Origin: Rhodothermus profundi
GTDB lineage: Bacteria > Bacteroidota > Rhodothermia > Rhodothermales > Rhodothermaceae
NCBI RefSeq assembly: GCF_900142415.1
Contig: NZ_FRAU01000003.1
Coordinates: 1 to 64,000 of the forward strand
DNA: 64,000 nt
Direction of reading: 5' to 3'
Below, one piece after another: positions 1 through 64,000 of this stretch. The translations under genes and the position numbers were made by a program. The notes under the pieces are model-generated. The model ran no database searches and had not been told where the DNA came from. It saw only the letters and a list, made by a program, of their open reading frames with translations. Position 1 is the stretch's first letter. Every line of letters starts with the position of its first letter.

Positions 1-1055
1 TGCCAGGTTAGCACGACCGAGCCGTCGCCTGGAACGGCGGCAATCTCCTGCGGAATGGCGGCCGTCAACGGCCAGAAAAAGCACAACGCCCCCTCGGGAA
101 CAGCAAGACACACCTCCGGCGGCTGACCAAGCGCCAGCGCAAACTGCAAGCGGAAAGGCTGACGCTGCGGCGCAGGCCTCAGCGTGTCGGCCGCAATGGT
201 TTTGCCCAGCAGGTCCAGGCGGCGCAAGACGTAACGGGCACTGTCGAGGCGCTGCAGATGAAAGCGAACGGCTTCGCCGCGCTGGTGCCCAGGAAACTTG
301 CGGGCCGCCAGAAAGACGGCAAAGGAGAGGCCTTGCTGGAGTTGCTCAAGCGAGAGGGGGTCCAGACCCGGGGTCAGGGCAGCGGCCAGGACCACGTTGT
401 CCGAGGAGGCAACCACAAGGCGGCTGCTGTCCAGGGGACTGCCCAGTTGGCGGAGTTCCTGGAGGGCTTCGAGCAGGGCGGTCTGGAGGATGCCTTCAAG
501 GGGGTCAACTTCGGAGGCGGGTTGGGGGGAGGAAGCCCAGGGAATGTGGAAGCGGAGCTGTTGGTAGGGGGAGAGGCGGACCCAGAAGGTCAGGCCATTG
601 GGGGAGGCGGCGATGCCGACCTGGAGGGCGGCGTCGTCGGGGCTGGGGGGAGGGACGGCTTCGAGGGTGGCGGGGAAGGAGGCCTGGTGGCCGGTGGTGT
701 TTTCGAGGCGGACGGTGAAGGAGCTGTCGGGTTGGGGTTGCAGGAGGAGTCGGTACCAGCCGGGGGGAAGTTGGTCGTGGGGCCAGAGGAGGTTACCTTG
801 CGCGTCATGTCGGGCCAGGTAGACCAGTCCCAGTCGGGTGTTTTGGGTGGGGTTGAGGGTGCGTTGTTGGAGGAGGGCGATCAGGGCGGTGTGGGTGGGG
901 CTGAAGTGGAGGGCGAAGGAGTTGGTGTCAATGTCGGCCTGGAGTTGGGGGGGCGCTTTTTGGAAGAGCTGGGCGCTCTGGGCGTGGGTGGTTGTGGGCA
1001 AGAGGCTGCTGGCAAGGCTTATCAGGAGAAAAATCCCCAGGCGTAAACGCTGCAT
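1..1055 (-). CDS. Secreted protein of unknown function, 3' end outside window
   Basis: The minus-strand reading frame opens at an ATG (1055-1053) with GGAGG about 7 bases upstream and stays open to the left edge, giving about 351 residues without a stop. Residues 1-25 form a signal peptide (MQRLRLGIFLLISLASSL, then cleavage near HAQ-SAQ). The body is Pro/Leu/Gln-rich with no family I recognise. The last residues before the edge (VPGDGSVVLTW) look like the first strand of a fibronectin type III domain, so the missing part may hold adhesion-type repeats or a sorting domain. Third codon positions between about 500 and 1000 are almost all C, unlike the rest of the window. This leaves the opposite strand open as a Gly-rich ghost frame. 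Existence is well supported; function is unknown. Confidence 0.8.
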   Translation of the reverse strand, partial: MQRLRLGIFLLISLASSLLPTTTHAQSAQLFQKAPPQLQADIDTNSFALHFSPTHTALIALLQQRTLNPTQNTRLGLVYLARHDAQGNLLWPHDQLPPGWYRLLLQPQPDSSFTVRLENTTGHQASFPATLEAVPPPSPDDAALQVGIAASPNGLTFWVRLSPYQQLRFHIPWASSPQPASEVDPLEGILQTALLEALQELRQLGSPLDSSRLVVASSDNVVLAAALTPGLDPLSLEQLQQGLSFAVFLAARKFPGHQRGEAVRFHLQRLDSARYVLRRLDLLGKTIAADTLRPAPQRQPFRLQFALALGQPPEVCLAVPEGALCFFWPLTAAIPQEIAAVPGDGSVVLTW

Positions 1056-1472
1056 GGCTATCCTCCCGTAAAGGCCAGAGAAAACCGAAGGATGTTTCTG
1101 GTGGGGTACGTTTGCTAGAGGAGGTAAGAATGGCCAGAAGCAGACAAGGGCTATAGGCGCGCCGCTTACGGCATTTAGGAAAGAGAAAGCTATCCGGCGT
1201 CCTGTCCGCTGCCTCTGTGCTTACTCCCCCCGCATTGTTGTTGTGATGCGTTGCCGCAGGCAGCTCTTCAAGGGCGCGTCAACGCTCTATAGAAATTAAA
1301 CCCCTTGTTGGAGGATAAGCTGTTAATATATGGAACGTTATGCCATGAGTTTTTGGCGCAGCATGGCGCATGGCTAGCGTTGAAGGAGTGCCTGGTAGGT
1401 TGAGAGGAGGAAAGTCAGCAGGGCTTACGCGTATAAGCGCGGACCCTGCCGGATGCTTTATGACACCAGTAG
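1056..1472. other. Intergenic region between divergent genes, with mini-ORF and hairpin
   Basis: This 417-base gap must hold the promoters of the leftward secreted-protein gene and of rightward asnS. I could not identify a convincing -35/-10 pair. It contains an 8-codon frame (1130-1156, encoding MARSRQGL) preceded by a strong GAGGAGGT ribosome-binding sequence, and a nested hairpin close to asnS (listed separately). No longer coding frame is convincing. Confidence 0.5.
1418..1449 (+). promoter_or_regulatory. Nested hairpin in the asnS leader
   Basis: GCAGGG (1418-1423) pairs with CCCTGC (1444-1449). Inside it CTTA (1424-1427) pairs with TAAG. The structure ends 23 bases before the asnS ATG and is not followed by a T tract, so it does not look like a terminator. 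It may affect mRNA stability or asnS translation. No T-box core motif is visible. Confidence 0.35.
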
Positions 1473-2987
1473 ATGAAAGCAATGGAACTGCCGTTTCAGT
1501 ATATCGCCGATCTCCCCCGGTACGTGGGAAAAACGGTTACGCTTAAAGGATGGCTTTACAACAAGCGTAGCTCAAAGGGATTACACTTTTTGATTCTGCG
1601 GGATGGTACCGGGTTGGTGCAGTGCGTGGTGGCCCAGGAGAAAGTAGATGCGGCCTCCTGGGAGGCGGCTGAAGAGGCGACCCAGGAATGCGCTTTAGAA
1701 GTAGTGGGTACGGTGGTGCGCGACGAGCGTCAGATCGGAGGGCATGAAATTCAGGTGGCGCGTGTGCAGCGCATCAGCCCGTCCGAAAACTACCCGATTA
1801 CGCCCAAGCCGCACGGCATTGAGTTTTTGATGGATCATCGGCATCTGTGGTTGCGAAGCCGCCGGCCCTGGGCCATTATGCGGATTCGTAACCGGGTAAT
1901 TCGGGCAATCCATGAATTCTTCCAGGAGCGAGGCTTCTTGCAGCTTGATGCGCCGATCCTGACGGGAAACGCCGTTGAGGGGACCACGACGCTGTTTGAA
2001 ATCGACTATTTTGGGGACCGGGCCTACTTGAGCCAGAGTGGCCAGCTTTATGCCGAGGCGTTGGCAATGGCCTTCGGAAAAGTGTACACGTTTGGGCCCA
2101 CGTTCCGCGCCGAAAAGTCCAAAACACGCCGGCATTTGACGGAATTCTGGATGATTGAGCCGGAGATGGCTTTTTATGATCTGGAGATGAGCATGGCGCT
2201 GGCTGAGGAGCTGGTCGTGCATATTGTGCAGGAAGTGCTGCGTCATTGCCGGATGGAGCTGGAGGTGCTGGGGCGGGACATCACGGCCCTGGAGCGCGTG
2301 CAGCCGCCTTTTCCACGCCTGACCTACTCGGAGGCCGTGGAGCTGCTCCGAAGCGACAAAACGGCGCAGATGATTGAGGCGCGTATAGAAGTGCTGAAAG
2401 CGGAGCAGCAAAGACTGGAAGCGGAGCGGACGGAAAACAGGCGTCGCTACGGGCAGGCTAAAAAAGCCGAAAAGCGGCGCATCGACGCTCGTGAGATTGA
2501 AATCAATCAGCGGTTGGATGAAATCGAAAAAGAGCTGGAAAACCTGCCTCAGTGGAAGGAATCAGCTCGCAACTTTCAGTGGGGCAATGACTTCGGTAAC
2601 AGTGATGAGACGGTGCTGACCTGGCACTTTGACCGGCCCATCATTGTGCATCGCTTTCCGGCGGCTATCAAGGCGTTTTACATGAAGCGAGACCCAGAAA
2701 ACGAGCAGCTGGCGCTCGGTATGGATGTGCTTGCTCCAGAAGGATATGGGGAAATTATCGGGGGAGGGCAACGGGCCGATGACCTGGCCTTTCTGGAAGC
2801 GCAGCTTGAAGCGCATCGTTTGCCGCGCGAGGCATTTGAGTGGTACTTGGATCTGCGCCGGTATGGCTCGGTGCCGCACAGTGGGTTTGGACTCGGACTC
2901 GAACGAACGCTGGCCTGGATCTGTGGCGTGCACCATGTGCGGGAAGTGATTCCCTTCCCGCGTTTGCTGGGACGCCTGACGCCCTGA
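1473..2987 (+). CDS. asnS: Asparaginyl-tRNA synthetase with a charged helical insertion
   Basis: This class IIb synthetase charges tRNA-Asn with asparagine in the cytoplasm. The N-terminal OB-fold anticodon-binding domain covers residues 1-105 (VGKTVTLKGWLYNKRSSKG). Motif 1 lies around residues 135-165, motif 2 is FRAEKSKTRRHLTEFWMIE (about 210-230) and motif 3 is SGFGLGLERTLAWICG near the C-terminus. The product of 504 residues is longer than a typical bacterial enzyme (about 430-470). The excess is a Lys/Arg/Glu-rich, coiled-coil-like insertion at about residues 293-367, between motifs 2 and 3. ATGs at 1473 and 1482 are both possible starts; the second has slightly better spacing to purine-rich sequence. 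Assignment over AspRS rests on the C-terminal GVHHVREVIPFPR block typical of AsnRS. Confidence 0.93.
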   Translation: MKAMELPFQYIADLPRYVGKTVTLKGWLYNKRSSKGLHFLILRDGTGLVQCVVAQEKVDAASWEAAEEATQECALEVVGTVVRDERQIGGHEIQVARVQRISPSENYPITPKPHGIEFLMDHRHLWLRSRRPWAIMRIRNRVIRAIHEFFQERGFLQLDAPILTGNAVEGTTTLFEIDYFGDRAYLSQSGQLYAEALAMAFGKVYTFGPTFRAEKSKTRRHLTEFWMIEPEMAFYDLEMSMALAEELVVHIVQEVLRHCRMELEVLGRDITALERVQPPFPRLTYSEAVELLRSDKTAQMIEARIEVLKAEQQRLEAERTENRRRYGQAKKAEKRRIDAREIEINQRLDEIEKELENLPQWKESARNFQWGNDFGNSDETVLTWHFDRPIIVHRFPAAIKAFYMKRDPENEQLALGMDVLAPEGYGEIIGGGQRADDLAFLEAQLEAHRLPREAFEWYLDLRRYGSVPHSGFGLGLERTLAWICGVHHVREVIPFPRLLGRLTP

Positions 2988-3078
2988 CCAGACAGAGACA
3001 AAATTGGTATTGGAAGACATGCGAAACGGGCAGGATGTCCCGTTATTCCAGAGACGTACCTATCAGAAGGAGTGTGGC

Positions 3079-3816
3079 ATGATGCGCTGCTTTTATAGTA
3101 TTGTTGCGCTGGTCATAGGAGCGTTGCCGTCGCTGGCTGCGCTGGGACAGGTTGTGCGGGTGGGGACCGAAACGCCCGCTGTGCCCACGATTACGGTTCA
3201 GGGAGAAGGTGTCGTGCGCGTACAACCGGATCGCGCTACCCTCCGTTTTGCTATTGTTACCCGAGATCTGGATCCGGAACGCGCGCGCCAGCGCAATGCG
3301 GAAGCGGCGCGCCGCGCGCTGAATGCGATACGCACCCTGGGTATTGAACCGCGCTATCTCCATCTGGAGACGCTTACGCTGCATCCTGTGCGGGAATACA
3401 ATCCAAGCAGGCGACAGTGGGAAGAAAAGGGCTATGAGGTTCGACGTGTGTTGCGCGTGGAGTTGACCGATCTGGACCGGTTGCCGGCCGTAGTAGCCCT
3501 GGCGGTGCAGCGTGGTGCCAATCGGCTCCAGGGCATTCAGTACGATGTGTCGAACCGCGAAGAAATCCGAATAGCTGCCTTGCAGGCGGCCGTCCAGAAC
3601 GCCCGGGAAAAGGCCCGCCAGATGTTAACGGTGCTAAACCGAGAGGTAGGCAATCCGATTCGAGTTACCGAGCAAGCGTTAGAGTTTCCTCGACCCGTCT
3701 GGCGTGCCGATCTGGCGGCGCTGCGCACGACCGAAGCGTCGCCTGAACCGGAAGCCTATGCGGTAGGCGACATAGAAGTGCGCGCGCGTGTGGAGATTAC
3801 GTTTTCGATCCGCTGA
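3079..3816 (+). CDS. SIMPL-domain (DUF541) exported protein
   Basis: The product is about 245 residues if translation starts at the tandem ATGATG at 3079, which has GAAGGAG about 7 bases upstream. An in-frame TTG at 3004 would add 25 residues in front of the signal peptide, so I reject it. Residues 1-24 (MMRCFYSIVALVIGALPSLA) are a signal peptide. The rest is a SIMPL domain: an opening ITVQGEGVVRVQPDRA strand, the conserved helix with RARQRNAEAARRALNAIR, and a final VRARVEITFSI strand. Proteins of this family (for example BP26, YggE) form periplasmic or outer-membrane oligomers of uncertain role, sometimes linked to oxidative stress. It stands between asnS and a terminator, so it may share the asnS transcript or have its own promoter. 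Confidence 0.82.
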   Translation: MMRCFYSIVALVIGALPSLAALGQVVRVGTETPAVPTITVQGEGVVRVQPDRATLRFAIVTRDLDPERARQRNAEAARRALNAIRTLGIEPRYLHLETLTLHPVREYNPSRRQWEEKGYEVRRVLRVELTDLDRLPAVVALAVQRGANRLQGIQYDVSNREEIRIAALQAAVQNAREKARQMLTVLNREVGNPIRVTEQALEFPRPVWRADLAALRTTEASPEPEAYAVGDIEVRARVEITFSIR

Positions 3817-3995
3817 AGCGCTTTTTGAGGAGATCCCGCCGCAATGGGGACCGTGGTATGTCGAGACGAGGCTTGATCACAGGTAGCCTGCAGGCGTTTG
3901 AGCACACCAGGCAGCAGCTCAGCAATATGATAGAGGCGGCCCTTCATACGATGCAACGCAGGTTGATTCCTGATGCTTTAAAGATGCGACCTGTA

Positions 3996-4026
3996 GGGTG
4001 ACAACTATATGTCACCCCTTGTTTTT
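3996..4026 (+). terminator. Rho-independent terminator after the SIMPL gene
   Basis: GGGTGACA (3996-4003) pairs perfectly with TGTCACCC (4010-4017) around loop ACTATA and is followed by CTTGTTTTT. It lies 180 bases after the SIMPL stop and ends rightward transcription before the next gene. Confidence 0.8.
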
Positions 4027-4102
4027 GCCAAACGCTCAAGGGTAGGCGTTGACCCCTGCCGTAGTGGACCGTAAATTAGCCGGCGGTTAAAGGAGGCCGA
4101 GC

Positions 4103-4651
4103 ATGAGGCGATTGCGGCATATTGGCGTGTTGCGTGGCATCAGCCTGGGGCTTGTGCTGATTCTGCTGGCAGAATTGGCGCGTCCGCTCTGGCCGATGCC
4201 CGGTGCGTCGTATGCTACCTGGCTGCGGTCCCAATTGCAAGGCGTGCTGGCTGAGACCATCCTGGAGGCGGGTGTGCGGGAGGCGCTGGCGGCTCGGCCT
4301 TTTTCGCTGGACGCATTCGTTCGGGCTTTTCTGGAGGCTTGTGCGCGTCAGGATGGAGGAGCGGCGGTGCGGGCAGCTCTAGGGCTGCCTCCTGATATCG
4401 CAGACGATGCCGTACTGGCTCGACTGCTAGAACTGGTTCCTCAACTGGTCGCTGCCCCCATGCTGACGCCGCGCTGGCAGGCCAGCAGTGGAACGTTCTG
4501 GGCCAGCCCGCGCACAGTCGCGGTTGCGTTTTTCCGCAGTGCGGAACGCTGGGGATGCCTGCTGGCCGACCTCCTGCCCAAGACGTTTGCGGTAGTAGTC
4601 CTGTCGCCTCGCGCTCTTCTGTTCGGTGCCGTGCTTCCGATGGGCCCCTAG
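4103..4651 (+). CDS. Hypothetical membrane-anchored or secreted protein
   Basis: This is a 182-residue protein with an excellent ribosome-binding site (AAAGGAGG, about 5 bases before the ATG). Residues 8-30 (GVLRGISLGLVLILLAELA) form one hydrophobic segment that could be an uncleaved signal anchor. The remainder is Ala/Leu/Arg-rich and probably helical, with no catalytic motif or family I recognise. It is isolated between two terminators (3996-4026 and 4661-4709), so it is a monocistronic unit. Codon use matches its neighbours. The reading frame is likely real; the function is unknown. Confidence 0.6.
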   Translation: MRRLRHIGVLRGISLGLVLILLAELARPLWPMPGASYATWLRSQLQGVLAETILEAGVREALAARPFSLDAFVRAFLEACARQDGGAAVRAALGLPPDIADDAVLARLLELVPQLVAAPMLTPRWQASSGTFWASPRTVAVAFFRSAERWGCLLADLLPKTFAVVVLSPRALLFGAVLPMGP

Positions 4652-4660
4652 GAGTTGAAG

Positions 4661-4709
4661 AGGCCCCGATCAGTCGGGATTGGATAACTGTTGAGGGGCC
4701 TGCTTTTTT
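4661..4709 (+). terminator. Rho-independent terminator upstream of secD
   Basis: AGGCCCC (4661-4667) pairs with GGGGCCT (4695-4701) and is followed by GCTTTTTT. The 27-base loop is long for an intrinsic terminator, but the T tract and position just after a stop codon fit. Confidence 0.55.
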
Positions 4710-4755
4710 CGAGGTGTGCTGCTGTATGCCATCACCAGCCTGAACAAACAACGGT

Positions 4756-6609
4756 ATGAAACGCAACGGTTTCAAAATAGGCATTACATTAGCGCTGCTG
4801 CTCCTCTGTGGATACTACCTGTATCCAACGGTTCGGTATGCCCTGCTGCAGCGCAAGCTCAATCGCATGTCCGAAGAGGAGCGCGCTGCCTTTATGGAAG
4901 CGAACTATGGAACCATCCAGAGCTTGCGTGAAAAAGCGCTGAAGCTGGGACTTGATCTACAGGGGGGGATGCATGTAACGCTGGAGGTGCGGGTCGATGC
5001 GTTGATTCGAGAGCTGGCCACGGATGTGGACGAGACGTTCGAGGAGGTACTGGCGGCGGCTCGGGAGCGGGCGCGTTTTGGGGGCGTGTCGTTGATCGAT
5101 GCCTTTGTAGAGGAGTTTGAGCGGCGCGACCCGAATGCACGTTTATCGCGTTACTTCCGCAACCCGGATGCTGGTATTACGCGGCGTTCGTCCAACGAAG
5201 AAGTTGCCGCCTATCTGCGGCAGCAGGTTGAGGAGGCGGTTGACCGAGCTATAGAGATCATCCGGGATCGGGTGGACCGTTATGGCGTGACCGAGCCGTC
5301 TATCCAGAAGCAGGGGACGCGACGGATTGTGGTCGAGTTGCCGGGCGTGGATGACCCTGAGCGCGTGCGGCGTCTGCTGCGCGGCACAGCTCGCCTGGAG
5401 TTTCGCTTGATGGCGGAGCCCCAGCTACTCCAGGCCGCGCTCCAGGAAATCATCGCATACTATGAACCAGACACGACGGCTCAGGCAGATACGCTGGCCG
5501 CTGCGGACACCTCGCTGGCTGCGCTGCTGGGGGAGCAGTCGGTGCCGGAACGTCCGCACAATCCGCTGCTGGCGGTTATGCAGCCCGTGGGACAGGGCGT
5601 GATTTTTGGCATTGTAGCTGGCCCGGATACCGCAAAGGTAAATCGGCTGCTGCGAGACCCGGAGGTGCGATCGCTCCTTCCACCAGGTATTGAGCTGCTC
5701 TATACCGCCAACCCCATAGGCACCGACGAACAGGGACGGCCGCTGTATTACCTGCTGGGCGTGCGGAAGGAAGTTGAACTGACCGGTGAGGTGATCACAG
5801 ACGCCCGCGTAGAGTTCGATGAACTGAATCGGCCCCAGGTCTCGATGACCATGAACTCGGAAGGAGCGCGCATCTGGGCGCGGCTGACCGGGGCAAATGT
5901 GGGCAAGCATATTGCGATTGTGCTGGACAATGTGGTGTATTCGTATCCTGTTGTTAATGAGCGCATTCCCAGCGGGCGCTCTTCGATTACCGGACTGGAT
6001 TCGCGGGAGGAGGCCCAGGACATCGTAACCGTGCTGAAGTCCGGCGCGCTGCCCGCACCTGTAGAAATCATTGAAGAGCGCACCGTGGGCCCCAGCCTGG
6101 GAGAAGCTTCGATTCGGGCCGGGCTACGTTCTGTGCTGACCGGGCTGCTCCTCGTCGCGCTGTTTATGATCTTCTATTACCGCACGGGGGGCATGATCGC
6201 TGACCTGGCGCTGGTGCTCAACATCATTTTTATCCTGGGTATTCTGGCAGCGTTCAAGGCGACGCTGACGCTGCCTGGCATTGCCGGTATCGTGCTGACC
6301 ATTGGTATGGCCGTCGATGCCAATGTGCTCATTTTTGAGCGCATTCGCGAAGAACAGGCTACCGGCAAGACGCTCCGGGCTGCCATTGATCTGGGCTACT
6401 CAAAAGCCTTCAGTGCGATTTTTGATGCCAATATCACCACATTCTTCACCGGAGCAATCCTGTACTCGTTTGGCGTGGGCCCCATTCAGGGGTTTGCGGT
6501 AACGCTCATGGCCGGTATTGCGGCATCGCTCTTTAGCGCCATTGTCATTACGCGCATCATCTTTGACTATCTGGTGCTGGAGCGGAAGCTGATGGTCAGT
6601 GTAGGCTAA
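4756..6609 (+). CDS. secD: Protein translocase subunit SecD
   Basis: SecD works with SecF as a proton-driven accessory of the SecYEG channel that helps pull exported proteins across the inner membrane. This copy has 617 residues. An N-terminal transmembrane helix (about 7-27) is followed by the signature LGLDLQGGMHVTLEV near residue 55. The large P1 periplasmic region (about 70-440) carries an insertion rich in Asp/Ala around residue 235. Five C-terminal membrane helices begin at GLRSVLTGLLLVALFMIFYY and include the motif GMAVDANVLIFERIREE with the conserved Asp used in proton coupling. It is followed 25 bases later by secF, as expected for a secDF operon. An unfused pair is the usual arrangement outside Bacillus and many Bacteroidia. 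Confidence 0.96.
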   Translation: MKRNGFKIGITLALLLLCGYYLYPTVRYALLQRKLNRMSEEERAAFMEANYGTIQSLREKALKLGLDLQGGMHVTLEVRVDALIRELATDVDETFEEVLAAARERARFGGVSLIDAFVEEFERRDPNARLSRYFRNPDAGITRRSSNEEVAAYLRQQVEEAVDRAIEIIRDRVDRYGVTEPSIQKQGTRRIVVELPGVDDPERVRRLLRGTARLEFRLMAEPQLLQAALQEIIAYYEPDTTAQADTLAAADTSLAALLGEQSVPERPHNPLLAVMQPVGQGVIFGIVAGPDTAKVNRLLRDPEVRSLLPPGIELLYTANPIGTDEQGRPLYYLLGVRKEVELTGEVITDARVEFDELNRPQVSMTMNSEGARIWARLTGANVGKHIAIVLDNVVYSYPVVNERIPSGRSSITGLDSREEAQDIVTVLKSGALPAPVEIIEERTVGPSLGEASIRAGLRSVLTGLLLVALFMIFYYRTGGMIADLALVLNIIFILGILAAFKATLTLPGIAGIVLTIGMAVDANVLIFERIREEQATGKTLRAAIDLGYSKAFSAIFDANITTFFTGAILYSFGVGPIQGFAVTLMAGIAASLFSAIVITRIIFDYLVLERKLMVSVG

Positions 6610-6634
6610 CGCAAGGCAAACCGAAAAAAAAACC

Positions 6635-7558
6635 ATGCGGATATTTGAAAACGCCAATTACGCCTTCCTTCGGCATCGAAAGAAAGCATACGTTTTTTCG
6701 GGCCTGCTCATGCTGCTGAGTCTGGTGTCGCTGGTGACGCGCGGACTGGAACTGGGCATTGATTTTAAGGGGGGGATGGAATTCATCGTAAGTGGGGCAA
6801 CAGCCCCCGGGGCGACCGCTATTCGAGAAGCGCTTACGCCCGTATTGGGATCCGAGCCCGAGGTCAAAACCTACGGGGCAGAGGATATCCTGATTCGCGT
6901 TGCTGCGGAAGGCGATATCAATGAGGTGCAGCAACAGATCGTTGAAACTATTCGCCAGCGCTTTCCAGAAACCCAGCCCGAAGTCGTGCAGACTAACATC
7001 GTAGGGCCGCGTTTCGCAGAAGACCTGAAACGAGGGGCCATCTACTCAATTCTGGGAGCGCTGCTCGTTATTTTCGTTTACATTCTCATTCGTTTCGAGT
7101 GGCGCTTCAGCTTAGGCGCAGTTGCTGCGCTGTTTCATGACGTGCTGATCACGCTCGGGCTGTTTTCCTTCCTGCACGGCTGGCTGCCGTTTTCCTTAGA
7201 AATTGATCAGACGATCATTGCGGCGTTTCTGACCATCGTAGGGTACTCGCTCAACGATACGGTGGTGGTCTTCGACCGCATTCGCGAGTACATGAACCTC
7301 TTCAAGACAAAGCCGTTTGAGGAGGTGGTGAATTTGTCCATCAATAGAACGCTGAGCCGAACGGTTATTACCTCGGGCACGACCTTGCTGGTTGTCGTGA
7401 TCCTCTTTATATTCGGAGGGGAAGTGCTGCGGGGATTTTCATTTGCGTTGATTGTAGGTATAGTTATTGGTACGTATTCATCGATTTTTGTAGCCTCGCC
7501 TGTAGTGGTTGAATTGCGGGAACGGGCAGCAGCCCAACGTCTGGTAACGGCGCGCTAA
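6635..7558 (+). CDS. secF: Protein translocase subunit SecF
   Basis: SecF is the 307-residue partner of the upstream secD product. An N-terminal helix (about 15-33) is followed by the family signature LELGIDFKGGMEFIV, a short periplasmic domain to residue 135, then five helices. The conserved TIVGYSLNDTVVVFDRIRE motif matches the equivalent motif in SecD. The C-terminus (AAAQRLVTAR) is short and basic. The gene sits 25 bases after secD and 18 bases before the STAS gene, so the three are probably co-transcribed. Confidence 0.96.
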   Translation: MRIFENANYAFLRHRKKAYVFSGLLMLLSLVSLVTRGLELGIDFKGGMEFIVSGATAPGATAIREALTPVLGSEPEVKTYGAEDILIRVAAEGDINEVQQQIVETIRQRFPETQPEVVQTNIVGPRFAEDLKRGAIYSILGALLVIFVYILIRFEWRFSLGAVAALFHDVLITLGLFSFLHGWLPFSLEIDQTIIAAFLTIVGYSLNDTVVVFDRIREYMNLFKTKPFEEVVNLSINRTLSRTVITSGTTLLVVVILFIFGGEVLRGFSFALIVGIVIGTYSSIFVASPVVVELRERAAAQRLVTAR

Positions 7559-7576
7559 CCCAAACCGGTATGTATC

Positions 7577-7948
7577 ATGAACTTCTCTGTTGAAGAACGT
7601 TATAATGCGGTGGTCATCTCGCTGAAGGGAAATGTAATGGGAGGACCCGACGGGGTCAGACTACATGAAAAAATTCATGAGCTGATTCGAGAGGGGAAAA
7701 AGAATGTTGTGGTGGATCTGTCGAAGGTGAAGTTTATGAACTCCAGCGGGTTGGGCTTGCTGATCAGCGCACTGACCTCGTTGCGTAACGCAGGAGGGGA
7801 TTTGCGATTGGCCAATGTAGCAGACCGAATCCAGTCGCTGTTGGTGATCACAAAGCTGATCACGGTGTTCAAGCACTATGATTCGGTGGAGGAGGCTGTG
7901 AAAAGTTTTGAGACCGATCCACCTGTTCCGGTAGAGCAAGCAACCTGA
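7577..7948 (+). CDS. STAS-domain anti-sigma factor antagonist
   Basis: This 123-residue protein is essentially one STAS domain of the SpoIIAA/RsbV type. The conserved block VVVDLSKVKFMNSSGLGLL contains the Ser of the NSSG loop that a partner anti-sigma kinase phosphorylates in this family. Unphosphorylated antagonists bind and neutralise the anti-sigma factor. No cognate RsbW-like kinase, PP2C phosphatase or sigma factor lies nearby, so its partners must be encoded elsewhere. It is the last gene of the secD-secF run and is closed by a strong hairpin (7976-8004). The C-terminal extension (SFETDPPVPVEQAT) is likely flexible. Confidence 0.88.
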   Translation: MNFSVEERYNAVVISLKGNVMGGPDGVRLHEKIHELIREGKKNVVVDLSKVKFMNSSGLGLLISALTSLRNAGGDLRLANVADRIQSLLVITKLITVFKHYDSVEEAVKSFETDPPVPVEQAT

Positions 7949-7975
7949 ACGCGTGGTGAACCTCCCTTGCGGTTC

Positions 7976-8004
7976 AAAGGCGACGGTCTGGGGCCGTCGC
8001 CTTT
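7976..8004. terminator. Perfect 11-bp hairpin between the STAS gene and purA
   Basis: AAAGGCGACGG (7976-7986) pairs perfectly with CCGTCGCCTTT (7994-8004) around a 7-base loop. The A tract before and T tract after the GC core make it a plausible bidirectional terminator, although the T run is only three bases. Confidence 0.65.
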
Positions 8005-8042
8005 GCCATGTTCTTGCTCAGAATCAAACGTCCTGATCAACC

Positions 8043-9344
8043 ATGCCGGTAACGGTTGTCATCGGAAGCCAGTGGGGCGACGAAGGAAAAGGCAAGATTG
8101 TCGACCTGCTCAGTCAGGAAGTGGATATTGTCGCCCGCTATCAGGGTGGGGCCAACGCCGGTCATACGATCTGCTGGGGAGATAAAACGTTTGTGTTGCA
8201 CCTGGTGCCCAGTGGCATTTTTCATGAGGGCGTTACCTGCGTGATTGGCAATGGGGTCGTGCTCGACCCGGTGGCATTGCTCGAAGAGATTCGCATGATC
8301 CGCTCCCTGGGATATGAGGTGGAAGGACGCCTGCTCATCTCGCATAACGCCCACCTCATTATGCCCTATCACCGCAAATTAGAAGAAGCGCGCGAGCGCT
8401 TCCGCGATGCCGACGCCATCGGTACAACCAGACGAGGCATCGGTCCGGCCTACATGGACAAGTTCGCCCGCACCGGCATTCGGGTTGTGGACTTGCTCGA
8501 CCGCGACGTGCTGCGTAAAAAGCTCAAGCAGGCCATCGAAGAAAAAAATGCGATCCTGCGGGAAGTCTATAAGGCCGAAGCACTGGATGTCGATGCGATC
8601 ATTGAAGAATATGTCGAGTTCGATAAGCTCATCGATCCCTACGTCACTGATACAGCCGAGTATCTGAACCAGGCGCTGCGAGAGGGTAAACACATTCTGG
8701 CAGAAGGAGCCCAGGGATCGCTGCTTGATGTGGACTTTGGAACGTACCCGTACGTAACCTCCAGCCATCCGACCGTGGGAGGTTGCTGCACAGGGTTAGG
8801 TATTCCTCCAACCGCCATTACGCGCATCATCGGTATTGTGAAAGCATACTGCACCCGGGTAGGAAACGGGCCCTTTCCTACAGAACAGCCCAACGAAGTG
8901 GGAAACCGGCTCCGCGAAATAGGGCATGAGTACGGCGCTACAACTGGACGACCCCGACGCTGCGGCTGGCTCGATCTGGTGGCACTTCGCTATTCGTCTA
9001 TGATTAACGGATTTACGGAGCTGGCTATCACCAAGCTGGACGTGCTAACAGGATTTGAAACGCTCCCGGTTTGCACCCGCTACCGGTACGACGGCAAAAT
9101 CAGCCAGCGTTTCCCCAGTGAAGCGCACACGCTGGAAAAAGTTGAACCTCTCTATGAAGTGCTGCCCGGATGGCAGGAGGATATTCAAGGAGCCAGTCGC
9201 CTGGAAGACCTGCCCGAGGCCGCCCGACAATACCTGGAGTTTATCGCGCGCTTTACAGGCGTAGATATCAGCCTGATCTCCACGGGCCCCAAACGAGAAC
9301 AGACCATCTGGAATGGGCGCGCCGTTATCTCTGCCTCGGTCTGA
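8043..9344 (+). CDS. purA: Adenylosuccinate synthetase
   Basis: PurA joins IMP and aspartate using GTP to form adenylosuccinate, the first committed step to AMP. The 433-residue length is standard. The N-terminal GSQWGDEGKGKIVD P-loop-like motif holds the catalytic Asp and Lys. IMP- and Asp-binding motifs follow: GGANAGHTI, then GTTRRGIGPAYMDKFAR, then TTGRPRRCGWLDLVALRYS. The C-terminus keeps STGPKREQTI. It is preceded by a terminator and followed 38 bases later by an AT-rich methyltransferase gene of different composition, so it is probably its own unit. purM, another purine gene, lies far away at 41 kb. Confidence 0.97.
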   Translation: MPVTVVIGSQWGDEGKGKIVDLLSQEVDIVARYQGGANAGHTICWGDKTFVLHLVPSGIFHEGVTCVIGNGVVLDPVALLEEIRMIRSLGYEVEGRLLISHNAHLIMPYHRKLEEARERFRDADAIGTTRRGIGPAYMDKFARTGIRVVDLLDRDVLRKKLKQAIEEKNAILREVYKAEALDVDAIIEEYVEFDKLIDPYVTDTAEYLNQALREGKHILAEGAQGSLLDVDFGTYPYVTSSHPTVGGCCTGLGIPPTAITRIIGIVKAYCTRVGNGPFPTEQPNEVGNRLREIGHEYGATTGRPRRCGWLDLVALRYSSMINGFTELAITKLDVLTGFETLPVCTRYRYDGKISQRFPSEAHTLEKVEPLYEVLPGWQEDIQGASRLEDLPEAARQYLEFIARFTGVDISLISTGPKREQTIWNGRAVISASV

Positions 9345-9382
9345 ATCGACTGATAAGCCGAAAGGTAAATGCAATCATCCAT

Positions 9383-10072
9383 ATGTTGGCGAGATATATT
9401 CTAATTCTCAAGAAAGTTCTGGGAAGTAAGCTGCCCGCCCGGCAGGAATTGCTGCTACGGATGCCCCAGGGATCCGTTTGCGCTGAAATAGGGGTATATA
9501 AAGGAGATTTTTCAGAAATGATCTTAGAAATTACAAAACCTAAGAAGTTACACCTCATTGATCCGTGGAAGTATCAATCAGAAGCGACGTATAGGCAAGC
9601 ACTATATGGTGGGATCAGTAGAGGACAAGCTGAGATGGATGCTATTTATGATTATGTTTGTAGGAGATTTAGTAAAGCATTGAACGATGGGACAATAGTG
9701 ATTCATAGAATGCCTTCAGAAGCGGCGGTTGATTGCTTCCCTGATAGTTACTTTGACTGGATCTATATAGACGGAAATCATTTATACGAATACGTAAAGA
9801 AGGATCTTGAGTTATATTTTCCAAAAATCAAAGCCGGAGGTTTTATTACTGGTGATGACTATGGAGTAAAAGGATGGTGGAATAATGGAGTACAACAGGC
9901 TGTCGATGAGTTTGTTAAGTATCGGAGATTGAAGCTAGAAGTCTTGGGAAGCCAGTTTATCATATATAAGCCTGAAGCAACAGAGAGAGGAGGGTTAGGG
10001 GATTCTGAAAATATAAAGTCGCAACCGATAGCAGGCGTATCACTACATAGGAAAAGCGTCTGGCGACATTGA
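9383..10072 (+). CDS. Class I SAM-dependent methyltransferase (Methyltransf_24-like), AT-rich
   Basis: The 229-residue frame from ATG 9383 contains a compact Rossmann-type methyltransferase. The cofactor-binding strand is GSVCAEIGVYKGDFSEMI, followed by KKLHLIDPWKY. The later acidic motif YFDWIYIDGNHLYEYVKKD and AGGFITGDDYG fit the family often found in glycan or lipid modification clusters. The frame continues upstream into purA, but those codons are purA read in another frame, so I placed the start after purA. Codons are strikingly A/T-ended (TTA, ATA, GAA, AAA), unlike every neighbour, which suggests recent acquisition. The substrate cannot be inferred. The last 35 residues look unstructured. 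Confidence 0.75.
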   Translation: MLARYILILKKVLGSKLPARQELLLRMPQGSVCAEIGVYKGDFSEMILEITKPKKLHLIDPWKYQSEATYRQALYGGISRGQAEMDAIYDYVCRRFSKALNDGTIVIHRMPSEAAVDCFPDSYFDWIYIDGNHLYEYVKKDLELYFPKIKAGGFITGDDYGVKGWWNNGVQQAVDEFVKYRRLKLEVLGSQFIIYKPEATERGGLGDSENIKSQPIAGVSLHRKSVWRH

Positions 10073-10075
10073 TCC

Positions 10076-10663
10076 ATGACTTTGCTGGAGATTCTATTGT
10101 TGCTCATCATTGCGTATGGACTGCTAGCCAACGCGCGGCGAAAACAGCCGGCTAAACCGCAACCAGAGCGTACAACGCCCTCAAAACGAAACCAGGCGCT
10201 CGACGAAGCGCTGCGAGAAATTGGGGAGGCAGAAAGACATATAACTGACCAGTTATATAGTGAGCTCGACGAAGCGTTGCGCGAAATTCGCGAAGCGCTG
10301 GGCATGCGCTGGCCTGAGCCGGAACAGCGGCAGGCGCCGCTACCAGAGAAGACCGAAACAGAGTTCCGCAGTCTGGAGCAACCCCCGGGGCCGGAGTTTT
10401 ATTCCCTGGAAGACACACCGCCCGATACGCGTGCGCAGAAGCAGGCAACACTGCACGACCATACAACCGCACTGGATCGGCCGCTGGGCAACGAAGCCGA
10501 ACAACAGGCCATGCCAACCAGGCAGGCGCAGCTATGGCTTCGGCGGCTTCGGCACCGCAAAGGCGTCCAGGAGGCAATGGTACTGGCTGAACTGCTGGGA
10601 CCACCCCGGGCGCGCAGCCCCTGGCAGCCACGCCTCAGCTCAAATGAAATCCGACGCAGTTGA
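10076..10663 (+). CDS. Small membrane-anchored hypothetical protein
   Basis: This 195-residue protein starts 3 bases after the methyltransferase stop. Residues 2-18 (TLLEILLLLIIAYGLLA) form one membrane helix. The cytoplasmic or periplasmic part has two similar acidic helices (LDEALREIGEA and LDEALREIREA) around residues 43-75, then a Pro/Glu-rich linker. The C-terminal block RKGVQEAMVLAELLGPPRAR resembles, from memory, a short tail found on other small Bacteroidota membrane proteins. The function is unknown. Its 3' end overlaps the convergent gene at 10640-11134 by 24 bases. Base composition returns to the GC-rich norm here. Confidence 0.6.
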   Translation: MTLLEILLLLIIAYGLLANARRKQPAKPQPERTTPSKRNQALDEALREIGEAERHITDQLYSELDEALREIREALGMRWPEPEQRQAPLPEKTETEFRSLEQPPGPEFYSLEDTPPDTRAQKQATLHDHTTALDRPLGNEAEQQAMPTRQAQLWLRRLRHRKGVQEAMVLAELLGPPRARSPWQPRLSSNEIRRS

Positions 10664-11134
10664 GTCGTCCTGGTAGGCCGACCCCTTCTTGAAAACAGCA
10701 GCACCGAGGACACCACCTATCAATCCAAGCACCGCATACACTGTTACAATGAGCAGATAGCCCAGGATCTGGAACAGGCTATGCTGCGCAACAGCGGGGA
10801 TGTCACGATCCATGCGCACCGATGAAAGATCTGGGAGCAAGCCAGCCAGGCTTAAAAGATGAGATAGACCACTGCCCACGAGGGTTGCTACAGCTCCTGC
10901 CCAAAAGCCCATCATGGCTCCCTGACCCCCTGAGATCGTCGTCTGGTACGTGCTTGTGTAGTGCCAGACGGCCAGCAGGCCAGCGCCCGTGCTTACCAGA
11001 CATCCCACGTAGCTGAGTGGCACGGCCATAAACGATCGCTGGAGTACAAAGTGCATGACAAGAGCTCCTAGAAGCGTATTGGCAACAGCTATAACCGCAC
11101 CACCCAGGAGAATGGAGGGAAGCTGTTTAGGCAT
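10640..11134 (-). CDS. Four-helix integral membrane protein of unknown function
   Basis: The protein has 164 residues with four predicted membrane helices: about 8-31, 37-60, 72-98 and 122-150. A short hydrophilic loop with RMDRDIP lies between helices 3 and 4. The layout is reminiscent of the DUF4199-type four-helix proteins of Bacteroidota, but I see no diagnostic motif. The last 24 bases are shared tail-to-tail with the plus-strand gene ending at 10663. No strong ribosome-binding sequence precedes the ATG at 11134. It probably forms its own transcript. Confidence 0.6.
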   Translation of the reverse strand: MPKQLPSILLGGAVIAVANTLLGALVMHFVLQRSFMAVPLSYVGCLVSTGAGLLAVWHYTSTYQTTISGGQGAMMGFWAGAVATLVGSGLSHLLSLAGLLPDLSSVRMDRDIPAVAQHSLFQILGYLLIVTVYAVLGLIGGVLGAAVFKKGSAYQDDSTASDFI

Positions 11135-11243
11135 GAGGCAAGCCTGTTTTAACGCAACGCTGATAAGATAAAAGATCTACCCTTCAAGTCCCCATCATCC
11201 TGGCCTGCGCCTACGCCAAACGAGCTGTTTCTGGAACGGCAGG

Positions 11244-11273
11244 AAGGGCCGCCGACAGATGTCGGCGGCCCTT
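11244..11273 (-). terminator. Long perfect hairpin downstream of ppdK
   Basis: AAGGGCCGCCGACA (11244-11257) pairs with TGTCGGCGGCCCTT (11260-11273), 14 bp with a minimal loop, about 20 bases after the ppdK stop. There is no T tract on either side, so it may act as a transcript-end stabiliser or bidirectional terminator. Confidence 0.6.
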
Positions 11274-11293
11274 ACCTGGAGTCGGGGAATCAA

Positions 11294-13978
11294 CTAGGAG
11301 CTAGCTGCTTCTGCTGCAACGGCTTCCCTGGCTTTACGTGCTTCTGCCCGCAGATGCGCCTGGGCCGCTGCCAGTCGCGCAATCGGCACCCGGAAAGGCG
11401 AGCACGAGACGTAATCCAGCCCGACTTCGTAGCAGAAAGCTACCGAGGCCGGATCCCCGCCATGTTCACCGCAGATGCCCACCTTCAGCGAAGGCCGCGC
11501 AGCCCGGCCACGCTCAGTTCCCAGGCGGACCAGTTGCCCGACGCCTTCCTGGTCGAGCGTCTGGAACGGATCGTCCTTCAGAATCTTGTGCTCAATGTAA
11601 TAAGGCAGGAATTTGCCCGCATCATCCCGGCTGTAGCCGAAAGTAAGCTGCGTCAGATCGTTCGTTCCAAACGAGAAGAATTCTGCCACCTCAGCAATCT
11701 GGTCGGCCACCAGCGCGGCCCGTGGTACTTCGATCATAGTACCTACCAGGTACTCGACCCGCTCCCCCTTTTCCTGGAAGACCTGTTCGGCGGTTTCTTC
11801 AATGACCCGACGCTGGTGCTCCAGTTCTTCACGGGTGCCTACCAGCGGCACCATGATCTCGGGATACACTTCGACCCCTTCCTGCTTGAGCTCAACAGCC
11901 GCTTCTAAGATGGCCCGCGTCTGCATTTCGGTAATTTCCGGATAGGTGATGCCCAGGCGGCAACCGCGATGGCCCAGCATCGGATTGAATTCCTTCAAAG
12001 CCTCGACCTTGGCCCGGACGGTTTCGACCGGAATGCCCAGCGCTTCGGCCAGCTCCTGCTGTTCTTTTTCGTCGTGGGGCAAGAATTCGTGCAACGGCGG
12101 GTCCAGCAGACGGATTGTCACGGGTTTGCCAGCCATCGCACGAAAGATGCCCCGGAAGTCTTCCTTCTGATAGGGCAGGAGCTTGGCCAGGGCCGCCTTG
12201 CGTTCTTCCAGCGTCGAAGCCAGAATCATCTCCCGCATCGCCAGGATGCGGTCGCCCTCGAAGAACATATGTTCGGTGCGGCACAGGCCGATGCCTTCGG
12301 CTCCGAACTCTACCGCCTTGCGGGCATCCTGCGGCGTGTCGGCGTTTGTGCGCACGCCCAGGGTGCGGAACGCATCGACCCACTCCATGAACCGTGCAAA
12401 ATCACCCGAAAGCGAGGGGGCCTCCAATTCCTCTTTGCCCAGGATGACTTCGCCGGTTGATCCGTTAATTGAAATCCAGTCGCCCTCCTTGACGACCACG
12501 TCGCCTGCGCGAAACGTCTTTGTCTGATAGTCAATCACAATGTCACCGCAACCTGCTACGCAGGGCTTCCCCCAACCACGGGCTACCACGGCCGCGTGCG
12601 AGGTCATGCCGCCGCGCGAGGTCAGGATTCCTTCGGCGGCGTGCATGCCTCCGACGTCTTCTGGACTGGTCTCCACCCGCACCAGAATTACCTGCTTGCC
12701 CTGCTCCTTCCAGGCCTCAGCGTCTTCGGCTGTAAAAACAACCTGCCCGACAGCAGCACCGGGAGAAGCCGGCAATCCACGTCCAATCACACGGTCCTTA
12801 TAGGCCTGCTCGTTCTTAAAGCGCGGATGCAGAAGCTGGTCCAGATGCTCGGGATCTACCAGGTCCCGCACGGCCGTCTTTTTGTCAACCAGCCCCTCAT
12901 CGACCATATCAACCGCAATCTTAATGGCCGCCACGCCCGTCCGCTTGCCGTTACGCGTCTGTAGAATAAACAGCCGCCCCTCCTGCACCGTAAACTCGAT
13001 ATCCTGCATATTTTTGTAATGCCGCTCAAGCAGACGAGCCAGCCGCAACAGCTCATCATAAACTTCCGGCATCAATTGCTTCAGTTCGGCAATGCTTCTG
13101 GGCGTGCGGATGCCGGCCACCACATCCTCTCCCTGAGCATTGATCAGAAACTCACCGTAGAGTTCGTTTTCTCCAGTGGCCGGATTACGGGTAAAGCACA
13201 CGCCCGTCCCACTCCGCTCGCCCATGTTTCCGAAGACCATCGCCTGCACATTGACGGCCGTGCCCAGCAGGCCCCGAATTTTGTGGATCTGGCGATATTT
13301 AACGGCCCGTTCGCTATTCCATGACGCAAAGACGGCATTGATAGCTTTGTAGAGCTGCTCGTATGGATCCTCAGGGAAGAGCGAACCGGTGTGCTGGCGA
13401 TAGACCTCTTTGTAGCGCCGGACCAGCTCCTTCAGCGCGTCGGCGTCCAGCTCGGTATCTTCCTGAACCCCCTTTTCCTTTTTCAGGGCATCAAGGACCT
13501 CTTCAAAATAATCATGCTTGACGCCCATCACCACGTCTCCGAACATGTCAATGAAGCGGCGATAGGCGTCGTAAGCAAAACGCTCGTTGTTGGTGCGCCG
13601 GGCAAGCCCTTCAACGACCTGGTCGTTGATGCCCAGGTTCAATACCGTATCCATCATGCCCGGCATAGAAATGGCCGCGCCACTGCGCACCGAAACCAGC
13701 AAGGGATTCGCTGGATCCCCAAAGCGCGCGTTCATGAGCTGTTCAATGTGCCGGACGCCTTCGCGCACCTGTGCCTCTAAGCCCTCCGGCCACTTGCCTG
13801 CATGCGCGTGATAGTAAGCGCAGGCTTCGGTCGTGATCGTAAAACCCGGTGGGACCGGCAGGCCAATGGCGCTCATCTCCGCAAGGTTTGCGCCCTTGCC
13901 TCCCAGCAGATCGCGCATGTCTTTGTTACCTTCTGCCTGCCCACCGCCAAAGCGGTACACGTATTTTTTTGTGTCCAT
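11294..13978 (-). CDS. ppdK: Pyruvate, phosphate dikinase
   Basis: PPDK interconverts pyruvate, ATP and phosphate with PEP, AMP and pyrophosphate, serving glycolysis or gluconeogenesis depending on direction. The 894-residue product has an N-terminal ATP-grasp domain opening with [19 protein letters not shown]. The phosphohistidine swivel domain has its catalytic His in [15 protein letters not shown] near residue 460. The C-terminal TIM-barrel has the catalytic Cys in [13 protein letters not shown] near residue 836. The start ATG (13978) is followed by the family sequence [10 protein letters not shown]. The gene stands alone: a long hairpin follows it, and about 250 bases separate it from the divergent Dps-like gene. 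Confidence 0.97.
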
Positions 13979-14126
13979 GGGACCCCCTCGTGAAAGCGTT
14001 GGGTGTTCCAGAATTTAAAAACGGTTTCGCCCAGGCAACTTTTCGCCATAAGATAGACTTCTAACGCCTGTTGTCAACGGGGGCCTGGGCCATCAACCAG
14101 AATGCCTCCTATAGAGAAAGGGCTTA

Positions 14127-14192
14127 TAACATGTTGTTTTTGCAAGACAAAGTGAATTGGATGAGTCGGGAAGGCGCTGAAGTAACATGTTA
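14127..14192 (+). promoter_or_regulatory. Two TAACATGTT palindromic sites upstream of the Dps-like gene
   Basis: A perfect 10-base palindrome TAACATGTTA lies at 14183-14192 and a near-identical TAACATGTTG at 14127-14136, 56 bases apart. Both lie in the 248-base divergent gap between ppdK and the Dps-like gene, the second 35 bases before the latter's ATG. The repetition and placement suggest an operator for a dimeric regulator. Which regulator binds, and which gene it controls, is not visible. Confidence 0.4.
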
Positions 14193-14226
14193 AAACCATT
14201 AAATTCTCACAAACACAAGGGGGCTC

Positions 14227-14778
14227 ATGCAAGGTGTTGAAAAATTGCCGCAGGTTTTTAAAGAGCCTGAGCGGCCACGTACGGCGGTGTATCCCAATGC
14301 CATAGGTCTGCCCCGGCCGGTCGTTGAGCAACTGCTACCGCATCTGGATGCGTTCCTGGCCTCGCTCTGGATACTCTATCATCAGTACCACAAGCACGCC
14401 TGGCTGACTACAGGAACGACCTATGCATCACTGGCGCCTTTCTTTCAGACCTGCTATGAACAGGTGCACGAAAGTCTGGACCGGGTTGCAGCGCGCGTGA
14501 CATTGCTGGGCGGGGTGCCTACCTGTCATCCAGAAGAACTGGTGAAACGGTCGTTCCTGACCCATGAGCCTGAAGGCGCCTATGCTGTGGTGACAATGCT
14601 GCAACACGACCTGCGTGCTGAGCGGGAGCTGTGCATCCAGCTTCGCGGCAGCATTGCGCTTGCATGGGAATTGAACGAACACGGCACGCGCCGATTGCTG
14701 GAGGAGGTGTTGCTGGGCGCCGAAACGCGAGCAATGCAGCTAGCACGCTTTCTGAAAGACGAGGCACTAACCGAATGA
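14227..14778 (+). CDS. Dps/ferritin-like protein with degenerate ferroxidase ligands
   Basis: The 183-residue all-helical product aligns with Dps-type miniferritins. The stretch around residues 51-97 follows the Dps pattern: an aromatic/His helix, W-L-T-T-G in place of W-Y-V-K-G, a Phe-rich segment, then SLDRVAARVTLLGGVP in place of the D-x-I-A-E-R block. Dps proteins bind DNA and store iron oxidised at the dimer interface. Here three of the four usual ligands look changed: the His before Trp59 is Ala58 (with His57 beside it), the LH position is Leu69-Ala70, and the Glu of AER is Ala89. Asp85 is kept. Iron oxidation may therefore be lost or altered. The stop overlaps the next gene's start (ATGA), implying co-translation with glycerate kinase. 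Confidence 0.72.
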   Translation: MQGVEKLPQVFKEPERPRTAVYPNAIGLPRPVVEQLLPHLDAFLASLWILYHQYHKHAWLTTGTTYASLAPFFQTCYEQVHESLDRVAARVTLLGGVPTCHPEELVKRSFLTHEPEGAYAVVTMLQHDLRAERELCIQLRGSIALAWELNEHGTRRLLEEVLLGAETRAMQLARFLKDEALTE

Positions 14779-16103
14779 ATCGAACCATGCCCTATCAGGA
14801 CGGCGTGGCCGATGCGCAGGCCATTTTTCGAGCGGCCGTGCGGGGCGCGCAGGCCGACGTGCTGCTGACGCAGACGCCGTGGACGACCTGGACGCCGCAG
14901 AGGCTGGACCGCTACCGACGCATCGTGGTGGTCGGGATGGGCAAAGCCGCAATGGCGATGGCCGGTATGGTCGAACAACAACTAACCGAACGCATCGGCG
15001 AAGGCCTCGTGGTGGTTCCACACGGCTATGCGCAGGCGCCGCTCCCGCATGGTCCCGCTCCACAGCGCATTCCGGTAATGGAAGCCGGGCACCCCGTACC
15101 CGACAAGCACAGCGTGCAGGCAGCCCGGCGCATTCTGGAACTGGCCGCAGGCTGCACCGAAGACGATCTCTTGCTGGTGCTTATCTCGGGCGGTGGCTCG
15201 GCACTCTGCACGGATTTTGAACCGCCCGTGACGCTTGCCGACGCGCAGCATACGTTCCGGCTGCTGCTTGAAAGCGGAGCGGATATCTACCAGATGAACA
15301 CGGTGCGGAAGCACCTGTCCCGCATCGGAGGCGGACGGCTGGCGCAGGCTGCTGCACCGGCCGACGTGCTGGCCCTGGTGATTTCGGACGTGGTCGGCGA
15401 TGATCTGTCGGTCATTGCCAGTGGACCGACCGTGCCGGATCCCACCACGTTTGCCGAAGCCATTGCCGTGCTGCGCCGTTTCGGGCTCTGGCATCGGGTG
15501 CCGGCATCGGTGCGCACGCGTCTGGAAGCTGGTGTTACGGATCCATCCCTGGAGACGCCCAAGCCGGCCGATCCACGCTTTGCCCGGGTCGTAACCCGTC
15601 TGATCGGTACCAACCGCCGGGCGCTGGAGGCAGCTGCCGACGAGGCGCGACAGCGCGGCTACTCGGTACGGATTGTCACCGACCGCCTGACCGGCGAAGC
15701 CCGTGAGGTGGCACCGCAGCTGGTAGCAGCGCTCCGGGACGTGCGCGAAAATCGACCTGTATGCTTGCTCTGGGGTGGGGAGACAACCGTCACTGTGCGG
15801 GGCCGGGGCAGGGGCGGACGCAATCAGGAGCTAGCACTGGCCGCTGCCCTGGCTATGGAAGGCTGGGAGGCGTCGGCCGTGCTGCTCAGCGGAGGCACCG
15901 ACGGACGAGACGGCCCTACCGATGCAGCAGGCGCCTGGACAACACCAGACACAGCGTCCCGTGCCCGCTCGTGCGGCCTGGATCCCCAGGCCTACCTGGA
16001 GGACAATAATGCGTACGCCTTTTTCGAAGCGCTCGAGCAGCTCCTCTTCACAGGGCCTACGCATACAAACGTCATGGATGTGCAGGTCGGGCTGCGACGC
16101 TAA
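14775..16103 (+). CDS. Glycerate 2-kinase, MOFRL family
   Basis: The enzyme phosphorylates D-glycerate to 2-phosphoglycerate, feeding lower glycolysis. I chose the ATG at 14775, which overlaps the upstream stop as ATGA, giving 442 residues, close to the family length. An in-frame start at 14631 lies inside the previous gene and is rejected. The N-terminal domain contains VVVGMGKAAMAMAGMV (about residue 50) and the substrate/nucleotide region LLLVLISGGGSALC. The C-terminal MOFRL domain contains WGGETTVTVRGRGRGGRNQE and SGGTDGRDGPTDAAGAW. Coupling with a Dps-like gene is unexpected and may only reflect compact genome packing. Confidence 0.92.
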   Translation: MNRTMPYQDGVADAQAIFRAAVRGAQADVLLTQTPWTTWTPQRLDRYRRIVVVGMGKAAMAMAGMVEQQLTERIGEGLVVVPHGYAQAPLPHGPAPQRIPVMEAGHPVPDKHSVQAARRILELAAGCTEDDLLLVLISGGGSALCTDFEPPVTLADAQHTFRLLLESGADIYQMNTVRKHLSRIGGGRLAQAAAPADVLALVISDVVGDDLSVIASGPTVPDPTTFAEAIAVLRRFGLWHRVPASVRTRLEAGVTDPSLETPKPADPRFARVVTRLIGTNRRALEAAADEARQRGYSVRIVTDRLTGEAREVAPQLVAALRDVRENRPVCLLWGGETTVTVRGRGRGGRNQELALAAALAMEGWEASAVLLSGGTDGRDGPTDAAGAWTTPDTASRARSCGLDPQAYLEDNNAYAFFEALEQLLFTGPTHTNVMDVQVGLRR

Positions 16104-16545
16104 CGAGACGTAAGAGAAGCGTAGCGTGTCTGGTGCACATACCAGCGCGCCGAACCGCCAGAGACAACCTAAGTGTGCCCGTTATCCCCACCCGACGCAC
16201 CAGCGCCCGGTTGCGCCTCAGCAACGCATCGATCGACATCTTCCATTCCTACAGACACCGCGCCATTGTCTCTTGCTTCCCCACCGGCCGATCATCGCGC
16301 AGGCGTTCGAGATCCAGCCGCTGCGCTTCCCGCAACCGCCGATGTGTCATTTCGAACCAGCCCTGCTGCGCCGCCCAGAGGGCTATGCGGGCTGCCCCCG
16401 ACGAATAAAAGGCGCCCAAAGGGTAGAACCAGCGGCGTGGTTCGCCCTACTGGAAAGGCGGCCAGAGCGTGTTGGACAGGGGCCGGTGGCCCTGCCAGGG
16501 GTTGGGGCAGGCTGGAGGCTACGAGCCGGTAGCAGCCAGCGGCAT
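16104..16545. other. 442-base gap with possible decayed minus-strand gene
   Basis: No complete gene is convincing here. On the minus strand a protein-like stretch begins near 16375 (QGWFEMTHRRLREAQRLD), reaches a stop, then continues in another frame as SIDALLRRNRALVRRVG near 16200. This looks like a short helical gene broken by a frameshift or stop. The overlapping plus-strand frame is Pro/Arg/His-rich and looks like a shadow. Confidence 0.3.
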
Positions 16546-17091
16546 TTATCCGGCAAACAGCCATTGTACCAGATAAATGGCCATAAGCATGGCGGTAACG
16601 TCGGCAATGAGTCCAGCCGGGACGGCGTGGCGCGTCCGTGAAATCCCCACGGCGCCGAAGTACACGACCAGTACGTAAAACGTGGTCTCGGTCGAGCCAA
16701 ACATCACGGCAGCAATCTTGACAATGATCGAATCTTCCCCGTACTGGCGAATCAGATCAAGCACTACCGCGGCCGAGCCAGAGCCGGTCAGCGGACGAAG
16801 GATGGCCATGGGCAGCACTTCGGGTGGAATGCGCAGGGGACTCAGCACGGGACGAAGTAGCTCGATCATGAAGTCCATGGCGCCCGAAGCCCGAAACATG
16901 CCAATGGCAAACAGGATCGCTACCAGGTAGGGAATGATGCGCACGGCCACATCAAACCCTTCGCGGGCGCCTTCGACAAAGGCCTCGTAAACCGGCACAC
17001 GTCGGAGCAGGCCATAAAGTGGGAAGCCGACAATCAGCAACGGTAGCACCAGCAGCGACAGCGTCTCGATCAGGGTGCGGAAGGTCTCCAT
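16546..17091 (-). CDS. spmB: SpmB-type nucleoside-recognition (Gate) membrane protein
   Basis: The 181-residue protein has about five membrane helices and the SpmB signature segments EGAREGFDVAVRIIPYLVAI and RPLTGSGSAAVV, ending with SRTRHAVPAGLIADV. SpmA and SpmB affect spore core maturation in Bacillus, but the pair is widespread in non-sporulating Bacteroidota, where its role is unclear. Membership in the Gate-domain family suggests transport. It lies 5 bases downstream of spmA in the same direction, so the two are translated from one transcript. Confidence 0.87.
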   Translation of the reverse strand: METFRTLIETLSLLVLPLLIVGFPLYGLLRRVPVYEAFVEGAREGFDVAVRIIPYLVAILFAIGMFRASGAMDFMIELLRPVLSPLRIPPEVLPMAILRPLTGSGSAAVVLDLIRQYGEDSIIVKIAAVMFGSTETTFYVLVVYFGAVGISRTRHAVPAGLIADVTAMLMAIYLVQWLFAG

Positions 17092-17096
17092 TGGAT

Positions 17097-18101
17097 TCAG
17101 GCGTTGGTTTCCGGTTGGTCGTGCTGATTGTTCGCCTCGGTGTGCAGGGGATCGGTGCGGCGGTAGGCAGGCAGCCGGCCCAGCAGTTTGGCCGCTACGA
17201 TCGCCACGATAAGCGAGGCCAGCGTAACCAGAATGATGGGGAGGATCAGTTCATTGATCGCAGCGCCCATAATGGCCATAAGCAGGACGGGAGGCACGAG
17301 CTGCACGCTGGCGGTATTCATCGCCAGGAGCATAACCATGGCGTTCGTGGCGGTGTCAGGGCGAGGATTGAGTTTTTGCAGCTCTTCCATGGCTTTAATG
17401 CCCAGAGGCGTGGCTGCATTGCCCAGTCCCAGCATGTTGGCTGTCAGATTGAGCGTGATCAGGGCGAAGGCGGGGTGATCGCGCGGTACGTCTGGGAAAA
17501 GCGGACGCAGGAGCGGGCGAGTCCATCGGGCCAGATGTCGGACCAGACCGGCTACTTCGGCAATGCGCAGCAGGCCGAGCCATAGGGCCAGCAGGCCAAT
17601 GAGTCCCAGGGCCAGCGTAACAGCCGTCCGGGCAAACTCAAAGGCCGCGTCGGTGATGGCCTGCAGGCGCACAAACCGAACGGGCGCAAACAGCACCGCA
17701 GCCGTGGCCAGCGAGTCGGAGACGAACGTCAGCGTCTGCAGCGTGCCCCGCAGGTCGTTTTCCCGGGGAGAAGTAATGCGGCGAATGGTGGCCAGCGGTT
17801 CGGGCACGTCTACGTCCCGCGCAAAGCGCAGCTCGCGGCCAGTGCGAAACTGCACCAGTTCGCCGGTATAGGATGCATCCGGGGCCTTTTCGGTGCGATA
17901 GAAGGCCCGGTAGGTCGCCGGATCGATGCGAACCTGAACGGGTTGACGCCGAGCCTCTGACTGATAACCTTCTGGAAAGAAAAGGATAACGGGCAGCGGG
18001 TCGCCGTTACGATACGTGTCGCGCGTCAGGTCCCGCACGTCCGACACCACGGCAAACACCAGACTGAAGATGATCAGGCCAGCCCAGATATAGTTCAGCA
18101 T
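17097..18101 (-). CDS. spmA: SpmA-type nucleoside-recognition membrane protein with extra domain
   Basis: The 334-residue product carries the conserved SpmA core from about residue 155 on: ALGLIGLLALWLGLLRIAE, then DHPAFALITLNLTANMLGLG and NAATPLGIKAMEELQKLN. The first helix (MLNYIWAGLIIFSLVFAVV) is also conserved. Between them, residues about 25-150 form an extra soluble segment with beta-rich composition (FFPEGYQ, RIDPATYRAFYR) that is absent from the roughly 195-residue Bacillus protein. This segment probably sits outside the membrane. Partner spmB follows 5 bases later. The C-terminal tail is His/Asn-rich (TEANNQHDQPETNA). Confidence 0.87.
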   Translation of the reverse strand: MLNYIWAGLIIFSLVFAVVSDVRDLTRDTYRNGDPLPVILFFPEGYQSEARRQPVQVRIDPATYRAFYRTEKAPDASYTGELVQFRTGRELRFARDVDVPEPLATIRRITSPRENDLRGTLQTLTFVSDSLATAAVLFAPVRFVRLQAITDAAFEFARTAVTLALGLIGLLALWLGLLRIAEVAGLVRHLARWTRPLLRPLFPDVPRDHPAFALITLNLTANMLGLGNAATPLGIKAMEELQKLNPRPDTATNAMVMLLAMNTASVQLVPPVLLMAIMGAAINELILPIILVTLASLIVAIVAAKLLGRLPAYRRTDPLHTEANNQHDQPETNA

Positions 18102-18172
18102 GGCACCTGTAGGCTATGTGCAGGCAGATGTTTGCCGCAAACATAGGACGGGGCGAGCGAAATTGCCAGTGC

Positions 18173-20020
18173 TCAGGTGGTGGTATCGAAGTGATGACGG
18201 ATGCGCTGGGCACGGACGCGTCCAATGACGGCCGCCAGCGCTTCCAGGTCGGCTTCGCGGACGCGTTGCGCCGAACCGAAATGCTTGAGCAGCTTTTCGA
18301 CGGTACGTGGACCGATACCGGGAATGTCGAGCAACTCAGAGCGCAGCGCGCGCCGGCGCTGGCGGCGCTGCAGGGCGACCGCAAACCGGTGGGCTTCGTT
18401 GCGGATACGCTGCAACAATTGAAGCGCCGGACTGGTCTTGGGGAGCTGATAGGGATCCGGATCGCCTGGACGATAAATTTCTTCCAGCCGTTTGGCCAGG
18501 CCAATCACTGGAAACCGACCACGTAGCTCCAGGGCCTCAAGAGCTTCCAGCGCGCTGGAAAGCTGCCCTTTGCCGCCATCGATCACGACCAGATCAGGCC
18601 AGGGGCCGCCTTCGTCGCGGAGCCGCCGATAGCGCCGATGAACGGCCTCGCGCATGGCCTGGTAGTCGTCGGGCTTGCCGGGCGCGACGCTGCGGATTTT
18701 AAACGTCCGGTAGTCGCGCTTGCTGGGGCGACCGTCCTCGAAGACCACGCAGGAAGCTACGGTACCGGTGCCGCCCAGGTGCGAAACGTCGAAGCATTCG
18801 ATGCGACGCGGCAGGCGTGGCAGATGCAGAACTTCCTGCAGGGCACGCACCGCCTCTGGAATGCGCGCTTCACCCCGTTTTTTCTGAGCCAGCCGCCATT
18901 CTTCAAGCAACAGCCGCGCATTGGCTTCTGCCAGGTGGACCAGCCCTGCCTTGTCGCCACGTCTGGGAACGCGAAGGGGAACTTTTTTGCCCCGTCGCTC
19001 GCGAAGTAGCGCTTCCAGGGCGTCCGGTTCGTCCAGTTCGTGCGAAAGGAGCACCTCGTCCGGAAAGAAGACCGCTTCGGCATAGTAGTTTTCAACGAAA
19101 GCCTGCAGGAGCGCACGGTCGCTCTGTCCTTCGATGCGGCGCAGGTAGCGATGGCGGCGGCCAATTACTTTGCCTTCGCGCACCTGAAACACAACACCAC
19201 AGGCTACGCCTTCGGTGCGGTCGATGGCCAGCGCAAACACGTCGCGGTCGGCAAAGTCCTGGCTGACAATTTTCTGGCGTTCGGTATGCTGTTCGAGGAG
19301 CCGGATCTGGTCGCGCAGCTCGGCAGCCCGCTCAAAGTCCAGTGCGGCCGCCCGGGCTTTCATCTCTTCCCGAAGCTGAGCAATGAGCGCCTGCGTTTTG
19401 CCGTTCAGCAACTGCTCGATCTGGCGAATCGTCGCGTTGTAGTTTGCCTCAGATTGGAGGCCAATGCAGGGAGCAGCGCATTTCTGAATGTGATACTCCA
19501 GGCAGGGCTGATATTTGCCGGCTGCAATGGCTTCGGGGGAGAGGTTCAGGTTACAGGTGCGCAGCTTGAACAGTGAGCGGATCAGTCGCAGCAGCCGGTG
19601 CATCTGTCCGACGTCGGTGTACGGGCCAAAATATTTCGAGCCGTCCTTGCGGACGCGTCGCGTGGGAAAAACACGGGGAAACCGTTCGTTGGCAATGCAG
19701 ATGTAGGGGTACGTCTTGTCATCGCGCAGGTTGATGTTGTAGCGGGGCTTCAGCTTTTTGATCAGGTTGTTCTCCAGGATGAGCGCTTCGGCTTCCGTAT
19801 CGGTAACGATCACTTCGACATCGGCTATCTTGCGAACAAGCGCTTCAAGCCGACCATCTCGGGGACGACTTTCCTGAAAGTACGAGCGAACGCGCTGCCG
19901 AAGATTCTTCGCCTTTCCTACATAGAGTACCTGGCCCGCGGCGTCTCGGTGGATGTAGACGCCCGGACGGGTAGGCAGATGCGCCAGCTTTTCCTGAAGC
20001 GCGGCCTGCATGGCGTCCAT
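18173..20020 (-). CDS. uvrC: Excinuclease ABC subunit C
   Basis: UvrC makes both incisions around a DNA lesion during nucleotide excision repair, after UvrA and UvrB hand over the site. The 615-residue product has the GIY-YIG nuclease at the N-terminus (PGVYIHRDAAGQVLYVGKAK, with the catalytic Glu in EALILENNLIKKLKPRYNI). A Cys-containing segment (CLEYHIQKCAAPC) is near residue 165. The UvrB-binding UVR motif covers about 205-240. The RNase H-like nuclease (CFDVSHLGGTGTVAS and DLVVIDGGKGQL) and C-terminal helix-hairpin-helix (LLDIPGIGPRTVEKLLKHFG) complete the usual order. It lies 71 bases upstream of spmA in the same direction and may or may not share a transcript. Confidence 0.96.
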   Translation of the reverse strand: MDAMQAALQEKLAHLPTRPGVYIHRDAAGQVLYVGKAKNLRQRVRSYFQESRPRDGRLEALVRKIADVEVIVTDTEAEALILENNLIKKLKPRYNINLRDDKTYPYICIANERFPRVFPTRRVRKDGSKYFGPYTDVGQMHRLLRLIRSLFKLRTCNLNLSPEAIAAGKYQPCLEYHIQKCAAPCIGLQSEANYNATIRQIEQLLNGKTQALIAQLREEMKARAAALDFERAAELRDQIRLLEQHTERQKIVSQDFADRDVFALAIDRTEGVACGVVFQVREGKVIGRRHRYLRRIEGQSDRALLQAFVENYYAEAVFFPDEVLLSHELDEPDALEALLRERRGKKVPLRVPRRGDKAGLVHLAEANARLLLEEWRLAQKKRGEARIPEAVRALQEVLHLPRLPRRIECFDVSHLGGTGTVASCVVFEDGRPSKRDYRTFKIRSVAPGKPDDYQAMREAVHRRYRRLRDEGGPWPDLVVIDGGKGQLSSALEALEALELRGRFPVIGLAKRLEEIYRPGDPDPYQLPKTSPALQLLQRIRNEAHRFAVALQRRQRRRALRSELLDIPGIGPRTVEKLLKHFGSAQRVREADLEALAAVIGRVRAQRIRHHFDTTT

Positions 20021-20447
20021 ACCTTCGCCTGAAACCAGTCAGGGTTCCCTGAGCGGTCTGGATAGGCCAACTTGCGCCGTTAACGGTGGTTCGCTGGTCC
20101 GTGGCGCATGCCAGACCAAAGGGCGTTTTTGCGGTCTAGCAACTGGAGCTACGGGGCTTCGCGAACATGCCAACTGGTACACCCCCGGGCTCCGCTGATA
20201 GAGAGGCTAGCACCCGGCCCGGTCCAATACGGAACTGCGAATCTTGAAAGGCAGTGCATTGAGCGGTACGTGCAGGAAGGTGCACCATTTCGAGGCATGC
20301 CTGGCGCAGCGCACAAAGCACTTGCAGCGTGCTCCCCTGCCAGACCGGGAAGTGAATCTGGAAACCTGTTTCGGGGATGCTGAGCGGGCACGAAGCAGCC
20401 GCGCAGGCGTTCTGTAGGCGCTTGCTTAGAGGACCTTCCAGATTCCC
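20021..20447. other. 427-base gap between divergent uvrC and CDF gene
   Basis: The gap must hold two divergent promoters. On the minus strand it is open across 20136-20450, and the translation (GFQIHFPVWQGSTLQVLCAL, CLEMVHLPARTAQC) is more protein-like than a typical shadow, but I found no credible start or ribosome-binding site. It could be a relic gene. No known RNA motif was seen. Confidence 0.3.
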
Positions 20448-21398
20448 ATGCCGTGGCCTGATTTGCACGATCCGCGCCACCGGGCGATGGCAACGAGCCT
20501 GGCGGTGTCGGTGCTGATGCTCATTGGAAAGTTTACGGCCTATCTCCTCACAGGGAGCGCTGCAATTTTTTCGGATGCGGCAGAGTCGCTGGTGCATATT
20601 CTGGCCACAGCCTTTGTCGCTTTTAGCCTGTGGTATGCCTTGCAACCGCCTGACGCCGATCATCCGTACGGCCATGGCAAGATTGCCTACTTTTCGGCGG
20701 GGTTTGAAGGCGCCATGATTTTGTTGGCTGCCGTCGGTATTCTCTACACAGCGGTGCAGGACCTGCTGCACGGGCCAGCGCTGCGTCGGTTGGGGCTGGG
20801 CGTGCTCCTGACTGCCCTGTTCAGTCTGATTAATCTGATTCTGGGGCTTTATCTGATCCGGGTGGGACGGCGCCATCACAGTCTCGTGTTGGAGGCCAAC
20901 GGACGCCACGTGCTTACGGATATGTGGACCAGCCTGGGGGTGGTAGCAGGCGTGGCGCTGGTCGCCTGGACCGACATGGTCTGGCTGGATCCACTCATTG
21001 CGATGGTGGTGGCGCTTAACATTCTACGCACGGCTTTCCAGCTTCTGCGCCAGGCTATTGCCGGACTGATGGAGCGCGTAGATGAAGAAGACACGCGTCG
21101 TCTGCTGGCGGTGCTCGACCAGGCGGTGCAACAGGGCCTGATTTCCAACTATCACCAGCTTCGCCATCGCCGCATCGGAGACCAGCTCTGGGTAGAATAC
21201 CACCTGATGATGCCCGGCACGTGCTCGCTCGACGAAGCGCATGCCCGGGCGCATCGCGTGGAAGCAGCCCTCCAGGCAAGTTTTCCCGGACGACGGGTCT
21301 ATGTGACGGCTCACCTGGAGCCAGAACATCATGAAACGGCGCATCCGGCCGGTCATCAGGAACCAGTCGATCCATTCAAAGCCCCCATAAAACCGTAG
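20448..21398 (+). CDS. Cation diffusion facilitator (CDF) metal exporter
   Basis: CDF proteins export divalent metals (Zn, Fe, Mn, Co) from the cytoplasm in exchange for protons. The 316-residue protein has six membrane helices over residues 14-215. In helix 2, IFSDAAESLVH supplies Asp43. The loop DADHPYGHGKIAYFSAGFEG is the classical family signature. In helix 5, RHVLTDMW gives the HxxxD metal site. The C-terminal cytoplasmic domain (about 215-300) has the regulatory fold with His-rich ends (HLEPEHHETAHPAGH). Which metal it carries cannot be read from sequence. No metalloregulator is adjacent; the Mn/Zn-type importer lies 35 kb away. Confidence 0.9.
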   Translation: MPWPDLHDPRHRAMATSLAVSVLMLIGKFTAYLLTGSAAIFSDAAESLVHILATAFVAFSLWYALQPPDADHPYGHGKIAYFSAGFEGAMILLAAVGILYTAVQDLLHGPALRRLGLGVLLTALFSLINLILGLYLIRVGRRHHSLVLEANGRHVLTDMWTSLGVVAGVALVAWTDMVWLDPLIAMVVALNILRTAFQLLRQAIAGLMERVDEEDTRRLLAVLDQAVQQGLISNYHQLRHRRIGDQLWVEYHLMMPGTCSLDEAHARAHRVEAALQASFPGRRVYVTAHLEPEHHETAHPAGHQEPVDPFKAPIKP

Positions 21399-21466
21399 CG
21401 GCACGGGCGTATCTGACAGAAGCGCGCGTTATTTTTTAGCCAGATTCATCGAAGGGAGGAGTTGCT

Positions 21467-24400
21467 ATGGTACCGGTTGCGCTGCGGCTCAAGAACTTTA
21501 TGAGCTACGGAGAAGAGGCGCCCGTGCTGGATTTTCAGCCGTTTCGGGTGGCCTGCCTGTCGGGCAACAATGGGCAGGGCAAATCGGCCTTGCTGGACGC
21601 GATTACCTGGGCGCTCTGGGGAGAAGCCCGCAAGACGAGCGATAGTCGCAAGCCCGACGAGCACCTGTTGCGCGTAGGGGCCAGGCAGATGGAAGTCGAG
21701 TTTACGTTCGATCTGGAGGGGCAACGATACCGGGTGCTGCGGCGCTATACCCGGTCAACCTCTGGAAAAACCAGCAAGTCGGAGTTAGAGCTTCAGGTAT
21801 ACGAGCCGGAGACCGGAACCTATCGGCCACTCACAGGAGCTTCGGTAACCGAAACGCAGCAACGGCTAAATCAACTGTTAGGGATTGACTATCAGACCTT
21901 CATCAATGCTTCGTTTCTCTTGCAGGGACGCGCGGATGAGTTTACTCGCAAAAAGCCTGGCGAGCGCAAAGAGATTCTGGCTCGTATTCTGAACCTGGAG
22001 CGTTACGAGCGGCTGGCCGAACTGGCACGAGAAGAAATGCGTGCAGCCCGGGCCCGCGCTGAACAGATCGAGCAGCAGCTGGATCAGATCCAGGCATCCC
22101 TGCAAGAAGAGCCCTCCCTGAAGGCAACCCACGAGCAACTGCTGGAGCAGCAACGTAAGCTGGAAGCGGACCGAGAGGCCCGACAGCAGCAGCTGCAGGC
22201 GCTGCACGCGCAACGGGTGCGCCTGGAAGAAAGCCGCCGGCGCCTGGAAGAACTCCAGGAACAGGAGCGGCAGCAGGCCGCTCGCCTGCAGGAGGAACGG
22301 GAGCGGCTGGCACGGCTGGAAGCAGAGCTTCAGGACCTGGAGCAACTCCTGGCGCGACGTGAAGAAATTGAACGGGCGCATCAGCGTTTTCAGGTGCTGC
22401 AAGCAGAACGCCGGCAACTTGAAGAGAAGCGCGATCAGTACTGGGGCATCCAGAAGCAATTGGATCAGGTAAAGCATGAGCTGGAACGCCATCGGGCAAC
22501 GCTGGAGAAGAAGCTGGAGCTGGCGCGCAAGGAGCAGGAGCACGTGCAGCGACGGCTTCAGGAATTGAAGGCACGGTTGCAGGAACGCCCTGCGCTGGAA
22601 AAACGGCTGCAGGCGGCCGAGCAGGCTCAGCGCGAAATGGCACGTCTTGAACAGGTGCGGCAGCAACGCAAAGCCCTTGAGGAAGAAATCCGCAGCGTTT
22701 CGGAGGCGTTGCTGGCTGAGCAGAAGCAACTGGAAGGCCAACTGGCTTCTCTGGAGCGGCAGCAAGAGCAGGAAGCCGAGGTACCAGAAAGGCTGGCTGC
22801 GCTAGAGGCAACCTGCCAGGAGCTGGAACAGGCGGCTGCGCGCTATCGCGCGCTCCGTGACGAACTGGAACGCCTGAAAGAGGCGGGCACGCAGCAGCGC
22901 CAGGAAATTGAAGGGTTGCAGGCGCGTTTGCAGGAGCTGGAACGCCAACAGGCAGAGCTCAAAAGACGATACGAAACGTTTCTGCAGGCGGAAGCGAACG
23001 TATGTCCGGTGTGCGGCAGCACGCTGGATCCAGCGCATCAGGAAGAGGTGGCGCATCACTATCAGGAACAGCTTGAGGCCCTGGCCCATGCGCTGGCCGA
23101 AGGCCGCCGGCAACTGGCTGAACGACAACAGCAACTGGAAGCGCTCCGCCAGCAGTATAAGCAGCGACGCGAAGAGATTAAGCAGTGGGAAACCGCCCCT
23201 GAGCAACTGGCTCAGACAAAGGCCCGGTTGGAGGAGCTGCAGCGACGCAATGCCCGCCTGGAGGCGCTAACCCGCCAGATCACCACGCTTCGAGCACAAC
23301 TTGAACAGCGGACTTTCGGGCAAGCGCATCGGCAGCGGCTGAGCGCCTTGCACCAGCAGCTCGAAGCTCTTCCATTCGACGAGCAGACCTTTGAAGCATT
23401 GCGCCAGCAGGTAGCCGAGGCCGTTTCTCTACGCAAGCAGTTGCAGGAGCTTGAGACGTTGCAGGGACAGCAGGAGAGCCTGGAAAACGAGCTGCGTCGT
23501 CTGGCCAAGCAGGAACAACAATATCGGCAGGAACTGGCGCAGGGACCGACAATCCTGGCGCTCTTGCAGCGCAGCCGAGCCCTTCAGGAAAAGCTTCAAC
23601 AGGTAGGATTTGATCCAGAACGACTGCAGCGGGTCCAACAGGAGCTGGAGGCGCTGGGGGACGTCGGTGCGCAGTTGCACCGGTTGCTGCATGCACAGGA
23701 GCACCTGGAGAAAGGGCGGCAGGAACGGGAGGTGCTGCAGCGCCGCATCCATCAGGAAGTGGAGGCGATGGAGCGGTTGCAAACGCATCTGCAGCAACTC
23801 CGGCAGGAGCTGAAAGCCTGGTCCAGCATCCAGGCGGCCTGTGAGGAAGCGCAGCAGCGGCTTGAGACGGTAGAGGCAGCATTGCGTGCGGTGCAGCAAC
23901 AGCTTGGAGAAAGCCAGGCTCGCCTGGAGCATCTGCAAACGCTACGCGCGCAGCACAAGCAGTTGCAGCAGGAGCTAGAAGCCACGCGGCATCGCGAGCG
24001 GCTGCACCGGCATCTGCAGCAGGCGTTTGGCAGGCATGGAATCCCCTCCCTGATCATTGAGCAGACGCTTCCGGAATTGGAAGCGCGCGCTAATGAATTG
24101 TTGGAGCGGTTGACCGACGGGCGCATGCGCGTCTATCTGCGCACGCAACGGACCAAAAAATCGGGGGGGACAAAAGAAACCCTGGACATTATCATTACGG
24201 ATGAAAACGGAGCGGCTCGGCCTTACGAAACGTTCTCGGGGGGCGAAGCCTTTCGTGTTGATTTTGCGTTGCGGCTGGCACTGGCGCAGTTGCTGGCCGA
24301 TCGAAGCGGGGTGCGCGTGCGTACGCTGGTTATCGACGAAGGCTTTGGGACGCAAGATCCTCAGGGATTGCAGCATCTGGTTGAGGCCATTCAGGCCGTG

Positions 24401-24526
24401 CAATCCGATTTTGATAAGATTCTCGTGATCACGCACCTGAACGAGCTGAAGCAGATGTTTCCGGTGCGCATTGAAGTGGAGAAAGATCCGGTTGAAGGAT
24501 CACGTTTTGAAGTCATTGGCGTGTGA
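21467..24526 (+). CDS. sbcC: SbcC/Rad50-type exonuclease ATPase subunit
   Basis: SbcC pairs with the SbcD nuclease to trim double-strand ends and cleave hairpins. This protein of 1019 residues begins with the ABC-type head: Walker A GNNGQGKSALLDAITWALWG around residues 36-55. Then come two long Gln/Glu/Leu-rich coiled coils meeting at the zinc hook C513-P-V-C516. The C-terminal head half has the signature ETFSGGEAFRVDFALRLALA, and Walker B plus D-loop are in LVIDEGFGTQDPQG. A good AGGAG ribosome-binding site precedes the ATG at 21467. sbcD is not adjacent, although it usually precedes sbcC. The gene is convergent with the EamA gene, 10 bases away. Confidence 0.94.
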   Translation: MVPVALRLKNFMSYGEEAPVLDFQPFRVACLSGNNGQGKSALLDAITWALWGEARKTSDSRKPDEHLLRVGARQMEVEFTFDLEGQRYRVLRRYTRSTSGKTSKSELELQVYEPETGTYRPLTGASVTETQQRLNQLLGIDYQTFINASFLLQGRADEFTRKKPGERKEILARILNLERYERLAELAREEMRAARARAEQIEQQLDQIQASLQEEPSLKATHEQLLEQQRKLEADREARQQQLQALHAQRVRLEESRRRLEELQEQERQQAARLQEERERLARLEAELQDLEQLLARREEIERAHQRFQVLQAERRQLEEKRDQYWGIQKQLDQVKHELERHRATLEKKLELARKEQEHVQRRLQELKARLQERPALEKRLQAAEQAQREMARLEQVRQQRKALEEEIRSVSEALLAEQKQLEGQLASLERQQEQEAEVPERLAALEATCQELEQAAARYRALRDELERLKEAGTQQRQEIEGLQARLQELERQQAELKRRYETFLQAEANVCPVCGSTLDPAHQEEVAHHYQEQLEALAHALAEGRRQLAERQQQLEALRQQYKQRREEIKQWETAPEQLAQTKARLEELQRRNARLEALTRQITTLRAQLEQRTFGQAHRQRLSALHQQLEALPFDEQTFEALRQQVAEAVSLRKQLQELETLQGQQESLENELRRLAKQEQQYRQELAQGPTILALLQRSRALQEKLQQVGFDPERLQRVQQELEALGDVGAQLHRLLHAQEHLEKGRQEREVLQRRIHQEVEAMERLQTHLQQLRQELKAWSSIQAACEEAQQRLETVEAALRAVQQQLGESQARLEHLQTLRAQHKQLQQELEATRHRERLHRHLQQAFGRHGIPSLIIEQTLPELEARANELLERLTDGRMRVYLRTQRTKKSGGTKETLDIIITDENGAARPYETFSGGEAFRVDFALRLALAQLLADRSGVRVRTLVIDEGFGTQDPQGLQHLVEAIQAVQSDFDKILVITHLNELKQMFPVRIEVEKDPVEGSRFEVIGV

Positions 24527-24536
24527 GCTACGTCCC

Positions 24537-25457
24537 TCAAGAAGGGAGCGGCAGTCGGCGGGCCCGACGCATCAGAAACAGGCCACCGATAATGCCAGCG
24601 CCTCCCAGCAGTTGCACCAGGGTGATGGGTTCCCCGAGCATCAAATAGCCGGTGATCAGGGCGACGACGGGAACCAGATTTCCGAAGGCAGCCGTATGGG
24701 AGGGGCCTACATGTCGGATGGCGTAGTTCCAGAAGGCAAGGGTCAGGCCCGTTGAAAGCGCACCTGAAAAGATTAAGGCGGCCCAGATGATAGCGTCTAC
24801 TTCGGTCCACGTGACGGTGTCCAGGTAAGATAGTCCCAGGAGCGCCAGAATCGGGTAGGCCAGTAGCAGCCCGAAAAAGGTCAGGCTGGCTGGATCCATG
24901 CGATGCACAAAAGGCTGGCTGAGCGCTGTGTAGGCGCCCCAGGCCACGGCTGCCCCGGTCATCAGCAGGTTGCCCAGCAGGGTTTCGCCTGAAAAATTCA
25001 GGCTGCCGGGCCCATAGATCACGACGAGGGCAGTGCCTAGCAGCGAAAGCAGCAGACCGAACCATCCCAGCCGATTGAGGCGGTCGTAACCGCGGATCTG
25101 GCTGAGCATAGCCGTCCAGAGCGGTGCGCTGGCCATGATGAGGGCTGCGCTGCCCGAGGTGGTTAGATCAACCCCCACGATGAAGGCCAACTGGTAGACC
25201 ACATAGCCCAGCAGGCCGAGCAGGAGAATGGCGCGGCCGTGGGTCCGAAGCGGTTCAAAGAAAGGGGTGCGGTTGCGCCAGTGCGTCCACGCATGCAGGG
25301 CACCCAGCACGAGCAATGAAAAGATGAACCGAAAAAGATTGACCACAAACGGGTGCATGGTAGCCAGGGCTACTTTGAGGATTGGAAAGTTGACGCCCCA
25401 GACCAGTACGTCAAACAGCAGGGCCAGCTCATACTTGAGGCGGGGATGGTGCGACAT
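24537..25457 (-). CDS. EamA-family (DMT superfamily) permease
   Basis: The product is 306 residues if translation starts at the ATG at 25457; an in-frame TTG at 25496 would add 13 residues and has no better support. Ten membrane helices form two EamA repeats, about residues 5-140 and 150-290. Repeat 1 has PFVVNLFRFIFSLLVLG, and repeat 2 ends with NLVPVVALITGYLMLGE. The C-terminus is short and basic (RRARRLPLPS). Family members export amino acids or metabolites; the substrate is unknown here. It is transcribed toward sbcC. A second, clearly different EamA gene lies at 49100. Confidence 0.85.
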   Translation of the reverse strand: MSHHPRLKYELALLFDVLVWGVNFPILKVALATMHPFVVNLFRFIFSLLVLGALHAWTHWRNRTPFFEPLRTHGRAILLLGLLGYVVYQLAFIVGVDLTTSGSAALIMASAPLWTAMLSQIRGYDRLNRLGWFGLLLSLLGTALVVIYGPGSLNFSGETLLGNLLMTGAAVAWGAYTALSQPFVHRMDPASLTFFGLLLAYPILALLGLSYLDTVTWTEVDAIIWAALIFSGALSTGLTLAFWNYAIRHVGPSHTAAFGNLVPVVALITGYLMLGEPITLVQLLGGAGIIGGLFLMRRARRLPLPS

Positions 25458-25567
25458 AGTCGCTTGGCGAATTCCGGCGTTCCTGGAAAGTCCCAAATAT
25501 CCGGAAAGCGCCTTTTAGTTTTGATAGCTTCCCGTTAAATTTGCAAAAGCAGATGCGTGCAGGAACC

Positions 25568-25933
25568 ATGCAGGATTCAGTGAAGGGATACAGCATTGGG
25601 GAGGTAGCCCGGCAGACGGGGTTGGCACCCCACGTGCTGCGATACTGGGAGACCGAGTTTGAAATGCTGCGGCCTCGAAAGGATGCCGCGGGTCGCCGGC
25701 GCTACTCGGAAGAGGATCTGGCGCTGGTCCGTGAGATTCAGTATCTGCTGCACGTGGAGCGTTATACGATTGAAGGTGCGCGGCGCGTGCTGGCGCGTCG
25801 GAGACGGCCGGAGCAGGCGGCAATGCGGGCCCAACTACTGGCACTGCGGGCGTTTTTAGTCGATTTGCTGCGTTATCTAGAAGGGCAGGATTCCTGTGAA
25901 GAGCCGGCAAAAGGGAACTCGGGGACCGATTGA
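25568..25933 (+). CDS. MerR-family transcriptional regulator
   Basis: The 121-residue product from ATG 25568 (AGGA about 4 bases upstream; ATG 25553 is also in frame) is mainly a MerR winged-helix DNA-binding domain. GYSIGEVARQTGLAPHVLRY is the first helix-turn-helix, RPRKDAAGRRRYSEEDLALV is the wing and second helix. The effector part is only a short helix (about 80-105) with no Cys cluster for metals, so the signal is unknown. This short type is common in Bacteroidota. It is divergent from the EamA gene across about 110 bases, so it may regulate that permease or itself. Confidence 0.87.
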   Translation: MQDSVKGYSIGEVARQTGLAPHVLRYWETEFEMLRPRKDAAGRRRYSEEDLALVREIQYLLHVERYTIEGARRVLARRRRPEQAAMRAQLLALRAFLVDLLRYLEGQDSCEEPAKGNSGTD

Positions 25934-25992
25934 GGCATTTGCAGCCCTTGCCTGACGGGAAAAGGTTGTGGTAGTTTGTAAGAGTTTCAGGT

Positions 25993-26066
25993 CGGGACGT
26001 AGCGCAGCCCGGTAGCGCACTAGCATGGGGTGCTAGGGGTCGTGGGTTCAAATCCCACCGTCCCGA
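25993..26066 (+). tRNA. tRNA-Pro (GGG anticodon)
   Basis: A complete cloverleaf is present: acceptor CGGGACG (25993-25999) with CGTCCCG (26059-26065), discriminator A26066, anticodon stem CTAGC/GCTAG, loop ATGGGGT with anticodon GGG at 26027-26029, and T-arm GTGGGTTCAAATCCCAC. The 3' CCA is not encoded (CGA follows). A strong terminator lies directly downstream. Confidence 0.95.
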
Positions 26067-26070
26067 CGAG

Positions 26071-26100
26071 GCCCTACCCGGGAGCAGGGTAGGGCTTTTT
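26071..26100 (+). terminator. Rho-independent terminator of tRNA-Pro
   Basis: GCCCTACCC (26071-26079) pairs perfectly with GGGTAGGGC (26087-26095), followed by TTTTT. Confidence 0.9.
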
Positions 26101-26420
26101 CTGTTTGTGGGCGGCTTCTCTTTATACCGTTACGGCTTGTCCATCTGTGCGGCAATTTCCAGGAGTGGCTTCAAAGGTTCAAAGTGCTTGCGGGAGCAGG
26201 GAGTTTTGCTGTTTGGATGGTTAAAAGAGTAACAAAAAGTGTGAATAATGTATAAACAAAAAAGAAGAACTGTGTATAGTTGTCAATAAAATTAAAGAAT
26301 AGTGATTGTTATCCCTAATAAATGAAAACAAAAAGGGCTTCCATTCCATTAAGTTTTAATGGAAGCGCTACCGACCTCCTTGTTTTTAATGGATTTGATG
26401 CTTGACGGGAGGGACTCTAA
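26101..26420. other. AT-rich leader/promoter region upstream of gltB
   Basis: This stretch is far richer in A and T than its surroundings, particularly 26220-26400. It contains the TTAATGGA repeats listed separately and a hairpin GCTTCCATT/AATGGAAGC (26337-26366). No coding frame is seen before the short ORF at 26421. It most likely holds the promoter of the gltBD unit, but I cannot fix the -35 and -10 boxes. Confidence 0.5.
26345..26393. promoter_or_regulatory. TTAATGGA half-site repeats (putative operator)
   Basis: TCCATTAA (26345-26352), a 3-base spacer and TTAATGGA (26356-26363) form an inverted repeat. A third copy TTAATGGA (26386-26393) lies exactly 30 bases, about three helical turns, after the second. 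Spacing on one DNA face suggests cooperative binding by a dimeric regulator, perhaps controlling glutamate synthase. The regulator is unknown. Confidence 0.4.
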
Positions 26421-26468
26421 ATGCGTTATTGCTCATCAACAGAACGCAATCAGCACGCTTCCAATTGA
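26421..26468 (+). CDS. Possible 15-residue leader peptide
   Basis: ATG at 26421 is preceded by GGGAGG about 6 bases upstream and encodes MRYCSSTERNQHASN before TGA at 26466. The stop falls just ahead of the ribosome-binding sequence of the next short frame, a spacing typical of translational coupling. It could be a regulatory leader of the gltBD transcript or chance. There is no run of one amino acid that would suggest classical attenuation. Confidence 0.3.
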   Translation: MRYCSSTERNQHASN

Positions 26469-26479
26469 CAGGAGGGCGT

Positions 26480-26653
26480 ATGAATCACCTTGCTTCTCGT
26501 CGGTCTGACAGGTGGTGGGTTCCCGAAGACAACGGGAAGCAGGGTGGTGTGTGTCGGGCGTGCGCCAGGCGGTTTCGTGCTGTACGACCTTGGAGGGTGC
26601 CGGAGCTCCTTATCACGGCCCCTACGGGCCGCGTAGCAACGATTACTGCCTGA
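26480..26653 (+). CDS. Possible 57-residue small protein
   Basis: ATG at 26480 has a strong AGGAGGG ribosome-binding site 4 bases upstream. The product is basic (many Arg) with a WWVP motif near residue 12 and a single C-x-x-C pair (VCRAC) near residue 34, compatible with a tiny nucleic-acid- or metal-binding protein. I recognise no family. It lies between the 15-codon frame and gltB, whose start is 95 bases further on. It may be a genuine small protein or a leader ORF. Confidence 0.35.
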   Translation: MNHLASRRSDRWWVPEDNGKQGGVCRACARRFRAVRPWRVPELLITAPTGRVATITA

Positions 26654-26748
26654 ATCCTCCAACCTGGCGACCCCGGCTGCCTTTCCTCCTCTTTTGATAC
26701 CATCCTACGATAGCAGCGCAGACCGGGGCGCCACAACCCCGGGTTGCG

Positions 26749-29700
26749 ATGCGCCTGCAGAACCAGCGTTTCGAACAGCAGTCGCTGATCGACAGACAGA
26801 CACATGACGCCTGTGGCGTCGGGTTTATCTGCACGTTGACAGAGGCTCCTTCCCACCGGATCGTACAGGAAGGCCTGCAGATCCTGGTGCGCTTAAGCCA
26901 TCGCGGCGCCTGCGGCTGCGACGAGCGCACAGGAGACGGAGCGGGCATCCTGGTTCAGTTGCCTGATCGGTTTTTGCGGGAAGTGGCGCAGGCAGCCGGC
27001 ATTCAGCTACCCGAGCCCGGTGCCTACGCCGTGGGTATGCTGTTTCTGCCCAGCGATCCAGAGCCACAGCAGGCCTGCCGGGATGCCTTTGAACGGTTGG
27101 TGCAGGCGGAAGGACAGCAGGTGCTGGGTTGGCGTCGCGTGCCTACCCATTCCGAGGTGCTGGGCGTGTCGGCGGCAGCCGCAGAGCCTGCCATCTGGCA
27201 GGTGTTTGTGCAAGCAGCTTCCGGGCTTGATGGAGAAGCTTTCGAAAGGAAACTGTTTGTTATCAAGCGCCGGGCCCGACACGTCATCTCCCATTCGGAT
27301 TTTTACGTGGTCAGCCTGTCGGCTCGCACGCTGGTCTACAAGGGCATGCTGACGCCCGAGCAATTAAGCCAGTACTATCCGGATCTGACCGATCCACGCT
27401 TTGCGAGCCGGCTGGCTCTGGTGCATTCTCGTTTTAGCACGAATACATGGCCCCGCTGGCCGCTGGCGCAGCCCTTCCATCTGCTGGCGCATAACGGCGA
27501 AATCAACACGCTCCGCGGTAACATCAACGCGTTGCGCGCGCGAGAAGCCCTCCTGCGCTCAGAGCTGCTGGGAGATGATCTGGCCCGAGTGCTGCCGCTG
27601 CTGGATGAGACCGGCAGTGATTCGCAGATGCTGGACGCCATGATCGAATTGCTGTACCGGGCCGGGCGCTCGCTGCCGCACGCGCTGCTGATGACTATCC
27701 CCGAGGCCTGGGCGCACGACGACTACATGGACGATGCGCGGCGCGCTTTCTACGAATACCATGCATGTCTGATGGAGCCCTGGGACGGCCCCGCCGCCGT
27801 CTGCTTTACCGATGGACGCTACATAGGAGCTGTGCTCGACCGCAACGGCCTGCGGCCGGCGCGCTACACCATCACGCGCGACGGGCTCGTCGTGCTGGCT
27901 TCTGAAGTAGGCGTGCTCGACCTGGAGCCAGAACGGGTGGTCGAAAAAGGGCGGCTGCAACCCGGACGCATGTTTCTGGTGGACCTAGATGAAGGACGGG
28001 TTGTACGCGACGAAGAAATCAAGGCCTCGTTGAGCCGGCGCCGGCCGTACCGCCTCTGGCTGCAGACGCATCTCCGGACAGAAGCGCACCTGCCCGCAGC
28101 TCAGGTGCTGCCCCGCGCGTCTAATCCGGAGACGCTGCGCCAGCAGCAACGTCTGTTTGGCTACTCGCTGGAAGAGCTACGGCTCATCCTGGCGCCTATG
28201 GCCCAGAAAAAAGAGGATCCGGTAGGCTCCATGGGCGATGACACGCCCCTGGCCGTTCTCTCAGACTTCCCACGGCTGATTTATGACTACTTCAAGCAAC
28301 TCTTTGCGCAGGTAACCAACCCGCCCATTGATGCAATTCGCGAAGTGCTAGTCACTTCGCTGCATACCTATCTGGGAGGGGAAGCTAACTTGCTGGACGA
28401 AACCCCCGAGCAGGCCCACCGGCTTCGTCTGGACCATCCCGTATTGACGCCAGAGCAACTGGCCCGCATCCGGGCCCTAGATGAGGAAAACTTGCGGGCT
28501 ATTACGCTCCGCGCAACGTTCGACATTGCAGCAGGAGGGAAAGGACTGGTGGCTGCGCTGGAGGCCCTGTGCCAGCAAGCGGTTGAAGCCGTTCAGCAAG
28601 GAGGTACCATTCTGGTGCTTTCTGACCGGGAAGCAGGCTCAGGACAGGCGCCCATTCCTGCTGCGCTGGCGGTAGGGGCGGTGCACCACCACCTGATTCG
28701 CACCGGGCTGCGGGCGCGCTGTAGCCTGGTGGTCGATAGCGGTGAGCCCCGCCAGGTCCATCACCTGTGCGTCCTGGTCGGCTACGGAGCGGACGCTGTC
28801 TGCCCCTACCTGGCGCTGGAGACCGTGGCCGATCTGGTGCGCATGGGAGAAATTACCGGGTTGCACGTGCGCGAAGCCCAGCAGCACTACATCAAAGCGC
28901 TCTGCAAGGGGCTGCTCAAGGTGATGTCCAAAATGGGCATCTCGGTGTTTCAAAGCTATCGAGGCGCCCAGATTTTCGAGATTGTAGGGCTAAGCGCCGA
29001 GGTGGTCGACCGCTGCTTTGCAGGTACCGTGTCTCGTCTGGGAGGGGTGGGCTTCGACGTGCTGGCTGAAGAGGTGCGCCGCCGCTACGAGCAGGCCTAT
29101 CCAGCCACTCCGGTGGTCCAGGTACCTGCAGATGAACTGGATCGGGGCGGCCTGTACCAGTGGCGGCGCGGCGGGGAGCACCACCGGTATCATCCGCTGA
29201 CGGTAGCCAAGCTCCAGCACGCTGTTCAGAAGCGGGATCCAGAGGACTACGAAGCCTTTGCGCGGTTGGTCAATGACGAAAGTCGCCAGTTGTGTAAGCT
29301 GCGGGGGTTACTGGACTTCATCCCGGCAGCGCGGCCGATTCCACTGGAAGAGGTTGAGCCCTGGACGTCCATTGTGCGTCGCTTCAAGACCGGGGCGATG
29401 TCCTTTGGCTCGATCAGCAAAGAGGCCCACGAGGTGCTGGCAGAAGCAATGAACCGGATCGGGGGCAAGAGTAATACGGGCGAGGGCGGGGAAGACCCGG
29501 AGCGGTATGCTCCCGATCATCCGCGTCGCAGCGCGATCAAGCAGGTTGCCTCCGGGCGCTTTGGGGTTACCATTGGCTATCTGGCAAGCGCCGATGAGAT
29601 TCAGATTAAGATGGCCCAGGGTGCCAAGCCAGGCGAAGGAGGCCAACTGCCAGGCGAAAAGGTTTATCCCTGGATCGCTCGCGTGCGCCACTCTACCCCA

Positions 29701-31278
29701 TGGGTAGGGCTGATCTCACCCCCTCCCCATCACGACATTTATTCCATTGAAGATCTGGCGCAGCTCATTTACGACCTCAAGCAGGCCAATCCCACCGCTC
29801 GCATCAGTGTGAAGCTGGTGGCCGAAGCAGGGGTGGGCACGATAGCGGCCGGGGTCGCCAAAGGGGGAGCTGATGTAATCCTGATCAGCGGACACGACGG
29901 AGGCACCGGAGCCTCGCCAATCACCTCCATCCTGCACGCAGGACTGCCCTGGGAGCTGGGCCTGAGTGAGACGCACCAGGCACTGGTAGCCAACGGATTG
30001 CGCGAACGCGTCATCGTGGAGGTGGACGGACAACTCCAGACAGGGCGCGACGTGGCGATTGCGGCGTTGCTGGGGGCGCAGGAGTTTGGTTTTGCCACCG
30101 CGCCGCTGGTGGCTATGGGATGCATTCGCATGCGCAAGTGCCACCTGAATACCTGTCCAGTTGGTATTGCCACGCAGGATCCTGTGCTGCGCAAGAAATT
30201 TACCGGACAACCGGAGCACGTTATCAACTATTTCTACTTCGTAGCCGAGGAGCTGCGTCGGATTATGGCGCAGCTTGGCTTCCGGACCGTCGAGGAAATG
30301 GTCGGCCGGGTGGATCGGCTGCGCATTCGATCGACCAACCACTGGAAGGCTCGCTACCTGGACCTGCGGCCGCTTGTTCAAAAAGTCGAAACGCCCGAAA
30401 TACTGCGGCCCTTCACGCAAAAGCTACCTGCGTCCCGCAACACATCCACGCTCGACGAGCGTCTCCTGCCGCGTCTTAAGCCAGCACTGGAACGCCAGGA
30501 GCCGGTTCGACTGCACGTGGCTATTCGCAACACGGACCGAACTGTCGGGGCACGCATCAGCTACGAAGTCGCTACGCGCTACGGGGAAAGCGGACTGCCC
30601 GAAGATACGATCTGGCTGGATTGTGAAGGATCGGCTGGCCAGAGCTTGGGGGCCTTTCTGGCACCCGGGGTGACGCTGCGCGTCATCGGGGAAGCCAACG
30701 ATTACTTCGGAAAAGGGCTCTCCGGCGGCAAACTCATTATTCACCCGCCAGAAAATGCTGCCTATCCGGCCGAGACCAACATCATCATCGGCAACGTAGC
30801 CCTCTACGGCGCCACCTCCGGGGAAGCGTATATCCGGGGACGTGCTGGCGAACGCTTTGCCGTGCGCAACAGTGGAGCCCGTGCCGTTGTGGAAGGCGTG
30901 GGCGACCACGGCTGCGAATACATGACGGGCGGACGCGTGGTCGTGCTCGGACCTACCGGCCGCAACTTTGCCGCCGGCATGAGTGGGGGCATTGCCTATG
31001 TGCTGGACGTGGATGGTCTGTTTGCCGAACGCCACTGCAACCTGGAGATGGTTGAGCTCATGCCGGTAGTCGAAGAGGCAGATATCGCAGAGTTACGCGA
31101 AATGATAGAGCGCCATTACGCTTACACAGGCAGTCCAATAGCCCGCTGGGTGCTGGAGGATTGGCCGGATATTCTGGGCCGGTTTGTCAAAGTCTTTCCC
31201 ATTGACTACCGGAAAGCACTCGAACGTCTGGCCCGAGAGCAGGAAGCCGCGGCTGTGCAACAACATCTGGCTGCCTGA
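26749..31278 (+). CDS. gltB: Glutamate synthase large (alpha) subunit
   Basis: GltB transfers the amide of glutamine to 2-oxoglutarate, giving two glutamates, and with GltD forms the NADPH-dependent GOGAT complex. The product is 1509 residues. The catalytic Cys22 of the class II amidotransferase ([11 protein letters not shown]) is exposed by removal of a 21-residue propeptide. The central and FMN-binding domains follow, including [16 protein letters not shown] and the substrate loop [14 protein letters not shown]. The 3Fe-4S ligands are C1125, C1131 and C1136 ([12 protein letters not shown]). The C-terminal GXGXG beta-helix domain includes [19 protein letters not shown]. gltD follows 30 bases later. 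The upstream leader has repeats and small ORFs that may set expression by nitrogen status. Confidence 0.97.
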
Positions 31279-31308
31279 ACAATACCCTGTCGTTAAGCCA
31301 AACAGCAT

Positions 31309-32787
31309 ATGGGATCCCTGCGAGGTTTTATTGAAATTCCCCGCGAAAACCCTGAAAAACGACCGGTCGAAGAGCGGGTTCGGGACTTCCGCGAAGTTTA
31401 CCGGCTACTGCCGGACGAGCGCGTGCAACGGCAGGCCGCCCGCTGCATGGATTGTGGCATTCCGTTCTGCCACGCCGGCTGTCCGCTGGGCAACGTAATC
31501 CCCGAGTTCAACGACCTGGTGTACCGCAATCGCTGGCGGGAGGCCTATGAGCGGCTGCGTGCTACAAATAACTTCCCAGAATTTACAGGACGCGTATGCC
31601 CGGCACCCTGCGAATCGGCCTGTGTGCTGGGGCTGATCGAACCACCGGTTACGATTGAGCAAATCGAATGGGCCATTATCGAACGGGCTTTTCGGGAAGG
31701 ATGGGTGAAGCCCGAACCCCCAGCGCAGCGCACCGGCAAGCGAGTGGCCGTCATTGGATCAGGACCGGCCGGGTTGGCCTGCGCGGACCAGCTTAACCGG
31801 GCCGGCCACTGGGTTACCGTCTTTGAACGGGATGATCGCATCGGCGGCCTGCTACGCTACGGAGTGCCTGACTTCAAAATGGAAAAGTGGGTAATCGACC
31901 GGCGGGTCGCCATCCTGGAAGCGGAAGGCATTACTTTCCGCACCGGTGTACATGTAGGCCTGGACTATCCCGTCGATCAACTCCGACGCGATTTTGATGC
32001 GATTGTCATCTGCACAGGGGCTACGCAACCGCGTGATGTCAGGGTGCCCGGACGCGAGCTGGCCGGCATTCACTTCGCATGGGAATACCTGTGGCAGGCA
32101 ACCAAACGGGTGGCCCACGATGACCTTGAAGCAGCCGGAATCCCCATCATTGACGCGGCCGGCAAAAATGTAATTGTCATTGGGGGAGGCGACACGGCCA
32201 GCGACTGTATCGGTGTAGCCAACCGCCAGGGAGCTCGTTCGATCACAAACTTTCACATCTGGCCAGCCCCTCCCAAGGAGCGAACGCCTGAAATGCCCTG
32301 GCCCTTTCATCCGCACCTGCTGCAGGTAACCTCCTCCCACGAAGAGGGATGCGAACGCGTATGGAGCGTGCAGACCGTTGCCTTTGAAGGGCGCCATGGC
32401 CACGTCGAGCGCGTCATTACCGTGGACGTCGAGCCTGGACCACCAGGCCCGGACGGACGGCGCACGCGCCGGGAAGTGCCCAATTCGCGCCGCGAATGGC
32501 CAGCTGACCTGGTGCTCATTGCTATCGGGTATGAAGGCCCTGAGCGGAGTCCCTTGCTGGAGGCCCTGGGGGTGGCACTGGACGAGCGAGGACGCGTCAA
32601 AGCGGACGCGCATTTTCAGACCAACGTCCCAGGCGTGTTCGTAGCGGGCGATGTCCATCGCGGCGCCTCCCTGGTGGTCTGGGCCATCTCAGAGGGACGA
32701 GAGGCCGCCCGGGGCGTTGATCAGTACCTGAGAGGGTATACTACCCTGCCTACAAAAGGCGAGGGAGATCTGCCCTTGCTCCGCTAA
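31309..32787 (+). CDS. gltD: Glutamate synthase small (beta) subunit
   Basis: GltD takes electrons from NADPH through FAD and passes them via 4Fe-4S clusters to GltB. The 492-residue protein has the N-terminal cluster-binding domain with C46, C49, C54 and C58 (CMDCGIPFCHAGC) and a second set in GRVCPAPCESACVLG near residue 100. The FAD Rossmann motif is AVIGSGPAGLACADQLNRAG (about residue 145) and the NADPH motif is VIGGGDTASDCIG. The C-terminal block TNVPGVFVAGDVHRGASLVV closes the FAD site. It is co-transcribed with gltB and is followed after 26 bases by thrB, linking glutamate supply to threonine synthesis in one run. Confidence 0.96.
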   Translation: MGSLRGFIEIPRENPEKRPVEERVRDFREVYRLLPDERVQRQAARCMDCGIPFCHAGCPLGNVIPEFNDLVYRNRWREAYERLRATNNFPEFTGRVCPAPCESACVLGLIEPPVTIEQIEWAIIERAFREGWVKPEPPAQRTGKRVAVIGSGPAGLACADQLNRAGHWVTVFERDDRIGGLLRYGVPDFKMEKWVIDRRVAILEAEGITFRTGVHVGLDYPVDQLRRDFDAIVICTGATQPRDVRVPGRELAGIHFAWEYLWQATKRVAHDDLEAAGIPIIDAAGKNVIVIGGGDTASDCIGVANRQGARSITNFHIWPAPPKERTPEMPWPFHPHLLQVTSSHEEGCERVWSVQTVAFEGRHGHVERVITVDVEPGPPGPDGRRTRREVPNSRREWPADLVLIAIGYEGPERSPLLEALGVALDERGRVKADAHFQTNVPGVFVAGDVHRGASLVVWAISEGREAARGVDQYLRGYTTLPTKGEGDLPLLR

Positions 32788-32813
32788 GCCAATCGCGCTA
32801 TCTTGACTCCGGT

Positions 32814-33791
32814 ATGGAAGCAGTAGCGTCGTCAATTTCTGTGGATTCTGATTGTCAGGGCAAGCGTGTGCGGGTCTGGGGCCCGGGTTCCCTGTCGAAT
32901 CTTGGGCCTGGTTTCGACGCGCTGGGCCTTTGCATTCAGCATCTGGGCGACCGGGTCGAAGCCTGGCGCATCGAAACGCCGGGTGTGAGGCTGGTGGAAA
33001 CCAATGGCCCGCCGGGATCCACCATCCCCTCCGATCCGGCTACGAATACAGCAGCGGTGGCCGCAGCCGCCGTGCTGCGCCAGGCAGGCGCCTCATACGG
33101 ACTGGCCTTGCGCCTGCACAAAGGGTTGCCATCAGGTTCGGGACTCGGGGGATCAGCCGCCAGCGCCGTGGCCGGTGCCTGGGCTGCCAACTTACTGCTG
33201 GATCAGCCGTTGCCCAAGGAGGCGCTGGTCGAGGCCGTGCTTGAAGGAGAAGCGGTTGCCTCAGGCAGCCGCCATGGCGACAACGTGCTGCCTGCCCTGT
33301 TTGGCGGCCTCGTGCTTGTGTCGGCCAGTGATCCCACATGCTACCGGCGCATTCCGCTGCCCGCTCCACCTGCCATTGCCCTGATACTGCCCCGCGTGGA
33401 GATTCTGACGCGTTCAGCGCGTGACATGCTGCCCCGACGGGTGTCTCTGCGAGACGCCGTGCACAACGCGTCAGCCCTGGCCTTCCTGATCGATGCCTTT
33501 CGAGCAGGCGACTGGGAGACCGTGGGGCGCTGGATGATGGCGGACCGCCTGGTAGAGCCCGTGCGGGCTGCCCTGGTGCCCTGCTACGAAGCAGTCCGGC
33601 AGGCAGCCCTCGCTATCGGCGCGTTTGGGTGTGCGCTGACAGGATCAGGACCGGCCATGTTTGCGCTGGCCCGTGACGCAACGCATGCCCAACAGGTGCT
33701 GGCAGCCATGTGCGAAGCCTGCCAGGAGAGTGGAGTAGCAGTGAAGGGGTACGTTACCGCTGTTGATCTAGAGGGAGTGCGTCAGCTCTAA
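32814..33791 (+). CDS. thrB: Homoserine kinase
   Basis: ThrB phosphorylates homoserine with ATP, the penultimate step to threonine. The 325-residue product is a GHMP kinase. The N-terminal strand is VRVWGPGSLSNLGPGFDALG. The ATP-binding glycine loop is LPSGSGLGGSAASAVAGAW near residue 105. The C-terminal GHMP motif FGCALTGSGPAMFALA is near residue 270. It ends 4 bases before thrC, so the two are translationally coupled. thrA/hom and lysC are not in the window. Confidence 0.95.
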   Translation: MEAVASSISVDSDCQGKRVRVWGPGSLSNLGPGFDALGLCIQHLGDRVEAWRIETPGVRLVETNGPPGSTIPSDPATNTAAVAAAAVLRQAGASYGLALRLHKGLPSGSGLGGSAASAVAGAWAANLLLDQPLPKEALVEAVLEGEAVASGSRHGDNVLPALFGGLVLVSASDPTCYRRIPLPAPPAIALILPRVEILTRSARDMLPRRVSLRDAVHNASALAFLIDAFRAGDWETVGRWMMADRLVEPVRAALVPCYEAVRQAALAIGAFGCALTGSGPAMFALARDATHAQQVLAAMCEACQESGVAVKGYVTAVDLEGVRQL

Positions 33792-33795
33792 AGCC

Positions 33796-35106
33796 ATGGC
33801 AACCGCAGAAGTTGTTCATTTTGTCAGCACCCGTGGAGAGGCCCCCGCGCTGACGTTCGACGCAGCATTGTTGCAAGGACTGGCGCCCGACGGCGGACTC
33901 TATATCCCCGAACGCATTCCCCAGTTGCCGCCTACCGTCTGGCAGCAGAAGCGGTCGTTTTCGGAGATGGCTGCCGACGTGCTCGCACGCTGGTTGCAAG
34001 GGGTCTTCTCTGAGGAGACAGTAGCACGGGTAACGGCCGAAGCCCTGTCCTTTCCCGTACCACTGGTGCCCCTGGGCGATGATCTGTACGTATTGGAGCT
34101 TTTCCATGGACCAACGCTTTCGTTTAAGGACGTGGGTGCCCGTACGATGGCGCGTCTGGCCCGCGAGCTACTGCGCCAGCGAGACGAACAACTGCTTGTG
34201 CTGGTGGCCACGTCGGGCGATACCGGGAGCGCGGTGGCCGATGGCTTTGCCGGCGTGGAGCGGGTGCGGGTAGGCCTGCTATATCCCTACGGCCAGGTGA
34301 GTCCGGTCCAGGAACGGCAACTGATTGTGCGGCGGCCCGGGGTGCAGGCCTTTGCAGTGCGCGGCACATTTGACGACTGCCAGCGGCTGGTCAAAGCCGC
34401 GTTTGCTGATCCCGACTTTGCGCGCGTGCGGCTTTCGTCGGCCAATTCTATTAACATTGGGCGGTTGTTGCCGCAGATGCTTTACTATATCTGGGCCGTG
34501 GCGACAGGAAACTTTGAGGAGGTGGTCTTTTGCGTGCCCAGTGGCAATCTGGGCAATCTGACGGGAGGCGTGCTGGCTGCGCTGAGCGGATTGCCGGTCC
34601 GACGCTTTATTGCCGCACACAACGCAAATGACTTCTTCCCTCGCTTTCTGGCAGGCGAGCAGGCGGCTTTTGGTCCCTCGCGCCGCACGCTCTCGAATGC
34701 GATGGACGTCGGCGCACCGAGCAATTTTGAGCGATTGCAGGCGCTGCTGGGAACGTCGATGCCGGCGCGCATCTGGGGCACCAGCGTCTCCGACGAGGCG
34801 ACGCTGGCTACTATTCGACACATCTATGAAACGACCGGCTATCTGCCCGACCCCCACACGGCCGTAGGACTGGAAGCCGCCCGCCGCTACCGAGCGGCAA
34901 CAGGGGATCGGACGCCGCTTGTGGTGCTGGCTACGGCGCATCCCGCCAAGTTCCCTGAGGTCATGCAGCAGGCGCTGGGGTTCAAGCCAGAGGCGCCGGA
35001 GACCCTGGCTCGGCTCTGGAAGCAGGACGTGTCGGTGGTGCATGTCAATGCCGAACTGGAAGCCCTGAAAGCATATCTTCTGTCTGATGTGGCTGCCGGG
35101 GCATGA
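33796..35106 (+). CDS. thrC: Threonine synthase
   Basis: ThrC converts O-phosphohomoserine to threonine using PLP. The 436-residue protein belongs to the class with a distinct N-terminal domain (TRGEAPALTFDAALLQGLAP). The PLP-binding lysine is K111 in HGPTLSFKDVGARTMARL. The phosphate-binding region is ATSGDTGSAVADGF, and NSINIGRLLPQMLYY is a further family signature. It follows thrB by 4 bases. Its last 20 bases overlap the start of the next gene, continuing the operon. Confidence 0.95.
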   Translation: MATAEVVHFVSTRGEAPALTFDAALLQGLAPDGGLYIPERIPQLPPTVWQQKRSFSEMAADVLARWLQGVFSEETVARVTAEALSFPVPLVPLGDDLYVLELFHGPTLSFKDVGARTMARLARELLRQRDEQLLVLVATSGDTGSAVADGFAGVERVRVGLLYPYGQVSPVQERQLIVRRPGVQAFAVRGTFDDCQRLVKAAFADPDFARVRLSSANSINIGRLLPQMLYYIWAVATGNFEEVVFCVPSGNLGNLTGGVLAALSGLPVRRFIAAHNANDFFPRFLAGEQAAFGPSRRTLSNAMDVGAPSNFERLQALLGTSMPARIWGTSVSDEATLATIRHIYETTGYLPDPHTAVGLEAARRYRAATGDRTPLVVLATAHPAKFPEVMQQALGFKPEAPETLARLWKQDVSVVHVNAELEALKAYLLSDVAAGA

Positions 35107-35815
35107 TCCAGCCAATGTGGCACCAGAAGCGCTGGTGCAGGCCGAACCTCTGGTGCTGACATTTGAAGGCTTCAGGCCGGAAGCGTTTGCAGCGCTTGCT
35201 CGATTGAAAGCGCATCCGCACATTGAACAGTACCGCCGGGAAAAGCCGCTGCTTCGGCGGTACGTGCAGGAGCCCTTTAAAAGGCTGCGTGACGATCTGG
35301 TGGCGAACTGGGTGCTGCCCAGTGCACTGGCGCTGGAAACAGAGCGCAACGTGTTCAGTCGCTTTCTGAAAAACGATTTCGGGGCAGGCGGTTGTTATGC
35401 CCACTACTGGATGGCATTTTACCGGAGAGGACGTCGGCGGCTGGCTGATGTGCAGCTCATTGTGAGCTTGCATGCCGATGGGATACGAGTAGGGGTTTAT
35501 GCTGGAGAGCCAGCGCGCGCCGTGTGGCGGGCGGTGCGGGCGCGTTTGCCGGAGGCAGGCGAGGAGGTCTGGCGGTCGATTATTCCGTTATTGCAATTCA
35601 AGATCTATCCAAGAAAGGGAGAGGTGCGATGGGTGCGCGTGCAGGAGGACTTCCGCTGTTTATCGAAGCTATTAAAGGGAGCTGAAGGGATCTGGGCAGG
35701 GCGGGCGCTGTCACGGGCAGAAGTGTTGCACCAGGGACCCGAAATGGTCCACTGGATCTTGGAAACCTGGCGGATCGCCTGGCCCCTGTATCGTTTCTGC
35801 TGTGCCGTCAGTTGA
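35087..35815 (+). CDS. DUF2461 / McrB-N-terminal-like protein
   Basis: The 242-residue product starts inside the last codons of thrC. Its middle part, with FEGFRPEAFAALARLKAH, an ERNVFSRFLKND stretch and HYWMAFYRRGRRRLADVQ, resembles the domain I associate with DUF2461 proteins and with the N-termini of some McrB-type restriction ATPases. No AAA motor follows, so it is a stand-alone domain. This match is from memory of the pattern and is tentative. The C-terminus contains two helices rich in Trp and Arg. The overlap with thrC suggests operon membership, but no role in threonine synthesis is apparent. Confidence 0.6.
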   Translation: MWLPGHDPANVAPEALVQAEPLVLTFEGFRPEAFAALARLKAHPHIEQYRREKPLLRRYVQEPFKRLRDDLVANWVLPSALALETERNVFSRFLKNDFGAGGCYAHYWMAFYRRGRRRLADVQLIVSLHADGIRVGVYAGEPARAVWRAVRARLPEAGEEVWRSIIPLLQFKIYPRKGEVRWVRVQEDFRCLSKLLKGAEGIWAGRALSRAEVLHQGPEMVHWILETWRIAWPLYRFCCAVS

Positions 35816-36067
35816 GATGGCCATGGGATTCATGAGGTGGTGAGATGCTTGAAGCGGTATCAGGTTGTGAGCTTATCGACCTTTGGTGTCTGGACGTATA
35901 GCAAGTTGATCTCATCAGATCTGAGGGCGCAGGTAGCACTGGCGTTTCAGGTAGGCAGAGGAATTCGATGAGGGCAGAAGGGGACACTTCTAAAGGGGCC
36001 GTTATTGCATCATAAAAATCGGTGGAGTATCATAGAGCAATGGGTTCAGGCATATGGAGATTAACTC
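35816..36067. other. Gap before the crotonase gene
   Basis: This 252-base gap has lower GC than its neighbours. A short frame (LKRYQVVSLSTFGVWTYSK from about 35850) ends after roughly 43 codons and has no start or ribosome-binding site, so I do not call it. It presumably holds the promoter for the gene at 36068. Confidence 0.3.
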
Positions 36068-36856
36068 ATGGAGTTGGTACACGTGCAGATTGAAGGGCCA
36101 GTGGCCACGCTGACGCTGAACCGTCCCGAGAAACGCAATGCGTTAAGCGGAGCCCTGGTTACAGCGTTGCGCCAGAAGCTGACGGCTGTGGCCGATCACG
36201 CGGAGGTGCGCGTAGTGGTATTGACGGGGGCGGGCAAAGTTTTCTCAGCCGGAGCGGATCTGGCGGAGCTGGCTCGACTGCAGACGGCAACGACCGAAGA
36301 GAATCTGGCCGACTCAGAGCGGCTGGCTGCGCTATTTCGGCAACTGGCGTACTATCCGAAGCCGGTGATTGCCCGATTGAACGGCCATGCTATTGCTGGT
36401 GGATGCGGACTGGCCGTCGCCTGCGACTTTGCCATAGCAGCAGCCGGTAGCAAACTTGGCTTTACCGAGGTGCGCATAGGCTTTGTGCCGGCTATTGTAG
36501 CGACGTTTGTGCTGCGCCGGGTAGGGGAGACGGTTGCTCGCGATCTGCTCCTGCGCGGACGACTCATAGAAGCCGAGGAAGCCGTTCGGCTGGGACTTAT
36601 CCACCAGGTAGTGCCGGGCGAAGCGCTGGACGCTACCGTACAGGCCCTTGCCCGGGAGCTGGCCACGGAAACCAGTCCGTCGGCGGTGGCAATGACGCGC
36701 CGGTTGCTGGCAGACCTGCCTGGCTTAAGCCTGGATGCTGCGCTGGCTTATGCCACGCGGGTCAATGCACTGGCGCGCGGGACGGCCGACTGCAAGGCGG
36801 GCATTCGTGCGTTTCTGGAAAAACAGGATCCACCCTGGCGTAAACCGGGCGACTGA
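36068..36856 (+). CDS. Enoyl-CoA hydratase/isomerase (crotonase) family protein
   Basis: Crotonase-fold enzymes act on acyl-CoA thioesters. The 262-residue product keeps the family N-terminus (VATLTLNRPEKRNALSGAL), the oxyanion-hole segments GKVFSAGADLAEL and NGHAIAGGCGLAVACDFAIA, and one catalytic Glu in FTEVRIGFVPAIV. The position of the second catalytic Glu appears to be Asp (VARDLLLRGRLIEA). The pattern GFVPAIVATFVLRRVG resembles methylglutaconyl-CoA hydratases of leucine breakdown more than beta-oxidation hydratases, but substrate specificity is not certain. The next gene starts 3 bases after its stop. Confidence 0.87.
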   Translation: MELVHVQIEGPVATLTLNRPEKRNALSGALVTALRQKLTAVADHAEVRVVVLTGAGKVFSAGADLAELARLQTATTEENLADSERLAALFRQLAYYPKPVIARLNGHAIAGGCGLAVACDFAIAAAGSKLGFTEVRIGFVPAIVATFVLRRVGETVARDLLLRGRLIEAEEAVRLGLIHQVVPGEALDATVQALARELATETSPSAVAMTRRLLADLPGLSLDAALAYATRVNALARGTADCKAGIRAFLEKQDPPWRKPGD

Positions 36857-36859
36857 GCC

Positions 36860-37672
36860 ATGGCGCTGATCCGTCCGTTCTACGATAAACCCTGGCCTGG
36901 TGCGTTGCGTCCGGCCGCCCAAGCCCTCTGGCACTGGCATCTGGCGCTTCGCAGACCGAACATGCCGGTCGGGACGGTCGAAGAGCTCCAGGCGTTTCTG
37001 GAGATTGAGGCGCGGCGAATGCAGGAAGGAAAAGCGGTTCGGATCGTTCCGGAAGAGATATGGCAGGCCGCCTGGAAGACAGCGGAGCAACACCAGCTTC
37101 CTGTTGCGCTGCTGGCTGCGCAGGTGCGCTGGGCGTGGGTATGGAGGGGACCAGCGCGTTTCTCGGAAGCTGCCGTACTGGAGACTTTTCTACACGACTT
37201 TGCTGGTGCACATGGACGATTGCTGGCGCGGCTGGCCGGGGTGGGCACGCGTTTCCATGATCCCCAGATTGATGCGCTGGCAGCCGGATTTTTTCTGACA
37301 GATCGGCTGACGCGGCTGCCGCGCGATCTGGCCGCCGATCGCCTGTTCATTCCGCTGGATGATCTAGAGCGGGCTGGCGTATCGGTGGAGCTGTTGCAGC
37401 GCGGAGCGGACAATCCAGCTGTTCGGCGGTTGCTCTGGAAACAGGTGGTGCGTGCGCGAGAAGCGCTGGCGCGCGGACGCGCCCTGGTACACGAGCTGCC
37501 GCGGCGTTACGCTCGGGCACTTCGGCATGAGTGGATGCTGGCTCTGGAAGTGCTGCGCACTATTGAGCGGCGCAACTACGACGTCTGGCGCGGCCCTGTT
37601 CATCTCTCCCGCTGGCAGCGCTTGCAGGTGGCCTACCAGGCACGCTTCTCTCGAGTAGCCTTTCGCACATGA
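36860..37672 (+). CDS. Squalene/phytoene synthase-like protein lacking the first Asp-rich motif
   Basis: The 270-residue helical protein aligns with the trans-isoprenyl (squalene/phytoene) synthase family. The second metal-binding motif is visible in LPRDLAADRLFIPLDDLERA, followed by GVSVELLQRG as in phytoene synthases. Where the first DxxxD motif should stand, near residues 20-45, the protein reads ALWHWHLALRRPNMPVGT and has no Asp pair. Active head-to-head synthases need both motifs, so it may be non-catalytic, like the NDUFAF6 group, or use a changed mechanism. It lies 3 bases after a crotonase gene. No other carotenoid or hopanoid genes are in the window. Confidence 0.68.
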   Translation: MALIRPFYDKPWPGALRPAAQALWHWHLALRRPNMPVGTVEELQAFLEIEARRMQEGKAVRIVPEEIWQAAWKTAEQHQLPVALLAAQVRWAWVWRGPARFSEAAVLETFLHDFAGAHGRLLARLAGVGTRFHDPQIDALAAGFFLTDRLTRLPRDLAADRLFIPLDDLERAGVSVELLQRGADNPAVRRLLWKQVVRAREALARGRALVHELPRRYARALRHEWMLALEVLRTIERRNYDVWRGPVHLSRWQRLQVAYQARFSRVAFRT

Positions 37673-37775
37673 CCCCAGCCATCTTACAAGTAACGGAAGC
37701 CCTTCCTTTTTCGATGGATTTTGGTAAATTGGCAGCGCTTCCTGCCTTCCTTTAGCCAACCAACCCGCTGCAGCC

Positions 37776-40700
37776 ATGCGCAAACTAACCGCCGTGCTTC
37801 TTGGATGGCTCATCGTTCCCCTTGCCTGGGCCCAGATTGACACCGCGCGGGTTCATGGCTTAACAGCCCGGCAGATTGGTCCGGCCGGGATGAGTGGCCG
37901 CGTGGTTGCGCTGGCCGTGGAGCCGGGCAATCCGGACGTGATCTACGTGGGCGCTGCCAGTGGTGGACTCTGGCGCAGCGAAGATGGGGGGGTGACATGG
38001 ACGCCACTTTTTGACAAACAGCCCGTCCCTTCCATCGGCGCTATTGCTATCGACCCCAACAATCCGGATGTGATCTGGGTGGGCACCGGTGAAGGGACGC
38101 CGCGCAACAGTGCCTCGGTGGGTAACGGCGTCTACAAAAGCGTAGATCGAGGGCGAACCTGGATGCATCTTGGACTGGAAGAGAGCGAGCGCATTCAGAC
38201 CATTGTCATTGATCCGCGCAACTCCGATGTCGTCTACGTAGCCGCCCTGGGACCGGCCTGGCGCGATGGAGGACAGCGCGGACTCTACAAAACTACGGAC
38301 GGGGGCAAGACGTGGACAAAGATTCTGGGCGACAATGAGCGCACTGGCGCCGACAAGATTCTGATGGATCCCCGCAATCCAGACAAGTTGATCGTCAGTC
38401 TCTGGGAATACCGACGCTGGCCCTGGTTCTTCAAGTCAGGCGGGCCGGGTTCCGGGCTCTACATCACCTATGATGGCGGCCAGACCTGGAAGCGCATCAC
38501 AGCAAAAGAAGGACTGCCTGAGGGAGAACTGGGCCGGATGGGGCTGGCGCTGGCCCCCTCAAATCCAGATGTGGTGTACGCCCTGATTGAAGCCAAGCGG
38601 AGCGGACTGTACCGCTCGGACGATGGCGGACACACCTGGCGCAAAGTGAACGATGAGCTCAACTTACACTATCGCCCCTTCTATTTCTCGTTGCTTCAGG
38701 TTGATCCGACCAATGAAAACCGGCTTTACTACGGCCAGTACGACCTCCGCGTGAGCGAAGACGGCGGCAAGACGTTTCGCCCCCTGGCTCCGGCCAGTCT
38801 CGTGCATCCTGACCATCACGCGCTCATCGTGCATCCGGATGATCCCCGGTACCTGATCGATGGCAACGACGGCGGTGTGTACATCTCTCGAGATCGCGGG
38901 CGCACCTGGCGTTTTGTTGAAAACCTGCCGCTTGGCCAGTATTACCATATTGATTTCGACATGGACATGCCGTACAACATTTACGGCGGCATGCAAGACA
39001 ACGGCTCCTGGCGCGGCCCTGCCTACGTGTGGCAGCGCGGAGGCATTCGCAACCACCTCTTTCAGGAAGTAGGGTTTGGCGATGGGTTTCACACGACCTG
39101 GGACCGGAGCAACCCGCGTTACGGCTACAGCATGTCGCAACGGGGATTTCTGATGCGGTACGATCTGGTTACCGGCGAACGCAAAGACATCCGGCCTGCT
39201 CCGCCTGCTGATACCGTGGAGTTGCGCTTCAACTGGAATGCCGGCTTTGCCGTAGATCCGTTTGATCCAGAGACCATTTACCTGGGCAGCCAGTTCGTTC
39301 ACAGAAGCACAGATCGCGGAGAAACCTGGGAAATTATCAGCCCGGACCTGACTACCAACAACCCCGAGTGGCAGCAGCAGCTCAAAAGCGGAGGATTGAC
39401 CTACGACGTAACCGGTGCCGAAAACTTTACCACCATCACGGTCATTGCGCCCAGTCCGGTCGAACGCGGCGTGATCTGGGTGGGGACAGACGATGGGCAG
39501 GTCCATCTCACGCGAGACGGAGGAAAAACCTGGGTCAACCTTTCCCGACGCATTAAAGGGGTGCCCGAATTTACCTGGGTGCCCCATATCGAACCCTCGC
39601 CGTTCAATGCGGCAGAGGCATATGTGGTGTTCGATAACCACCGCCGCGGCGACTGGACGCCCTACATTTTCAAGACAACCGACTACGGACGCACCTGGAC
39701 AGCGCTTTCTACCGAAGGTATTCAGGGGTATTGCCACGTCATTCGCCAGGATCCAGTGGAGCCCCGGCTGCTTTACCTGGGCACCGAATTCGGATTGTAT
39801 ATCAGCACCGATGGGGGGGACCATTGGACCAAGTGGCATGAAGGCATCCCAACCGTTCCGGTGCGTGACATTCGCGTGCATCCCCGAGAGCATGACCTGA
39901 TTGTAGGAACGCACGGGCGCAGCGCCTACGTGATTGATGACATTCGGGCCCTGCGGCTATTGGCGCGGGAAGGTAACCAGGTACTGGAAGATTCGCTGCG
40001 CATCCTGACCGTTCGGGATGGCATCGCAGTTACCCTGAAATATGCAGACGGGTCGCGCTTCCCGGCTCATGGAATTTTCCGCGGGGAAAACCGTCCGCTG
40101 GGCGCGTTGATCACCTATCAGGTGCTTCCGAAAGGCGATCCAGACAGCGTGCGGGTTACGGTAGAAATTGTTGATGCCGAGGGCACGGTGATCCGGAAGC
40201 TTCAGGGACCGGCAAAGCCCGGCATCAACCGGGTCGTGTGGGATCTGCGTCGGAAAGGTCCGGAGTTCCCTTCCCTGGAGGCCCCCCGTCGTCGGCCAGA
40301 CAGGGAGCGGCCCGGGGTTACGGTGCTGCCGGGCACTTATAAGGTGCGGCTGAAGCTGGAAGGTCGGGCTGACTCCGCAGAAGTGCAGGTGTTGCCAGAT
40401 CCGCGACTGCCGGTCACGGAAGCAGAGCGCCGGGCAAAGTTTGCTGCGCTGATGCGCGTAGAGCGCAACATTGAGACAGCGGCCGAAGCCATGAAACGGC
40501 TACGCAAGACCCGGCAGGCGTTGCAACACCTACTGGAAAAGATTCGGGAACGGAAGGACACGCTGGCCCGGGAAGTCCGGCAAGAGGCGCGTCGACTTCA
40601 GCAGCGGCTGGACTCGTTGCGCTATCAGATCGTGCAAAAAGAGGTGCAGGGATTGTTGCGGGATCCCCGGGTGCTTGCGGCACAACTGGGATATGTGTAC

Positions 40701-40907
40701 CGCTCGTTGCAGTCGTCCTGGGATGCCCCCACTCCGGCGCAGTTGAAATATCTGGAGATTGCCGAAAAGCGGATGCAGGAAATTCTGGATCAGATTAACC
40801 GCTTCTATGCAGAGGAGCTGCCGCCTTTCCGGGCGAAGGTTGAAGCGTTAGCGCTGGAATGGATTCCGGCATTTGAAAAGCCCCTGGCCATGCCGGCGCG
40901 TCAGTAA
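37776..40907 (+). CDS. Secreted Asp-box (BNR/sortilin-like) beta-propeller protein
   Basis: This is a 1043-residue secreted protein with a clear signal peptide (MRKLTAVLLGWLIVPLAWA). Residues about 25-720 contain at least eleven Asp-box motifs of type S/T-x-D-G-G-x-T-W (SEDGGVTW, TTDGGKTW, TYDGGQTW, SDDGGHTW, STDRGETW and others). These predict two stacked beta-propellers of the VPS10/sortilin or xyloglucanase-like kind. A beta-sandwich follows (about 760-860), then a helical C-terminus rich in Lys/Arg/Gln. Related proteins are often annotated glycosyl hydrolase, but the hydrolase Asp pair cannot be confirmed here. No type IX sorting domain is seen at the C-terminus. It is monocistronic, closed by a strong terminator. 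Confidence 0.85.
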   Translation: MRKLTAVLLGWLIVPLAWAQIDTARVHGLTARQIGPAGMSGRVVALAVEPGNPDVIYVGAASGGLWRSEDGGVTWTPLFDKQPVPSIGAIAIDPNNPDVIWVGTGEGTPRNSASVGNGVYKSVDRGRTWMHLGLEESERIQTIVIDPRNSDVVYVAALGPAWRDGGQRGLYKTTDGGKTWTKILGDNERTGADKILMDPRNPDKLIVSLWEYRRWPWFFKSGGPGSGLYITYDGGQTWKRITAKEGLPEGELGRMGLALAPSNPDVVYALIEAKRSGLYRSDDGGHTWRKVNDELNLHYRPFYFSLLQVDPTNENRLYYGQYDLRVSEDGGKTFRPLAPASLVHPDHHALIVHPDDPRYLIDGNDGGVYISRDRGRTWRFVENLPLGQYYHIDFDMDMPYNIYGGMQDNGSWRGPAYVWQRGGIRNHLFQEVGFGDGFHTTWDRSNPRYGYSMSQRGFLMRYDLVTGERKDIRPAPPADTVELRFNWNAGFAVDPFDPETIYLGSQFVHRSTDRGETWEIISPDLTTNNPEWQQQLKSGGLTYDVTGAENFTTITVIAPSPVERGVIWVGTDDGQVHLTRDGGKTWVNLSRRIKGVPEFTWVPHIEPSPFNAAEAYVVFDNHRRGDWTPYIFKTTDYGRTWTALSTEGIQGYCHVIRQDPVEPRLLYLGTEFGLYISTDGGDHWTKWHEGIPTVPVRDIRVHPREHDLIVGTHGRSAYVIDDIRALRLLAREGNQVLEDSLRILTVRDGIAVTLKYADGSRFPAHGIFRGENRPLGALITYQVLPKGDPDSVRVTVEIVDAEGTVIRKLQGPAKPGINRVVWDLRRKGPEFPSLEAPRRRPDRERPGVTVLPGTYKVRLKLEGRADSAEVQVLPDPRLPVTEAERRAKFAALMRVERNIETAAEAMKRLRKTRQALQHLLEKIRERKDTLAREVRQEARRLQQRLDSLRYQIVQKEVQGLLRDPRVLAAQLGYVYRSLQSSWDAPTPAQLKYLEIAEKRMQEILDQINRFYAEELPPFRAKVEALALEWIPAFEKPLAMPARQ

Positions 40908-40940
40908 ACAGGTAGGCCTTTAACCAAACAGGTAGTGCCA

Positions 40941-40975
40941 GCGGGCCGGTTCTCTTGCCGAACCGGCCCGCTTTT
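40941..40975 (+). terminator. Rho-independent terminator after the Asp-box gene
   Basis: GCGGGCCGGTTC (40941-40952) pairs perfectly with GAACCGGCCCGC (40960-40971) around a 7-base loop, followed by TTTT. Confidence 0.92.
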
Positions 40976-41072
40976 CTAATAGGGTCACTTTGAACGGTTT
41001 TTCACATCACCCCGCCTTATATTGTAAAGACGACTGCACAGCAAAAACGCATGGGCAACGCAGCACGAAACT

Positions 41073-42074
41073 ATGACGACGTATCGGGAGGCCGGGGTAG
41101 ATATTGAGGCGGGTGAGGAGTTGGTGCGCCGCATCAAACCGCTGGTGCGTGCGACGTTTACGCCCGGGGTGCTGACCGACATAGGTGCTTTTGGGGCTTT
41201 CTTTGAGCCAAATTTTTCAGCCTATCGACGGCCGGTGCTGGTTTCCTCAGTAGACGGTGTGGGAACGAAGCTGAAGGTAGCCTTTCTAATGAATCGGCAT
41301 GATACGGTAGGGCAGGACCTGGTCAATCACTGCGTGAACGACATTGCAGTCTGTGGGGCGCGCCCTCTGTTTTTCCTGGACTATCTCGCCACAGGGCGAC
41401 TGAAGCCAGAAGTGGCTGAGCAGATTATTCAAGGATTTGCCAGGGCCTGCCGAGCGAATGGCTGTGCGCTGATTGGGGGCGAAACGGCAGAGATGCCCGA
41501 CTTTTACGCACCCGAGGAGTATGACTTGGCCGGAATGATTGTGGGCATTGTGGACCGTGAGGCGATTCTGGACGGCCGTCGGGTGCAGGCAGGCGATCTG
41601 CTGATTGGGCTACCTTCGACGGGCTTGCACACAAACGGCTACTCGCTGGCCCGCAAAGTATTACTGGAGCGGTTCTCGGTGCATGACCGGCCGTCTGAAC
41701 TGGGGGGGCAGTCCGTAGGTGAGGCCCTGCTGGCTGTGCATCGGTCGTACCTGCGCCCTATTCGGGCGTTGATTGAAGCCGATTGTGTGCATGCGCTGGT
41801 GCATGTAACGGGTGGGGGCATTCCGGGTAATACCCGGCGGGTAGTGCCTGAAGGGCTGCGTTTTGAGGTTGACTACGAGGCGTGGGAGCGGCCTGCCATT
41901 TTTCGGCTGATTCAAGAGCTGGGTGAGGTGCCGGAGGACGACATGCGGCGCACGTTCAATTTAGGAATCGGCCTGATTGCTATTGTGCCAGCCGACCGTA
42001 AGGCAGAGGCAATCCAAGCGCTTGAGGCGCTCGGTGAGCAACCGGTAGAGATCGGGCGGATTGTACAGGCCTGA
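41073..42074 (+). CDS. purM: Phosphoribosylformylglycinamidine cyclo-ligase (AIR synthase)
   Basis: PurM closes the imidazole ring of FGAM with ATP to make AIR, step five of purine synthesis. The 333-residue product has the family N-terminus ([19 protein letters not shown]), the ATP-binding [16 protein letters not shown], the conserved [20 protein letters not shown], and [11 protein letters not shown] with later [12 protein letters not shown]-type sequence ([14 protein letters not shown]). It has its own upstream region after a terminator and a weak hairpin at its stop codon, so it is probably transcribed alone. Confidence 0.96.
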
Positions 42075-42091
42075 AGGACGAGGCCTCTTTT
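42067..42091 (+). terminator. Weak hairpin overlapping the purM stop
   Basis: AGGCCT (42067-42072) can pair with AGGCCT (42081-42086) around 8 bases, followed by CTTTT. The stem is only 6 bp and includes the stop codon, so termination would be partial. Confidence 0.4.
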
Positions 42092-42181
42092 CCTGAGCGG
42101 AGAACCTGTTGCGAGAAAACCGGTTATCTCGGAAATTCCGTTTACCTCATAAAACCGTATCTGTCGTCAGAAAAAGTTGCC

Positions 42182-42877
42182 ATGTTGTCGCTGGTCGTTA
42201 TTCTGATCTTGAGCTATCTGGTAGGCTCCATCCCGGGAAGTGTATGGGTGGGGCAATTAATGTATGGTATTGACGTGCGTCGATATGGCAGTGGCAATGC
42301 CGGCGCTACGAATGTTTTTCGCGTGCTGGGTTGGAAAGCAGGGATTCTGGCCACTGTGGTGGATCTGGGGAAAGGCTTGCTGGCTGCCGGTGTGATTGCC
42401 ACGCTGCGGATTGACGATCTACCTTCTGGTTTTGCATACTGGCATATCGAAACGGTGGTGCGGTTGATGGCCGGCATTGCGGCCGTGCTGGGCCACATGT
42501 TTCCTGTCTGGGCTGGCTTTCGAGGAGGAAAGGGGGTTAATACATCGGCGGGTGTGTTGCTGGCCCTGACGCCGGTTACAACGCTCATTACGGCGGCTGT
42601 ATTTGTGGTAGTGCTTTTGATTTCACGGTATGTCTCGCTGGCGTCCATTGTGGCCGCGATAGCTTTTCCTTCGACGGTAGCGATTCGTAAGTACGTGTTT
42701 GGCATCGAATCACTGGATGCCAGCCTGTTGGTGTTTGGTGTTGTATTGGCCGTTATTGTGATCTGGGCGCACCGCTCTAATATCCGGCGGTTGCTCAGCG
42801 GGACGGAGAATCGCGTGCGCACATTCCGGCCGGCCCGCGGGATGCTAGGACGCGGTGAACTGAAGCCGAGATACTAA
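42182..42877 (+). CDS. plsY: Acyl-phosphate:glycerol-3-phosphate acyltransferase
   Basis: PlsY transfers an acyl group from acyl-phosphate to glycerol 3-phosphate in the inner membrane, starting phospholipid synthesis. The 231-residue protein has five or six membrane helices and all three conserved motifs: SIPGSVWVGQ (motif 1), RRYGSGNAGATNVFRVLG (motif 2), and GHMFPVWAGFRGGKGVNTSAG (motif 3, quoted by its core HMFPVWAGFRGGKG). It is followed 28 bases later by gpsA, which makes its glycerol 3-phosphate substrate, a natural functional pair. The basic C-terminal tail (RPARGMLGRGELKPRY) is longer than in many homologs. Confidence 0.95.
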   Translation: MLSLVVILILSYLVGSIPGSVWVGQLMYGIDVRRYGSGNAGATNVFRVLGWKAGILATVVDLGKGLLAAGVIATLRIDDLPSGFAYWHIETVVRLMAGIAAVLGHMFPVWAGFRGGKGVNTSAGVLLALTPVTTLITAAVFVVVLLISRYVSLASIVAAIAFPSTVAIRKYVFGIESLDASLLVFGVVLAVIVIWAHRSNIRRLLSGTENRVRTFRPARGMLGRGELKPRY

Positions 42878-42905
42878 GCGACTTTGATAACAACGAGGCG
42901 GAGCC

Positions 42906-44012
42906 ATGAAGGCGCACGCCAGCCAGGCCCACCAGCCGGCCGGGCGCAAAGTGACGGTTTTCGGAGCGGGGAGCTGGGGGACGGCACTGGCTCTGCTGCT
43001 GGCGTCAAATGGGCATGCGGTAACGCTCTGGGCCCGGCGTGCTCAGGTGGCCGAGCACATCCGTCGCACGCGGCACAATCCGACCTATCTGCCCGAAGTT
43101 GAACTGCCTGCTTCTATTCAGGTAACGGCTGAGCTCCGAGAAGCGGCGGTGGCGCGTGAAGTCTGGATTGTCGCCACACCTGCGCAGGCAGTGCGCGCGC
43201 TGGCTGAGCAGCTTCGGCCCTGGGCGCATCCGGCACTGATTATCGTATCGGTGGCTAAGGGATTGGAGATTGCCACGCTGAAAACGACAACGCAGGTGCT
43301 GGCTGAGGTACTGCCCATAGTGCCTCGGGAACGAATCGGGGTGCTCTACGGTCCCAGCCATGCAGAAGAAGTGGCGGCCGGTATGCCGACTACGGTGGTG
43401 GCATCGGCGCCCTCCTGTGCGGTAGCAGAAGAGATTCAGGAGCTGTTTATGGCGCCTACCTTTCGGGTGTATGTCAACCCGGACCTGATCGGGGTCGAGA
43501 TCGCCGGATCGGTTAAAAACGTGCTGGCACTGGCCGCCGGGATGAGTGATGGGGTAGGATTTGGCGACAACGCGAAGGCCGCGCTGATTACCCGTGGATT
43601 GGCCGAGATCCAGCGGCTGGGCGTGCGTCTGGGAGCCGACCCGTCTACCTTTGCCGGTCTGGCCGGCATTGGCGATCTGGTGGTCACCTGCATGAGCCGT
43701 CACAGCCGTAACCGCTACGTGGGGGAGCAGATTGGCCGGGGACGCACGCTTGAGGAGGTGCAGCAAGAAATGCAGATGGTGGCAGAGGGCGTGCCAACGA
43801 CTGCCGCGGTTTACCGGCTGGCGCGTGAGCTGGGCGTTGAGATGCCGATCACGGAAGCCGTTTATCAGATCCTGTTTGAGGGGAAAAAGCCGCGAGAAGC
43901 TGTTCGGGAACTGATGGCGCGCGAAGCCAAGTACGAAGACTGGCTGCCCCGCTCCACGGATACAGCCCCCCCCAATGGAGTGGCTGCCTCGGAAACGACT
44001 TCTTCTCGATAG
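42906..44012 (+). CDS. gpsA: Glycerol-3-phosphate dehydrogenase [NAD(P)+]
   Basis: GpsA reduces dihydroxyacetone phosphate to glycerol 3-phosphate for phospholipids. The 368-residue product has a 15-residue basic extension before the Rossmann motif VTVFGAGSWGTALALLLA. The substrate-binding region includes LYGPSHAEEVAAGMPT. The catalytic-Lys block is SVKNVLALAAGMSDGVGFGD, followed by NAKAALITRGLAEI. The C-terminal 25 residues (STDTAPPNGVAASETTSSR) look disordered. A GAGGCGGAG ribosome-binding sequence precedes the ATG. It is co-oriented with plsY and with the AlbA_2 gene 17 bases downstream. Confidence 0.96.
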   Translation: MKAHASQAHQPAGRKVTVFGAGSWGTALALLLASNGHAVTLWARRAQVAEHIRRTRHNPTYLPEVELPASIQVTAELREAAVAREVWIVATPAQAVRALAEQLRPWAHPALIIVSVAKGLEIATLKTTTQVLAEVLPIVPRERIGVLYGPSHAEEVAAGMPTTVVASAPSCAVAEEIQELFMAPTFRVYVNPDLIGVEIAGSVKNVLALAAGMSDGVGFGDNAKAALITRGLAEIQRLGVRLGADPSTFAGLAGIGDLVVTCMSRHSRNRYVGEQIGRGRTLEEVQQEMQMVAEGVPTTAAVYRLARELGVEMPITEAVYQILFEGKKPREAVRELMAREAKYEDWLPRSTDTAPPNGVAASETTSSR

Positions 44013-44029
44013 CCCGATGCGGTCCCGCC

Positions 44030-44686
44030 ATGACGCTTCAGGAATTGAACCAGCTAGTAGCCCTGGGCGAAGGGCTTACGCTGGAGTTCAAACGGCGCGT
44101 TCCGCGCCCCGAACGTATCGCTAAGGAAGTCATTGCCTTTGCTAATACGCGGGGCGGGCGCCTTTTGCTGGGCGTGGACGACAGCGGCACTATTGTGGGA
44201 GTGCGTGACCCTGATGAAGAAGTCTTTGCGTTGCGTCAGGCGTTGCGTCGGTGTGCCACACCGCCTATTCCTTTCACGATGGAACGCATTCCGGTGGAGC
44301 ATCGACGAGAGGTGATTGTCGTGACGATTGAAGAGAGTGCACGTAAGCCGCATTTTTTGCGGAATGGTCGCTATCGGCAAGCTTATATCCGCGTAGAGGA
44401 CCGGAGCATCGAAGCCAGTCCAGAAGTGCTGGCCCTGATGCGAGCAGAGCGACATCCGCGCAACGTTGTCTTCACTTTTGGCGAAAAAGAGCTGCTACTG
44501 ATGCGATACCTGGAGCACTACGGCCGCATCACTGTGCAGCAGTTCGCCCAGTTGGCCAATCTGTCGCGTCGGCAGGCGTCGCGGACTCTGGTACTTCTGA
44601 CAGAAGCCAACGTGCTGCGGCTGCACCCTGACGAGCCGCATGATTATTTCACGTTGGCCTACAGCCCTTCGTCTTCGACTGCTTGA
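44030..44686 (+). CDS. AlbA_2 (Schlafen-type) domain protein with C-terminal winged helix
   Basis: The 218-residue product has an AlbA_2 domain at residues 8-130: EGLTLEFKRRVPRPERIAKE, then VIAFANTRGGRLLLGVDDSG, and YRQAYIRVEDRS, the pattern of divergent AAA-4 or Schlafen-like regulators. Residues 145-205 form a winged helix (MRYLEHYGRITVQQFAQLAN, LSRRQASRTLVLLTEANVL). Two DNA-binding-type modules suggest a transcription factor. Its position directly after plsY-gpsA could mean regulation of phospholipid genes, but this is only positional. No ATPase motif was seen. Confidence 0.85.
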   Translation: MTLQELNQLVALGEGLTLEFKRRVPRPERIAKEVIAFANTRGGRLLLGVDDSGTIVGVRDPDEEVFALRQALRRCATPPIPFTMERIPVEHRREVIVVTIEESARKPHFLRNGRYRQAYIRVEDRSIEASPEVLALMRAERHPRNVVFTFGEKELLLMRYLEHYGRITVQQFAQLANLSRRQASRTLVLLTEANVLRLHPDEPHDYFTLAYSPSSSTA

Positions 44687-44798
44687 TGCTGGTGACACAC
44701 TCCTGGCACACCAGCGGTGTAGACTGGATACAAAATCCGGTCAGAATCCGTATCTTTTACCAGGCGCTCACTGATAAATCTGTTATTGCAACATAGAC

Positions 44799-47138
44799 AT
44801 GCCAGTTGTAGATGTCATTCCCCTGCACGAGACAACGCGCGAACGTTATCTGAATTTTGCGTTGTCCGTTATTACAAGCCGTGCCCTGCCAGACATTCGG
44901 GACGGCCTCAAGCCCGTCCAGCGACGCATCCTCTACGCTATGTTCCAGCATCTGCGCCTATATCCGGACGCGCGATACCGCAAAAGCGCGACCATCGTCG
45001 GCGAAGTGATGGGGAAATATCACCCGCACGGCGATGCAGCCATCTATGAGGCGATGGTGCGCATGGCGCAGGACTTCTCGCTGCGGTATCCGCTGGTGGA
45101 CGGGCACGGCAATTTTGGTTCGCTTGATGGCGATGCAGCGGCCGCCATGCGCTACACCGAAGCCCGACTGCGGCCGCTGGCCATGCAACTCCTGGAAGAA
45201 CTCCGGCGCCAGACCGTCCCTCTGCGTCCTAACTTCGACGGGACGCTTTTCGAACCGGTGGTCCTGCCGGCCCGCTTTCCGAACCTGATCGTCAACGGCG
45301 CCAGCGGGATTGCCGTCGGCATGGCGACCAATATTCCACCCCATAATCTCGGGGAAGTGATTGACGCGCTCATCTATCTGATTGACGTGCCCAATGCGCC
45401 GCTGGAGACTATTCTGGAGCGGTTCATTCAGGGACCCGACTTCCCAACCGGGGGGCGGGTACTAAACACACGGGAGGAGCTGTTGGAAATTTACCGCACA
45501 GGCGAGGGACCTATTGAGCTGCGGGGGGAATACAAATTAGAGGGGAAGACGCGGCTCGTTATTACGTCCATTCCGTACGGCGTCGCTAAAGCCGATCTGG
45601 TTGAAAAAATCGCCGAGCATATTGCGGCAGGTAAAGTGCCGCAACTGGCCGATGTGCGGGATGAATCGACCGACGAAGTGCGCATTGTGCTGGAATTGCG
45701 CCGCGGTGCCGATCCGGAGGCTGCTATGGCCTATCTGTTCCGGCATACGCCGCTCCAGACGCGCTTCCATGTGAACCTGACCTGTCTGGTCCCCACCGCC
45801 CATCCAGAAGTAGCAGCGCCCCGTAAGGTTGATCTGATGACCCTGCTGCGTGCATTTCTCGAATTCCGCATGGAAGTGGTGGTGCGGCGATTGCGCTACG
45901 ATCTGGAGCAGCTTGAACGCCGCATTCACATCCTGCGCGGGTTTGAAAAGATCTTCGGAGCGCTGGACGAGGCGCTGCGGATTATCCGCTCCTCACGCAA
46001 TAAGGCCGATGCGGCCCAGCGTCTGATGCACCGCTTCCAGCTCGACGAGACGCAGGCCGATGCCATTCTGGAAACAAAGCTGTACAAACTTTCGCGGATG
46101 GAAATAGAGGCTATCCGTCGCGAGCTGGAGGAAAAAGAGCAGCAGGCCGCCGAGCTCCGAACGCTCCTGGCCGACGAAGCGGCCCGCTGGCGACTCATTC
46201 GCGAAGAGCTAAAAGCGATCAAAAAGCAATTTGCCGATGCGCGCCGCACCGTCATTGCCGGACCCGACGAAGGCTTTGCCTATAACCAGGAAGCCTACAT
46301 CGTGGACGAGGATGTATACGTCATCGTTACGCGGGACGGCTGGGTCAAGCGCCAGCGCTCCTACACCGACGTGCAGAGCATCCGCGTCCGCGAAGGAGAT
46401 GCGGTAGGCTGGGTACTGCCCGGGTCGACGCGGGCCACTGTCGGCTTTTTTACCAACTTTGGTCGCTGCTACACCACGCGGATCGACGCACTGCCCAGCA
46501 CCACAGGCTACGGCAACCCTGTGCAGAAACTGTTTGACTTTTCCGACCGTGAACGGGTCGTCGGCGTGGTCGTGTTTGATGAGCGGGCGCTGCCCCGGCC
46601 GGTTCCGGAGCCTCCCGCCGAGCCGGCCCTGTTTGAGAATGGGGCCGAAGCGCCGCCCTGCGTGCATGTGGTGGCCGTGACGCGCAAGGGCCAGACGCTG
46701 CGCATCCCCATTGAAGGGTTCCGTGAACCCTCTACCCGAAACGGGCGGCTTTTTATGCGACTGGCCAGCGGGGATGAGGTGCTGGGCGTGGAGGTTGCCG
46801 CGGGCGACGAAAACGTCTGCCTGGCTTCCCGCAACGGGTATGTGCTCATTTTCCCGGTGCGGCAGATTCCGCCGGTCAAGTCCGCGGCCAAGGGGGTGAT
46901 TGCCATGCGGCTGGGCAAAGGAGATGAGGTGCTGGGCTTTACGTTAGCTTCAGCCGCCCGCCAGGGACTGGAAGTGGAAACCAGCCGGGGCCGACGCGAG
47001 ATCGTGCGCACTACCAAGTTTGAGGTGTCGCGCCGCGGCAATCGCGGCCGTCAGATCATCCGGCGGGGACATCTGGTGCGGGTCGTCCCGGCGCCCGTCG
47101 AAATTCGCTTCGAGCCCAGACGTAACGGACAGGGATAA
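44799..47138 (+). CDS. parC: DNA topoisomerase IV subunit A (ParC-like)
   Basis: This type IIA topoisomerase A subunit breaks and rejoins DNA through Tyr119 ([11 protein letters not shown]). The 779-residue product starts with the conserved [20 protein letters not shown] and contains the quinolone-region [20 protein letters not shown] coiled-coil tower covers about 370-480, and the C-terminal beta-pinwheel covers about 490-760. Close to the C-terminus, SRRGNRGRQ loosely recalls the GyrA box QRRGGKG, though its position is late. I call it ParC because it pairs with the adjacent B subunit and lacks a clear GyrA box; a gyrase-like activity cannot be excluded. parE follows 12 bases later. Confidence 0.85.
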
Positions 47139-47150
47139 GCACGCAGACCA

Positions 47151-49097
47151 ATGGCAGAGGTGACCACAACCTATACCGGCAAGGATATTCAGGTCCTGGA
47201 GGGGTTGGAGCCCGTGCGTAAACGACCGGGCATGTATATCGGGGGCACGGGTAAGCCCGGGCTCCATCATCTGCTCTGGGAGATTGTGGATAATGCCGTG
47301 GATGAGGCGGTCAATGGCTTCGCCTCGCTGATTGAGGTGACATTGCATGCCGACGGATGCAGCGTCACCGTAACGGACAATGGCCGGGGAATTCCCGTCG
47401 ATCCTCATCCGGTCAAAAAAATCCCCACGCTGGAGCTGATTCTGACCACGCTGCACGCCGGGGGAAAATTTGATCGCAAGAATTACATCACCTCGGGGGG
47501 ATTGCACGGCGTGGGGGCCTCGGTGGTGAACGCGCTCTCGGAGGAACTGGTCGCCACCGTGCGGCGCGATGGCAGGACGTATCAGCAGCGCTTCGCGCGT
47601 GGCAGGCCGAAGACGAAGCTAAAAGTGATTGCCCGCAACACGCGAGGCACGGGCACCAGCATCTATTTTCGCCCCGATCCAGAAATTTTCGAGACCACAA
47701 AGTTTGATCCCGCCTGGATCCGGGAGCATCTGGAGATCAAGACCTACCTGAACCGGAACCTGAAGATTGTTTTCAAGGATGAGACCTGCGGGGAACGGTA
47801 CGAATTTCAACACGAGGGCGGGATTGTCGAGTACCTGGCCCGTCTGGTGCAGGAACAGGGCGCCCGGGTGGTGCATCCAGAACCGTTTGTGCTGATTCAG
47901 GAAGCCCTGCGCGACGGAGCCCGGCTGGAGGTGGCCCTGCAGTGGACCGAAGCGCCGCGTGAGCTGATCAAGTCGTTTGTCAACGGCATTCCCACGACCG
48001 AAGGGGGCACGCATGAGCAGGGCTTTAAGGAAGCGGTGCGGAGCGCTGTGCGCGCCTATATGGAAACGCACGACCTGCTTCCGCGCAATCTGGAGGTCAC
48101 AGCCGATGACATCCGCGAAGGGCTGGTGGCCGTGGTCAACCTGTTCATGGTAGAGCCTCAGTTTCAGGGGCAGACCAAAGAGAAACTGAACAATCCGGAA
48201 GCCCGCTCGCTGGTGATGGGAGCGGTGCGGCTGGATCTAGAGCAGTTTCTGAATGCCCATCCGACCATGGCCGAGGCCATTGTGGCCCGTATTATTCAGG
48301 CGGCTAAAGCCCGGCTGGCCAGTCGGGCCGCCGCCCGTTCGGTACGACGCCAGACTTCGGTCAGCCATCGGCTGAATCTGCCTGGCAAGCTGGCCGACTG
48401 CACCTCGACGAATCCGGAAGTGTGCGAGCTGTTTATTGTGGAGGGCGACTCGGCCGGCGGCAGCGCCAAGCAAGCCCGCGATCGGCGCTTCCAGGCAGTG
48501 CTGCCGCTGCGGGGGAAGGTGCTGAACGCCGAACAGGCCTCGCTGCGCAAAGTCGAGGCAAACAAAGAGCTGGCCAATATCGTGCAGGCGCTGGGGTGTG
48601 GCCTTGGCGACAAACTGGATCTGTCGCGCCTGCGCTATCACAAAGTCATCCTGCTGATGGATGCCGACTCGGACGGCCATCACATCACGACGCTGCTGCT
48701 GACGTTCTTCTACCGCTACATGCGCCCGCTCATCGAAAACGGGCACGTGTATATTGCTCAGCCTCCGCTATACCGCATCGACGCCGGCAAGGAGACCTAC
48801 TGGGCCCTGGACGACGCCGACCGCGATCGCATCCTGCAAGCGTTGCGCAAGCAGCGCAAGAACCTTCAGGTAGAAATCCAGCGCTTCAAAGGACTGGGGG
48901 AAATGATGCCCGAAACGCTTCGGGAGACCACGCTGGATCCCCAGAAGCGCCGCCTGCTCCGCGTGGAAATTCCGGAAGAGGCCCGGCTGCTGACGGAGCA
49001 GACCATCACGGAGCTGATGGGACGGGACGTGTCGGCCCGGTTCCGGTTCATCATGGAAAATGCGGCGCAGGTCGACGCCGAAGCGCTCGACGTGTAG
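47151..49097 (+). CDS. parE: DNA topoisomerase IV subunit B (ParE-like)
   Basis: The 648-residue B subunit hydrolyses ATP to drive strand passage with the adjacent A subunit. The GHKL ATPase has EIVDNAVDEAVNGFASLIEV, VTDNGRGIPVD and the SGGLHGVGASVVNALS lid. The transducer contains the QTKEKLNNPEA switch lysine. The TOPRIM domain has the metal-binding Glu in FIVEGDSAGGSAKQARDR (about residue 430) and LLMDADSDGHHITTLLL (about 503). A length near 650 without the proteobacterial GyrB insert fits ParE. It is convergent with, and nearly touches, the EamA gene ending at 49100. Confidence 0.88.
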   Translation: MAEVTTTYTGKDIQVLEGLEPVRKRPGMYIGGTGKPGLHHLLWEIVDNAVDEAVNGFASLIEVTLHADGCSVTVTDNGRGIPVDPHPVKKIPTLELILTTLHAGGKFDRKNYITSGGLHGVGASVVNALSEELVATVRRDGRTYQQRFARGRPKTKLKVIARNTRGTGTSIYFRPDPEIFETTKFDPAWIREHLEIKTYLNRNLKIVFKDETCGERYEFQHEGGIVEYLARLVQEQGARVVHPEPFVLIQEALRDGARLEVALQWTEAPRELIKSFVNGIPTTEGGTHEQGFKEAVRSAVRAYMETHDLLPRNLEVTADDIREGLVAVVNLFMVEPQFQGQTKEKLNNPEARSLVMGAVRLDLEQFLNAHPTMAEAIVARIIQAAKARLASRAAARSVRRQTSVSHRLNLPGKLADCTSTNPEVCELFIVEGDSAGGSAKQARDRRFQAVLPLRGKVLNAEQASLRKVEANKELANIVQALGCGLGDKLDLSRLRYHKVILLMDADSDGHHITTLLLTFFYRYMRPLIENGHVYIAQPPLYRIDAGKETYWALDDADRDRILQALRKQRKNLQVEIQRFKGLGEMMPETLRETTLDPQKRRLLRVEIPEEARLLTEQTITELMGRDVSARFRFIMENAAQVDAEALDV

Positions 49098-49099
49098 CC

Positions 49100-49978
49100 T
49101 CAGGTGCGGGCCCGTGCCACCAGCCAGGTGCCCAGAAAGATCAGGCCCATGCCCAGCAGGCTGAGCGGTGCAGGCATTTCGCGGAAGAAGAGCAGTCCCC
49201 AGAGGACGCCAAAGACCACCTGCAGATAGTTCATCGCAACGGCGCGGCCCGCCTGCTCTTCGGCCAGGCCACGGGTCATCCAGACTTGCGCAATCTGCGC
49301 GCTCAGGCCCACGCCGCCCACCACAACCAGCCAGTCGAGCGGGGAGGGCCAGACGGCGGAAGGGAGGGCGAAGGGGAGTGAGCCCAGCGTAGAAACCAGG
49401 GGAAAGTAGAATACGATGGTCAGGGGATGCTCGGTGCGTCGCAGCTCACGCACGAGCACGTAAGCGCCCGCGCTGAAAATGGCAGCGCCCAGGGCTGCTC
49501 CGACCCCCAGGGGATCCAGCCCGGCTGCATGCGACCCGAACAGAAAGCCAGGGCGGGCTACCAGCACGACGCCGCCAAGGCTCAGGAGAATGCCGGTCAG
49601 CTCTCGGCGACCGATCGGCTCCTGGAGTAGCAGGGCAGCCAGGAGGGTAGTAAAGACTGGACTGGTGTGTTGCAGGACCAGCGTATCGGCCAGGGGGAGA
49701 CGGGTCAGCGCAAAATAGAGGCAGCTCAAGGATAGAAAGCCCACAACCCCTCGTAGCAGCAGCAAGCCAGTGCGCTGTCCGCGCCAGGAGACCCGTGTCC
49801 ATCGAAGTAGCAGATAGCTGTAAAACAGCGTGACCACGCTGCGGATCAGCACAATTTCCTGGCTGGGCAGGTGGCGCCCGGCCACCTTCACGAACAGCCC
49901 CATCAGGCTGAACATGAAGGCCGAGCCGATCATGTAGCGTAGTCCCCGGGAGAGGCCGAGCGTAGCCGGTGCTGCCAC
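49100..49978 (-). CDS. EamA-family (DMT superfamily) permease
   Basis: The 292-residue protein has ten hydrophobic helices in two EamA repeats (about residues 10-140 and 155-290). The signature HLPSQEIVLIRSVVTLFYSY in repeat 1 and EEQAGRAVAMNYLQVVFGVL in repeat 2 resemble RhaT/YdcZ-like drug/metabolite exporters of S-adenosylmethionine or riboflavin type, but the substrate is unknown. It is a different subfamily from the EamA protein at 24537-25457. It is convergent with parE, with two bases between the stops. A 397-base gap lies upstream. Confidence 0.87.
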   Translation of the reverse strand: MAAPATLGLSRGLRYMIGSAFMFSLMGLFVKVAGRHLPSQEIVLIRSVVTLFYSYLLLRWTRVSWRGQRTGLLLLRGVVGFLSLSCLYFALTRLPLADTLVLQHTSPVFTTLLAALLLQEPIGRRELTGILLSLGGVVLVARPGFLFGSHAAGLDPLGVGAALGAAIFSAGAYVLVRELRRTEHPLTIVFYFPLVSTLGSLPFALPSAVWPSPLDWLVVVGGVGLSAQIAQVWMTRGLAEEQAGRAVAMNYLQVVFGVLWGLLFFREMPAPLSLLGMGLIFLGTWLVARART

Positions 49979-50375
49979 GTGTTTGCGTCAGGGTCTGGAG
50001 CCGAGGAACGCCGCAAAAACGCCCGGCCTGGCGTTTTGTGGCTTGAATTTCTGCGGAAGGGGGCTTATTAGATATAACCTGGTTGAGCGGGTCCGCTCTG
50101 GACGCATGGCGGCATTGGGGTAATGGAAAAGCAGGAAGCCGGGCTTCGGGGACTTCCTCAGAGGATGCCTCAGATAGCTGGCTTTGCCAGTGGAGCCGGT
50201 CGCAGATATGCTGATGCGCTTCTGCAGCCAACGCCAGCAGATGCCTCTGTAGGAGCAGAGGCGGTCCGATCAGCGGCAGGAGCTATTCGCCTGTGCAGGT
50301 GAGAATCCGGTGCAAAAAGTGGCGGGTTGGAAACGAAAGGGAGGCGGTGTGTTAACATTACCTCTGAAAACCGAC
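49979..50375. other. 397-base noncoding gap left of the tRNA-Lys-like sequence
   Basis: No convincing gene. It contains the promoter side of the minus-strand EamA gene and several small GC-rich inverted repeats (for example CCTCTGTAGGAGCAGAGG at 50244-50261). A short AGAATCCGGTGC near 50302 recalls part of a cobalamin riboswitch but other conserved boxes are missing. Confidence 0.4.
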
Positions 50376-50515
50376 AGGTCCATAGCTCAACGGGTAGCGC
50401 AGCGGACTCTTAATCGAGGAGTTCTACAAGATGCCCGGTCCGGACGAGGGAGCTCAACGGGTAGCGCAGCGGACTCTTAATCCCCAGGGTGAGAGTTCAA
50501 GTCCCCCCGGACCTA
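50376..50515 (+). pseudogene. Decayed, internally duplicated tRNA-Lys
   Basis: The sequence begins as tRNA-Lys (AGGTCCATAGCTC) and runs to the end of the anticodon loop CTCTTAA (first copy, 50376-50415). It is interrupted by 35 unrelated bases and then restarts: a second acceptor-like GGTCCG (50438-50443), an abnormal 9-base connector, and D-arm, anticodon arm, T-arm and acceptor strand to A50515. Compared with the intact tRNA-Lys at 55922, the D stem has T·C, the anticodon stem has C·C, the T stem is GAGAG against CCCCC with two A·C mismatches, and the first acceptor strand has A·C. I judge neither copy functional. Confidence 0.8.
50384..50482 (+). repeat. 32-base direct repeat within the tRNA-Lys relic
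   Basis: Identical 32-base copies covering the D arm through the anticodon loop lie at 50384-50415 and 50451-50482, offset by 67 bases. Perfect identity of the copies, despite shared mutations relative to the intact tRNA-Lys, indicates duplication after decay had begun. Confidence 0.9.
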
Positions 50516-50835
50516 CAAAGTTGACGCTGTAGTATCACGCGTTAACTTTTTCCGGTCGGGGGACTGAAGTCGCCTCGGAAAACCATTACGCATCTAAAAA
50601 TGGGAAGGAGGTGGAAGATGAGCGCGTCGCTTCAAAGCTAAGGGCTGTCTTTCGAATTGGATCGTATTGCACAAATACCTGATTTATTGTAAATTAATGC
50701 AGAATCCTTCCCACTGCGTGCGGACTTGATAAGGCCTGTCTGAGGCGTTGGGAGGGAGCGTTGTTCACGGGCATTATCGGAGTGATCCGCACCTCTCCTT
50801 CGCGTTTCCCTGAGGACCAGATAAAAGAAGGAATC
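50516..50835. other. 320-base gap between tRNA-Lys relic and HAF gene
   Basis: The region becomes AT-rich toward 50690 and probably holds the promoter of the HAF-repeat gene. A 7-codon frame (50618-50641, encoding MSASLQS) has a strong AAGGAGG ribosome-binding sequence, but nothing supports it as a gene. TTTTCCG near 50547 can pair with CGGAAAA near 50576 to form a long hairpin. No further tRNA was found. Confidence 0.4.
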
Positions 50836-52191
50836 ATGTTGAAAGCCTTTGTCCTTTGCCTGTTTTGCGGAGTGGTGTTAGTGGAAAAGCTGCAGGGACA
50901 GTCCATTATCTGGTTGGGAGTATTACCGGGTGGTGCAGAAAGTCATGGCTACGACGTCTCGGATAACGGTGTGGTCGTGGGAAGCGTTACATTCCCACCC
51001 ATGGGAGATACGCGGGCTTTCCGCTGGACCGCCCAACAGGGCATGCATGAATTCTTATCCGATACGCCCGTTAGTGAGGCTATGGCGATTTCCCGGGATG
51101 GGCTGATTATAGTCGGAGGGGGTAACTTGAAGCAGCTTCCGGAGCCCCACGCTTTTCGGTGGGTAGAGGGCCAGGGTGCAGAAGATCTTGGCACATTAGG
51201 AGGCACCATCAGCTATGCCTATGGAATTTCACCTCAGGGCATGGTCGTAGTGGGCAAGGCCGCCAATGTGCAGGGGCAGGGACGGGCAGTGCTCTGGGAT
51301 TTGAATGCAGCGCCTCTGGCGCCTCGTGATCTAGGCACGCTGGGTGGTGGATGGAGTGAAGCGCAGGCCGTCGTTGTGTTAACCAATCCGGCAGATATGG
51401 TCGTGGTGGGATGGGCTGAAACGGCTTCGGGAGATTACCATGCTTTCCGATGGACCAGCTCTTCTGGAATGCAGGATTTAGGCACGCTGGGGGGAGACTG
51501 GAGTGAGGCGCGAAGCCTTTCGGATGATGGCCAGGTAGTCGTGGGGTTTGCCCGAAATGCCAGCAATCGAATTCGGGCATTTATCTGGACGCCCCAGGGA
51601 GGCATGCAGGACCTTGGCGTTTTACCTGGCTATGACGTAAGCAGCATGGCCCAGGATGTTACAGCCGATGGGAGCGTAGTTGTAGGCTCGTCGCGGGCCC
51701 TTCTGCAGAGTCGTGCCTTTCGGTGGACGGCCACAGGAGGAATGGAGGATCTAAACGTAACCTATGCTGCACTGTTGCAACAGAGCAACTCTGTGCTGGA
51801 GGTAGCCCAAGCGATTTCTCCAAATGGTCGCTATATTGTAGGATGGGGAATTAATGGAGCAACGCAGCGTAGAGAAGCTTTTTTGCTGGATACTGCCAAG
51901 CTGACGACAGTTTCCAGCGAAGTACCTGAAGCGTCTGTACAGCTCTGGGGATTTCCCAATCCCTTTCAAACGCGGATACATCTGCACTGGAGCGTGCCGA
52001 CACCAGCTTCAGGAAGGGTGGTCGTGTACGATCTATTAGGCAGAACCGTTCAGGTAGTAGCTCGAAGTTTCTGGCCAGCAGGAACCTATCGGGTGATTGT
52101 GCACCCAGCCGGATGGGCGGCCGGCGTCTATGTAACCTGTCTGGAACTGCCACGCAGTCGTACATGCCGCCTGTTCCGTTACCGGCCCTGA
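50836..52191 (+). CDS. Secreted HAF-repeat protein with type IX-like sorting domain
   Basis: The product is 451 residues from ATG 50836 (AAGAAGGA about 6 bases upstream); an in-frame TTG at 50761 is not supported. A signal peptide (MLKAFVLCLFCGVVLVEKLQ) is followed by tandem HAF-type repeats of about 50 residues containing motifs such as HAFRWTSSSGMQDLGTLGGD and AFRWTATGGMEDL, each with a G-x-V-V-V-G strand. These predict a beta-propeller-like fold at the cell surface. The C-terminal 85 residues (FPNPFQTRIHLHWSV, VVVYDLLGRTVQVV) look like a type IX secretion sorting domain. The function is unknown. It starts the accessory-looking block flanked by tRNA-Lys sequences. Confidence 0.83.
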   Translation: MLKAFVLCLFCGVVLVEKLQGQSIIWLGVLPGGAESHGYDVSDNGVVVGSVTFPPMGDTRAFRWTAQQGMHEFLSDTPVSEAMAISRDGLIIVGGGNLKQLPEPHAFRWVEGQGAEDLGTLGGTISYAYGISPQGMVVVGKAANVQGQGRAVLWDLNAAPLAPRDLGTLGGGWSEAQAVVVLTNPADMVVVGWAETASGDYHAFRWTSSSGMQDLGTLGGDWSEARSLSDDGQVVVGFARNASNRIRAFIWTPQGGMQDLGVLPGYDVSSMAQDVTADGSVVVGSSRALLQSRAFRWTATGGMEDLNVTYAALLQQSNSVLEVAQAISPNGRYIVGWGINGATQRREAFLLDTAKLTTVSSEVPEASVQLWGFPNPFQTRIHLHWSVPTPASGRVVVYDLLGRTVQVVARSFWPAGTYRVIVHPAGWAAGVYVTCLELPRSRTCRLFRYRP

Positions 52192-52221
52192 CGATCCTTT
52201 TGCATCGATCGGCAGAAGCGC

Positions 52222-53238
52222 CTACTTAAGAGCCACGGCGGCGCTGGTGGGGCCTGTCAGGGGTATGACGTACGTGTCCCGGAAGCCCACATGGCGGGCC
52301 CAGCGGTTGAAATCTGCGCCGGTATAGTCAAACCCTTCGCCGGTCTCAATGAGCATGTTCAGCGACATGAGCAGCCCGAAGGTGTTTTCCCGACGGGCAT
52401 CGTCGATGATGTTTTCGATGGCAATGAACGCACCTCCTTCCGGAAGAGCCCGGTATGCCTTGTCCATCAACAACAGCTTTCGGTCCAGATTCCAGTCATG
52501 CAGAATATTGCCCATCACCATTACGTCCGCCTGCGGGAAATCGTCCTGAAAGAAATCACCACTCAAGACCGTAACCCGCCCGTCCATGCCATGGCGGGCA
52601 ATGGTCTGGCGCGCGATGTCGGATACCTCCGGCAGGTCGAACGTTGTGCAGGCCAGATGGGGATGTCGGCGGGCTACTTCAAGAGCCAGCAGACCACTGG
52701 CACCTCCCATATCACAGAAAGTGCGATAGGGCGTGAAGTCGAACTGCTCCGCCAGGGCAATGAAATTGCCTCGCTGTATGCCTTCCATGGCCTCAACGAA
52801 CTGGCGCAACCGATCCGGATGGTCGATAAGCAGCGTAAACAGGTTCCCGTTCGTTTCGTTCTGCGCCCGACCGGTCTGCAGCGCGGTTGCCAGATGTCCC
52901 CAGGCCTCATACAGCCGATCGTTGGCCATCTCCAACAGGCCGCCCATGTAGGCCGGACTGGCCCGGTCTAAAAAACGAGCGGTTTCTGCCGTGTTGCGGT
53001 AACGAGCGTCTGGACCAACCCCATCACGTTCCAGCAAATGCAGCGAAACCAGCGCATCTAAAAAGTCCCACAGGCCCTTCTCTTGCAAATGCAGTCGTTT
53101 CTGAAGCTCACGACCTGTTAAGGGCTGATCATGCAACGTAGAAAACAGCCCTAGCTTAACGGCTGTCAGCAATGTCTGGGAGGCCCAGAAGCCCATACCG
53201 ATCTGCATAATATGAGCGGGCGTCAGGGGAGGTACCAT
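52222..53238 (-). CDS. SAM-dependent O-methyltransferase (acetylserotonin MT-like)
   Basis: The 338-residue protein has an N-terminal winged-helix dimerisation domain (MGFWASQTLLTAVKLGLFST, then LHLQEKGLWDFLDALVSLHL) and a C-terminal Rossmann methyltransferase. The cofactor motif is FCDMGGASGLLALEVARRHP near residue 170, followed by TTFDLPEVSDIA and MVMGNILHDWN. This is the plan of small-molecule O-methyltransferases of secondary metabolism. No biosynthetic gene cluster surrounds it, so the substrate is unknown. It is convergent with the HAF gene and divergent from the beta-lactamase fusion gene across an AT-rich 238-base region. Confidence 0.88.
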   Translation of the reverse strand: MVPPLTPAHIMQIGMGFWASQTLLTAVKLGLFSTLHDQPLTGRELQKRLHLQEKGLWDFLDALVSLHLLERDGVGPDARYRNTAETARFLDRASPAYMGGLLEMANDRLYEAWGHLATALQTGRAQNETNGNLFTLLIDHPDRLRQFVEAMEGIQRGNFIALAEQFDFTPYRTFCDMGGASGLLALEVARRHPHLACTTFDLPEVSDIARQTIARHGMDGRVTVLSGDFFQDDFPQADVMVMGNILHDWNLDRKLLLMDKAYRALPEGGAFIAIENIIDDARRENTFGLLMSLNMLIETGEGFDYTGADFNRWARHVGFRDTYVIPLTGPTSAAVALK

Positions 53239-53476
53239 AATTCCCTCGCAGGTTTATAGCCAGGCCCGATCAGCCTGCGCATCACAAGAAAGCCGTTCTA
53301 AAGCCTCCGAGGTGACCGGAACATCTAACCCACCGAGACAGCCGCTTCAGACAGGCCACTTCCCAATATAGGGGATAGAAAGCGTGGAAAATGAAGATTG
53401 AGAAAATATATGACGAATTGCAAAAAAGTATATTTTTAAATTCCTGGCAGATAGCTCCCACCAAAATTATGTCGAA

Positions 53477-55810
53477 ATGCCACGCTGCATGTATATAGGG
53501 TTTGTGGTGCTGGGGCTTGTGCAAGGTTGTAAGCCCCCCCAGGAAAACCTGCCGCCGGCACCGGGTTACGAAACGATAGCCCGTCGGCTGGAAGTCGCCA
53601 TTCGTTACGAGCTGGACGACAAAGGCATCCCGGGCTTTTCCATCGCGCTGGTCGACGGCGACCGCATCGTATGGGCCCAGGGGTTCGGGTATGCGCACCC
53701 AGACCGGAAGATACCGGCCACGGCCCGGACCGTCTACCGGGTCGCCTCGATTTCGAAACTGTTCACCGCGCTGGCTGTGATGCAACTGGTCGAGCAGGGC
53801 GTGCTGGATCTGGACACCGACGTGCGCACCTATCTGCCTGACTTTCACCCCGAGGATTCGTTTGAGGCACCCATCACGCTGCGACAGCTCCTGTCCCATC
53901 GATCCGGACAGGTGCGCGAACCTCCCGTGGGCCATTACTTTGATCCGACCGAACCCTCCCTGCAGGCGACCGTCTACAGCCTGAATGAAACGCGACGGGT
54001 CTATCCACCGGAAACGCGCACAAAATACTCCAATGCGGCCGTTTCGGTCGCAGGATTCGTGGTGGAGCAGGTGACCGGGCGGCCCTTTGCCGACTATGTG
54101 CAGCAGGCCCTGCTGGAGCCTATGGGCATGCGCTCCAGTGCGTTTACACCTCGTCCCGAACTGCAGCGCCGACTGGCCACGGGATACATGTGGACCTATG
54201 ACGGGCGTCGTTTTGAAGCGCCTGTTTTTGAGTTAGGCATTCTGCCGGCTGCGAATTTGTATACCACCGTCACTGATCTAGGACGTTTCCTGATTACGCT
54301 CTTTCGGAAAGGGGAGACCGAGCAGGACACGCCGATCGTTACGCCGGCGTCGCTGGAAACCATGTGGACGATTCAGTACGCCGACTCGACCCAGACCCAG
54401 GGCTTTGGGCTGGGCTTTTACCTCTCGCGTTTCCGCGGACACCGCCGCTTTCAGCACAGCGGGGTCATGTACGGCTACGCCTCGCGGGTTTATGGACTAC
54501 CGGATGTGCAACTGGGAGTAGCCGCCGTAGGTACGCTGGACGCCACCAACGTGGTCACCGACCGCCTGGCGGAATATGCGCTGGATCTCCTGCTAGCCTA
54601 CCGAGAAGGACGCCCGCTACCGGACTATCCGCGGACAGAGCCGGTGACCGAAACACAGGCGCGGCGCCTGGCCGGACGCTATCGCCAGGGCACGCGCTAT
54701 CTGGACCTGTTTGTGCAGGACAGTACCCTGTATGCCCGCCTGGGCGAAGTGGTAGACCGCGTGCGTCGGCAGGGCGATACGCTGATCGTCGATGGCCGCC
54801 TGACCTACGGCCTCCGCTGGCAGATAACCGACAGGGGACTGCAGGCCCCGGACGGTACCACCTGGGAACGAGCAGATGATCCGGTGCCGGCACCGATGCC
54901 AGAGCGCTGGCGCCCTTATATCGGGCGCTACGGCTGGCCGCACAACACGCTCTACATCCTGGAGCAGGATGGCCATCTCTACGCGCTGATCGAGTGGTTT
55001 TTCTATTATCCCTTGATCGAAGTTGGACCGGACGAATTCCGCATGCCGGATTACGGCCTCTACATGGGAGAGCGGGTCGCTTTTGTCCGTACAACGGATG
55101 GGAGGGTGGCCGGCGTGCGCATCGGCGGCGTTTTCTGGGAGCGCTGGCCCGAAACCGATACGCTGTTTCGCATACAACCGATCCGGCCGGTCGCTGAACT
55201 GATGCAGGAAGTGCAATCCCTGCAACCCCCCACCGAAACAGGCCCGTTTCAGGAAGTGGAACTGGTAGATCTGCAGCAGTTGGATCCTACAATCCGACTG
55301 GATCTCCGCTATGCGACGGCCGACAATTTTCTGGGGACGCCACTCTACCGCACAGCACGTGCCCTGCTGCAGCGGCCGGCAGCCGAAGCGCTCGTGCGCG
55401 TCCAACAACGACTGCGTCGCCTGGGACTGGGGCTCATCATCCATGACGCCTACCGCCCCTGGTATGTCACCTGGATGATGTGGGAGGCCACGCCCGATAG
55501 CCTGCGCCATTTTGTGGCTGATCCTGCCCATGGCTCTCGGCACAACCGGGGATGTGCGGTGGACGTTTCCCTGTACGATCTGAAGACGGGCCAGCCCGTC
55601 GAAATGCCCAGCGGCTACGACGAGTTTACCGAGCGCGCCTATGCCCATTATCCGGGAGGCACGCATCGGCAACGATGGTATCGGGAGCGCCTGCGCGAGG
55701 CCATGGAAGCCGAAGGCTTCCGCGTCTATCCCTGGGAGTGGTGGCACTACGACTGTCAGGACTGGCAGCAGTATCCCCTGCTGAATTTTCCGATTGAAGC
55801 AGCTCCATAG
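53477..55810 (+). CDS. Lipoprotein fusing a serine beta-lactamase/PBP fold to a VanX-type D-Ala-D-Ala dipeptidase
   Basis: The 777-residue product has a lipoprotein signal (lipobox LVQGC, Cys18). Residues about 30-380 are a class C beta-lactamase/DD-peptidase-type domain with SISK (Ser91, Lys94), YSN (Tyr184, Asn186) and HSG (His327). A beta-rich linker covers about 390-580, with lipocalin-like strands as often follow this family. Residues about 585-777 are a zinc D-Ala-D-Ala dipeptidase of the VanX/DdpX family: DLRYATADNFLG, HDAYRPWYV, zinc ligands in GSRHNRGCAVDVSL, and the final WEWWHYD with catalytic Glu and third ligand His. Both halves act on D-Ala termini of peptidoglycan, which suggests stepwise turnover of cell-wall peptides in the periplasm. 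No vanH or vanA is nearby. Confidence 0.9.
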   Translation: MPRCMYIGFVVLGLVQGCKPPQENLPPAPGYETIARRLEVAIRYELDDKGIPGFSIALVDGDRIVWAQGFGYAHPDRKIPATARTVYRVASISKLFTALAVMQLVEQGVLDLDTDVRTYLPDFHPEDSFEAPITLRQLLSHRSGQVREPPVGHYFDPTEPSLQATVYSLNETRRVYPPETRTKYSNAAVSVAGFVVEQVTGRPFADYVQQALLEPMGMRSSAFTPRPELQRRLATGYMWTYDGRRFEAPVFELGILPAANLYTTVTDLGRFLITLFRKGETEQDTPIVTPASLETMWTIQYADSTQTQGFGLGFYLSRFRGHRRFQHSGVMYGYASRVYGLPDVQLGVAAVGTLDATNVVTDRLAEYALDLLLAYREGRPLPDYPRTEPVTETQARRLAGRYRQGTRYLDLFVQDSTLYARLGEVVDRVRRQGDTLIVDGRLTYGLRWQITDRGLQAPDGTTWERADDPVPAPMPERWRPYIGRYGWPHNTLYILEQDGHLYALIEWFFYYPLIEVGPDEFRMPDYGLYMGERVAFVRTTDGRVAGVRIGGVFWERWPETDTLFRIQPIRPVAELMQEVQSLQPPTETGPFQEVELVDLQQLDPTIRLDLRYATADNFLGTPLYRTARALLQRPAAEALVRVQQRLRRLGLGLIIHDAYRPWYVTWMMWEATPDSLRHFVADPAHGSRHNRGCAVDVSLYDLKTGQPVEMPSGYDEFTERAYAHYPGGTHRQRWYRERLREAMEAEGFRVYPWEWWHYDCQDWQQYPLLNFPIEAAP

Positions 55811-55921
55811 AGGAGAGTGCCGCGCGGCCAGCCGCGTGGAATTTGTGTAAAAGCGCAGGTCGGACAGCCTGAACAATGGGAACGAAGAAAAGCACGGCAC
55901 TGTTTTAAAGACAAAGTCGGC

Positions 55922-55994
55922 AGGTCCGTAGCTCAACTGGTAGAGCAGCGGACTCTTAATCCGCGGGTTGGGGGTTCGAGTCCCCCCGGACCTA
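55922..55994 (+). tRNA. tRNA-Lys (CTT anticodon)
   Basis: A complete cloverleaf is present: acceptor AGGTCCG/CGGACCT, D arm GCTC...GAGC, anticodon stem GCGGA/TCCGC with loop CTCTTAA (anticodon CTT at 55955-55957), T arm GGGGG-TTCGAGT-CCCCC and discriminator A55994. CCA is not encoded. A strong terminator follows. A decayed relative lies at 50376-50515. Confidence 0.96.
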
Positions 55995-55999
55995 CCCTC

Positions 56000-56039
56000 G
56001 CAGGCGCCGTGGCAATTGCTGCCACGGCGCCTGCTTTTT
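56000..56039 (+). terminator. Rho-independent terminator of tRNA-Lys
   Basis: A perfect 15-bp stem (56000-56014 with 56020-56034) around loop ATTGC is followed by TTTTT. Confidence 0.93.
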
Positions 56040-56096
56040 ATGGCTATTTTCTGGGGTGTTGCGACAGACCCTCAGCTGCTCCGTAGATCCTGCCCG

Positions 56097-56125
56097 AAAA
56101 ACTCAGGGCGTGCGTATTCGCACGC
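56097..56125 (-). terminator. Putative terminator of the metal ABC operon
   Basis: Reading leftward, GCGTGCG pairs with CGCACGC around a 4-base loop (56108-56125 in plus coordinates), followed a few bases later by TTTTT (56101-56097). It lies just after the stop of the last permease gene. Confidence 0.55.
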
Positions 56126-56138
56126 GACTCAGAGGAGC

Positions 56139-57257
56139 CTATGCGGGCCGTAGCATTGCTAACTGCTGTTGGGCATGGCGGCGACCGGCTTCGGTCAAGT
56201 GAATTTCGTCTCCTTCCTGGCGTAGCCAGCCCCGTCGTTGTCCCTCTTCCAGCAAGCGCGTCAGATGTTCGCGGGTCCAGTTTAGGTGGGTGGGTAGGGT
56301 CGCCCGGTGACGTTCAGCCGTAGCTGTCACCTGATGCTCGTGATGCAACAGGTGAATCAGCAGCAGATCGAGGGCAAACTGTAACTGTTGCTGACGATGG
56401 CGCCGCCATCGCACCCAGAGACCTGTTTCAGGCGCCAGAAGCCAGACAACCCCGAAGAGCACGCCCACCATGGTAGCCATGGATCCGGCGATGGAGACGT
56501 CAAAGACACGGGCCATACCATATCCTGGCAGTGCGCTGAACGCTGCCAGAGCCAGGCTGAGGAACAAATACGTGGGCATCCGCCGGGCCAGCAGTAGCGC
56601 TGCGGCTGGAGGCCCGATCATCAGGGCAATGACCAGAATAGCGCCTACTGCATGAAACGCAGCCACCACGGTCACTGCCACGAGGCCCATCAGCAGGTAG
56701 TGCAGCAGGATCGGCCGAAAGCCCAGAACGGCAGCAGCCGACGCATCAAACGTGGCGAGCGTAAGCTCTTTGTAAAGGAGCCAGAGTAATAGAGCATTTA
56801 TTAACAGAAGACCGGCCATGGTCCAGAGCGCCCGCGGCCCCAGGTCCATACCCCGCCATAGCAGGCGGTCGAACGGCACAAAGGCCAGTTCACCCAGCAG
56901 TACGGCGTCGGTGTCGAGATGCACCTGGTCGGCCAGCTGTGCGATGAGCAGCACGCCCACGCTGAACAGCGCCGGGAAGACGAGGCCAATGGCTGTATCT
57001 TCTCGCAATCGGCCCGTTTTTTCCAGCAGTTCGATCAGGTAAACGGTCAGCAGACCGGAGGCACCAGCCAGCACCAGCAGCAGGGGATGTTGCAGGTTTT
57101 CCGTTAGCAGAAAGCCAATCACAATGCCTGGCAATACCGCATGGCTGATGGCGTCGCTGACCAGGCTCATGCGACGCAGCACCAGGAAAGCACCTGGCAG
57201 CGCGCAGGCAGCTGCCGTCAGCATGGCGACCAGCAAGATTTCAAGGGCAGGACTCAT
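56139..57257 (-). CDS. Metal ABC transporter permease with C-terminal winged-helix-like tail (distal)
   Basis: The 372-residue product is an ABC-3 family permease of the ZnuB/MntB/TroCD type. Residues about 1-275 hold eight or so membrane helices, starting LEILLVAMLTAAACALPGAF with the conserved RRMSLVSDAISHAVLPGIV. A Gly/Pro-rich coupling segment contains LMIGPPAAALLLARRMP. Residues about 285-372 form a charged cytoplasmic extension (LNWTREHLTRLLEEGQRRGW, LRQEGDEIHLTEAGRRHAQQ) that looks like the winged helix of DtxR regulators. It is the last gene of the operon and overlaps the upstream permease by 4 bases (ATGA). Both permeases probably form one heterodimeric channel. Confidence 0.9.
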   Translation of the reverse strand: MSPALEILLVAMLTAAACALPGAFLVLRRMSLVSDAISHAVLPGIVIGFLLTENLQHPLLLVLAGASGLLTVYLIELLEKTGRLREDTAIGLVFPALFSVGVLLIAQLADQVHLDTDAVLLGELAFVPFDRLLWRGMDLGPRALWTMAGLLLINALLLWLLYKELTLATFDASAAAVLGFRPILLHYLLMGLVAVTVVAAFHAVGAILVIALMIGPPAAALLLARRMPTYLFLSLALAAFSALPGYGMARVFDVSIAGSMATMVGVLFGVVWLLAPETGLWVRWRRHRQQQLQFALDLLLIHLLHHEHQVTATAERHRATLPTHLNWTREHLTRLLEEGQRRGWLRQEGDEIHLTEAGRRHAQQQLAMLRPA

Positions 57258-58321
57258 GACATATGGGACGTATCGTCACTGAGTTGCCACCCCTGACCCG
57301 GAATATATCGGACCTGACCTCGGCGCTCCAGGTCGCGCAGGATGGCCTCGACGGGCACGTCGGTGTCCAGAGCCGCCTGGATGGTAGCGGTGGAATGCGG
57401 GGGGGTGGGGGGTACATGGTGTTGCGCCAATTTGTGCAGAACGGTCAGGACAGCCTGGCGGGCTGTCTGGCGGGCGCGCCGCCGTCGGTAAAGCTGCCAG
57501 AACAGGCCATGAGCCGGAGCAAACAGGACCGAAAGCAGCGCGATGCCGGTCAGCAGCAGGACGATAATCGGTCCGGTGGGCAACCGGGGGGCCAGGCTGC
57601 TGAGCCAGGCACCCAGGACGCCGCTGAGCAGACCAAAGAGGCCAGCCAGTAGCAATACTCGGCTGAAGCGATTGCTCCATTGCCGGGCGGCTGCAGCCGG
57701 TGCCACAATAACCGCACTCATCAGCACGACGCCGACGGTCTGCAGCCCGATCACGATGGCCACCACCAGCAACACGATCAGCAGGGTTTGTAACCGACGC
57801 ACCGGAAGCCCCAGCGCGGCGGCATAGGTTTCATCGAATAGGACCAACTGGATTTCTTTCCAGAACGCCAGGACCAGCGCGAAGGCAAGGATGCCGGCCA
57901 CGCTCATGACCAGAAGGTCCTCTCGCAGCAGCGTGGCCGCCTGTCCGAAAAGAAAGCGATCCAGACCGGCCTGCGCCGCGCCGGCTGTGTGCTGGGCAGC
58001 CGAGAGCAGCACTACGCCAGCTCCGAAAAAAACGGCAAGCGCCATTCCTAGCGCCGCGTCGAAACGAACCCGCGTGGTACGCAACACTGCCTGTACCCAG
58101 AGCAACGAAAGCGTGCCGGTAATCGCCGCCCCGAACTGAAGGATCGCCGGCGCTTTGGATCCACTGACCAGGAAAGCCAGCACGATGCCTGGCAGGGCCG
58201 CGTGGGCGACCGCATCGCCGATTAGTCCCTGCCGCCGCAGCACCGCCAGCGTACCCAGCGATCCGGAGATTAGCCCGAGCAGGGCCGCTCCGGTCATGAC
58301 AATGCGCAGGGTAAAGTCCAT
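57254..58321 (-). CDS. Metal ABC transporter permease with C-terminal winged-helix-like tail (proximal)
   Basis: This 355-residue ABC-3 permease pairs with the downstream one. The conserved N-terminal block is LRRQGLIGDAVAHAALPGIV. The coupling region VLMSAVIVAPAAAARQWSNR is near residue 205. After the last membrane helix (about 265) a cytoplasmic tail of about 80 residues follows, with a helix ARQAVLTVLHKLAQHH and VPVEAILRDLERRGQVRYIP, again winged-helix-like. Such tails are absent from classical ZnuB or MntB. The tail might sense metal, bind DNA or contact the ATPase. It lies 2 bases after the ATPase gene. Confidence 0.9.
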   Translation of the reverse strand: MDFTLRIVMTGAALLGLISGSLGTLAVLRRQGLIGDAVAHAALPGIVLAFLVSGSKAPAILQFGAAITGTLSLLWVQAVLRTTRVRFDAALGMALAVFFGAGVVLLSAAQHTAGAAQAGLDRFLFGQAATLLREDLLVMSVAGILAFALVLAFWKEIQLVLFDETYAAALGLPVRRLQTLLIVLLVVAIVIGLQTVGVVLMSAVIVAPAAAARQWSNRFSRVLLLAGLFGLLSGVLGAWLSSLAPRLPTGPIIVLLLTGIALLSVLFAPAHGLFWQLYRRRRARQTARQAVLTVLHKLAQHHVPPTPPHSTATIQAALDTDVPVEAILRDLERRGQVRYIPGQGWQLSDDTSHMS

Positions 58322-58323
58322 GG

Positions 58324-59067
58324 CTACGAGGCAGGCAGTGCCGGAACCGGAATCAGGGTGCGTCCACCATAGGTGCGCCGTAAATTGTCCGGCGTAAAAA
58401 CTTCAGACACCGGGCCCCAGGCAATGCACTGGACATTCAACAGGACCACCCAGTCGAAATATTCGGCCACGGTGGAAAGGTCATGATGCACCACAACCAT
58501 CGTTTTGCCCTGCTGTTTGAGCCAGCGCAGCACCTCTAGCAGGGTAGCTTCGGTGGGGGCGTCAACGCCCTGAAACGGCTCGTCCAGAAGATAGAGCTCA
58601 GCTTCCTGGGCCAGCGCGCGTGCCAGCAGCACCCGTTGCTGCTGGCCTCCAGAAAGCTGACCAATAGGGCGGTCTGCCAGCTCGGCCATCCCTACTCGTT
58701 CTAATGCGGTACGCGCAAGGGCTCGCTCGGCCGCCCCCGGCCGCCGGAACCATCCCACCTGACCATAGGTGCCCATCAGGGCTACGTCGAACACCGTGGC
58801 TGGAAAGTCCCAGTCCAGCTCCGCACGCTGCGGGACGTAGGCGACCCGGCGCTCCCGGGCCCGAAAAGGCCGCCCCAGCACCCGAATGCGCCCGGCCGCC
58901 GGACGCACAATGCCGAGCACGGCTTTGAGGAGGGTACTTTTTCCTGCTCCATTGGGGCCCACAATAGCCGTCAACTGGCCCGTGGGCACCCGGGCATCCA
59001 CATCCCACAACACTGGTCGTTGCTGGTAGGCCACCGTCAGGTCTTCAATTTCAATGGCCCATTTCAT
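58324..59067 (-). CDS. Metal ABC transporter ATP-binding protein
   Basis: The 247-residue ATPase powers the importer encoded around it. Walker A is [20 protein letters not shown] (about residue 37), the Q-loop is [13 protein letters not shown], the ABC signature is [18 protein letters not shown], Walker B is [12 protein letters not shown] and the H-loop His is in [11 protein letters not shown]. The DWDFP segment after the Q-loop is characteristic of Mn/Zn/Fe importers of the TroB/MntA/SitB kind. It overlaps the binding-protein gene by 4 bases (ATGA) and precedes the first permease gene by 2 bases. Confidence 0.94.
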
Positions 59068-60008
59068 GACGTTCCCTTTCGTTGCAGGGCTTGTACAATG
59101 GTGTCGATATTGGTGCGGATCATGCCCACATAGGTGTCGGCCGACGTTCCCGGATCTCCCAGTGCGTCGGAATACAGGGGACCGGCCAGGTGCACCGAAA
59201 ACCCTCGAGCCCTTACTGCTTCCTGAAGCGCTCGCAGGTAGCGCTCTGGTACGGAGCTTTCTACAAAAATGGCCGGTATGCGACGGGCTACCACAAAATC
59301 AGCCAGCTGCTGCACATCAGCTGTGCCCGCCTCGGTGGCTGTTGAGACGCCCAGCAACCCATGCACCTCCCACCCATAGGCTTCCCCGAAATACCGGAAG
59401 GCGTCGTGCGAGGTGACCAGTACGCGCTGTTCTGGCTGCAACAGGGCGGATTGCTGCCGCACGTAGGCATCGGTCGCTGCCAGCTCCTCCAGATAACGAG
59501 CCAGACGCTTCTGGTAAAAAGAAGCGCGGGCTGTGTCCATGCGGGCCAGCGTTTCGGCTACGCAGATGGCAGCATACCGCCAGCGACGCACGTCCATCCA
59601 CACGTGCGGATCGTAAACGCCTCCATATCCAGAAGCCCGGAGTAGCAAGCTGTCCGGAATGCATTCCGCCACGGCCAGCGTGGGGCGTCCCAGCTCTCGC
59701 ATACGCGCAAAGACTTCGGTCATCTTGCCTTCCAGGTGCAATCCATTGTAAAGCACCAGATCGGCCCGTTGCATGCGAGCAACGTCCCCTTCGCTGGCGC
59801 GATAAAGGTGCGGATCAATTCCAGGCCCCATAAGGGCAGTTACTTCCACAGCATCCCCGCCAAGCTGGCGTGCCAGGTCCGCCACAATGGAAGTGGTGGC
59901 CACGATGCGCAGCCGACCCTCCGTTCGGGGTGGCGTGGCCTGACAGGACACCAGCAGCAAGACGCCAGCTACGCAACTGCTCAGGAGACAACCTCTTCGA
60001 CGGCCCAT
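59064..60008 (-). CDS. Metal-binding lipoprotein of the ABC importer (TroA/MntA/ZnuA family)
   Basis: This 314-residue cluster A-I binding protein captures metal outside the inner membrane and delivers it to the permeases. The signal ends in a lipobox LLLVSC (Cys about 22). Metal ligands fit the family: His in [12 protein letters not shown], His in YDPHVWMD, Glu in [12 protein letters not shown] and Asp in [13 protein letters not shown]. The Glu/Asp pair and the lack of a His-rich loop favour manganese or iron over zinc, but this is not decisive. The start ATG lies within the last codons of the upstream regulator gene (28-base overlap). Confidence 0.92.
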
Positions 60009-60646
60009 ATGGCCTCAGCCAGTTCCTGAGGAAGGAGAAAACGATCAGTGTCCACGGCGAGCCGAACGCCGGCTTCCGTATGTTCAAGCACATGCACGCG
60101 CCTGCCCGGACGCAGCGACAGACGGGCCAGCAGGTTCAGCGTGTCGGGATCCTGCACCCGCACGCGTACAATCTGGGCTACGGTACCTACCGGCAGCAAG
60201 GGGAGAGGACATCCGGGTTCAACCGCCGGGAAGGTAAGCTCCGGGGTAGGAATTGGATCGCCATGCGGATCCCGTTCTGGATGCCCCAGCCATTCCGCCA
60301 TGCGGGCCTCCAACCGCTCACTGATTACATGCTCCAGGCGCTCAGCCTCTTCATGCACTTCGTGCCAGTCGTAACCCAGCGCCTCGGCCAGAAACGTCTC
60401 AATGAGCCGATGATGCCGCAATAGCTCGATGGCGATTTTGCGTCCGGCTTCGGTCAGCCGGGCCCCCTGGTAGGGCCGATAGTCGACCAGGCCTAGCGCA
60501 GCCAACTTCTGCAACATGCCCGTCACCGAGGCAGGCCGCACGCCCAGCCGCTCGGCCAGCGCTGTGGTAGAAACCGGAGCTCCTTCCCCCAGCAGAAAAA
60601 TTTGCTTCAGGTAGTCTTCCTGCGCTTCCGAGAGCATTTTAGGCAT
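59981..60646 (-). CDS. DtxR/MntR-family metalloregulator
   Basis: The 221-residue product is a metal-dependent repressor of the DtxR/MntR/IdeR family. The winged helix-turn-helix is at residues 5-70 (SEAQEDYLKQIFLLGE, TTALAERLGVRPASVTGMLQ). The dimerisation and metal-binding domain is at about 75-140 (HHRLIETFLAEALGYDWHEV, HEEAERLEHVISERLE). The C-terminal SH3-like FeoA domain is at about 150-221. It is the first gene of the importer operon and would shut off uptake when metal is plentiful. The promoter just upstream contains a matching inverted repeat. Mn(II) is the likely co-repressor given the importer type. Confidence 0.92.
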   Translation of the reverse strand: MPKMLSEAQEDYLKQIFLLGEGAPVSTTALAERLGVRPASVTGMLQKLAALGLVDYRPYQGARLTEAGRKIAIELLRHHRLIETFLAEALGYDWHEVHEEAERLEHVISERLEARMAEWLGHPERDPHGDPIPTPELTFPAVEPGCPLPLLPVGTVAQIVRVRVQDPDTLNLLARLSLRPGRRVHVLEHTEAGVRLAVDTDRFLLPQELAEAIWAVEEVVS

Positions 60647-60663
60647 GAGGTTGATTCAGGCTG

Positions 60664-60691
60664 ATTATAATTTAGTTTATCCTAAAAACAA
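60664..60691 (-). promoter_or_regulatory. Promoter and MntR-type operator of the metal importer operon
   Basis: Reading leftward, TTGTTT (60691-60686) and TATAAT (60669-60664) are spaced 16 bases apart, close to the sigma-70 optimum. The spacer is almost filled by the imperfect palindrome TTTAGGATAAACTAAA (60686-60671), whose TTTAG/CTAAA half sites resemble DtxR/MntR boxes. Binding there would block RNA polymerase, fitting autoregulation by the first gene of the operon. Confidence 0.72.
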
Positions 60692-60701
60692 AAGCAAGCA
60701 G

Positions 60702-60729
60702 AAAAGCGCGCCTCTCATGTAGGAGGCGC
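60702..60729 (-). terminator. Probable terminator of the CHRD gene
   Basis: Reading leftward, GCGCCTC (60729-60723) pairs with GAGGCGC (60714-60708) around an 8-base loop, then GCTTTTC follows. It lies 110 bases beyond the CHRD gene stop and directly upstream of the importer promoter, insulating the two units. Confidence 0.55.
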
Positions 60730-60766
60730 TTGGTGCAGCACGATCCGGAGGCTGAGTCTATCTGTT

Positions 60767-60837
60767 CTCCGGACAGCTCCCCCTTACAAGGGGAGCAATC
60801 TTTTTGTGGATTTCCGCGCTGCAGCCTGTCCGGGGAG
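60767..60837. repeat. Overlapping inverted repeats in the CHRD 3' region
   Basis: CCGGACAG (60769-60776) can pair with CTGTCCGG (60826-60833). GCTCCCC (60776-60782) can pair either with GGGGAGC at 60790-60796, which is followed rightward by TTTTT, or with GGGGAGC at 60832-60838. The alternatives are mutually exclusive. It may be a 3' structure of the CHRD mRNA or a rightward terminator. Confidence 0.45.
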
Positions 60838-60838
60838 C

Positions 60839-62278
60839 TCAGCGCAGGTGCATGAGCATTCGACTCAGGTGTCCTCGCGGCGTTTCAAGCCGGTACTGGT
60901 AGAGTCCGGTCGGCAGGGCGAAAGCGTCGAAGACGACCTGAAAGCGTCCAGCCGGCAAAAATCCATCAACCAGGGTGGCCACCCGCTGCCCCAGCAGGTT
61001 ATAGACGGCCAGTGTGGCCCGAGTAGCCCGGGGGAGAGCGAACGTGATGGTAGTGCGGTCCCGGAACGGATTCGGGTAGTTCGGGGCGAGCGTCAACGTT
61101 GCAGGCGGTTCGCCCGCCAGCGATTCCAGTGCGGTCAGCACAAGCTGACCCGGTCGGATCTGTCCGCGGATTTCGCCAGCCGGATACTGGGCGGTGTGGA
61201 TGTTTAGATAGATGTTGCCTGCCAGTAGCTCACGGATCAGTGCGTCCGTGAGGGGTTCTGGATCGGTTGGACGCCAGACGCCGGAGGCTGTGTTACCGCT
61301 GAACGTAATGGTGCGGACAACCGGACCATCCTGACCAGCCGGCGCCTGATGAAAGTGGGCCGCCTGGACCGGGCCGGTCAGTCCAGTAACCGTGATTTGA
61401 TAGACCAGGCCGGCCTCGGTTAGGGCCAGAAAAGCGGTGCCCCGTCCATTGCTGGTGACCGCGCCGGACTGCTGCATGGGGTCAAGGGAGACGACGGCGC
61501 TGGTTCCACTGGACAACTGTGTCTGCCCTCGAATTTCGCCTCCGGGATACTGGGCGGTATGGATATTGATGTAGAGGTTGCCAAGTAGCAAGGCAATGAG
61601 GAGCGAATCGGGCAGGTCGCGCCAGACACCTGTTGTGGTATTGCTCCCAAAGGAGATTGTATGCACCACGGGACCGTTGACACCGGCGGCCCCGTAATGA
61701 AAATGGGCCGCCTGAACCGGGCCGGTCAGGTCGTCTACCGTGATCTGATAGACCAGGCCAGCTTCGGTAAGCGTCATGTGTGCGGTGCCGCGTCCGCTAC
61801 TGCTTACCCCGTTGGGTTCTTGCTCAGGAGTGAGCGCAGCGTGCAGCGCAGTGCCTCCGCTGAGGCGGACCTGTCCGCGGATTTCGCCGGCCGGATACTG
61901 GGCAGTGTGGATATTGATATAGATTTCGCCCAGTAGCAAAGCTGTAATCAGCTCTGCTGTCAATGGCTGGGCATCGGTAGCCGTCCAGGTGCCATTTGCT
62001 GTGTTTCCCTCAAACGTAATAGAGCGTACCACGGGACCATCAGAGCCGGGCGGAGCCTGATGAAAATGAGCGGCCTGAATAGGACCAGTCAGCCCATCGA
62101 CCGTAATCACGAACTGGAGTCCTGCATCGGTCAGGGCCAGGGCAGCCGTTCCGTGGCCGTTGCTGGTAACCGTACCGGTTTCCTGTTCCGGAGTCAGCAC
62201 AGCCGAGAAAAAAGTCTGAGCCTGTGCAGGAGCGACAAATAGGAGCAGCCAGGCTCCCAGGACGTAGCAGGTGCGCAT
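60839..62278 (-). CDS. Secreted triple CHRD-domain protein with type IX-like sorting domain
   Basis: The 479-residue protein has a signal peptide (MRTCYVLGAWLLLFVAPAQA). It then has three tandem CHRD domains of about 118 residues (about 22-140, 142-258, 262-380). Each holds LTPEQE or LDPMQQ, a TSNGHGTA/SSSGRGTA/TSNGRGTA turn, GPIQAAHFH or GPVQAAHFH, and IYINIHTAQYPAGEIRGQ. CHRD domains occur in chordin and in many bacterial surface proteins, with unknown ligand. The last 75 residues (NYPNPFRDRTTITFALPRAT, AVYNLLGQRVATL) are a typical Bacteroidota sorting domain for type IX secretion. It is monocistronic with a terminator downstream. Confidence 0.9.
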   Translation of the reverse strand: MRTCYVLGAWLLLFVAPAQAQTFFSAVLTPEQETGTVTSNGHGTAALALTDAGLQFVITVDGLTGPIQAAHFHQAPPGSDGPVVRSITFEGNTANGTWTATDAQPLTAELITALLLGEIYINIHTAQYPAGEIRGQVRLSGGTALHAALTPEQEPNGVSSSGRGTAHMTLTEAGLVYQITVDDLTGPVQAAHFHYGAAGVNGPVVHTISFGSNTTTGVWRDLPDSLLIALLLGNLYINIHTAQYPGGEIRGQTQLSSGTSAVVSLDPMQQSGAVTSNGRGTAFLALTEAGLVYQITVTGLTGPVQAAHFHQAPAGQDGPVVRTITFSGNTASGVWRPTDPEPLTDALIRELLAGNIYLNIHTAQYPAGEIRGQIRPGQLVLTALESLAGEPPATLTLAPNYPNPFRDRTTITFALPRATRATLAVYNLLGQRVATLVDGFLPAGRFQVVFDAFALPTGLYQYRLETPRGHLSRMLMHLR

Positions 62279-63104
62279 CGTTTAATAGCGATTGGGTGAA
62301 GGGGGGATTTGTTGGGAAAAGTACCTGAGCAGCGTCGAATGCCTATTCGACGAGGAACGGTGTGGAAAAAAAGGTCTTGCCGGCCTATCTCATACGCATC
62401 ACGCTTTACTGCACGCCTTCTTCGCAATGCCGCAATCCCTGAAATCCCCTTCTCCGAGAGGAAGCAACAAACTTTTTTCGACCTGCGAAGCCGCGCTGAC
62501 AGGCTGCCGCTATGAAACAGGCCGCCTCAGGCTTTCTCGTTGTATTCCCTCTTTACTTCCGAGCTCACGCCCTCGGGCTCGCCGATCGCCTTGCCTGTTA
62601 CGGTTTTCTCTGCGAGAAAAAGCACGTTCTTTCGTTGAGTGAGGGATCAGCAAGCTTGGCGCAAACAGGAATGCGCCCGCATTCCTGCACTAGAGCCGCT
62701 CCCTTCCAGAGGGGAGGAGGGCTAACCCGCCTCCACCAGATTTCCAGCAGTGTTTCCCCGCAGCCCGCTGAGAGCAAGTTCGTTTGATATTGGCTTTGTC
62801 CCCATGCTGGTTCGGTTACCCCTCCACAGGCGGATGTTGTCAGTCGAGGGGAGCCACAGCGTGTAGTCGTTGTCCAGGGCAAAATTGCTTCCCCCTGAGA
62901 AGGCCGGCAGAGGAGAGACCTGAGCATGCGGCTTTCCTCTTTGGCTGCTGGGTCTGCCTGACCCAGCTCCGGGTACTGAGTTTGGGCTTGACAGTCCATG
63001 CTTGTTGCCTTTCCTTCCTGTCCACGGCAATGCGAGGGCCACTCTCTGCACTACCGTTCTTCGTCTGGTCTGAACCGCTCCGCCACCTGAAACGAAAGGC
63101 TGCT
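62279..63104. other. 826-base gap upstream of the metalloprotease-like gene
   Basis: This is the longest gap in the window. It must carry the divergent promoters of the CHRD gene and the gene at 63105. On the minus strand (63051-62722) a frame contains protein-like sequence (NFALDNDYTLWLPSTDN, NELALSGLRGNTAG), but it has only a GTG start and no ribosome-binding site, so I do not call a gene. A 9-bp hairpin CAGGAATGC/GCATTCCTG lies at 62666-62687. The stretch may contain a gene relic. Confidence 0.4.
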
Positions 63105-64000
63105 ATGCGACCAATACGCCTTATCCTTCGGGTGCTGCTGCAGGGATTCTGGCTGATTTTTCCAACGGCAGTGCTTCAGGCTCAACCTCTTCCCCTCTTT
63201 GAAGTCCAGGCTGTGGTCATAGATGCCTTGCCATCTCAGGTTCGACAGCGCTGGCAGGTGTTGCAACGCCTGCCTATGGTCAGCCGCCTCCAGGTGGTAC
63301 GTCTGCCTGCGCAACTCTGGCATTATCGTTCCTTTACGTTGGCAGTGGATGCGGCCGGTCGTCTGGTGCCCGGCCGTACGGGGAGCGCAGAGCTGACGGT
63401 GCGGCGCGGAGCACTTTCGGTACTTTCAGAAGAGGCAGTGGCCTGGAATGGGCAGATCTATGCGGGGGCAGAGCGGGTCGGGGAGGTGTCGTTGGTGGTG
63501 TTGCGGACGGGGGCCGTCACCGGGCAGGTGGTGCTGGGTAGTCAGGAGTACTGGGTGCGGCCGCTGGGTGGGAGACTGCATGCGCTGGCAACAATCGACC
63601 CGAGCAAGTATCCGCGGCAGCGTCGCGGACGTCTCTTGTATGCTGGAGGGAAGCGTGCTCGTGCGGAAAAGCAGATCGACACAGCAGGGACTAGACTGGT
63701 ACAGGAAACAACGCGGCTCCAGGCACGGTGCGGTCCAGGGATTGTACGGGTGCTGGTATTGTACACGCCGGAGGCAGCGCAGGGGCGGGACATTGATGGG
63801 ATCATCTACGCGGCGATTAACGATGCGAATCAGGCGTATCGAAACAGCCAGATCCACAACCTTGAGCTCCGCCTGGCTCATAAACAATTATTCAGCTTTG
63901 AGGTGACAGGATACTACCCCGACGATGATGCTAAAGCTCTTTCTCAGGACCCACGGGCGCAGGCGTTGCGGGATCAGCATGAGGCGGATGTGGTGGTGCT
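63105..64000 (+). CDS. Secreted metalloprotease-like protein, 3' end outside window
   Basis: The frame opens at ATG 63105 with GAAAGG about 6 bases upstream and remains open to the right edge, giving 298 complete codons. A signal peptide (IRLILRVLLQGFWLIFPTAV) is followed by a propeptide-like region (about 25-205). The segment GIVRVLVLYTPEAAQGRD near residue 212 and the following INDANQAYRNSQIHNLELRL match the start of the catalytic domain of reprolysin-like (M12B-type) metalloproteases. The last residues QHEADVVVL are the strand that usually precedes the zinc-binding HExxH motif, which would lie outside the window. Zinc ligands therefore cannot be confirmed. Such proteins in this group often end in a type IX sorting domain. 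Confidence 0.78.
   Translation, partial: MRPIRLILRVLLQGFWLIFPTAVLQAQPLPLFEVQAVVIDALPSQVRQRWQVLQRLPMVSRLQVVRLPAQLWHYRSFTLAVDAAGRLVPGRTGSAELTVRRGALSVLSEEAVAWNGQIYAGAERVGEVSLVVLRTGAVTGQVVLGSQEYWVRPLGGRLHALATIDPSKYPRQRRGRLLYAGGKRARAEKQIDTAGTRLVQETTRLQARCGPGIVRVLVLYTPEAAQGRDIDGIIYAAINDANQAYRNSQIHNLELRLAHKQLFSFEVTGYYPDDDAKALSQDPRAQALRDQHEADVVV

Follow-up and report, generated by a model that had tools for sequence, protein, structure and literature searches.

Among described enzymes, three D-stereospecific serine peptidases of family S12 come closest to the N-terminal part of the protein considered here. Pab87, the CubicO peptidase of Pyrococcus abyssi (2QMI), has an S12 domain followed by one lipocalin domain and is itself a cubic octamer. 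It is a D-aminopeptidase preferring D-Ala-p-nitroanilide over the L form, and also a DD-carboxypeptidase that takes the terminal D-Ala off muropeptides, and it acts at both peptide ends (PMC2651629). The D-aminopeptidase DAP of Ochrobactrum anthropi (1EI5) likewise combines an S12 domain with barrels; MlrB, which was modelled on DAP, cleaves linearised microcystin (PMC11070527). The substrate of the DL-peptidase Lip3 (9SN1) is a lipopeptide, syringafactin, in which it cuts DL bonds (PMC13188892). Pab87, DAP, and Lip3 have no M15 domain. The described counterparts of the C-terminal part, VanX (1R44) and DdpX/PcgL, are single-domain proteins of the M15D fold; the substrate of VanX, unlike that of VanY, is the free dipeptide (PMC6403190). 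S12 domains joined to wall-degrading enzymes occur as GH3 (NagZ-type)-S12 and S12-DUF1343 fusions (PMC2605481), in which the partner enzyme differs from the one described below.

The window, a stretch of 64,000 nucleotides from Rhodothermus profundi, contains one stop-free frame of 777 codons (53477..55810; the frame and its parts listed below are on the + strand), which encodes an S12 peptidase, a predicted double lipocalin-like barrel, and an M15D dipeptidase in a single chain. The first-pass annotation had proposed that two enzymes are fused in one lipoprotein, and a Pfam search indeed found both PF00144 and PF01427 in this frame. The export signal (53477..53530), a hydrophobic segment followed by the lipobox LVQG-C18, fits the proposed lipoprotein as judged from sequence pattern and hydrophobicity rather than from a trained predictor; not every relative has a lipobox. 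The S12 serine peptidase (penicillin-recognising) domain spans residues 43-370 (53603..54586; PF00144, E 1.3e-69, 235 bits against a cut-off of 27). Its motifs are SISK with the catalytic residues Ser91 and Lys94 (S91-I-S-K94; 53747..53758), YSN (Y184-S-N186; 54026..54034), and HSG (H327-S-G329; 54455..54463), the middle residue of which varies in relatives (HGG, HAG). The M15D D-Ala-D-Ala dipeptidase domain covers residues 593-762 (55253..55762; PF01427, E 1.5e-37, 130 bits against a cut-off of 27; VanX 1r44, E 8e-25). It contains the Zn ligands His689 and Asp696 (H689...D696; 55541..55564), corresponding to VanX H116 and D123, and the EWWH motif (E754-W-W-H757; 55736..55747) with the catalytic Glu754 and the Zn ligand His757, corresponding to VanX E181 and H184. 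Thus, the motifs of both enzymes are intact and lie where they had been placed. A conserved connector (residues 560-592; 55154..55252) leads into the M15 domain and also precedes stand-alone M15 homologues, the matches of which start at ∼560 of the query. The gene is flanked by a methyltransferase gene on one side and a tRNA-Lys/metal ABC permease pair on the other; the tRNA-Lys (CTT) lies directly after it, at 55922-55996. Elsewhere in the window (50761-52191), a secreted HAF-like-repeat protein is encoded whose C-terminal domain, judged by eye, resembles a type IX sorting signal.

The ∼170 residues between the two enzymes (∼390-556), which had been overlooked earlier and have no Pfam match, are predicted to form two small lipocalin-like barrels, barrel 1 at residues ∼392-466 (54650..54874) and barrel 2 at residues ∼476-556 (54902..55144). 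Structure prediction had been proposed with the first-pass annotation, and AlphaFold2, run on the alignment of 39 fusions, returned a confident model of the whole chain (pLDDT 93, pTM 0.89); folded alone, the middle region scored similarly (pLDDT 92). Structural comparison matched this region to IS11 (Z 12.1), Ulm16 (11.8), SurE (10.3), DAP (10.2), and Pab87 (9.9), and DAP was also its best Foldseek match (E 2.4e-6). True lipocalins scored lower (Z 4-5.5) than the barrels of these S12-family enzymes. The two barrels are not significantly repetitive in sequence (local score 34, against a mean of 25 and a maximum of 44 for shuffled sequences). In the predicted model, the S12 domain is therefore followed by lipocalin-like barrels, as in D-peptidases of the DAP/Pab87 kind.

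Comparison of the larger unit pointed the same way. The nearest solved sequence was Pab87 (2qmi, E 1.6e-39; structural Z 39.8). Lip3 covered residues 28-558, from the S12 domain through both barrels (Z 38.7, rmsd 3.1 over 422 residues), and DAP was matched by Foldseek with E 4.5e-28, albeit at low identity (19%). As far as the model can tell, the S12 half groups with the D-stereospecific peptidases Pab87, DAP, and Lip3 and not with true β-lactamases; among its structural neighbours, those that share the extra domains are for the most part D-peptidases, which tells against the β-lactamase reading given at first. The class C β-lactamase profile (NF033085) scored 71.2 bits against a cut-off of 415, and AmpH, among the better S12 family matches with 91 bits, also stayed below its curated cut-off. 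The M15 half had been called VanX-type, a label that was not upheld: the VanX equivalog (NF033115) demands 320 bits, and the domain scored 95. By profile score it is nearer to DdpX/PcgL (NF007557), the best NCBIfam match, although 154.3 bits is still below the cut-off of 176. The M15D fold, the Zn ligands, the catalytic Glu, the Arg, and the dipeptide-binding residues of DdpX/PcgL and VanX are retained in the fusion, and the domain may work like DdpX/PcgL despite the sub-cut-off score.

The fusion is not a product of sequencing. A genus-mate (G006, also recovered as L036) encodes the entire protein at 88-89% identity, and the search for other proteins with both domains found ∼50 distinct, independent full-length fusions, which rules out the joining of two genes by a sequencing or assembly error. 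In a codon comparison with the genus-mate, dN/dS was 0.12 for the S12 domain, 0.15 for each barrel (1 and 2), and 0.13 for the M15 domain, values that indicate purifying selection on each of these parts. Among the best 80 loci of a scan through GTDB genomes, at least 39 carried the fusion in a frame of full or almost full length. The record labels (Rhodothermota, Planctomycetota, Gemmatimonadota, Ignavibacteriota, Calditrichota, KSB1, Acidobacteriota, and Bacteroidota) amount to at least eight named phyla, with many carriers labelled Planctomycetota. Most of these records are metagenome bins, in which a given phylum label can be mistaken; the wide spread of the fusion holds regardless of any one label.

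Within lineages, the gene is patchy. A near-full-length match was present in 10 of 394 sampled genomes of the window's own phylum. Presence in close relatives, on which the first-pass annotation had made its proposal depend, was found in part: two of the seven genus genomes carry the fusion, but the other five have neither the gene nor any M15 (PF01427) protein, which indicates that it does not serve a core recycling step. The window copy is an accessory gene. In one genus genome without the fusion (G005), the methyltransferase gene adjoins the permease, and in three (G002, G003, and G004), tRNA-Lys adjoins the permease. The stretch between methyltransferase and metal ABC permeases varies among the genus genomes and is likely a variable spot. 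None of 424 phage records matched more than 80% of the query, nor did any plasmid reach 80% coverage. A tree of M15 domains included 50 distinct sequences from fusions, with one protein caught by its long open frame (L033) counted as stand-alone. Fusions and stand-alone proteins were strongly clustered yet interleaved, requiring at least eight label changes, of which well-supported branches force one. Several stand-alone M15 proteins of Ignavibacteria retain the second barrel, their match beginning at residue ∼471, and share an upstream esterase with the fusions of that group; in Ignavibacteria, stand-alone and fused forms look as if a single locus had lost or gained domains.

Conservation was counted on the alignment of 39 fusions. 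Positions aligned to VanX Y21, Y35, R71, S114, H116, D123, D142, E181, and H184, whose roles we take to be those assigned in the 1998 VanX structure, were invariant in all 39. The S12 site was slightly less constant, with SxxK in 36 and YxN in 37 fusions; a few members thus have a broken S12 site. A crude pattern and hydrophobicity test detected a signal-like N-terminus in 39/39 and a lipobox pattern in 16/39. Two divergent full-length fusions from genomes of the same taxonomic order (L013:1501-3714 and L014:1501-3711) appear as paired pseudoenzymes: SxxK is changed to AVAQ or SVAQ, the M15 His and Asp are replaced, and the E of EWWH is K or R. Both sites were lost together, as might be expected if both activities serve one purpose.

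Most fusion loci, that of the window included, have unrelated neighbours that are not conserved. Across phyla, no conserved operon was found around the fusion, only lineage-local synteny (e.g., in Rhodothermales and Ignavibacteria). Some relatives have neighbours related to D-amino-acid metabolism, which is supporting, not decisive: these bait genes were chosen after looking, and the count of near and far baits is no statistical test. An amino-acid permease lies 60 bases downstream of one fusion (L062), and an epimerase-like gene lies near another (L061). The most telling cases are relatives in which the two halves are separate proteins. In Gemmatirosa, a row of genes encodes S12, an M19 dipeptidase, M15 (with half of the barrel region), an amino-acid permease, and a D-aminoacylase, with M19 and D-aminoacylase identified by eye from sequence. 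A stand-alone M15 gene is followed by an FAD oxidase gene of the DAO family (L091). S12-barrel proteins without M15 (Nitratireductor, Ensifer, and L078) are encoded near peptide ABC transporters, an enolase-family dipeptide epimerase, an aminotransferase, and an M55 peptidase. The window's genome also encodes NamZ, an S66 carboxypeptidase, two D-aminoacylase homologues, and several DAO-family proteins; thus, the surrounding chemistry exists there.

Two loci with fused D-aminoacylase-like enzymes add to this support, and other arrangements were seen in passing. One 1338-residue frame in a Gemmatimonadota bin (L047:6252-10268) joins a D-aminoacylase-like amidohydrolase to S12 and M15 and is preceded by two further S12 genes; the absence, by eye, of a signal peptide between the amidohydrolase and S12 speaks for a true triple fusion, albeit in a single metagenome bin. 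Directly upstream of another S12-M15 fusion lies a D-aminoacylase-like amidohydrolase-S12 gene (L051:1-2571). Several Rhodothermales have an NCS2-type permease gene (xanthine/uracil family) downstream of their fusion (L049:6665-8443, also near L057 and L072). Another S12 gene of the window's genome is arranged head to head with the gene for a D-aminoacylase homologue (G000:C3:179306-182032; L002 and L151), and a 980-aa open frame of this genome with an S12 match may be a fusion of the GH3-S12 or S12-DUF1343 type.

From domain order, conservation of both sites, export-like N-termini, and the predicted fold, we infer that the protein is probably an exported, lipid-anchored two-site peptidase that scavenges or recycles D-amino-acid peptides outside the cytoplasm, chiefly peptidoglycan stem peptides. 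Residues 1-560 would be a unit of the DAP/Pab87/Lip3 kind: a D-stereospecific acyl-serine peptidase of family S12 whose two barrels probably limit it to small peptides. The M15D domain, afterwards or in parallel, would split D-Ala-D-Ala or similar D-dipeptides, and the resulting single amino acids would be taken up. The two activities had been described as chemically consecutive, which does not hold as stated: an S12 DD-carboxypeptidase frees D-Ala, not the dipeptide D-Ala-D-Ala that an M15D enzyme splits, and the two reactions therefore need not follow one another. They would do so only if the S12 half freed D-Ala-D-Ala or shorter D-peptides; otherwise, the two sites would work in parallel on a mixture. 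A single-chain D-peptide machine, in which the S12-double-lipocalin unit frees D-dipeptides such as D-Ala-D-Ala and passes them on to the M15D site of the same chain, and to which a third enzyme (an N-acyl-D-amino-acid deacylase) is fused in some lineages, is conceivable, if rather doubtful. Counted against scavenging are the mostly unrelated neighbours, the absence of the gene from five of the seven genus genomes, the few broken S12 sites, the loss of both sites in L013 and L014, and the fact that S12 relatives include esterases.

Other readings explain part of these data. The protein could remodel the cell's own wall, with the S12 half as a DD-carboxypeptidase or endopeptidase that controls cross-linking or the amount of pentapeptide, and with the M15 half disposing of D-Ala-D-Ala, like AmpH and PcgL. 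Both are among the better family matches, and Pab87 has DD-carboxypeptidase activity, but AmpH and DdpX/PcgL alike stay under their curated cut-offs, the gene is accessory in its own genus, and many carriers are labelled Planctomycetota, the wall of which is thin or reduced; this explanation is unlikely. Less likely still is protection against, or destruction of, D-amino-acid antibiotics, in which the S12 unit would cut lipopeptides or other nonribosomal peptides like Lip3, and M15 would finish small D-dipeptides. Lip3 is among the three best whole-unit structural matches and MlrB, modelled on DAP, degrades linearised microcystin, but no gene for resistance or biosynthesis was identified next to the fusions, and the VanX-like residues for small D-dipeptides are retained throughout.

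Resistance enzymes exist in both folds and the motifs are intact, on which a VanX-like intrinsic glycopeptide resistance or a β-lactamase activity could be based. The first-pass annotation had considered resistance by removal of D-Ala-D-Ala. VanX depletes the precursor pool of the cytosol, and a VanX counterpart would be a cytosolic protein encoded beside vanH/vanA-type ligase genes. The window copy has a methyltransferase gene, tRNA-Lys, and metal ABC permease genes as neighbours instead, and the export-like N-termini of all 39 aligned members would separate the protein from that pool. The carriers are also Gram-negative-type bacteria, which are mostly shielded from glycopeptides. Together with the low profile scores, this leaves a glycopeptide or β-lactam resistance gene unsupported and very improbable; there is no sign of a resistance function. 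It is about as hard to believe that the S12 half is in practice an esterase or amide hydrolase fused to M15 by chance. IS11 (7spn), a top structural match, is a thermophilic esterase with a similar barrel, but the fusion is retained across phyla with both sites conserved, and the best-matching barrel-bearing homologues mostly act on D-amino-acid peptides.

The first-pass annotation had not recognised the arrangement as a standard architecture, and it proved unusual: no account of an S12-M15 fusion was found in the literature searched, and it is missing from the 2008 survey of S12 domain architectures (PMC2605481). The architecture is real, widely conserved, and undescribed in that literature; the two families are known, so it is not categorically new. 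In such genomes, a gene annotated as β-lactamase or VanX should not be taken as a sign of antibiotic resistance. Retained with both sites in many phyla, the fusion acts as a "Rosetta stone" that links the poorly assigned S12-lipocalin-like-barrel hydrolases to D-amino-acid peptide metabolism. The substrate of these hydrolases becomes directly testable, and the family is a source of possibly thermostable, D-specific peptidases. If a single-chain D-peptide machine were true, it would represent an unrecognised extracytoplasmic route by which bacteria of at least eight phyla eat the D-amino acids of walls or peptide antibiotics.
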